Shown here: piece by piece, positions 1-36,442 of the stretch | Layout of the letters: each line of letters opens with the position of its first letter | Numbering within the stretch: the stretch's first letter is position 1 | Assembly (NCBI GenBank): GCA_016874915.1 | Contig: VGSW01000015.1 | Span: 1-36,442, forward strand | DNA: 36,442 nt | Source: Deltaproteobacteria bacterium | GTDB taxonomy: Bacteria > Desulfobacterota > Desulfobaccia > Desulfobaccales > 0-14-0-80-60-11 | Direction of reading: 5' to 3' | Notes under the pieces: generated by a model | What the model saw: the letters and a program-made list of their open reading frames with translations, nothing else | What the model was told of the DNA's origin: nothing | Databases searched by the model: none | Program-made: the position numbers and the translations under genes

Positions 1-39
1 CGAAGGCTCATGAGCAATTGCCTCGAAAAGTTTGGGCGC

Positions 40-57
40 ACAGGCTGGAAAGCCTGT
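40..57. repeat. Short perfect hairpin ACAGGCT-GGAA-AGCCTGT
   Basis: Direct reading: 7-bp stem with 4-nt loop, downstream of the minus-strand regulator stop. Confidence 0.5.
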
Positions 58-160
58 ACTATGTTTGGAAGAGTCAACGGCTCATGACTGGCTGGGTGGA
101 AACGCAAATGGGGCCGAAACCTGCTTCGGCAACCTGAGTGGTCATCCCTCCCCCTTAATT

Positions 161-1747
161 TCATTTCGGATGAAGGTGGCTGCCCACCCTGGCGCCGCCG
201 CTCCGTGAGATTAACTGGGACCGGTGCTCCCTGATGACCCGTTCCAGGCCGAATTGTTTGACCCGGTAGCCGATCTGGCGCAAAGTCAAGCCCAGCTCCA
301 CCGCGGCCTGGGACTGAACCCAGCGGTTGCGCTCCAGGGCCGCGACGATCTCCCGCCGTTCCATTTCTTTCAAGCGAGAACGGAAGAGATGCTCCGGCCC
401 TCCGGTATCGGGAGCACCGGTGAGAAGGTAGGAAGGCAGGTCATTCACGTCCATCTCCCCATCCTCCACTATCAAGGCCAGGCGTTCCACCAGGTTTTCC
501 ATCTCCCGGACATTTCCGGGCCAGTCATATTCTTGGAGAAGGCCAAGGGCCACCTGGGTGAAATAAAACCGGCGGCCGTATTCCTGGGAGACCCTATCCA
601 GGAAATGGTTGAGCAAGGGAGTAATGTCCTCCCGCCGCTCTTTTACCGGACTCAGATGGATGGCTGAAACCCTCAGCCGCTCGTAAAGCTCTTCCCGGAA
701 GGAACCGGCCTTGACCTCTGCGTCCAGGTCTCTGGAGGTGGCGGCAATGAGTCGCATCTCCACTTTCCTGGGCTTGGCGCTACCCAGGCGCTGGAACTCC
801 CGTTCCTGGAGAAACTTGAGCAGCCTGTCCTGAAGATGGGGAGTGAGTTCCGCCACTTCCTCCAGGAAGAGGGTGCCGCCGTCAGCTTCTTCCAGGCGTC
901 CGGGCTTGGCCCTGGGCGCCCCGGGCAGAGCGCCGGGCTCGCAGCCGAAAATCTCCGCTTCCAGCAGATTTTCCGGCAAAGAGGCGCAATTGACTTTTAT
1001 AAAAGGATAGCCGCTCCGATGGCTCAAATCGTGGATGACCCTGGCGGCTGTGCTCTTGCCAGCGCCCGTCTCGCCGGTGAGCAAGACCGGCCCTTTGCCG
1101 GCCGCGGCCGTTTTCAGGGCCTGGCGCACTTCCGCCATGGCCGCGCTCTGGCCCACCATGACCTGATTCTGAGTTTTTTCCGCCAGTGCGGCCTTAAGGG
1201 ACATATTTTCCCGCTGGAGGACTTCCATCCGGGCCTTCACCTGCCGGTTAACGCTGATTATTTGGGCCATGACCCCTGCCGCCATGGTGAGGAACCGCAG
1301 GTCTTCTTCCAGGGGCGCCTCTAACCCGAAAACGCAATCCGCCACCACCACTCCCAGCAGCGACCCTCGATGGACCACGGGAACCCCTAAAAAGACGATC
1401 TGCCCTTTATCCCCCAACTCAGGGGCAGACCGGGCCAGAAACCGGGGAACCTGGCTCCCCTCCGGCCAGACAAAAGGCTGGGGACGGCGCCGCATCTGAA
1501 ACGCGATCTCTTCGAGCCGGGGAATACCCTCCCATTCCTGGTCCTCCGGAAGCGACCCCTGGAAGACGCATCTCAGTAGCTGGCCGGTTTCGGTATTCAA
1601 TAGAATGACCGCGGCTTTGCGGGTGGCAAGAGATTCGGTTAAGACCTGCAAAACCGACCGAAGGGCCTGCTCCAAATTGAGAGCCTGATCCAGATTTCGG
1701 CTGATCTCAAAGAAGGCTTGTAATCCCAACGCGTCGGTGGATTTCAT
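161..1747 (-). CDS. Sigma54-activator-like regulator: N-terminal GAF-like domain, AAA+ domain, C-terminal Fis-type HTH
   Basis: Walker A GETGAGKS, DWPGNVREMENL motif, C-terminal Fis-like helix. The supplied ORF start at 1765 is TTG; the first ATG is at 1747 (MKSTDALGL). GAFTGA loop is GALPGA and Walker B is LFLEE. Confidence 0.9.
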   Translation of the reverse strand: MKSTDALGLQAFFEISRNLDQALNLEQALRSVLQVLTESLATRKAAVILLNTETGQLLRCVFQGSLPEDQEWEGIPRLEEIAFQMRRRPQPFVWPEGSQVPRFLARSAPELGDKGQIVFLGVPVVHRGSLLGVVVADCVFGLEAPLEEDLRFLTMAAGVMAQIISVNRQVKARMEVLQRENMSLKAALAEKTQNQVMVGQSAAMAEVRQALKTAAAGKGPVLLTGETGAGKSTAARVIHDLSHRSGYPFIKVNCASLPENLLEAEIFGCEPGALPGAPRAKPGRLEEADGGTLFLEEVAELTPHLQDRLLKFLQEREFQRLGSAKPRKVEMRLIAATSRDLDAEVKAGSFREELYERLRVSAIHLSPVKERREDITPLLNHFLDRVSQEYGRRFYFTQVALGLLQEYDWPGNVREMENLVERLALIVEDGEMDVNDLPSYLLTGAPDTGGPEHLFRSRLKEMERREIVAALERNRWVQSQAAVELGLTLRQIGYRVKQFGLERVIREHRSQLISRSGGARVGSHLHPK

Positions 1748-2104
1748 GACAAAAAGAAAGAGCAAAAAATATGCCGCAACTCGGATAATGCTTTAACATA
1801 TTATAATACTTCATATTTATTATTATTAAAAAGGCCGGGGCGTAAACATTCCCCGCGTTATCAATCACAGTTTTGTCATAAATGCCTCCTAATAAATCAC
1901 AATTTTGTTTATTGTTTTCCCCAGGGCGCATTCGGGATTGCTTGATTCAGGGGACGGCGACGCCGGCTTCCAGCTGGCGCCGCGCCGGCTGAAGCCTGCG
2001 GCTTCCAAACCTCCACCAAAATCCCCACATCGGGGTATTACCTAGGAAAAATCTTGACTATTTATATTCGGATCTCCATTATATAATTAAATAGTAGGAT
2101 ATCT

Positions 2105-3052
2105 ATGAGCAGGGAAAACTTTTCCACCAGCTTTTTTAAGCTCCTGGGGATATTAGCCCTTACCTGGCTAGTGGCTTGCGGCTGCGGTTCGGACAGCGAT
2201 AAGGCGGTGGTGGATTTCGCCAAAACCGTGCCCGTGGCCCGCCCCGGGGACCAAGCTTCTCAAAATCCCCCCCTACGGGTGGCGGTGGCGGCCATGATTT
2301 CCCCCAAGGAAACCTTTGACCTCTACCGCCAGCTTCTGGCCTACCTGGGCCACAAGCTGAACAAAGACCTGGAATTCGTCCAGCGCAAGACTTACGGCGA
2401 GATTGATGAACTATTGAGCAAGGGTCTCATTGACCTGGCCTTTATCTGTTCCGGCCCCTATGCCGCGGGAAAATTCCAAAACCACTTGGAATTACTGGCA
2501 GTTCCAGAGGTTCACGGCAGCCATTTTTACCGTTCCTATCTCATTGTCAACCGCAACAGCCCTTTCCAGAGCCTGGAAGACCTGAAAGGCCGCACCTTCG
2601 CGTTCACCGATCCGGATTCCAACACCGGGAGGTTGGTGCCCACCTACTGGCTGGCCCAGATTAATGAGCGCCCCGAAACCTTTTTCGGCCGCGTCATTTA
2701 CACTTACAGCCACGACAATGCCATCATGGCCGTGGCCCGGGGCATGGTGGACGGCGCCGCCGTGGACGGTCTCATCTGGGACTTTTACCAGGCGAAAAAT
2801 CCGGCGTTCACCTCCAAAACCAGGGTTATCAAGAGATCCGAACCTTACGGCATCCCTCCCCTGGTGGTTTCCCGGCAGTTTTCCCGGGAATCCCTGGAGA
2901 AAATCCGGGGATTGCTCCTGGCTATGCACCTGGATCGGGAAGGGAAAAAGATCCTGGATGAATTGATGATTGACCGTTTCATTCCCGCCCGGGATGAGTG
3001 GTACGATTCGGTGCGCCAGATGCACCAGCGTCTGGCCCACCGATTGGAATAA
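2105..3052 (+). CDS. PhnD-like phosphate/phosphonate-type periplasmic substrate-binding lipoprotein
   Basis: N-terminal signal with lipobox LVAC (ILALTWLVACGCG); PhnD-like motifs IDLAFICSGPYAAG, LEDLKGRTFAFTDPDSNTG, MVDGAAVDGLIWD. Confidence 0.85.
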   Translation: MSRENFSTSFFKLLGILALTWLVACGCGSDSDKAVVDFAKTVPVARPGDQASQNPPLRVAVAAMISPKETFDLYRQLLAYLGHKLNKDLEFVQRKTYGEIDELLSKGLIDLAFICSGPYAAGKFQNHLELLAVPEVHGSHFYRSYLIVNRNSPFQSLEDLKGRTFAFTDPDSNTGRLVPTYWLAQINERPETFFGRVIYTYSHDNAIMAVARGMVDGAAVDGLIWDFYQAKNPAFTSKTRVIKRSEPYGIPPLVVSRQFSRESLEKIRGLLLAMHLDREGKKILDELMIDRFIPARDEWYDSVRQMHQRLAHRLE

Positions 3053-3121
3053 TTGGGTTTTTAATCGAAAAAAATTATCCATAAGTTACTGGTTTGTTAG
3101 GCCCGTAAAAAGCTGAAAGCT

Positions 3122-5314
3122 ATGCGCTTTAAAAGTCTGAAAAGCAAATTATTGCTGGCGGTTTCCGTCTTCGTGATCGTGAGCGGGCTGGTCATCGCGT
3201 TTTGGGTCAGCCACCGCTACAGCGCCGCGCTGCGCAAGGCCATGGTGGGGCAGGCGGAAAACGTGGCCCACTCGGTGGCCCTGGATGCCGCGGACCGCAT
3301 CCTCATCAACGATCTGGTCAGTCTTCAGAAGATGCTGGACCAGCAGACCCGCAGCAATCCCGCGGTGGGCTACCTGTTTGTTTTAAAAGACGGTCTGGTC
3401 CTGGCCCACACCTTTGAACAGGGAGTTCCCGGGGACCTCATCACCGCCAATGAACTGGCTTCCCATGATCAACCCCGTTTCCGCCGCATTGTCTCCACCC
3501 AGGGGGAACACTACCTGGACGCGGCTTACCCCATTTTCGAAGGTAAGGTCGGCGTATTGCGTCTCGGTTTTTCCGAAAGCCTCTATCGCCGTCAAGTCGC
3601 CGGATTGTGGGGAGAAATCGGCTTATTCACTCTGGCCATTCTCTGTCTGGCCTTAGCCGTGAGTCTATGGTTCATCCGGCGCATCACCCGCCCCCTGGCC
3701 GCCCTGGTCCAGGCTACCCGGGAAATTGACCAAGGCGCTTCCCAGGTCCGGGTGCCGGTTTCGGGACAGGACGAAATCGCCACCCTGGCCTCGTCCTTCA
3801 ACCAGATGGTGGAGCGCCAGGAAGAATATACCCACCGCCTGGAAGAACAGTCCCTGGAGCTGGAGCGGGCCCACAGCCAGACGGTGGCGGCCTGCCGGGT
3901 GGTGCAGGAAATCAGCGCCCTGCGCACCCTGGAGGAGATGGCCCCGATTCTGCTGACCAAACTCCGGGATTCCCTGCTCTGCCGGCACATCTTGCTGGTG
4001 GTCTTCAATTCTTCCCGGGACACCCTCTTTGTCATCTCCGGCGCTGGCATTAAGGAATTCCACGATCCCAAGATTCTTGAGGGAATCCATGAGGTTCTAG
4101 CTGGAATCAAAAAGTTGTCCTTTTCCCGGAAAAAGCCCTTCAAACCGCCCTTAACCCCCGAGGATTTTCCCGCCGCGGAGCGCCAGGCCATCATCCCCCT
4201 GGACCACCGACAGGTGGAGGGCGCCGCGGTGATTGCCTGCCCGGCGAAATGCGCCTGCCATTTGGATGAAATCGAACGGGTGGGGCTGATCCTGAACCAG
4301 GCCGCGGGGGCGCTGCGCCGGGCCATCCTGCACGCCGAGGAGGTGGGGCGCCTTCAGGCCAAAGTGAACACCGCCCAAGGCTTCGGAGAGATCATCGGCA
4401 AAGACCCCAAGATGCAGATGGTCTATAAGCTCATCGAAGATGTGGCCGCGTCCGACGCCACTATTCTCATCCAGGGGGAAAGCGGCACCGGCAAGGAGTT
4501 GGCGGCCCGGGCCATCCACCGTCTCAGCCCTCGCCAGGCCAAACCCTTCGTGGTGATCAACTGTTCCGCCTACCCCGCCACCTTGTTGGAAAGCGAGCTG
4601 TTCGGCCATGAAAAAGGGGCCTTCACCGGGGCCTTACGCCAGAAGGCGGGACGTTTCGAGCAGGCCCACGGCGGCACCGTGTTCTTGGACGAGGTGGGCG
4701 AGATCCCGCTACCGGCTCAGATCAAGCTGCTTAGGGTGCTGCAGACCCGGAAATTCGAGCGCCTGGGGGGAGTCCAGACCCTGACCGTGGACGTGCGCAT
4801 TCTGGCGGCCACCAACAAAGACCTGCTCCAGGAGGTTCGGAAAGGCAATTTCCGGGAAGACCTCTATTACCGGCTCAACGTCATTCCCATGATGCTTCCC
4901 CTGCTGCGGGAGCGGCAAAATGACATCCCCTTGCTGGCCCTCCATTTCCTGCGAGGTTTTGCCCGGGAACGGCGGAAAGACCTCAGGGAATTCAGCTCCG
5001 ACGCCATGCGGCTTTTGCTGAATTACCCCTGGCCGGGCAACGTCCGGGAGCTGGAAAATTCCGTGGAGCACGCCGCGGTCCTGGCCAAAGGCGGGCAGGT
5101 GGAGGCCTGGGACCTGCCTTCCGCCCTGCGCCTGTCCGGCGCCCCCACCGCGCCCACCATGGCGGAGCGGGAAGTGGCCGTTCTCCTCCAGGTGCTGGAA
5201 GAATGTGGCGGCAACAAAAAGCTGGCGGCCCAGCGCTTGGGGATCAGCCGCAGCACCGTGTACGCCATCCTCAAAAAGCATAACCTCTTAAAGTCGCACA
5301 CCATAACCCATTAA
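3122..5314 (+). CDS. Membrane-bound sigma54-dependent transcriptional activator (TM-periplasmic sensor-TM-HAMP-GAF-AAA+-Fis HTH)
   Basis: Two hydrophobic segments ([39 protein letters not shown]), HAMP-like segment, Walker A GESGTGKE, canonical [18 protein letters not shown], Fis [28 protein letters not shown]. Confidence 0.93.
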
Positions 5315-5317
5315 GAC

Positions 5318-5346
5318 CGTTTTCGTTTTTCGGTTTTCGGAAAAAA
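5318..5346 (+). repeat. Heptamer array TTTTCGG after the membrane activator stop
   Basis: CGTTTTCGTTTTTCGGTTTTCGGAAAAAA, starting 4 nt after the TAA. Confidence 0.8.
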
Positions 5347-5409
5347 GGGCGCGGCGCGCCCAGAGGCCGGGCCACCACTTTGCCAATTGTTTATACCTTA
5401 GTACAGCAG

Positions 5410-5534
5410 TTCATAAATTCGGTCACGTATTTTTGTCACCCTGAGCCGAAGGCGAAGGGTCTCTTTTCATGAGATTCTTCGCCGCCTTTGGCGGCTCAGA
5501 ATGACAAAAATGAATGTTATCGTATTTATGAAAT
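5410..5534. repeat. MITE-like imperfect inverted repeat (~125 bp) with TGTCAYYCTGAGCC...GGCTCAGAATGACA core
   Basis: Arms ATTTTTGTCACCCTGAGCCGAAGGCGAAGGGTCTC and GAGATTCTTCGCCGCCTTTGGCGGCTCAGAATGACAAAAAT; outer arms TTCATAAATTCG / CGTATTTATGAA. Confidence 0.7.
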
Positions 5535-5794
5535 TGTGTACTTAGCCTCCAGTCCTACATGTCTGTTTTTCCTACACATTCAACATACTGTAATAACTAA
5601 TATAATTCCAGCCAGTGTTCGATGTGTCGGCGCTTCCGGGGAACTGGAGGCCGATGCCCTAATCCTGAAGTTCTCACAAAATCAGGAGCTTACCTCATTT
5701 TATGGATAAATTCCCCTCTACCTTCACCAGCGCGCCTTAATCCCTATCACTACAATAGATAATATTTTACTGCATTTTCAGCAGGTTACTCAAT

Positions 5795-5810
5795 TGGTAC
5801 AGAATTTGCC
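5795..5810 (+). promoter_or_regulatory. Candidate sigma54 (-24/-12) promoter TTGGTACAGAATTTGC
   Basis: GG (5796-5797)-N10-GC (5808-5809) spacing matching the TGGYAC-N5-TTGC consensus, about 47 bp upstream of the first ORF of the molybdoenzyme operon. Confidence 0.65.
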
Positions 5811-5855
5811 CTATAGGGTGCAGGGAGTACTGACCTTTTAATCCAGGCAAGGGGT

Positions 5856-6233
5856 ATGAAACACGCGACAGTGGCAGTGGTTGACGCAGATCGGAAACAG
5901 GGGCAGGAGTGCTGCGTCCTGGTGAGGGAGTTGGGCTATCCCGCCACCCTGTTCAGTTCCTTGGAGGAGCTGGCGGGGCGTCTGGCCAATGATCCGCCCC
6001 AGGCCGTGATGCTGGACCTGGACACTGTGGCTTCGGACCCACAATTTCTCCGGGGGCTGAAGAAAAAGCATCCCCATCTCCACTTCCTGGGCATGTCCCG
6101 GCTGCGGTACCACCCGGGGTTGGAAGAAGTTATCGGGGCCTTGCTTTACGCCTGCCTGCTCAAGCCCCTGGACCCCGAGGAGTTGGCGTTCTGGCTAAAA
6201 AGCATTTCAGACCATAAATCAACCAATGATTAA
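5856..6233 (+). CDS. Stand-alone response-regulator receiver domain protein
   Basis: 125 aa; [10 protein letters not shown] acidic pocket, AVMLDLDTV phospho-acceptor region, [10 protein letters not shown] conserved Lys. Confidence 0.75.
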
Positions 6234-6249
6234 GTTGCAGGAGGCCCTC

Positions 6250-7002
6250 ATGGCGAAAGCATTACCTCAAGAAGACCCCTTGGTCCGCATGCAGCGGGAC
6301 CTCAAGCGGGCCTTGCAAAAAAACCCCAAGGACATCAAGTGGGGCATGGTCATTGACATCGCCAAGTGTATCGGCTGCCATGCCTGCACCATCGGCTGCG
6401 TGGCGGAGAACAAATTGCCGCCGGGGGTGGTTTACCGGGTGGTACTGGAGGAGGAGACCGGGCACTACCCCTATGTGTGGCGGCGCTTCGTTCCCCGACC
6501 CTGCCTGCACTGCCAGAACCCCCCCTGCACCAAGGCCTGTCCGGTGACCGCCACCTGGAAAACCGAACAGGGGGTGGTGATTGTGGACTACAACCGCTGC
6601 ATCGGCTGCCGTTACTGCCTGGTGGCTTGTCCCTATGCGGCCCGCACCTCGGACTTTGGGGAGTGGTACACCGCCGAGACCGCGGAATTGCCAGGCAAGC
6701 TTTACGGGCAAAAGGCGGCGGCCAATGGCTACGAAGCGCATCCCGCGGCGGAATACGGCAAGAAATGGCCCGAGCGGGATCACGACTCTCCGGTGGGCAA
6801 CGCCCGCAAGTGCCACTTTTGCCTGCACCGCCTGAAAGTGGGCATGCTGCCGGCCTGCACCACCTCATGCGTGGGCCGGGCCACCATTTTTGGGGACCGC
6901 ACGGACCCCCACAGCCTGGTGTACGAGATGATCGGTTCCCCTCGAGTATTTGTCCTTAAGGAGGAACTGGGAACGCGGCCTTCCGTGTATTACCTGAAAT
7001 AG
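6250..7002 (+). CDS. 4Fe-4S ferredoxin-type electron-transfer subunit (DmsB/TtrB/PsrB-like)
   Basis: Multiple Cys clusters: [74 protein letters not shown] favours the ATG at 6250. Confidence 0.92.
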
Positions 7003-7016
7003 CGGGGACGGGTGCG

Positions 7017-8255
7017 ATGATGAATATGAAGAGTAAATGGGAAAAGAACCTGATCATCGTGATGTTCATCGGTTTGGTGGTGGGCAGTTGGGGCATGTAC
7101 CAGCGTCTGGCCTACGGGCATTTGCCCATGAACTACGGCTCCTTTGTGCCCTGGGGGTTGTGGGTGGCCTTTGACCTCTATTTTTTGGGGCTGACCGCCG
7201 GGGCCTTTCTCATCACCATTTTGACCTATGTGTTCCGCATCAAGCTCCTGTCCAATTTAGGGCCCCTGGCGGTCTTCACGGTGCTGGTGACCCTCATGTG
7301 CGAGGTTATTATCATCAGCCTGGACCTGGGCCATCCGTTGCGGGTTTACCGCTTTCTCATCAGCCCCAACATCGGCTCCATGCTCTTCTGGTTGGTGGTC
7401 TTCATCATCTCCATGTGGATCATCTATGTGCCCTGGCTCTACTTTCTGATCCGGGAGCAGTTGATCGCCTGGGGCAATGACGCAACCCGGGCGGGACACC
7501 AGGTCTATCGGTTCCTGGCCTTGGGCAAGACCACTTACACGCCGGAGGATCAACGGCGGGATAGCCGCCGTTCCCGCTTCCTTTCTTTTATCAGCCTGCC
7601 CATCGGCCTCATCTTCTTCGGGGCCCACGGCGCGATTTTTGCCATCTTGCACAACCGGCCTATCTGGAACAGCGCCATGCTGCCGCTCATTTTCATCATG
7701 GCGGCCATGCTCTCCGGCGGCGCGCTCATCACCTTTCTGGCCTATCTCTACCAACCCAGTGATGAACTGATCCAACCCCTGGGACGGGTAATCCTCCTCA
7801 TCCTTTTGGCTTTTCTTTTCTTGGAGGCCTTACAGCTCTTTGTGGGCTATCAGTCCAAGATCACGGGCATCGTCACCAGCCTGGACCTCATAACCGTCGG
7901 CCCTTACTGGTGGGTCTTCTGGATTGTCCACGTCTTGATCGGCAGCTTGGTCCCGGCCTACCTCCTCATCCGGTACCCGGAAAATTCCAAGTTGGTGGCC
8001 ACCGCCTGTTTTATCATCATGGTCACCTTTCTATCTGTGCGGTTGAATTATCTCATTCCCGACATGGCCGTTTACAAGCTGGAAGGGTTACAGAATACTT
8101 TCTATCACCAACGCTTAAGGACCGAATACGCGCCCAATCTGAACGAATGGCTGGTGAGCGTGTGGGTGATTTCTCTGGGACTGCTGACTTTTTTACTGGG
8201 CACCCGCTGGCTGCCGGTGATCCAGGCCGGAAAGGGAGAAGAAGGACATGTTTAA
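7017..8255 (+). CDS. NrfD/PsrC/HybB-type polytopic membrane subunit, copy 1
   Basis: ~410 aa, multiple TM segments; SFVPWGLWVAFDLYFLGLTAGAFLITILTYVF typical of the NrfD family. Confidence 0.9.
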   Translation: MMNMKSKWEKNLIIVMFIGLVVGSWGMYQRLAYGHLPMNYGSFVPWGLWVAFDLYFLGLTAGAFLITILTYVFRIKLLSNLGPLAVFTVLVTLMCEVIIISLDLGHPLRVYRFLISPNIGSMLFWLVVFIISMWIIYVPWLYFLIREQLIAWGNDATRAGHQVYRFLALGKTTYTPEDQRRDSRRSRFLSFISLPIGLIFFGAHGAIFAILHNRPIWNSAMLPLIFIMAAMLSGGALITFLAYLYQPSDELIQPLGRVILLILLAFLFLEALQLFVGYQSKITGIVTSLDLITVGPYWWVFWIVHVLIGSLVPAYLLIRYPENSKLVATACFIIMVTFLSVRLNYLIPDMAVYKLEGLQNTFYHQRLRTEYAPNLNEWLVSVWVISLGLLTFLLGTRWLPVIQAGKGEEGHV

Positions 8256-8273
8256 AGGAGAAGGGAGCCGCAC

Positions 8274-9503
8274 ATGAACGAGAAATTCTTCAGAACCCTC
8301 TTGGGGATCGGTGTCCTGGGCCTGATCATCGGCACCGGGGGCCTCATCAATTTCTTTATATATGGGAAGTCCACCCTGGCCTTGGGCTCCTACATTCCCT
8401 GGGGGCTCTGGGTGTCCCTCTACACTTATTTCCTGGGGTTAACGGCCGGGGCATTTCTCATCACCATTCTGACCTATGTCTTCCGGATCAAAATCTTCTC
8501 CGGCATTGGACCCTTGTCGGCATTCACCGTGGTGGTGACCATAATGGCCGAGGTCATCATTATCGCCCTGGACCTGGGCCATCCGATGCGCATTTACAGG
8601 ATTTTTACCACCCCGGGGTTCAAGTCCATGATCTTCTGGATGGTGGTCTTCACCTTCGCCATGCTGGTCATCTATATCTTGGAAACCTATTATCTGCTGC
8701 GGGAGGAGATTATTCAGTGGTCCCAGGACCCCGGGATTAAAAACAGGAAAATTTACCAATCCCTGGCATTGGGGCGCACCTCTTATACGGAAGAGGATCG
8801 GCAGCAGGATCAGCGGCGGGTGCGCCTGCTCTCCCTGCTCAGCATTCCCGTGGGCCTGTTTTTCTATGGCTCCAACGGCGCGGTGTTCGCCGTCTTATTG
8901 AACCGGCCCATCTGGAACAGCACCCTGACCCCCCTGCTGTTCATCATCAGCGCCCTGGTCTCCGGCGGCGCCCTGATCTTGCTCCTGACGTTTATGTTCA
9001 AGCGGGATGATAACGTCATTCACCTCCTGGGCCTCACCATCCGCTTTCTTCTCGTGGTCATGCTCATTTTGGAATTTCTCCATTTCTTCATCAGCTACCA
9101 GTGGGACGTGGTCTATATCGTCACTGCCCTGGATTTGATCCTCTACGGGCCTTACTGGTGGAACTTCTGGTTCGTCCATCTGCTCCTGGGCAGTCTTTTG
9201 CCTCTGTACCTCATGATCTTTTACCCTTACAACTCCCGCCTGTTGGCCTGGGCCTGTTTTCTCATTATTTTCACCTTCATCGCCTTCCGCTTGAATTTTG
9301 TCATTCCCGACCAGGCGGTGTACAAGCTGGAAGGTTTGGATACATCATATTTCCATGCACGCCTGCGCACCGCGTATGTCCCCAACCTGACCGAATGGCT
9401 GGTGAGCCTCTGGGTGATTTCCCTGGGCTTGCTGGCCTTCTTGCTGGGCACCCGCTGGCTGCCGGTTATCCAAGCTGGGAAAGGAGAAGAAGAGCATGTC
9501 TAA
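8274..9503 (+). CDS. NrfD/PsrC/HybB-type polytopic membrane subunit, copy 2 (tandem paralogue)
   Basis: Collinear with copy 1, near-identical C-terminus (LGTRWLPVIQAGKGEEEHV vs LGTRWLPVIQAGKGEEGHV). Confidence 0.9.
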   Translation: MNEKFFRTLLGIGVLGLIIGTGGLINFFIYGKSTLALGSYIPWGLWVSLYTYFLGLTAGAFLITILTYVFRIKIFSGIGPLSAFTVVVTIMAEVIIIALDLGHPMRIYRIFTTPGFKSMIFWMVVFTFAMLVIYILETYYLLREEIIQWSQDPGIKNRKIYQSLALGRTSYTEEDRQQDQRRVRLLSLLSIPVGLFFYGSNGAVFAVLLNRPIWNSTLTPLLFIISALVSGGALILLLTFMFKRDDNVIHLLGLTIRFLLVVMLILEFLHFFISYQWDVVYIVTALDLILYGPYWWNFWFVHLLLGSLLPLYLMIFYPYNSRLLAWACFLIIFTFIAFRLNFVIPDQAVYKLEGLDTSYFHARLRTAYVPNLTEWLVSLWVISLGLLAFLLGTRWLPVIQAGKGEEEHV

Positions 9504-12500
9504 TAAGAAACCCAAAGGTGTTGAGGAACTACGAGAGATCATTGACACCCGGATGGACCGCCGGTGCTTCCTGAAGTCCACCGCCTTCCTGGGCGGCTCC
9601 CTGATGGCGACCCACTACCTGGCCCGGTTCGCCCAGGCCGCCGCCGGCGGGGTTGATTGGTCCACTCTGGACCTGCCCATCGGGGACGCCTATGTCCACC
9701 ATCTGCCGGAGAACCAGATTTATTCCGTCTGCCAGCAGTGCAACACCAACTGCGGCATCAAAGTGAAGCTGGTGGACGGGCTGGTGGCCAAGATCGACGG
9801 CAACCCTTACAGCCCCTGGACTATGACACCCCACATCCCCTATAAGACCCCCATCACCGAAGCCGCCACCATCGAAGGGTCCCTCTGCCCCAAGGGCCAG
9901 GCGGGCATCCAGGCCCTCTATGACCCGTATCGCATCGTCAAGGTGCTGAAACGGGCCGGGAAGCGGGGAGAAAACAAGTGGCAGACCATTCCCTTCGACC
10001 AGGCCCTTAACGAAATCGTCAACGGCGGCAACCTCTTCGGCGAAGGGCCGGTGGAGGGGCTAAAGGATATCCTGACCTTGCGGGATCCAAAGCTCGCCAA
10101 AGAACTGGCGGAAGATTCGGACCAGGTGGCCGCCAAAAAGATGGCCCTGGAGGACTTTAAGAAAAAACACGCGGCCCATCTCAAACACCTCATCGACCCG
10201 GACCACCCGGACCTGGGCCCCAAGAACAACCAGTTCTGCCTCAACTGGGGCCGCCTGAAGGCCGGCCGGGGCGATTTGCTGAAACGTTTCGCCGGCAACG
10301 CCATGGGGTCGGCCAACACCCACGGCCACACCACCGTCTGCCAGGGGTCGCTGTACTTCACCTGCAAAGCCATGAGTGACCAGTTCACGGAGGGCAAGTG
10401 GACCGGGGGCAGCAAGTTCTACTGGCAGGCGGACACCGGCAATTGCGAGTTCATTATGTTTGTGGGCGCCAGCCCTTATGAGGGCAACTATGGCCCGCCC
10501 CTTAGAGGGCAGAAGCTCACCCAGGGCCTCATTGACGGCCGTCTGAAGATCGCGGTGGTGGACCCCCGCTGCTCCAAGACCGCGGCCCGGGCCTGGAAGT
10601 GGCTGCCGGTCAAACCCAACGGCGTGGCCGCGGTGGCCTTTGGCATGATGCACTGGATCATCGAAAATAAGCGCTACGACGCCCGCTATCTCGCCAACGC
10701 CAACAAGGCCGCGGCCAAGGCCGACGGCGAGCCCACCTGGACCCAAACCGCCTGGCTGGTGAAGATTAAAGAAGACGGCGCCCCCGGGACTTTCCTGCGG
10801 GGCTCCGACCTGGGTCTGCCCAAGGAAAAGCGCGCCCAGAAGGAAGGCGGCGACTGGGAGTTTGATCCCTTTGTGGTGATGGTGGGCGGCCAGCCCAAAA
10901 CCTTCGACCCCAACAGCGACACCGAGGCGGTGGAGGGTGACCTTTTGGTGGATACCGAGATCAAGGGCATCCGGGTCAAAAGCGTGTTCCAGATCCTGAA
11001 GGAAACCGTCACCTCCAAGAAGCTGGCCGAATGGGCCAAAATAGCCGGGGTGGACCAGGAGGATCTGGTGGAGTTGGCCCGGGAATTCACCAGCCACGGC
11101 AAGCGGGCCGTAGCCGACATTCACCGGGGCGTCTCCCAGCACACTTCCGGGTTTTACAACGTCCTCGCTTACATGACCCTCAACGTCCTCATCGGCAACC
11201 ATGACTGGATGGGCGGCCTGGCCAAGGCCACCACCTTCGATATCATGGGGGAGAAGGAAGGGAGCAACAAGCCCTTCAATCTCGGCAAGCAGAGCGGCAA
11301 GCTCAAGACCTGGGGGGTGTCCATCATCCGCCACGAAAAGGCGTACGACAAGAGCACCATTTTCAAGGGCTTTCCGGCCAAGCGGCCCTGGTATCCTTTC
11401 GCCAGCGACATTTATCAGGAAGTCATTCCCAGCATGGGGGACGCGTATCCGTATTCCATCAAGGCCATGATGCTTTACATGGGCTCGCCGGTGTACTCTC
11501 TGCCCGCGGGTCACGAACTCATCAAGATCTTGACGGACCCCAAGAAAATCCCCCTGATCTTCGCTTCGGACATCGTCATCGGCGAAAGCACCATGTACGC
11601 GGACTACATCTTCCCGGACCTGACCTTCCTGGAGCGCTGGGAATTCTCCGGGTCCCACCCCTCGGTGACCCCCAAGGTGGCGCCTTTCCGGCAGCCCGTC
11701 TCCGCGCCCTTAACTGAAACGGTGACCGTATTCGGGGAGAAGATGCCCATCTCCATGGAATCCCTGGTGCTGGGCCTGGCGGAGAAACTGAAGCTCCCCG
11801 GCTTCGGCGAGAACGCCTTCGGCCCGGGGCTCCATTTGAAAAGGGACGAAGACCTGTACCTGCGAATGGTGGCCAATATCGCGTTCGGCGACAAGCCCGA
11901 CGGCTCCGAAAAGGTTACTGCGGCCAGCGCCGAGGAAATGAAGATCTTTGAGGCGGCCCGGCGTCATCTTCCCCCCACGGTATACGATCTGAACCGCTGG
12001 AAAGCGGTGGTGGGGCCGGATAATTGGCCTCTGGCGGTGTATGTCATGAACCGGGGCGGCCGCTTCCAGGAGTATGAGAAGGCCTACAAAGACGGCCAGT
12101 TGGCCAACAAGTACGGCAAACTGTTGGGCCTCTATTTCGACAAACTGGTCACCACCAAGAACTCCATGACCGGCAAGCCTTACGTGGGTCATGCCCACTT
12201 CATGGACGGTCCTCACGACGTCCTGATGCGCAAGCTTGATGACGAGGCTAAGGGGTTCGACCTTACCCTCATCACCCACCGCCACATCGCTCAATGCAAA
12301 TCCCGGACTCCTAGCAACTATTGGCTCCTGGCCCTGTATCCGGAAAATTTCATTGACATTTCTCCCGCGGATGCCCGGCGGCTGAAACTGGCGGATGGCG
12401 ACCCCGTTAAGGTCATCTCCCCCTCCAATGAGGAAGGCGTCTGGGACCTGGGGAATGGCCGCAAGAAACCCATGATCGGCAAGGTCCGTATCATCGAGGG

Positions 12501-12732
12501 CATCCGGCCCGGAGTGGCGGCCTTTTCCCTGGGCCACGGCCATTGGGCTTACGGATCAGAGAGCGTGGTCATCGACGGGGTGAAGATTCCCGGCGACTCC
12601 CGCCGGGCCACCGGGGTCCATGCCAATGCCGCCATGCGGGTGGACCCGGTTCTGAAAAACACCGGCCTGGTAGATTGCGTGGGCGGCAGCGCGGTGTTCT
12701 ACCAGACCCAGGTGAAGCTGGTGAAGGTTTAG
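9496..12732 (+). CDS. Molybdopterin oxidoreductase catalytic subunit, TtrA/ArrA/SrdA-clade (putative tetrathionate reductase-like), Tat-exported
   Basis: Tat-like MDRRCFLKSTAFLGG; 4Fe-4S motif CQQCNTNC...CPKGQAG; HTTVCQGSLYFTCKAMSD candidate Mo-ligand Cys region; 1078 aa. Substrate cannot be fixed from sequence alone. Confidence 0.85.
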   Translation: MSNKKPKGVEELREIIDTRMDRRCFLKSTAFLGGSLMATHYLARFAQAAAGGVDWSTLDLPIGDAYVHHLPENQIYSVCQQCNTNCGIKVKLVDGLVAKIDGNPYSPWTMTPHIPYKTPITEAATIEGSLCPKGQAGIQALYDPYRIVKVLKRAGKRGENKWQTIPFDQALNEIVNGGNLFGEGPVEGLKDILTLRDPKLAKELAEDSDQVAAKKMALEDFKKKHAAHLKHLIDPDHPDLGPKNNQFCLNWGRLKAGRGDLLKRFAGNAMGSANTHGHTTVCQGSLYFTCKAMSDQFTEGKWTGGSKFYWQADTGNCEFIMFVGASPYEGNYGPPLRGQKLTQGLIDGRLKIAVVDPRCSKTAARAWKWLPVKPNGVAAVAFGMMHWIIENKRYDARYLANANKAAAKADGEPTWTQTAWLVKIKEDGAPGTFLRGSDLGLPKEKRAQKEGGDWEFDPFVVMVGGQPKTFDPNSDTEAVEGDLLVDTEIKGIRVKSVFQILKETVTSKKLAEWAKIAGVDQEDLVELAREFTSHGKRAVADIHRGVSQHTSGFYNVLAYMTLNVLIGNHDWMGGLAKATTFDIMGEKEGSNKPFNLGKQSGKLKTWGVSIIRHEKAYDKSTIFKGFPAKRPWYPFASDIYQEVIPSMGDAYPYSIKAMMLYMGSPVYSLPAGHELIKILTDPKKIPLIFASDIVIGESTMYADYIFPDLTFLERWEFSGSHPSVTPKVAPFRQPVSAPLTETVTVFGEKMPISMESLVLGLAEKLKLPGFGENAFGPGLHLKRDEDLYLRMVANIAFGDKPDGSEKVTAASAEEMKIFEAARRHLPPTVYDLNRWKAVVGPDNWPLAVYVMNRGGRFQEYEKAYKDGQLANKYGKLLGLYFDKLVTTKNSMTGKPYVGHAHFMDGPHDVLMRKLDDEAKGFDLTLITHRHIAQCKSRTPSNYWLLALYPENFIDISPADARRLKLADGDPVKVISPSNEEGVWDLGNGRKKPMIGKVRIIEGIRPGVAAFSLGHGHWAYGSESVVIDGVKIPGDSRRATGVHANAAMRVDPVLKNTGLVDCVGGSAVFYQTQVKLVKV

Positions 12733-12816
12733 TTTTCAGCTTTCAGCGCTCAGCGGTCAGCATTCAAATACTTCTCCTGGCTGAAAGCTGAATGCTGATA
12801 GCTGATAGCTAATAAG
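12732..12816. repeat. Inverted heptamer-array pair (TTTCAGC-type / CTGAAAG-type)
   Basis: AGTTTTCAGCTTTCAGCGCTCAGCGGTCAGC ... CTGAAAGCTGAATGCTGATAGCTGATAGCTAATAAG; begins at the TAG stop of the Mo enzyme. Confidence 0.9.
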
Positions 12817-12824
12817 AGGCAAGA

Positions 12825-13526
12825 ATGAAACCCTTTGAAGAATTATTAGCTGAATCCGTCGCGGCCCACGGCCACCTCTGCCCCGGGCAGGTGGTGGGGG
12901 TGCGCATGGCCCTCCTGGGCTTGCGTCTCCTGGATTTCCAAGCCCCCCCTACCCTTCCCCAGCTCAAACAGCTAATCGTCTTCGTGGAGATGGACCGCTG
13001 CACCGGAGACGCGGTGGCCCACACCACCGGGGTCAAACTGGGGCGGCGGTCCCTGAAGTTCGTGGATTACGGCATCATGGCCGCCACCTTTGTCAATCTG
13101 GCAACGGACCAGGCCTTCCGGGTCATTTCCACGGAGGAGTCCCGGGACCTGGCCATGCTTTATGCCCCGGGGGAACCGGACCCTTACCGCCGGCAACTGC
13201 AGGCTTACAAAGTCATGCCGGAGTGCGTCATGTTTCGGGTTCAGGAGGTGAAGGTGGACCTTACCCCCTTTGACCTGCCCGGACCCACCCGCCGGAAAGC
13301 CATCTGCGGGAAGTGTGGGCAGGTGGTGCGGGATAACCGGGAAGTGAAGCAAAACGGCGCGGTTTACTGCCGGCCGTGCGCCTTGGGGGCCTATTTCACC
13401 CAGGCCCGGGAGATCGCCTGGCCGGAGATGAACCTGGCCCCCGCCCCGGCCCCAAAGCCAGGTCAGCCCATTGACTTAGACCCGCCTGGGGGCTTGCCCC
13501 GAGTGGGATGCCATACGGGGACGTGA
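12825..13526 (+). CDS. FmdE-family protein with C-terminal zinc ribbon
   Basis: AHGHLCPGQVVGVRMALLGL, DRCTGDAVAHTTG, zinc ribbon CGKCGQVVRDN...YCRPC. Confidence 0.85.
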   Translation: MKPFEELLAESVAAHGHLCPGQVVGVRMALLGLRLLDFQAPPTLPQLKQLIVFVEMDRCTGDAVAHTTGVKLGRRSLKFVDYGIMAATFVNLATDQAFRVISTEESRDLAMLYAPGEPDPYRRQLQAYKVMPECVMFRVQEVKVDLTPFDLPGPTRRKAICGKCGQVVRDNREVKQNGAVYCRPCALGAYFTQAREIAWPEMNLAPAPAPKPGQPIDLDPPGGLPRVGCHTGT

Positions 13527-13527
13527 G

Positions 13528-14559
13528 ATGATTAAAACCGTTAAATTGGAAGACGCGGTGGGTCTCGAACTGGCACACGATATCACCGAGATCCGGCCGG
13601 GGGAGTTTAAAGGGCCGGCCTTCCGCCACGGCCATAAGGTCTGCGAAGACGACATCTGCCGCCTTCAGCGCCTGGGGAAAAATCACCTGTATGTGCTTGA
13701 CCTGGAAGAGGATGAAATCCACGAAAACGAAGCTGCCGCCATCCTGGCCGGGGCCTTGGCCGGAGAGGGAGTGTTGTGGGAAAACAACCCCCGGGAAGGC
13801 AAGATAGACCTGTATGCCGCTTATAACGGCCTTCTTCAGGTGGACGTCCCTTCCCTGGCCGCGTTTAATCTGGTGGATGAAGTCATGTGCGCCACCCTGC
13901 ACAACCACACCCTGGTGCGCCAGGGTGAAAGAGTGGCCGCCACTCGGGCCATTCCCCTCATCATGAAACGGGCCGCCATCGAACGGGCCGTGGCCGTGGC
14001 CCGACATAATGGCGGGGTGCTGTCCGTCACTCCTTTGAGGCAGGCCCGGGCCGGCCTCATCATCACCGGCAATGAAGTCTATCATGGCCTGATCCAGGAT
14101 CGTTTCGCTCCCATTCTTACCCGGAAAGTGACGTCCCTGGGGTCGGAAGTGGCGGCGGTGGACTTTCTCCCGGACGACGCCCCGGCCATTGCCCGCACCA
14201 TCCGGAACCGCCTGGATCAGGGCTGCGACTTGCTGATGCTCACCGGCGGCATGAGCGTCGATCCCGATGACGTCACCCGCCACGGCATCCGTATGGCCGG
14301 AGCCGCGGAGGTGCACTACGGCACCGCGGTGCTCCCCGGCGCCATGTTTTTGGTAGCATATGTGGGCCAGGCGGCCATTTTGGGAGTTCCGGCCTGCGCC
14401 CTCCATCACCCGGTGACGGTGTTGGACCTGGTATTGCCTCGGGTTCTGGCGGGAGAGCGTCTGGGCAGAACCGAACTCGCCCTGCTGGGGCATGGAGGTT
14501 TGTGCCGGGATTGCCATGATTGCACTTACCCCCACTGCCCCTTTGGGAAAGGATTGTAA
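13528..14559 (+). CDS. MoeA/MogA-like molybdopterin-binding domain protein
   Basis: LIITGNEVYHG, LLMLTGGMSVDPDDVTRHGIR, GVPACALHHPVTVLDLVLPR; Cys-rich C-terminus CRDCHDCTYPHCPFG. Confidence 0.8.
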   Translation: MIKTVKLEDAVGLELAHDITEIRPGEFKGPAFRHGHKVCEDDICRLQRLGKNHLYVLDLEEDEIHENEAAAILAGALAGEGVLWENNPREGKIDLYAAYNGLLQVDVPSLAAFNLVDEVMCATLHNHTLVRQGERVAATRAIPLIMKRAAIERAVAVARHNGGVLSVTPLRQARAGLIITGNEVYHGLIQDRFAPILTRKVTSLGSEVAAVDFLPDDAPAIARTIRNRLDQGCDLLMLTGGMSVDPDDVTRHGIRMAGAAEVHYGTAVLPGAMFLVAYVGQAAILGVPACALHHPVTVLDLVLPRVLAGERLGRTELALLGHGGLCRDCHDCTYPHCPFGKGL

Positions 14560-14750
14560 AAAGCTGTCAGCTATCAGCCGTAAGCGGTCAGCTAAGAAAC
14601 GTAATTCAGATCTTTTAAGGCTGAAAGCTGATAGCTGATTGCTAACACGCTATTGTAAAAAGCTGTCAGCTATCAGCCGTAAGCGGTCAGCTAAGAAACG
14701 TAATTCAGATCTTTTAAGGCTGAAAGCTGATAGCTGATTGCTAACACGCT
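14553..14750. repeat. Perfect 2 x 99-bp tandem direct duplication (14553-14651 and 14652-14750)
   Basis: Both copies read ATTGTAAAAAGCTGTCAGC...GATTGCTAACACGCT with no difference seen; each contains an inverted heptamer-array pair. Confidence 0.93.
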
Positions 14751-14765
14751 TCAGGTGACCGGCAA

Positions 14766-15743
14766 ATGCAAGAGGACGCGTTCCCGGAAATCAATTACTT
14801 GCGGCTGTCCCTCACGGACCGCTGCAATCTCCGTTGTTTCTACTGCACTTACTGGCAGGAATTTCAAAAATTGCCGCCGGGAGAAATCCTGACTTACGAG
14901 GAACTGCTGCGCCTGGCCGGGGTGGCCGCCCAGGCCGGCATCCGCAAGGTCCGGCTCACCGGGGGCGAGCCCCTGACGCGCCGGGGAGTGGTGCAATTCC
15001 TGGCGAGGCTCTGCCAGATACCGGGTATCCGGGAGGTCTGTCTCACCACCAACGGGGTGCGGCTCCCGGAGATGGCATCGGACCTATACCAGGCGGGCTT
15101 GCGCCACCTCAATATCAGTCTGGACACTTTGCAGCGGTCTCGGTACCGCCGCATCACCGGCCAGGATAATCTGTTGGAAGTCCTGGCCGGACTGGAAGAG
15201 GCTTTGGACCTGGGCTTCCACCCCATCAAAATAAACTGCGTGGTCTTAAAGAGCATCAATGACGGGGAACTGCTGGACCTGGCCCTTCTGGCCCGGGACC
15301 GCCCCTTGCAGGTGCGTTTCATTGAGCTGATGCCCACTGCCCACCGCCGCCAATGGCAGCGCCATTTTATGCCCATAGTTGAAGCCCGGCGGCGCCTGTC
15401 AGGCTTGGGCCCGGCAACCCTGGTGGCGTCTTCCGCCACCGCCGGCCCGGCGCGCCTCTTCCGCTACCCGGGTTTCCGGGGAGAATTAGGCTTCATCAGC
15501 CCTCTCAGCCAACACCACTGCCTCTCCTGCAACCGCGTCCGCCTCACCGCGGCGGGGAAGCTGCGCCCCTGCCTCCTGGGAAACTCGGAAATCGATTTCA
15601 AAGGTCCTCTGCGCCAGGGGGCTTCGGACCGCCTCCTGGCCCACCTCTTTCAAGAAGCCCTCCACCTGAAGGCGTTTGAAACCGGCCGCCCCCTCATGAA
15701 ATCCCCTTGGACTGGCGCCGCCATGGCCAGCATCGGGGGCTAA
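14766..15743 (+). CDS. moaA: GTP 3',8-cyclase (radical SAM), molybdenum cofactor biosynthesis
   Basis: Radical SAM CNLRCFYC, TGGEPLTR, C-terminal cluster CLSCNRVRLTAAGKLRPCL, GG terminus (SIGG). Confidence 0.93.
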   Translation: MQEDAFPEINYLRLSLTDRCNLRCFYCTYWQEFQKLPPGEILTYEELLRLAGVAAQAGIRKVRLTGGEPLTRRGVVQFLARLCQIPGIREVCLTTNGVRLPEMASDLYQAGLRHLNISLDTLQRSRYRRITGQDNLLEVLAGLEEALDLGFHPIKINCVVLKSINDGELLDLALLARDRPLQVRFIELMPTAHRRQWQRHFMPIVEARRRLSGLGPATLVASSATAGPARLFRYPGFRGELGFISPLSQHHCLSCNRVRLTAAGKLRPCLLGNSEIDFKGPLRQGASDRLLAHLFQEALHLKAFETGRPLMKSPWTGAAMASIGG

Positions 15744-15813
15744 TCCTGTTTCAGGTCCGATTCCCAGGCTTACTAACCCATTTCTTTGAGGGGGGGGCGC
15801 AGTCCCGCTTTTT

Positions 15814-15858
15814 CTTTCTCTGTGTCCACCTCTGTGTCCTCTGTGTCTCGGTGGTTAG
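15814..15858. repeat. CTCTGTGTC-type dispersed intergenic repeat
   Basis: TTTCTCTGTGTCCACCTCTGTGTCCTCTGTGTCTCGGTGGTTA; related to the repeat at 19893-19930. Confidence 0.55.
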
Positions 15859-15932
15859 CAGTGATCCATTTCATGGGTTTTTGACGCACCCCTTGCTCCC
15901 GGCCCTGGCCAGCCCTTATATTAGAAGGTGTC

Positions 15933-16706
15933 ATGAAATACTTCCTCATCTGCCTAACGGCCTTTCTGGTCTCGGGGTTGACCCTGTTCTCAGGGTTCGG
16001 CCTGGGCACCATTTTGATGCCGGTCCTGGCCCTGTTCTTTCCCGTGGGCACCGCCATCGCCCTGGCCGCGGTAGTGCATCTGTGCAACAATTTGTTCAAG
16101 CTGGCCCTGTTGGGCAAGCATGCGGATAGGACGATTATTTATAAATTCGGCCTCCCGGCCATCCTGGCAGCTTATGTTGGAGCCGAGGCCCTTTTGTGGC
16201 TTTCCCATCTCAAACCCCTGTTCACTTACCAGTTATTCGGCCGCAGCCTTCAGGTCATGCCCCTGAAGCTGGTGGTGGCGGTTCTCATGGTGGTGTTTGC
16301 CCTGATGGAAGTTTGGCCCCGGCTGGCCAACTTCTCCTTAGACCCGAAGTATCTGCCCCTGGGCGGGGTTTTGAGCGGCTTTTTCGGCGGCCTCTCAGGG
16401 CATCAGGGGGCGTTGCGCAGCGCCTTCCTCCTGCGCTGCGGCCTGTCCAAAGAAAGCTTCATCGGCACCGGCGTGGTGGTCGCCTGCCTGGTGGACTTCT
16501 CCCGATTGCTGGTGTACCGGGCAAGCTTTCTCTCGGGTTCAGTGGCGGGAGAGGGCCTGCTCCTTGCGGCCACCGTCCTGGCCGCGTTCAGCGGCGCCTT
16601 CCTGGGCAACCGCCTGCTCAAGAAAGTGACCATGCGGTTCATCCAGATATTGGTGGCCATAATGCTGCTGGGCATTGCCGGGGGTTTGGGGATGGGGCTG
16701 ATTTAG
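15933..16706 (+). CDS. TSUP (TauE/SafE) family sulfite/anion exporter-like membrane protein
   Basis: Polytopic; GGVLSGFFGGLSGHQGALRSAFL motif typical of TSUP. Confidence 0.83.
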   Translation: MKYFLICLTAFLVSGLTLFSGFGLGTILMPVLALFFPVGTAIALAAVVHLCNNLFKLALLGKHADRTIIYKFGLPAILAAYVGAEALLWLSHLKPLFTYQLFGRSLQVMPLKLVVAVLMVVFALMEVWPRLANFSLDPKYLPLGGVLSGFFGGLSGHQGALRSAFLLRCGLSKESFIGTGVVVACLVDFSRLLVYRASFLSGSVAGEGLLLAATVLAAFSGAFLGNRLLKKVTMRFIQILVAIMLLGIAGGLGMGLI

Positions 16707-16707
16707 C

Positions 16708-16734
16708 TTTCAATTTTCAGTTTTCAGTTTTTCG
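16708..16734 (+). repeat. Heptamer array TTTCAGT after the TSUP stop
   Basis: TTTCAATTTTCAGTTTTCAGTTTTTCG. Confidence 0.8.
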
Positions 16735-16811
16735 ATATGGTGCGGCGGCGCGTCCATCCACGGCCCCCAACTTGGGCTTTCTCCTTGTCTTTGATAAAAT
16801 AAGATTTCCTT

Positions 16812-17030
16812 ATGAAAAAAAACCTTGCTGACATCATTTTACTCATCGTGGGCCTGGGGGTCATGGTTTTCCTGCTTTACCTCACGGCCATCAGCGCAGG
16901 CTGGGTCCAGTTGCTGTGCATTCTGGGGACCGCGGTGGTGTATTTCGGCTGGCACCGGACACTGCTCCGGCTAGGCTGGCGGCTTTCCGGCAAGGACCCC
17001 GATGATTTTGACTTCCATTTTCCCGGTTAA
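16812..17030 (+). CDS. Small two-TM membrane protein
   Basis: 72 aa, two hydrophobic segments; overlaps the start of the following methyltransferase. Confidence 0.6.
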   Translation: MKKNLADIILLIVGLGVMVFLLYLTAISAGWVQLLCILGTAVVYFGWHRTLLRLGWRLSGKDPDDFDFHFPG

Positions 17031-17646
17031 ACATGTGGAACCCCCGGCGTGGCTATATGCCCCTATGGCCCGACGGTTCTTTCATCGCCTGGTGTACCGC
17101 CGCTTTGCCGGGGACCTGGCCGCAAGTCTGCCTCCTGGGGCCAGTCTCCTGGACGTAGGCACCGGCCCGGGCTATCTCCTGGACCTGTTGGTCCGGCAGC
17201 ACCCGGGTCTGCACGCCTTCGGTGTGGATATCGATTACGGGATGCTCTGCCGGGGGCCGGCTCCGGCGCAGTTCACCCCGGTGGTGGGTGACGCCCAGGC
17301 CCTACCCTTCCAACCCGGGGCCTTCCACCAGGTGCTGGCCACCTTCAGCCTCCATATCTGGCCCCGGAAAGCCGTGGGCCTCCGGGAAATCCTGCGGGTC
17401 CTGCGGCCCGGCGGCCGGGCCTGGCTCTATGAAATGCAGCGGGAAGCCTCAGCCGCGGCTCTCCGGGCCTTCGCCCGAGATTTGGGCCTCCCCTTTCCCC
17501 TGGTATATCCGGTCTTCAAGGCGCTGAGCTGGCACCACTCCATGGGGGCTGGGGAATTGGCGGGCCTTATCCGGGAGGCGGGGGCGGAGCGGTGGCGCCT
17601 GAGGACGGTGCACCACGTCTTTTGGCGAATTGAACTGGCGGGCTAA
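17002..17646 (+). CDS. Class I SAM-dependent methyltransferase
   Basis: SLLDVGTGPGYLLDLL motif I; VVGDAQALPFQPGAF; ILRVLRPGGRAWLYE. Confidence 0.85.
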   Translation: MILTSIFPVKHVEPPAWLYAPMARRFFHRLVYRRFAGDLAASLPPGASLLDVGTGPGYLLDLLVRQHPGLHAFGVDIDYGMLCRGPAPAQFTPVVGDAQALPFQPGAFHQVLATFSLHIWPRKAVGLREILRVLRPGGRAWLYEMQREASAAALRAFARDLGLPFPLVYPVFKALSWHHSMGAGELAGLIREAGAERWRLRTVHHVFWRIELAG

Positions 17647-17769
17647 AGGTTTAATGCCGAGTTGCGGTCAAACGACAACTTATGTAGGAGCGGACCTGCG
17701 TGTCCGCCTCATGCAGATTTATGCAGTTATCAACGCAACTCGGTATTAACCTTTCCCCCTTTTCCCCTT

Positions 17770-18636
17770 TTACCCCTCATCACTAACCCCCCGGCAGAAC
17801 CCAAAAGCCCCCAGGGAGACGCCCAAGGCCCGCGCCACCGGTGCACACTTGGCCTGTAAAAGAAAAAAGACCCGGGGGTCGTTTCTGTGGCTCATGGTCT
17901 CAAAGTGGCCCATGCCTTTGGCTATGATGACCCGGGCCTGTTTAAACAGCTCCCGGAACTCCAGGCTGACCCGGTCCAACTCCAGGCCCACGGTGGGGGC
18001 GCCGGTATCCGCCACCGGTTCCAGGGCCTTCCCCAGGCCCGAGGCGTACAGGTCCTCCCGGGTCAAATCGTTTTGAATCGGCCCGTTTTTCACCACGTAG
18101 CGTACGTCCCCGCCCCGGCTCCTGAGGTGCTCCACCAGGAGCCGGTCGAAGAACTGTTCCCCGGCATTGTCGGCCAGATAGAGAATAAGCCCCGGCCCCC
18201 GGGCCAATTCCTTAATAAGCTCAACTTGATGAGAGATTTCAAATTCCACCTTGGAAAGAATCTGCTCCCTGACCTCGGCTTCGTCCCGGAAAAAATCCAC
18301 CGCATTGCCCAGGACCGCCAGCTTCAGCAGGGAACACAGGTCCCGGCCATAGGCCGGAGCCACCTGCTCGTACAGGCTCGCCAGAAACGCGGTCTCTGAC
18401 GCTTTCCGGGATTTGAAGGGATCGGGATTGCCGGTGATTTCCTGGATGGCCAAATGATAGAGGTTGGCGATGCGGGCCGGAATCGCCCCGGGCCGGAACT
18501 CCCGGGCGATGATTTCATGGGCCGCCCGGCGGGCCTGGCTTTGAACCTTCGAATCCGGGACGGCCAGCCCCACGGTCAACTCCACCAGGCGCTCCAGGCA
18601 GCCTTGGCACTCCGGCCGGATTTCCATGGGTTTCAT
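17770..18636 (-). CDS. DUF89 / ARMT1-like damage-control phosphatase family
   Basis: PECQGCLERLVELT, LILYLADNAGEQFFDRLL, VVKNGPIQNDLTREDL, VIIAKGMGHFETM; MKPMEIRPEC start preferred over the ORF start at 18660. Confidence 0.85.
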   Translation of the reverse strand: MKPMEIRPECQGCLERLVELTVGLAVPDSKVQSQARRAAHEIIAREFRPGAIPARIANLYHLAIQEITGNPDPFKSRKASETAFLASLYEQVAPAYGRDLCSLLKLAVLGNAVDFFRDEAEVREQILSKVEFEISHQVELIKELARGPGLILYLADNAGEQFFDRLLVEHLRSRGGDVRYVVKNGPIQNDLTREDLYASGLGKALEPVADTGAPTVGLELDRVSLEFRELFKQARVIIAKGMGHFETMSHRNDPRVFFLLQAKCAPVARALGVSLGAFGFCRGVSDEG

Positions 18637-18651
18637 AGTAGGCAGTTTGTT

Positions 18652-18705
18652 CCTGACCACTGATCACTGATCACTGGTTACTGGTTACTGATTACTGGTT
18701 AGTAA
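18652..18705. repeat. Heptamer array CTGATCA/CTGGTTA
   Basis: CTGACCA CTGATCA CTGATCA CTGGTTA CTGGTTA CTGATTA CTGGTTA. Confidence 0.9.
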
Positions 18706-18780
18706 TATTCTACGTTAACTCAGGAGTTGACTGGATGCCAAAATAAAAGGACGGCGCTTCCGCCGCCCCGGTGCTTTCCA

Positions 18781-18855
18781 TGGTAGGCACGCCGGGATTT
18801 GAACCCGGGACCCCTACCGCGTCAAGGTAGTGCTCTCCCCCTGAGCTACGTGCCT
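18781..18855 (-). tRNA. tRNA-Val (anticodon GAC)
   Basis: Reverse complement AGGCACGTAGCTCAGGGGGAGAGCACTACCTTGACGCGGTAGGGGTCCCGGGTTCAAATCCCGGCGTGCCTACCA: 7-bp acceptor, anticodon loop TTGACGC, GGTTCAAATCC T-arm, encoded CCA. Confidence 0.95.
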
Positions 18856-18908
18856 GTGAGTTTTTTATATCCCGGAAACCCGGCCCTCGTCAAGAGGGTA
18901 TTGGATTT

Positions 18909-18985
18909 GTTGCCGGTTGCCAGTGACCAGTTGTCAGCAAAACCTCAAATAACCCCTCTGGCCACTGACCTCTCCCCACTGCTTA
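18909..18985. repeat. Inverted heptamer-array pair ending at the nitroreductase stop codon
   Basis: GTTGCCGGTTGCCAGTGACCAGTTGTCAGC ... CTGGCCACTGACCTCTCCCCACTGCTTA. Confidence 0.8.
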
Positions 18986-19651
18986 ATAATCCACCCAGGT
19001 GACGAACTTATCCAGCGGCTCTCGGTGGGTGCGGAAGGCGTTGGCCGGGGCCTGGGGGTCGGGATAGCCCAAGGCCAGGCCCACCACGATCTTTTGGCTT
19101 TCAGGGAGGTTCAGATGCCGCCGCACCAGGTCCGGGTACAGGGCCAGTTGGGCCTCGATGCAGGTCCCCAGTCCATGGGCATGGGCCGCCAGGCAGATGC
19201 CGTGGATGATTAAGCCCAGGTCCAGCATGGTGTAAGGCACCGTAAGCTCGCGGCTGAAGGTTACATAGATGATGGCCGGGGCGCCGAAGGCCCGGGTCAT
19301 ATTCACCAGGTGGGCAAACCTCCGGGCCTTGTCCTCCCGGGCAATGCCCATGGCGCCGAACAGCCCCGCGGCACAGGCCATATAGCGCTTTTGGCAGGCG
19401 TCCGGGAAAGTTTGGGGCATGGGCACGTCCGGGGCCGGCGGCGTCTTCTGCTCGAAGGCCGCCACCAGATCGGCCGTGAGACGCTTTACGGTATCGCCCC
19501 CCACCACCGCCAGTTCCCAGGGCTGGGTATTGCCCCAGGAGGGGGACCAGCGAGCCGCGTCCAGCACCTCAAGGAGCAATTTCCGGGGCACCGGGTCGGG
19601 CTTGTAGGCCCGGATGCTTTTTCTGGTTCTCAGACCTTCCAGCAGTTCCAT
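18983..19651 (-). CDS. Nitroreductase family protein
   Basis: LRTRKSIRAYKPDPVPRKLLLEVLDAARWSPSWGNTQPWELAVV; C-terminal LALGYPDPQAPANAFRTHREPLDKFV. Confidence 0.88.
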   Translation of the reverse strand: MELLEGLRTRKSIRAYKPDPVPRKLLLEVLDAARWSPSWGNTQPWELAVVGGDTVKRLTADLVAAFEQKTPPAPDVPMPQTFPDACQKRYMACAAGLFGAMGIAREDKARRFAHLVNMTRAFGAPAIIYVTFSRELTVPYTMLDLGLIIHGICLAAHAHGLGTCIEAQLALYPDLVRRHLNLPESQKIVVGLALGYPDPQAPANAFRTHREPLDKFVTWVDY

Positions 19652-19806
19652 AATTCACCTTCCCCATCTGGTCAATTAATGGCGCAAAAGCGCCGGGCCT
19701 CCCTTGTTTCCCCCGGCCTCCTGGGATATTAATATTCTCATCGAGGAGGAGCCTGTCAATTATTTTGTCGTCGTTGTCGGACCGATTTGAGGGTGGCCAA
19801 GGGATA

Positions 19807-19930
19807 GAAAGATTCAACCGCAAAAACACCAAGGGCCACAAAAATATAACTAGCGTCCCGGATTCCAGGACACCGGTTAACTAATTCCTTGGTAAAACTT
19901 TGTGTCCTTTGTGTCTTTGTGGTAAATTTT
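19807..19930. repeat. Inverted pair of CACAAAGRCACAAAG/CTTTGTGTCCTTTGTG-type repeats
   Basis: AACCGCAAAAACACCAAGGGCCACAAAAA (19818-19847) versus TTTGTGTCCTTTGTGTCTTTGTGGT (~19898-19922). Confidence 0.6.
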
Positions 19931-19961
19931 TTATGTAAAAGAGATTTTTACCCGAACACGT

Positions 19962-20942
19962 TTGGAAAATGGAGGCCTCATGGGCGCACCCTGGCAGATT
20001 GTGGCATTTCCTTTGATCCTGCCCTGGCGGGAGGAATTCTGGACCTTGCCCCTTTATTTCCCGGATTTGAAGGTGGGAGTGGTAAAGGGGTGGCCCCCCC
20101 AGATGCCTTACCAGGGCATGGAAATGCCGCCGGAAGCCCTGGCCCCGGCTACGGAACTTAAGCATTACCGTCCTGGAGACCTGCGCCAGTGGCATGCCTT
20201 TGGGGAGTTCCGCAAGTCTCAGGAGGATCTCGGCGATCTGATCCAACTCCTGCGCGGCTACGGCCAGGAGCCCGCAGAGGTGGCAGAGACGGCCCCATCC
20301 CCTTCTCCCCAAGCCTGGTCCCTGGCCTGGCAGTTGGAGAAAATAAGCGCCGATCAGGAGGCCCAACTCCGCCTGGTGGACCAGGGTCAGGACTGGCTGG
20401 CGGAAATTCTGAAGCCGGAACCGTGGGAGGACCAGCCCGCTTTCAATGTCCCCGGTGTGGAAGAAATGGTTGACCCGGAACTGGCCAAACTCCGCCACCG
20501 CCTCTGGCTTCGGGTTATGGCCCCCTATCTGGAGGGAGACTATGCCCCCTTGCTCCTGGGCCGCGCTTCCCGGTCGCTGTTTCTCACCTTAAAGGGCTGG
20601 CCCCGGTGGACCGGCCTCCAATGGGTGGAGCTGGCGCTGCCGGGTTGCCGGAGCGCCGAGGAGTTACGGGCGGCCGGCGGCGGCGCCACCCCCCCTCCCT
20701 GGCAATCGAAGTTTAAGGAGATGCTGGCCACCTGCCTCACGGCCACGGAGCAAGGTTTTCTGGAACTGCAAACTGCCGCTCTGCGCTTAAAAGAATTTTT
20801 GGCGGACGAAGTGGCGGCAAAGTGGCCCTCTACCCCGTACTGGACCTGGGATCTGGAAATCTGGATGCCCGGCGAGGAGAAGGAAGATGAAAGCCCGGTG
20901 CTCTGCTGGGCCGGCGCCGGCAAAGGCATACTGCCGGGATAA
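19962..20942 (+). CDS. Uncharacterised protein (Trp/Pro-rich, no recognised family)
   Basis: 326-aa ORF with consistent coding character; start could also be the ATG at 19980 (MGAPWQIVAFPLILPW). Confidence 0.7.
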   Translation: MENGGLMGAPWQIVAFPLILPWREEFWTLPLYFPDLKVGVVKGWPPQMPYQGMEMPPEALAPATELKHYRPGDLRQWHAFGEFRKSQEDLGDLIQLLRGYGQEPAEVAETAPSPSPQAWSLAWQLEKISADQEAQLRLVDQGQDWLAEILKPEPWEDQPAFNVPGVEEMVDPELAKLRHRLWLRVMAPYLEGDYAPLLLGRASRSLFLTLKGWPRWTGLQWVELALPGCRSAEELRAAGGGATPPPWQSKFKEMLATCLTATEQGFLELQTAALRLKEFLADEVAAKWPSTPYWTWDLEIWMPGEEKEDESPVLCWAGAGKGILPG

Positions 20943-20944
20943 GG

Positions 20945-21041
20945 CCAGTGACCAGTGGTCAGTGGTCAGTGGTCAGTTGCCGGGAGATGCTTTTTTGTTT
21001 TTACTGGCCACTGGCCACTGGCAACTGACCACTGGCAACTA
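20945..21041. repeat. Inverted heptamer-array pair between convergent genes (GGTCAGT / CTGGCCA)
   Basis: AGTGACCAGTGGTCAGTGGTCAGTGGTCAGTTGCC ... ACTGGCCACTGGCCACTGGCAACTGACCACTGGCAACTA. Confidence 0.93.
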
Positions 21042-22022
21042 AACATGCAGCTCCACCACGTCCCCTTCCCGCAGGAAATAGTCCCGCTGCACCCGCTGGC
21101 CCTCGAAGGTCTCCCGGCCCCAGACCCGGGCGAACTTGAAGTTCCGGGCCAGGTCCTGGTGAATGCGCTCCGCCAGCTCCATGATGGTGGTGCGGACTGG
21201 GATGACAAAGGGAGAATTGAAATTGGCCGCCTTTCCCGGCGCCCGGGTATAAACCCGCACCAGGTTCAAAATCTTATAAAGCTCGGCCCTGAAAGTCTGG
21301 AGGCCCTGGCCGGTGTGGGCGGACACCGCCAGGGTATGGAAATGCTCCCCTAGAAACTCCAGGTACAGTTCCATCTCCTCGGGGTCGGAGATCAGGTCGC
21401 TCTTGTTGAGGACGGCCAGGGTGGGCCGGGCGGCCGCATCGCTTGGAACTGCGCCGGCCCCCCGTTCCTGTAAGGTCAGCTTATAACCGGCCAGGACCGC
21501 TTTGACCTGCTCCACCTGGTAAAGGGGGTCTTCGGGGGGGGCCAGGACCAGGACCCAGGCGTCGGCCCGGCGGAGGAGATCCGGGAGCCAGGGGTCCAGC
21601 TGCTCGCCGCCCAGGGGCGGGGTGTCCACCAACTGCACCTGGATGTTTTCATACCGCATCATTCCCGCCAGGGGAATCCGGGTGGTGTAAGGGTAATCGG
21701 CGATTTGAGGCTGGGCCTTGGTAAGCGCCGCCAGGAGAGAGGATTTGCCGCTATTGGGGGGGCCCAGGAGGGTTACCTGGCCCACCCCTTCCTTGTCGAT
21801 GAGATAAGCCGGGGCCCGGCGGCCAGGCCCCTTGCCGCCCTTGCGCATCTCCTTGAACTGGGAGATGCGCTTGCGCAGGTCCGCCCGGAGCTTGTCCGTG
21901 CCTTTGTGCTTGGGCATGATGGCCAGCATCTCTTCCAGGTAGCGGAGCTTTTCACTGGCGGACCTGGCCTGCCGGTATAGTTTTTCCACCTCAAAGTACT
22001 GGGGCGGAAGGTTGGCCGGCAT
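21039..22022 (-). CDS. OBG/DRG-like GTPase with C-terminal TGS domain
   Basis: G1 LLGPPNSGKSSLLAAL, G3 DTPPLGGE, G4 LNKSD, C-terminal TGS-like VWGRETFEGQRVQRDYFLREGDVVELHV; start at MPANLPPQYFEVEKLYRQA. Confidence 0.88.
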   Translation of the reverse strand: MPANLPPQYFEVEKLYRQARSASEKLRYLEEMLAIMPKHKGTDKLRADLRKRISQFKEMRKGGKGPGRRAPAYLIDKEGVGQVTLLGPPNSGKSSLLAALTKAQPQIADYPYTTRIPLAGMMRYENIQVQLVDTPPLGGEQLDPWLPDLLRRADAWVLVLAPPEDPLYQVEQVKAVLAGYKLTLQERGAGAVPSDAAARPTLAVLNKSDLISDPEEMELYLEFLGEHFHTLAVSAHTGQGLQTFRAELYKILNLVRVYTRAPGKAANFNSPFVIPVRTTIMELAERIHQDLARNFKFARVWGRETFEGQRVQRDYFLREGDVVELHV

Positions 22023-22059
22023 TGAACTCTCCGGGTTACTTATCCAGTTGGCCGGGTGG

Positions 22060-22281
22060 TTACGCGGTCTCGGTTTTCCCGGGAAGGGCCAGCAAGGTCC
22101 CCACCGGTGCAATCTTCCCGGCTGCGATCTCCCGCAGGGCCATCACTATTTCTTTATTGTCGCCCTTTACCAGAACCGGCGCGCCCCGGTACAGCTGGCG
22201 CACCCGCTTGGCGGCCAGGTGCACCAAACCGAAGCGGGTGGGCACTTGCTCCAGGCAGTCTTCAATGGTAACGCGGGCCAT
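22060..22281 (-). CDS. rpoZ: RNA polymerase omega subunit
   Basis: [57 protein letters not shown]. Confidence 0.9.
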
Positions 22282-22292
22282 TGGGCCTCCTT

Positions 22293-22322
22293 ATCAGGTT
22301 TCAGGTTGCAGGTTTCAGGTTA
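22293..22322 (+). repeat. Heptamer array TTTCAGG-type
   Basis: ATCAGGTTTCAGGTTGCAGGTTTCAGGTT. Confidence 0.85.
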
Positions 22323-22518
22323 TTACCCGTGGCCGGCATGAGCCGACTTCTTTCTGTGGAAACCCGAAGTTTCATGAATAAGTTATCATAAATAAGGACA
22401 TTCTGGCAATATTGAGATTTTTGGAGGAGAATTCCTAGCGATTGGGCCAGTATTGGCAGTCCAGAGATGCCGTAGAATTATTAGGGGGCATTAAATTAGT
22501 CACACCATGAATGGTCTC

Positions 22519-22546
22519 TGTCGGGGCGGTTCGCAAACCGCCCTTA
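22519..22546. repeat. REP-like palindrome GTCGGGGCGGTTCGCAAACCGCCCTTAC
   Basis: Inverted repeat; relative at 34089-34115 (GTAGGGACGGTTGGCGAACCGCACCTAC). Confidence 0.6.
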
Positions 22547-22615
22547 CGGAAAGGGCAACCTATTTTGTGCTCCCATTAATAATTGGGAAGTTACTGAAAC
22601 CCAGCACCTTAATTA

Positions 22616-22659
22616 AACCTGAAACCTGACACCTAAAACCTGACACCTGACACCTGACG
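22616..22659 (-). repeat. Heptamer array ACCTGAC-type directly abutting the dinB ATG
   Basis: ACCTGAAACCTGACACCTAAAACCTGACACCTGACACCTGACG then ATG. Confidence 0.92.
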
Positions 22660-23736
22660 ATGCGCATCATCGGCCATCTGGACATGGACGCTTTCTTTGC
22701 CGCGGTGGAGGAGCTGGACCACCCGGAGTTCCGGGGACTGCCCCTGGTGGTGGGGGCTGACCCCGCCGGGGGACGGGGCCGGGGGGTGGTGTCCACCGCC
22801 AATTATCTGGCCCGACGCTACGGCATCCATTCCGCCATGCCCATCACCCGGGCCTGGCGGGCTTCGGAAACCGCCAGGCGCCGGGGTGAGCCCCCGGTGG
22901 TCTTTGTGCGCCCCCGCTTCCGGCGCTACTCCGAAATCTCCCGGCGCATCATGACCATCCTGCGCCGCCATTCCCCCCTGGTGGAAGAAGGCGGCATTGA
23001 CGAAGCCTATTTCGAGTTGAGTTCTACGGGCTCATACGAGGAAGCCGCGGCCCTCTGCCGGAAAATCAAAGCAGAGATCAAAGCCCAGGAGCAACTTACA
23101 GCCTCGGTGGGCATCGGGCCTAACAAGATGGTGGCCAAGATCGCTTCGGATTTTAAGAAGCCCGACGGCCTCACGGTGGTCACCCCGGAGGCCGCGGAAG
23201 ACTTCCTGGCGCCCTTGCCGGTGCGGAAGATTCCTGGCATCGGTCCTAAAACCGAGGGATTCCTGGCCCGCCAGGGGGTGAAAATTGTGGCGGACCTGAA
23301 GCGCTTCTCGCCTCCGGAGTTGGAAAAGATGCTGGGGAAGTGGGGGTTAGCCCTCTACGAGAAGGTCCGGGGCCGCAGCAGCGCCGTCTTGGTGGAGGAA
23401 TGGGAACCCAAATCCGTGGGGGAACAGGAGACTTTCGGCCAGGACACCCTGGATCTGGCCTTTATCTTTGAGCGACTCTGGGATCTGTGCCAGGGCGTCT
23501 GGCGGCGCTTGCAGGCCGAAGGCTTCCAAACCTACCGCACCGTGGTGGTGACGGTGCGCTTCGCCGACTTCGACACCCATTCCCGGGCCTATACTCTGCC
23601 CTACCCTACCCAGTCCCGGCGCACCCTGGTCTTTGAAGCCATGCGGCTCTTGATGCCCTTTTTGGACCGCCGGGAAAACCCCCGGCGCAAACTGATCCGG
23701 CTCATCGGGGTGCGGGTGGAAAAAATCGGGAAGTAA
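22660..23736 (+). CDS. dinB: DNA polymerase IV (Y-family)
   Basis: HLDMDAFFAAVEELDHPEFRGLPLVVG, EGGIDEAYFELS, ASVGIGPNKMVAKIASDFKKPDGLTVV. Confidence 0.95.
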   Translation: MRIIGHLDMDAFFAAVEELDHPEFRGLPLVVGADPAGGRGRGVVSTANYLARRYGIHSAMPITRAWRASETARRRGEPPVVFVRPRFRRYSEISRRIMTILRRHSPLVEEGGIDEAYFELSSTGSYEEAAALCRKIKAEIKAQEQLTASVGIGPNKMVAKIASDFKKPDGLTVVTPEAAEDFLAPLPVRKIPGIGPKTEGFLARQGVKIVADLKRFSPPELEKMLGKWGLALYEKVRGRSSAVLVEEWEPKSVGEQETFGQDTLDLAFIFERLWDLCQGVWRRLQAEGFQTYRTVVVTVRFADFDTHSRAYTLPYPTQSRRTLVFEAMRLLMPFLDRRENPRRKLIRLIGVRVEKIGK

Positions 23737-23795
23737 TCCACAGATTACGCAGTATATATTTAAAATAATATATAATTTTAAATAATAAAAAGCCT

Positions 23796-24239
23796 ATGCC
23801 GAAAACAGATATTTCCATTTTAGTTAAAAGCCTTCGCCGGCGTCTGGCCCTGACCCAGGAGCAGTTTGCCCGGGAAGTGGGAATCACTTTCAGCACGGTC
23901 AATCAGTGGGAAAACGGCCGCCGGCGTCCCCAGCCTTTTCTTCTAAACCGTCTGCGGGAGATGGAAGCGGCCCTGGAATCCCCCCGGGGCGGCTTAACTT
24001 CGGCTGCAGCCCGGGCCTTCCAGGACCGGTGGCAAATGGTGAATAAGGCGGAACGCCAAGAACTGCGAGCTGCCACCCTGGCCCGGAAGCTGAAGCAGCT
24101 AGCCGCGCTGCTGGCCTCCATCCCCGCCCTGAAACCTGACCACGAGGCCAGAGAAGAGGAAGAAGCCCAGGTCAGGCGGCAATGGGCCAGGCTCAGGCAG
24201 GTTTATCATGCAGGCACACACAACTCCCACACCCCTTGA
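23796..24239 (+). CDS. XRE-like HTH protein with C-terminal helical domain
   Basis: LRRRLALTQEQFAREVGITFSTVNQWENGRRRPQPFLLNRL HTH; C-terminal charged helical region; overlaps next ORF by 32 nt. Confidence 0.8.
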   Translation: MPKTDISILVKSLRRRLALTQEQFAREVGITFSTVNQWENGRRRPQPFLLNRLREMEAALESPRGGLTSAAARAFQDRWQMVNKAERQELRAATLARKLKQLAALLASIPALKPDHEAREEEEAQVRRQWARLRQVYHAGTHNSHTP

Positions 24240-24804
24240 AGCCATCCTTCAAGACCTGGCGGGCTGGCTTGAATCCCGCCGGGTCCCGTGGGTCCTGGTG
24301 GGCGGCATTGCCGCCTCTTTTCTGGGCAGGCCCCGGTTTACCCGGGACTTGGATGTCCTGGTGCTGCTGCCAGAGAGAGATTGGGAGGGTTTTGGGGATT
24401 CAGGAGCGACCTATGGTTTTCTTCCCCGGCTATCCGACGCCCTGGCCTTTGCCCGTAAAACCAGGGTTCTCCTAATGCGGCATCAGCCCACGGACTTCGA
24501 CCTGGACCTTATTTTCGGGTCCCTGCCCTTCGAACAAGAAACGGTGGCCCGGGCTAAATGGAAAACCATGGGAAAAGCCAGGGTGCCATTGCCCACTCCC
24601 GAGGACCTGATAATATTGAAAGCAGTGGCCCGGCGCCCTCAGGATCTGATGGATATTGAAGGGATTCTGGACGCCCACCCGAAGCTTAACCGCCGCCGGA
24701 TAAGGCAGTGGCTGGAAGAATTCGCCGCGGCCCTGGAACAGCCGGAACTCTTAAAAAATTGGGAAACCCTGCTCTCCCGGCGAAGGCTGAAGCCAAAGAA
24801 ATAG
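24208..24804 (+). CDS. Nucleotidyltransferase-fold protein (AbiEii/DUF6036-like)
   Basis: WVLVGGIAASFLGRPRFTRDLDVLVLLP (GG-xxAS ... RxTxDLDVLV); TPEDLIILKAVARRPQDLMDIEGIL. Confidence 0.8.
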   Translation: MQAHTTPTPLEAILQDLAGWLESRRVPWVLVGGIAASFLGRPRFTRDLDVLVLLPERDWEGFGDSGATYGFLPRLSDALAFARKTRVLLMRHQPTDFDLDLIFGSLPFEQETVARAKWKTMGKARVPLPTPEDLIILKAVARRPQDLMDIEGILDAHPKLNRRRIRQWLEEFAAALEQPELLKNWETLLSRRRLKPKK

Positions 24805-24912
24805 CCCCCTGTCGCCGCAACCCATCATATTTCCCCATTTTGCCTTTCGCCTTTCGTCTAAAATTTTCCCGCCCTTCTTTCGCGAACCGAAACTCCTCCC
24901 CATGATTTTGAT

Positions 24913-24951
24913 GGATTTGCCTCCCGCTTATTGATATAAGCAGTCAAATCC
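24913..24951 (+). promoter_or_regulatory. Candidate structured 5' leader upstream of the PurD-like gene (nested stems GGATTTG/CAAATCC and GCTTAT/ATAAGC)
   Basis: Two nested perfect inverted repeats read directly; no known riboswitch class recognised. Confidence 0.4.
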
Positions 24952-24985
24952 GGTGGGCGTAACGGCTTCAGGTGGGGGATAAGAA

Positions 24986-26488
24986 ATGACACAGGTGAAT
25001 ATCGGGTTCGTGGGCACCGACGGCCGCAGCTTCCTGGCCGCGCTGGAGACCAGCCGGGCTACCAGCGAGCTCTATCCCGGCGATTATCAAGGCTTCGTGG
25101 TCCGGGGCACCCCGGCCATGCCGACCTTCGCCCAAAAGATGGGCTGGCCCGTGGGTTTTCTTCCGGTGGCGGAAAATACCACCGGGGCCTTCGCCGCAGC
25201 TCTCATCGCGGCTTTTCAGAAAGAGGAACTGGACCTGGCCCTGATTATGCCGGAGCAGCTTATTTTCAACGGCCTGGTGGACCGTCTGAACGCCGCCGGC
25301 TTCGGCGATAAGGTCATCGGCCTGGATGAGAAGGCCGCGTTCATCGAAGGGGACAAAATCGCCTGCAAGCGTCTGTGCCGGGAGGCCGGCATCCCCATGG
25401 CCCCGGAGTGGACCGAAGTGGACGCCAAAGACTACCACTCCGTCCAGGGGGTCTGCCTGAATTATCTTCACGACTTCGGCGGCGCGGTGCTGAAATACCC
25501 TTACAGCGCCGGAGGCAAAGGCGCCCGGATCATTCTCAACACCTGGAAAATCCGGGACGTTTACGAGCTGTTGATAAACGACTATAAGGACGATTACGCC
25601 CGGTTATACGGCAAAAAAGGCCCCTGGCCCCTGCTTATCGAAGCCCGTATGTCCGGAGTGGAAATCAGCTTCACCATCTTCGTGGATCAAAACGGCCATT
25701 ACCAGATTCTGCCCACGGCCATGGACTACCCCGAGCGGTTTGAAGGGCCCCCGGGGATTGATAACCCCATCACCGGCGGCATGGGCTCCATCTCCCCCCA
25801 TCCCCTGGAGTCTCCGGAACTCCTGGCCCTGGCGGAGGAGACCATCGCCCGGCCCCTGATTGCCAAGATGAAGGAACGGGGTCTGCTGCGTCCCTGCGTC
25901 TTGTACCCCGGCTGCTTCGTGTCCTTTGACCGCGCCTTTAGACCCAGGGCCATCCGGGTCTGTGAAATCAACATCCGCCCTGGGGAACCGGAGTTTCAGC
26001 CGGTGGTCAAGCGCCTGCGCAACCTGGGGGCGCTCATCCAGGCCATGGCCCGGGGCAATCTGAATCAGGTATCCCCGGAAGTGCGGACTGACCAGATTTC
26101 CCTGTGCGTTGCCCTGGTCACCGGCCCCGGCGGCCCCAAGCAGCAGAAGGGCTACCCCTGGTCCCTCACCAAGGGGGAGCCGCTGCAAATGGACTTCGAC
26201 TACTTCGACAAAAAGAAGATCACCGTGGTGCCTTCAGCCATGGATTGCTCGGAAGAAGGCGGGTTCAAGTCCGACGGCTCCCGGGTGGCGTTCCTGGTGG
26301 CCAACGCCACGGTGAAGGAGGGCCACAAAAGGGGCCAAGTGGTGGAAACCCTGCGGGCCCGGATGCTCAGCGCCTTTGACAATGGGAAAATCCGGGTCAT
26401 TCCCCGGGAGAATCCTGGAGGCAACCGCCTGGCCCTGCGCCGGGACATCGGGCTGCACTACCAGAAAGCGGAGCTGCTGGGGGGGTAA
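24986..26488 (+). CDS. PurD-like (phosphoribosylamine-glycine ligase-like) ATP-grasp protein
   Basis: ATP-grasp features: GGAVLKYPYSAGGKGARIILN, LIEARMSGVEISFTIFVD, NPITGGMGSISPHP, EINIRPGEPEFQPV. Confidence 0.8.
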   Translation: MTQVNIGFVGTDGRSFLAALETSRATSELYPGDYQGFVVRGTPAMPTFAQKMGWPVGFLPVAENTTGAFAAALIAAFQKEELDLALIMPEQLIFNGLVDRLNAAGFGDKVIGLDEKAAFIEGDKIACKRLCREAGIPMAPEWTEVDAKDYHSVQGVCLNYLHDFGGAVLKYPYSAGGKGARIILNTWKIRDVYELLINDYKDDYARLYGKKGPWPLLIEARMSGVEISFTIFVDQNGHYQILPTAMDYPERFEGPPGIDNPITGGMGSISPHPLESPELLALAEETIARPLIAKMKERGLLRPCVLYPGCFVSFDRAFRPRAIRVCEINIRPGEPEFQPVVKRLRNLGALIQAMARGNLNQVSPEVRTDQISLCVALVTGPGGPKQQKGYPWSLTKGEPLQMDFDYFDKKKITVVPSAMDCSEEGGFKSDGSRVAFLVANATVKEGHKRGQVVETLRARMLSAFDNGKIRVIPRENPGGNRLALRRDIGLHYQKAELLGG

Positions 26489-26528
26489 CCGCAGGCAGGT
26501 GCGGGGGCAAGGGCGCAGGGGGACAGCA

Positions 26529-26674
26529 CCGTTTTCGGTTTTCGGTTAAATAAGCGAATTATCAATTACTTATATGTCAACCTAAGTGCATTTGAAAGCA
26601 GCCCCGGTATCACCTCTCCCCCAAATCGGGATTAATACCGTTTTCGGTTTTCGGTTTTCAGTTTTCGGTTAAAA
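26529..26674 (+). repeat. Two TTTTCGG heptamer arrays (26529-26551, 26638-26674)
   Basis: CGTTTTCGGTTTTCGGTTAAATAAG; CGTTTTCGGTTTTCGGTTTTCAGTTTTCGGTTAAAAG. Confidence 0.88.
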
Positions 26675-26724
26675 GAAATTGTATTATCAATAAGTTAGCC
26701 AAAGAATTTGTTGCATCTGAAACT

Positions 26725-26845
26725 GAACTTGTTATATTACTCGGAGCGGAAAATGGATTACGTTCACCCCCACCCCGCCCTCCCCCCTTAAGGGGGAGGG
26801 GGCAAAAGGAAGGAACTTCTTTAATGCTCCGAGTAATATAAGTTC
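26725..26845. repeat. MITE-like nested inverted repeat (~121 bp)
   Basis: Outer arms GAACTTGTTATATTACTCGGAGC / GCTCCGAGTAATATAAGTTC; inner CCCTCCCCCCTTAAGGGGGAGGG. Confidence 0.75.
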
Positions 26846-26893
26846 TCCGGTCCCCGGTCCCCGGTCTCCGGTCCCCGGTCTCCGGTCTCCGTC
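26844..26893 (+). repeat. Heptamer array CTCCGGT/CCCCGGT
   Basis: TCTCCGGTCCCCGGTCCCCGGTCTCCGGTCCCCGGTCTCCGGTCTCCG. Confidence 0.92.
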
Positions 26894-27003
26894 AGTACCT
26901 CCCTTTTCCAGGCGGCTCATTGGCCTTGTGTCTTCCGGTGCAAAGATGATATATGTCATAGGATAATTTTCCTCAAAAGGCCGGGCTTTTCTTAAATCTG
27001 TCC

Positions 27004-27867
27004 ATGTTTTTCCAACAGCTTCTTAATGGCCTTACCACCGGCGCCGCGTATGCCCTCATCGCCTTGGGCTACACCATGATTTACGGCATCCTGGGCCTGA
27101 TTAATTTCGCCCAGGGGGAGATTTACATGGCCGGGGCGTTTGTGGCAGTGCTGCTGCTGGCCACGGGCCAGGTGAACTTTTTCGTGGCCTTTGGGTTGGG
27201 GATGGGGGCTGCAGCCGTGGTGGGAGTAGTCCTGGAACGGGTGGCCTTCCGGCCCCTTCGAGGCTCGCACCCCCTGGTGCCGCTCATCAGCGCCATCGGC
27301 GCCTCCATATTTCTCCAGAGCCTGGCCCTGCTGCTCTTCGGGCCTAACGACCGCCCCTTTCCCATTCAGTTCGATTTTACCACCATCACTGTGGCCGGGC
27401 TGCCCCTGTCCACCCTCCAGGGGGCCATCCTGGCCGCAGCCCTGGGTTTCATGCTGCTCCTGGTGGTCTTTGTCCGCTACACCCGCTACGGCAAGGCCAT
27501 TGTGGCCTGCGCCCTGGACCGGGACACCGCCCGCCTCATGGGCATCAACGTGGATCGCATGGTGGCCCTGACGTTCTTCATCGGCTCCGCCCTGAGCGGC
27601 GCCGCGGGCATCATGATGGCCATTTACTATAACGCCACCTACCCCCGCATGGGGCTGCTGCCGGGGCTGAAGGCCTTCAGCGCCGCCATCCTGGGCGGGG
27701 TGGGGAACATACCCGGGGCCATCCTGGGGGGCCTGCTCCTGGGGGTGGCCGAGTCCTTGGGCGCGGCTTATCTTTCTTCGGGGTTCAAGGACGCCACCGC
27801 GTTCGCCATCCTTATCTTGGTGCTGCTCATTCGACCCCAGGGGATTCTGCGGGGCCGGGGGGATTGA
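27004..27867 (+). CDS. livH: Branched-chain amino-acid-type ABC transporter permease
   Basis: LLNGLTTGAAYALIALGYTMIYGILGLINFAQGEIYM; GLKAFSAAILGGVGNIPGAILGGLLLGVAE. Confidence 0.93.
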   Translation: MFFQQLLNGLTTGAAYALIALGYTMIYGILGLINFAQGEIYMAGAFVAVLLLATGQVNFFVAFGLGMGAAAVVGVVLERVAFRPLRGSHPLVPLISAIGASIFLQSLALLLFGPNDRPFPIQFDFTTITVAGLPLSTLQGAILAAALGFMLLLVVFVRYTRYGKAIVACALDRDTARLMGINVDRMVALTFFIGSALSGAAGIMMAIYYNATYPRMGLLPGLKAFSAAILGGVGNIPGAILGGLLLGVAESLGAAYLSSGFKDATAFAILILVLLIRPQGILRGRGD

Positions 27868-27870
27868 GGC

Positions 27871-27908
27871 GGGTTTTCGGTCTTCGGTCTTCGGTTTTCG
27901 GTGATAAG
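27871..27908 (+). repeat. Heptamer array TTTTCGG/CTTCGGT in the livH-livM junction
   Basis: GGTTTTCGGTCTTCGGTCTTCGGTTTTCGGTGATAAG. Confidence 0.9.
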
Positions 27909-27946
27909 AATAGGATCATTAGCAGATATAATGAAAATAGCATAGA

Positions 27947-28819
27947 ATGACTGCGTATCTCCTCCACCTGGCCGTTTTATCGGGCATTTTCATCATCCTG
28001 GCCATTAGCCTCAACCTGATCATCGGTTATGCCGGGCAGGTTTCCCTGGGGCATGCGGCGTTTTTCGGTATCGGGGGCTACACTTCCGCCCTGGTGTCCC
28101 TGCATTTCGGTTTTCCCTTTTCCCTGGCGGCCCTGAGCGCCCTGGTGGTCACCGGCGGCTGCGGCCTGGCCCTGGGGCTGCCCACCCTGCGCCTCAAGGA
28201 AGACTACCTGGCCATTGTCACTCTGGGGTTCGGAGTCATCGTGGACCTGATCTTTCTCAACCTGGAAATCACCGGCGGCCCCGACGGTCTGGTGAACATC
28301 TCCCCGCCCCGGATTTTGGGAGTGACCTTCCGGCCCCGGGGGCTCTATATAGTTTTGGTTGCCTTGGTGGTGCTGATGATCTTGGCCCTGACTTACAGCC
28401 TGGTCCGCTCCTATCATGGCCGGGCTTTGCGGGCCATCCGGGACCATGAGACTACCGCCCAGGTGATGGGCATCAACACCCCGGCTTACAAAATCATGAT
28501 CTTCACCCTGGCCGCGGCCATGGCCGGGCTGGCCGGCTCTCTGTACGCCCATTACATCACTTTCATCAACCCAGAATCCTTCGGATTGCACACCTCCATC
28601 CTGCTCCTGGCCATGGTGGTGTTGGGAGGCATGGGTTCCATCGCCGGCTCCATTGTGGGCGCAGTGATCCTGACGGTGTTGCCTGAGATGCTGCGCCAGT
28701 TTAAAGACTACCAGGACCTCCTTTACGGCGGGTTGCTCGTGGGCCTTCTCATCTTGCGGCCCCAGGGGCTGATGGGCCGGGGGAAGTTGAGTTTGAAGTT
28801 TATTATGCGGAAAGAATGA
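27947..28819 (+). CDS. livM: Branched-chain amino-acid-type ABC transporter permease
   Basis: SLNLIIGYAGQVSLGHAAFFGIGGYTSAL; VVLGGMGSIAGSIVGAVILTVLPEMLR. Confidence 0.93.
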   Translation: MTAYLLHLAVLSGIFIILAISLNLIIGYAGQVSLGHAAFFGIGGYTSALVSLHFGFPFSLAALSALVVTGGCGLALGLPTLRLKEDYLAIVTLGFGVIVDLIFLNLEITGGPDGLVNISPPRILGVTFRPRGLYIVLVALVVLMILALTYSLVRSYHGRALRAIRDHETTAQVMGINTPAYKIMIFTLAAAMAGLAGSLYAHYITFINPESFGLHTSILLLAMVVLGGMGSIAGSIVGAVILTVLPEMLRQFKDYQDLLYGGLLVGLLILRPQGLMGRGKLSLKFIMRKE

Positions 28820-28857
28820 TGGTTTTCGGTTTTCGGTTTCCGGTTTTCGGTGAAAGA
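28820..28857 (+). repeat. Heptamer array TTTTCGG, left flank of the DUF429 insertion
   Basis: GGTTTTCGGTTTTCGGTTTCCGGTTTTCGGTGAAAG directly after the livM TGA. Confidence 0.93.
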
Positions 28858-28888
28858 CAAAACGTAATCAGAATTTTTAGAGGATGTT

Positions 28889-29589
<701 letters not shown>

Positions 29590-29596
<7 letters not shown>

Positions 29597-30315
29597 CCCT
29601 AAAAAGCGTCCAATCCGGTTACGGCCGGGCACCGGTGCTCAAGGGTATCTCCTTCCACGTGCGCCCTGGGGAGGTGGTAACCCTCATCGGTGCCAACGGT
29701 GCGGGGAAGACCACGGCGCTCTCCACCATTTCCGGGTTGCTGCCGGCCCGGAAGGGGGTCATTGAATTTGCCGGCCAGGACCTCACCCGGATGCCGCCGG
29801 AGCGCATCGTCACCCTGGGGCTGGCCCTGGTGCCCGAAGGCCGCCGGGTTTTCCGGAGTTTAAGCGTCACCGCCAACCTGGAGTTGGGGGCTTTTTACCG
29901 AAAAGACAAGAAGGCCGTGCGCCAAGATATAGAGGAGCTTCGGACGCGGTTTCCCATCCTCAAGGAGCGGGCCCGGCAGGCCGCGGGGACCCTGAGCGGC
30001 GGCGAGCAGCAGATCCTGGCCATCGGCCGGGCCTTGATGGCCCGCCCCAAGCTCCTTATGCTGGATGAGCCGTCCATGGGCCTGGCCCCCCAGATGGTGA
30101 CCAGGGTTTACGATATTTTGCGAGACTTGAAAAAAGGGGGCACCACCATCCTCCTGGTGGAGCAAAACGCCCGGGCCGCCCTGAAAGTGGCGGACCGGGG
30201 CTATGTCCTGGAGACCGGGCGCATCATCCTGGACGGCACCGCGGCGGAACTCCAGGAGGACCCCGAAGTGCAGCGGGCCTATTTGGGGAAGGGTTATCGG
30301 GAAGTTTGGGAATGA
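29590..30315 (+). CDS. livF: Branched-chain amino-acid-type ABC transporter ATP-binding protein
   Basis: Walker A GANGAGKTT, signature LSGGEQQILAIGRALM, Walker B LLMLDEPSMGLAP. Confidence 0.94.
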
Positions 30316-30470
30316 TAGCTGTCAGCTTTCAGCTATCAGCGGTCAGCTAAAATATTTAGTATAAGCAACCTCTTGCAAAATAATAGTCTCGTTTGAGTTA
30401 CAAAGCCAAAACTAAAAAACAGAAAACAGAAAACAAAAGGCTGAACGCTGAACGCTGAACGCTAAATAAG
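30315..30470. repeat. Inverted heptamer-array pair in the livF-livG junction (GGTCAGC; AACAGAA; CTGAACG)
   Basis: AGCTGTCAGCTTTCAGCTATCAGCGGTCAGCT ... AACAGAAAACAGAAAAC ... CTGAACGCTGAACGCTGAACGCTAAATAAG. Confidence 0.92.
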
Positions 30471-30473
30471 ACA

Positions 30474-31235
30474 ATGGCCTTACTTGCGGTTAACGACCTT
30501 ACCAAGCACTTCGGCGGGGTGAAGGCCCTGGAGGGGGTGTCTTTTGCCGTGGGGGAGGGGGAGATCGTGGCCCTCATCGGCCCCAACGGCGCCGGCAAGA
30601 CTACCTGCTTCAACGTCATCAATGGCCTTTTGCCCCCCACCGGAGGCGGCATCCATCTGGCCGGTCAAGACCTGGGTAGTCTGCCCCCCTATCACCGGGC
30701 GCGGCTGGGATTGGCCCGCACCTTCCAGAACATCCAGCTTTTCGGGGGCATGTCGGTGCTGGAAAACGTCCTCACCGGCCGCCATCTGCGCCAGGAAGTG
30801 GGACTCTTGGAAGCCCTGCTGCCGCTCCCCCGGGTCCGCCGAGCCGAGGCCCGGGCCCAGGAACGGGCCTTGGAGCTTCTTGACCTGGTGGGTCTGGGAG
30901 AGAAGGCGGCCGCACCCGCGGAAGCCCTGGCCTATGGGGACCAACGCCGTCTGGAGATCGCCCGGGCCTTGGCCCAGGAGCCCCGGCTCCTACTCATGGA
31001 CGAACCCGCCGCGGGCCTCAACCCCCGGGAGACGGAAGACCTCATGGCCCTGCTGGAGCAGCTTCGGGACCTGGGCGTCACCCTTCTGGTCATCGAACAC
31101 GACATGACCCTGGTCATGGGCATCAGCCACCGGGTGGTAGTGCTGGATCACGGCGAAGTCATTGCCGTGGGCCCGCCCTCGGAGATCCGCCGGGACCCCC
31201 GGGTCATTGAGGCTTATTTGGGCCGGGAAGAGTGA
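30474..31235 (+). CDS. livG: Branched-chain amino-acid-type ABC transporter ATP-binding protein
   Basis: Walker A GPNGAGKTT; ARTFQNIQLFGGMSVLENVLTGRH; LLLMDEPAAGLNPRET. Confidence 0.94.
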   Translation: MALLAVNDLTKHFGGVKALEGVSFAVGEGEIVALIGPNGAGKTTCFNVINGLLPPTGGGIHLAGQDLGSLPPYHRARLGLARTFQNIQLFGGMSVLENVLTGRHLRQEVGLLEALLPLPRVRRAEARAQERALELLDLVGLGEKAAAPAEALAYGDQRRLEIARALAQEPRLLLMDEPAAGLNPRETEDLMALLEQLRDLGVTLLVIEHDMTLVMGISHRVVVLDHGEVIAVGPPSEIRRDPRVIEAYLGREE

Positions 31236-31240
31236 AAAAA

Positions 31241-31402
31241 TTGTTTTCTGTTTTCTGTTTTCTGTGAAAAAACATTGAAATGTGTTCTCTATCCAGCAGT
31301 TAGGAATTTAATATTGTATTAATTCCTTAAATTATTTGCAAAAACCAAAAAATCAAAACCAATCTGTTACAGAAAACAGGAAACAGGAAACAGGAGAAAC
31401 AA
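31241..31402. repeat. Inverted heptamer-array pair in the livG-paaK junction (TTTTCTG / ACAGGAA)
   Basis: TTGTTTTCTGTTTTCTGTTTTCTG ... ACAGAAAACAGGAAACAGGAAACAGGAG. Confidence 0.92.
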
Positions 31403-31403
31403 G

Positions 31404-32708
31404 ATGCCCATCTTTGACCAAGACGCGGAGCAAATGGACCGGCAGGAGTTGGCTCAATTGCAGTTGGAGCGCCTCCAGGTCACCCTCCACCGGGTCTATA
31501 AGAACGTCAAGTTCTACAAGCGCCAGTTCGACGGCATCGGCTTTCTCCCGGAAGACTGCCAGTCCCTGGACGACCTCCCCCGCCTGCCCTTCACCACCCG
31601 GCACGATCTGGCCCGGGCCTACCCTTACGAAATGTTCGCGGTGCCGCTCAGAGAGGTGGTGCGCATCCATTCCTCCACCGGCAGCCCCGGCAACCCCATT
31701 GTCATGGGCTATACCTGCCGGGATTTAAGGGCCTGGGCCAAGCTTGCGGCCCGGGTCCTCACCGCCGCGGGGGTGGACCGGGATGACGTGGTCCAGGTGA
31801 CTTTGAGCTACGGTCTCTTAACCAGCGCCTTCGGCATCCACTATGGGGTGGAACTCCTGGGGGCCTCGGTGATTCCCACCGGGCCGGGGGCCACCTTTCG
31901 CCAGGTGCAGATCATGCGGGACTACCGGGTCACCGCCCTGGTGAGCACCCCGTCCTATGCCCTGGTCCTGGCGGACCAGATGGACGACCAGGGAGTGGAC
32001 GCCAAGAGCCTCCATCTGAAAGTGGCCCTCCTGGCCGGTGAGCCCTGGACCGAGGAGATGCGCCGGGAAATCGAGGCCCGCCTCTTCCTCACCGCCCACG
32101 ACCACTATGCCCTGTCCGAAGCCATGGGGCCGGGGGTAGCGGGGGAATGCGAGCACCGCCAGGGCATGCACTTGAACGAGGACCATTTCCTCCCGGAAAT
32201 AATCGATCCTCATACGGGCGCGCCATTACCGCCGGGAGAGTTGGGGGAGCTCGTCATCACCACCATCACCAAGGAGGGCGTGCCCCTGGTGCGCTTCCGC
32301 ACCGGAGACCTGTGCCGCCTCTCCTTCGACCCCTGCCCCTGCGGCCGCACCACTGCCCGGCTGAGCCGCATCGCCGGCCGCTGCGACCAGGTGGTCATCG
32401 TCAAGGGGGTCAACATCTTCCCCGGCAGGGTGGGCCAGGTGTTGGCCAATGTCCTGGGAGAAGACCCCGAATACCAGTTGGTCATCGGCCGGGAAGGCCA
32501 CCTGGACTACCTGGATATCCGCCTGGCCGTCCGGGAAGGCCTATTTTTCGACAAGATGACGGTGCAGCGCACCTTCCTGGAGCGCCTCACCCGCAAACTT
32601 TCCCAGGGCATCGGTATCCGCCCCCGGGTGAAGCTGGTGGAGCCGGGGTCCATCTCCCGAGACCGGGAAACCTCACCTTTGGTGGTGGATTTGCGGAGTT
32701 TGGCCTGA
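31404..32708 (+). CDS. paaK: Phenylacetate-CoA ligase
   Basis: AMP-ligase motif HSSTGSPGNPIVMGYT; HYALSEAMGPGVAGEC; VRFRTGDLCRL; CPCGRTTARLSRIAGRCDQVVIVKGVNIFPGRV. Confidence 0.93.
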   Translation: MPIFDQDAEQMDRQELAQLQLERLQVTLHRVYKNVKFYKRQFDGIGFLPEDCQSLDDLPRLPFTTRHDLARAYPYEMFAVPLREVVRIHSSTGSPGNPIVMGYTCRDLRAWAKLAARVLTAAGVDRDDVVQVTLSYGLLTSAFGIHYGVELLGASVIPTGPGATFRQVQIMRDYRVTALVSTPSYALVLADQMDDQGVDAKSLHLKVALLAGEPWTEEMRREIEARLFLTAHDHYALSEAMGPGVAGECEHRQGMHLNEDHFLPEIIDPHTGAPLPPGELGELVITTITKEGVPLVRFRTGDLCRLSFDPCPCGRTTARLSRIAGRCDQVVIVKGVNIFPGRVGQVLANVLGEDPEYQLVIGREGHLDYLDIRLAVREGLFFDKMTVQRTFLERLTRKLSQGIGIRPRVKLVEPGSISRDRETSPLVVDLRSLA

Positions 32709-32757
32709 AAAAGGGATTAAGGCGGATTTTGAGCTAGCCCTATCACGGTTTTTTCTG

Positions 32758-32780
32758 GTTCCCAAGCTGTGCTTGGGAAC
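32758..32780. repeat. Perfect hairpin GTTCCCAAGC-TGT-GCTTGGGAAC
   Basis: 10-bp stem between convergent genes. Confidence 0.75.
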
Positions 32781-32791
32781 GAAAATATTTT

Positions 32792-32828
32792 GGGGGGAGG
32801 GCCAAGGGCGCCCTTGGCCCCCTCCCCC
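32792..32828. terminator. Strong GC-rich palindrome GGGGGGAGGGCCAAGGGCGCCCTTGGCCCCCTCCCCC between convergent genes (possible bidirectional terminator)
   Basis: ~18-bp stem with a small bulge between the paaK stop and the minus-strand ankyrin gene stop. Confidence 0.5.
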
Positions 32829-32892
32829 AACAACAACTTTTCGAAGCAGAATGAAAATGGCAAGAGTTCATCGGCGCTGGGCCGCCCCTCGG

Positions 32893-33875
32893 CTACTTTT
32901 TCCCTTTGGTAGCCGGCTTTGGTGACCCCTTAGTTACCCCGGGTTTCTTTTTGGCCTCTTCGGGTTTTTCCTTCACCGGCGCGGCCCCGGCCTTCACCAG
33001 CATCTCCTGGATCTCCTTTTTCTTGGGGCCTTGAGCGTAAGACAAGGCATCATTGGCCGCGTTGTCTTTGGCGTTGACGTCCGCGCCTTTTTCCAGCAGA
33101 AGCTTGACCACCTCATCCCGGCTGTTACGCGCCGCCCACATCAAGGCGGTTTTGCCGGTTCTGTCTTTGGCGTTGATGTCCGCGCCCTTGTCCAGCAATA
33201 ACTTCACGGTATCGCCCTTGCCCGCGCTCGCGGCGGAAATCAAAGCCGTCATTCCTTCTTTGTTCTCTGTGAGGGAGATGTCCGCCCTCTTATCCAAAAG
33301 GAATTTCACCGCGCCGGCATGCCCGTGGTTCGCCGCCCACATCAGGGCGGTGCGCCCGTCCTTATCCCGGGAATTAACCTCCAGGCCCTTGTCCACCAGG
33401 AGCTTGACGGTGTCGGTGCTCCCCTTCACCGCGGCAGCCAGCAACGCATTCATGCCGTTTTTCTCTTCCACGGCCTTGAGGTCCGCGCCCTTGTCCAGCA
33501 GCAGCCTTACCAGGTCGCTATGGCCGCCCAGGGCCGCCCAGATCAGCGGCGTGGCCCCGAATTGCTTATCCTTGGGGTTGACATCGGCTCCTTGGGCCAG
33601 GAGCAATTGCGCCACCTCCTGCCGGCCGGCCTTGGCCGCGGTTAATAATGGGGTTTCCCCTTTTTTGTCGGTGACATTGGGATTCATCCCGGCCTGAAGG
33701 AAGAGCTTTACCACCAGGGCGTCGCCGGTTTTGGCTGCTTCGATAAAAGTCTCTTCGCCATACTTGACGTTCATCTGGCCCAACTTGATGCGGGCCTCTT
33801 CCTGAGGGTTGCCGCAGGCCAGGAAAAAAAACAGCAGAAAAATTGCCCCAGGATTTTAGGGTTCTGTGGGTTCAT
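32893..33875 (-). pseudogene. Ankyrin-repeat lipoprotein with apparent 1-nt frameshift in the signal-peptide region (intact ankyrin ORF 32893-33783)
   Basis: Multiple ~33-aa ankyrin repeats (G.TALMWAA..G....VKLLLDKGADIN). Upstream in frame encodes GAIFLLFFFLACGNPQEEARIKLGQ (lipobox) without an ATG. ATG at 33875 with AAGGAGG RBS is one frame off. Confidence 0.75.
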
Positions 33876-33991
33876 CCGCTTCAGCCTCCTTGTTATCTAC
33901 AATGAACATGGGAAAACTTAAGAACTCTCAAAAGGTTTGGGGAATATATAATCATAGGAGAATCTAACTAAGGTCAACTTGACATTTAAAA

Positions 33992-34023
33992 GGGCCGACC
34001 CTGGGGACGGCCCATTTTTATTT
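33992..34023. terminator. Hairpin GGGCCG-ACCCTGGGGA-CGGCCC followed by ATTTTTATTT
   Basis: 6-bp GC stem followed by a T-rich tract; orientation ambiguous (AAAA on the 5' side). Confidence 0.45.
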
Positions 34024-34088
34024 CTGCGCCGGGCGGTTTGCATGATCCTGTCTGAAACCCAAGCACTTTTACCGGGTAAGTCTTCCTG

Positions 34089-34115
34089 TAGGGACGGTTG
34101 GCGAACCGCACCTAC
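34089..34115. repeat. REP-like palindrome GTAGGGACGGTTGGCGAACCGCACCTAC
   Basis: Related to 22519-22546. Confidence 0.55.
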
Positions 34116-34203
34116 CCGGGATTTTCATTTTCGGGGGTGGCCCATATTTTCAGGCCAGTTTGGACCAGCCGAGAGGAATTTAGGCAAATTGACTATACGA
34201 AAT

Positions 34204-34219
34204 TAGGTATAAATACCTA
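34204..34219. promoter_or_regulatory. Candidate operator TAGGTAT-AA-ATACCTA upstream of the multicopper oxidase
   Basis: 7-bp perfect inverted repeat, 2-nt spacer, ~100 bp upstream of the start codon. Confidence 0.35.
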
Positions 34220-34318
34220 TTGACCCGAACCGAGACGCTTTCTTACTATAAACCACGGGGCCACCTCATGTTATTGAGGGGGGAGCATTAATGCAACCTT
34301 GGAAAGGAGATGGCGGTA

Positions 34319-36382
34319 ATGAATAAATTTCTTAAATTAGCCATGGCAATGGCGCTGGTGTTCGGAGGATTGGGGTCCCTGGCCCACGCTCAGTTCGTGC
34401 CCGGGGGAACCCTGGACCCCACTACCATTCCAAAGTATGCGGAGCCGGTGGGAATCCCGCCGGCCATGCCCAAGACCCAGAAAATGGGGATACCCCGGAA
34501 TATTGATTATTACGAGATCGCCATGCGGCAGTTCCAGCAACAGGTGCTGCCCACCGGTTTCCCTCAAACCACGGTCTGGGGCTATGGTTCCATCAATCAT
34601 CCCGGCACTTTCAGCTATCCGGGCCATACCATCGAAGCCAAGGTGAACCGGCCGGTGCGGGTGAAGTGGCTTAACGACCTCAAAAACCCCGACGACACTT
34701 TCCGCACCCACTTGTTTGCAGTGGATCAGACCCTGATGTGGGCCAATCCGGGGGGAGGCGACGCCGGAAAAGATTCCAAGGGCACGGATCCCGCTCCTTA
34801 CACCGGCCCAGTCCCCCTGACGGTCCACCTGCACGGCGCCCATGTCCAGCCCAACAGCGACGGCTCCCCCATGCAGTGGTTTCTCCCGGCGGCCACTAAT
34901 ATTCCCCCGGGATTTGCCACCCAGGGCACGGATTATGAGACGGTGGTCCCCTCCGAGGCCGGCAGCGCCGTTTACCAGTATCCCAATGACCAGCGGGCCA
35001 CCACCCTTTGGTTCCATGACCATACCATGGGGATAACCCGGCTTAACGTTTACGCCGGGCTGGCGGGTTTTTATATCCTCCGAGGCGGCCGATCCGACCT
35101 GCCTAGCATAATATTACCCGGACCTGCCCCTCAATTGAACGATAAGCCGAACCGAAAAATTTTTGAAATTCCCTTAGTAATTCAGGACCGATCCTTTAAC
35201 ACCGATGGTTCCCTGTTTTATCCGAATAACCGGGCCTTTTTTGAAGGCCTGAATGTGCCGGGGCAGCCCCCGCAGTTTCCCGGCGCGGGAGAATTGCAGA
35301 TTCCTTTTATCCCGGATAATACTCCCCCCGGACCGCCCAGCGACATCTCTCCCATCTGGAACCCTGAGGCCTTTTTCAACACCATGGCGGTCAACGGCAA
35401 GACCTGGCCTTACCTCAACGTGGAGGCCCGGCGCTACCGCTTCCGACTGCTCAACGGCTGCAACTCCCGCTTCATTATCCTGAAGCTGACCAGTGATCCC
35501 CTGACCCGGCCCGGGACGCCGGCTTTGAACTTCTGGCAGATCGGCACCGAGGGCGGTTTTCTCCCGGCCCCGGTCAACCTGGCGGAGCTGCTCATCGCCC
35601 CGGCGGAACGGGCTGACGTCATTGTGGACTTCACCGGCCTCCCCCCAGGCACGGTTCTTTATCTCATCAACGAGGGGCCGGATGAGCCCTTCGGCGGCGG
35701 AAGAGCCCCCGATGCCTTTCCCTTTGCCGATCCCGCCACCACCGGACAGGTGATGAAGTTTATCGTAGGTTCCCCAGTGGGTCCGGATAGAAGCCGGAAC
35801 CCCGCCAAAAATCTGCGGCTGCCGGGGTTCAGGCCCTTGGGCGCGGTTACCAACACCCGCCAGGTCACCCTGAATGAGGATTCCTCCGCCACGGTCTTTG
35901 TGACCACCGATGCTTTTGGCAATGTGGTGTTCGACGCCGCGGGGGAGGCTTTCGGACCCAAAATGGCCAGATTGGGAACCCTCAACCCCAATGGCACCTC
36001 TAATCCCATGAATTTCGATGACCTTCCCATTACTGAGAACCCGGCCCTCAATGCCACCGAAATCTGGGAAATCTACAATTTCACCGCGGACGCCCATCCC
36101 ATCCATCTGCACCAGGTGCAGTTCCAGGTGGTCAACCGCCAGGGTTTGGAAACCGACGCGGAAGGGGTGGCGGTGCAGCCCGCGGTCCTCATTTCCGGAA
36201 CCATCCCTCCGGAAGTCTGGGAGACCGGCTTCAAAGACACCGTCATCGCGTATCCGGGCCAGGTTACCCGCATCAAGGCCAAGTTCGACATCGCGGGCAA
36301 GTATGTGTGGCACTGTCACATCCTGGAACACGAAGACCACGAAATGATGCGGCCGTTCTTTGTGGGAGCCTTGCCCCAATAA
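34319..36382 (+). CDS. Secreted multicopper oxidase (laccase/CotA/bilirubin oxidase-like)
   Basis: Signal peptide MNKFLKLAMAMALVFGGLGSLAHA; Cu motifs HLHGAHV, WFHDHTMG, HPIHLHQVQF, HCHILEHEDHEMM. RBS AAGGAG favours the ATG at 34319 over 34310. Confidence 0.93.
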   Translation: MNKFLKLAMAMALVFGGLGSLAHAQFVPGGTLDPTTIPKYAEPVGIPPAMPKTQKMGIPRNIDYYEIAMRQFQQQVLPTGFPQTTVWGYGSINHPGTFSYPGHTIEAKVNRPVRVKWLNDLKNPDDTFRTHLFAVDQTLMWANPGGGDAGKDSKGTDPAPYTGPVPLTVHLHGAHVQPNSDGSPMQWFLPAATNIPPGFATQGTDYETVVPSEAGSAVYQYPNDQRATTLWFHDHTMGITRLNVYAGLAGFYILRGGRSDLPSIILPGPAPQLNDKPNRKIFEIPLVIQDRSFNTDGSLFYPNNRAFFEGLNVPGQPPQFPGAGELQIPFIPDNTPPGPPSDISPIWNPEAFFNTMAVNGKTWPYLNVEARRYRFRLLNGCNSRFIILKLTSDPLTRPGTPALNFWQIGTEGGFLPAPVNLAELLIAPAERADVIVDFTGLPPGTVLYLINEGPDEPFGGGRAPDAFPFADPATTGQVMKFIVGSPVGPDRSRNPAKNLRLPGFRPLGAVTNTRQVTLNEDSSATVFVTTDAFGNVVFDAAGEAFGPKMARLGTLNPNGTSNPMNFDDLPITENPALNATEIWEIYNFTADAHPIHLHQVQFQVVNRQGLETDAEGVAVQPAVLISGTIPPEVWETGFKDTVIAYPGQVTRIKAKFDIAGKYVWHCHILEHEDHEMMRPFFVGALPQ

Positions 36383-36419
36383 GGTCTTCTAATAGCGACT
36401 GAATCAGCGTAAAACCATG

Positions 36420-36442
36420 GGGCCGCCCTTTGGAGGCGGCCC
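36420..36442 (+). terminator. Hairpin GGGCCGCC-CTTTGGA-GGCGGCCC at window edge (possible terminator)
   Basis: 8-bp perfect stem ~38 nt after the multicopper oxidase stop; any T-tract lies beyond the window. Confidence 0.55.

Follow-up and report, generated by a model that had tools for sequence, protein, structure and literature searches.

Do two overlapping genes, one encoding a helix-turn-helix (HTH) protein of the XRE type and the other a nucleotidyltransferase (NTase), constitute a toxin-antitoxin (TA) system, and if so does the antitoxin also control its own operon? Toxins of the MenT type are found widely, and the antitoxins that silence them come from several unrelated families. The MenAT1 pair of Mycobacterium tuberculosis is not autoregulated, which raises the question of how such pairs stay balanced. 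The genes considered here lie in a stretch of 36,442 nucleotides from a Deltaproteobacteria bacterium (contig VGSW01000015.1), hereafter the window. Their features are listed in Table 1. We put at roughly three in four the probability that they form a MenAT1-like, autoregulated toxin-antitoxin operon in which the antitoxin domain is joined to an XRE HTH.

Table 1. Features of the gene pair and of the region upstream, numbered from the first nucleotide of the window.
Feature	Position	Strand	Remarks
Putative operator ATATTTAAAATAATATATAATTTTAAATA	23756..23784	.	AT-rich near-palindrome; first base 40 bp upstream of the antitoxin start codon
Candidate antitoxin, ORF1	23796..24239	+	147 aa; XRE HTH joined to an antitoxin-like helical domain
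HTH_3 domain, PF01381	23823..23954	+	ORF1 residues 10-53; E 2.5e-11
C-terminal antitoxin-like domain	23994..24215	+	ORF1 residues 67-140 (approximate); alignment A1; free-standing relatives
Candidate toxin, ORF2	24208..24804	+	198 aa; MenT1-like NTase; AbiEii, PF08843
NTase motif GG...PRFTRDLD	24301..24354	+	T45 (=MenT1 T39), D47 (=D41), D49 (=D43)
NTase motif K138...D149	24619..24654	+	K138 (=MenT1 K137), R143, D146, D149 (=D152); alignment with 8an4

A recurrent and constrained gene pair

The HTH-fused bicistron is present at nine loci (the window, L005, L006, L010, L011, L012, L013, L015 and L028), with this form seen in two families and three copies in the window's own genome. Values of dN/dS are 0.15-0.25 for both genes, and 0.15-0.23 for the antitoxin candidate; both are under purifying selection. 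With nine HTH-fused loci and this degree of constraint the pairing is not due to chance, and the module of two genes is real, recurring and constrained.

The two ORFs lie where the original prediction placed them and overlap by the 32 nt it gave (24208-24239), although this length is peculiar to the window copy. In the relatives ORF1 ends in ...YHA* and overlaps the NTase ORF by 8 nt, and the position of the NTase start codon is common to the window and all relatives. The YHA* stop has been lost from the window ORF1, which gains seven codons, and the longer overlap is therefore a local peculiarity.

Other features of the window were noted in passing. Downstream of the pair, at positions 24986-26488, is a gene for a PurD/GARS-like ATP-grasp protein, which scores 159.8 bits against a purD cut-off of 288 and is found at 71-88% identity in 19 of 22 genomes of the family (one match being partial); the gene is conserved and differs from canonical purD. 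Short CAGGTTT/AAACCTG repeats, inverted, at 22284-22321 and 22615-22655 flank a gap upstream of dinB. A cluster of short repeats (ACCGTTTTCGGTTTTCGGTT; TCTCCGGTCCCCGG) occupies 26528-26885 and includes a perfect 16-nt inverted repeat, TTATATTACTCGGAGC, with arms 78 nt apart.

The nucleotidyltransferase

The enzyme had been described as an NTase of AbiEii/DUF6036 type. The AbiEii part of this assignment holds, with a score of 34.3 bits against the curated Pfam cut-off of 22.5 for PF08843; the DUF6036 part does not for the window member, which falls below the cut-off, although ten of ten aligned relatives match that family at E<=0.01. The Pfam cut-off for DUF2204 is also exceeded. A phmmer search against PDB sequences gave a sole significant match, MenT1 of M. 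tuberculosis (8an4, E 5e-10), and searches of the PDB with NTase profiles reached MenT1 at E 1.7e-13 and 4.6e-20. The AlphaFold2 model (pLDDT 94.4) gives the same result, since its top five PDB matches are all MenT1 chains with TM values of 0.69-0.81, the best at E 5.3e-12 with TM 0.76/0.81. Much weaker fold matches follow, to a Paracoccidioides NTase-like protein, ANT(2''), LnuA and MenT3. By both sequence and fold, MenT1 is the closest solved relative.

The catalytic residues of MenT1 are Thr39 (T/S39), Asp41, Lys137 and Asp152 (numbering from PMC10435456 and PMC11375011), and toxicity requires Asp41, Lys137 and Asp152 (PMC10435456). Alignment with 8an4 indicates that all four positions are retained in the window enzyme as T45, D47, K138 and D149, an outcome in favour of the original prediction, which had proposed a check of the catalytic residues; the motif that it quoted, GGIAASFLGRPRFTRDLDVLV, is also present. 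Across 36 NTases T45, D49, K138, R143, D146 and D149 are invariant, T45 occupying the position of the MenT1 phosphorylation acceptor T39, and D47 is conserved in at least 90%. At one locus (L012:846-1472:+) the first catalytic aspartate is replaced by glycine (D47G, RLTRGVD), and that NTase may be inactive; its antitoxin and operator are intact. No PADLOC model matches the NTase, and a scan of a collection of genome contigs with a single-protein query found only two distant NTases. By homology, at about 25% identity to MenT1, the enzyme would be a toxin that extends the 3' ends of tRNA.

The HTH protein and its C-terminal domain

The XRE-like HTH attributed to ORF1 is confirmed by the match to HTH_3 (Table 1). 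It resembles the Y4mF/HipB and MqsA models, at scores below their cut-offs, and no AbiEi family of Pfam matches the HTH protein. In the predicted structure the HTH helices have a mean pLDDT of about 89-97, and confidence in the protein as a whole is moderate (pTM 0.43). The C-terminal domain is predicted to be all-helical, with helices at residues 69-92, 95-112 and 116-141. When the model of the entire antitoxin candidate was used to search for similar folds, only HTH proteins were retrieved.

Alignment A1 of the C-terminal domain carries the conserved pattern A.aF..RW..vN..E..EL....K...LaaL.......V..rW..L. None of 11 members matches a Pfam family, and the A1 profile, searched against PDB chains at E<=10, found neither MenA1 nor any other solved antitoxin, and no other PDB chain matched. 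That this part of ORF1 resembles small proteins encoded just before NTases had been suggested, with the proposal that a search be made with it alone. Such a search, using the C-terminal 80 residues against 297 genomes of the phylum, identified three loci beyond the window's own genome (L018, L019 and L020), in three other families, and at each the domain is a free-standing ORF of 82-84 aa that overlaps the NTase start. Two more copies came from searching 395 genomes with a profile: L028, which is HTH-fused and lies in another family, and L029, which stands alone with no adjoining NTase. No copy of the domain turned up when L008 was used to extend the search to a second phylum (289 genomes), so that support for its presence is confined to its own phylum. 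Plasmid and phage records held no NTase relatives, cyanobacterial plasmids gave matches to the HTH part only, and viral contigs gave no matches.

A neighbourhood in which the domain precedes the NTase does recur, as expected from the original prediction. The close NTase group, defined by a profile score above 320 bits and including copies from the family search, comprises 11 intact enzymes. All 11 have the C-terminal domain directly upstream, nine fused to an HTH and two without. In the NTase tree these members group together (95/96); the HTH fusion may have been gained once and then lost, or gained twice, and the tree is compatible with either history.

The next group of NTases, at 100-140 bits, mostly has a small upstream ORF that overlaps the start of the NTase or directly adjoins it. 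Of the small partners examined, 18 of 25 form one alignable family, A6, of 65-80 aa, which lacks an HTH and matches nothing in Pfam. A small protein ahead of the NTase is therefore usual, and fusion to an HTH is exceptional. Profile-profile comparison of A6 with the C-terminal domain showed no relation (probability 1.3). The A6 family (L045-L068; consensus ...LGVLPPKDPLEGIEVDIRxAKVLN) is encoded ahead of the more distant NTases across many of the phylum's families. Matches of A6 to PPR proteins in the PDB were dismissed as repeat noise, no stretch passing by itself.

Some copies or remnants of the bicistron adjoin other TA-like genes (L005, L006, L028 and L016). An MNT-type NTase lies beside the C53 copy, an XRE HTH gene beside the C130 copy, a HEPN gene beside L028, and PhdYefM-PIN adjoins the remnant L016.

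A putative operator

A 29-bp element, consensus ATATTTCGAATAATATATTATTTTAAATA, with a near-palindrome of 26-28 bp, is found upstream of eight of the nine HTH-fused genes, where it begins 40-50 bp ahead of the start codon. In the consensus 12 of 14 position pairs are complementary, or 24 positions out of 28. The window element agrees with it at 26 of 29 positions and has 14-nt arms with a single mismatch. Pairwise identity within the element is 69-97%, and 76-90% between the window site and the others, as against 19-35% over the preceding 80 bp for pairs that include the window copy; over that stretch the two closest copies reach 62%.

A search of the 3.73-Mb genome that allowed up to two mismatches located exactly three sites, all before bicistrons, and the reversed control gave none. 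The search pattern was derived from the bicistron sites themselves, so the informative part of this result is the absence of the pattern elsewhere. Among 26 other genomes the element is confined to G019, G021 and G324, always ahead of a bicistron, and it was not found in the four genomes that have only stand-alone copies. The one HTH-fused copy that lacks it, L010, carries GVTCSAVKHWEND in the recognition region as opposed to the usual GVTFSTVNQWENG. The degree of symmetry was reached by 117 of 10,000 shuffles and is by itself of modest significance, hence the case for an operator rests on conservation and specificity. Promoter-like hexamers overlap the element (23737-23766 and 23759-23786), the AT-rich centre of which also resembles a -10 element. 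The association with HTH-fused copies points to the palindrome being the operator of the HTH antitoxin, and specific to it. As far as sequence comparison can go, this lends weight to the idea of an autoregulating, HTH-fused antitoxin with which the study began.

Loss of the nucleotidyltransferase

In G020, a congeneric species, the corresponding site, flanked by dinB and the purD-like gene (L070, G020:C117, 720-1310), retains the HTH gene but has lost the NTase entirely. The retained gene has a 2-nt insertion that shifts the frame within the HTH, which could be an assembly error, and its operator is nearly identical. The NTase is truncated at L018 and missing at L029, with the domain protein retained at both. 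In addition L016, a partnerless fragment comprising the C-terminal third of an NTase, is a remnant. In the sample examined, loss affects the NTase more readily than the partner protein, which would be expected were the NTase the toxin.

Alternative explanations

Several other readings of the pair should be considered. It is not unusual for an HTH gene to stand ahead of a resistance enzyme, and the fold matches that follow MenT1 include ANT(2'')-Ia and LnuA (E about 1e-4), so that the locus might comprise a regulator and an NTase that modifies small molecules, inactivating an antibiotic as those enzymes do, with no TA system involved. We regard this as very unlikely. MenT1 is a far better match in fold (E 5e-12) and in sequence (E 5e-10), the enzyme has been lost from G020 while the HTH gene stays, and a mere regulator would not explain why its C-terminal domain occurs free-standing, without an HTH, in other families. 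The roles might instead be reversed, as in HEPN-MNT systems, with the helical protein toxic and the NTase an antitoxin that acts by modifying it. MNT proteins are NTases, MntA AMPylates HepT (PMC7641770), and the C-terminal domain is all-helical. This domain, however, has no HEPN match in Pfam (0 of 11 members), its C-terminal histidine is not conserved in A1, and the NTase groups with MenT1 and not with the MNT family. Moreover, loss or truncation of the NTase in G020, L018 and L029 with the helical protein kept would leave a toxin unguarded, and we judge the reversal highly improbable.

If the NTase is the toxin, how is it restrained? PMC3985639 places AbiE among the type IV systems, and the HTH with its operator would permit control by repression alone, such that the antitoxin might act only on the operon, or by some other indirect route, and make no contact with the NTase. 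Yet stand-alone copies that have neither HTH nor operator still precede an NTase, which means that the C-terminal domain must act without DNA binding, and MenA1, which also lacks an HTH, binds MenT1 directly (PMC10435456). A purely indirect route is accordingly rated as decidedly unlikely. With respect to the AT-rich element, a strong promoter inherited by descent would account for the overlapping promoter-like hexamers and for the several copies in which TTGACA lies about 16 nt upstream of TAATAT. It would not account so readily for conservation over 26-29 bp with dyad symmetry, far beyond a -10 element, where the flanking DNA is no more alike than background, nor for the missing element at the stand-alone copies and at L010, where the recognition helix is changed. 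We consider that a promoter function by itself is unlikely.

Proposed mechanism and significance

The gene pair most likely encodes a MenT1-like, growth-stopping enzyme and its antidote, and because the fused DNA-binding domain adjoins a matching palindromic site the antidote is likely to turn the pair off as well. In proposing a TA operon we infer that the NTase is toxic and acts on tRNA, and that the HTH protein both neutralises it directly and represses the operon. By homology to MenT1, the NTase would add nucleotides onto the 3' ends of tRNA and so stop translation. The HTH protein would be an antitoxin with two jobs, neutraliser and repressor. Its C-terminal helical domain would bind and silence the NTase, the likeliest routes being a block of the active site, promoted phosphorylation of T45, or both. 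The N-terminal XRE HTH would bind the palindrome at about -40 and thereby repress the operon.

With regard to origin, we lean slightly towards the capture of a stand-alone, MenA-type neutralising domain by an XRE repressor, which would have converted a TA system without feedback into one that is autoregulated, the domain belonging to a family outside Pfam that is unrelated in sequence to MenA1 and AbiEi. If so, it would represent a further independent way of silencing MenT toxins, by virtue of that lack of relationship, and the fused and free forms would allow the neutralising and regulatory functions to be separated experimentally. A neutralising domain that occurs with and without an HTH, and with a DNA site only where fused, provides a natural experiment on the gain of transcriptional feedback. 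Two antitoxin-like families without Pfam models, the C-terminal domain and A6, could help to annotate many orphan NTases. No description of an HTH-domain fusion of this type was found in the open-access literature searched.

Comparison with known systems

The closest parallel is MenAT1 (Rv0078B-Rv0078A), in which a small antitoxin gene is also directly upstream of an NTase of about 190-200 aa, with the toxin fold and the four catalytic residues in common. MenA1 is, like the stand-alone relatives described here, a short helical protein encoded right before the NTase. It differs in that it has 68 residues and no DNA-binding domain, and MenAT1 is not autoregulating (PMC10435456, PMC11375011), whereas the antitoxin candidate in the window carries an XRE HTH and its gene is preceded by a palindromic site, and no sequence similarity between its antitoxin domain and MenA1 was detected.

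XRE-type antitoxins of type II systems (HipB, HigA, MqsA) likewise use an XRE/HTH_3 domain to bind DNA; the partner here is a MenT1-like NTase and the C-terminal domain is different. Pairs of an XRE HTH and a MenT1-like NTase were not seen among the XRE pairs listed in the passages of PMC2701414 consulted.

AbiE, MenAT3 and MenAT4 (AbiEi/COG5340 with AbiEii/DUF1814) share with the present pair a toxin from one NTase superfamily (PF08843) and a two-domain antitoxin with the DNA-binding part at the N-terminus, and AbiEi autoregulates through inverted repeats (PMC7319586). The differences are that AbiEi combines a winged HTH with a COG5340 C-terminal domain, as opposed to an XRE HTH with an unrelated, short helical domain, and that the NTase matches the fold of MenT3 far less well than that of MenT1. 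The system is most likely one with an AbiE-like layout and a MenT1-like toxin, in which both the HTH and the antitoxin domain are of a different kind.
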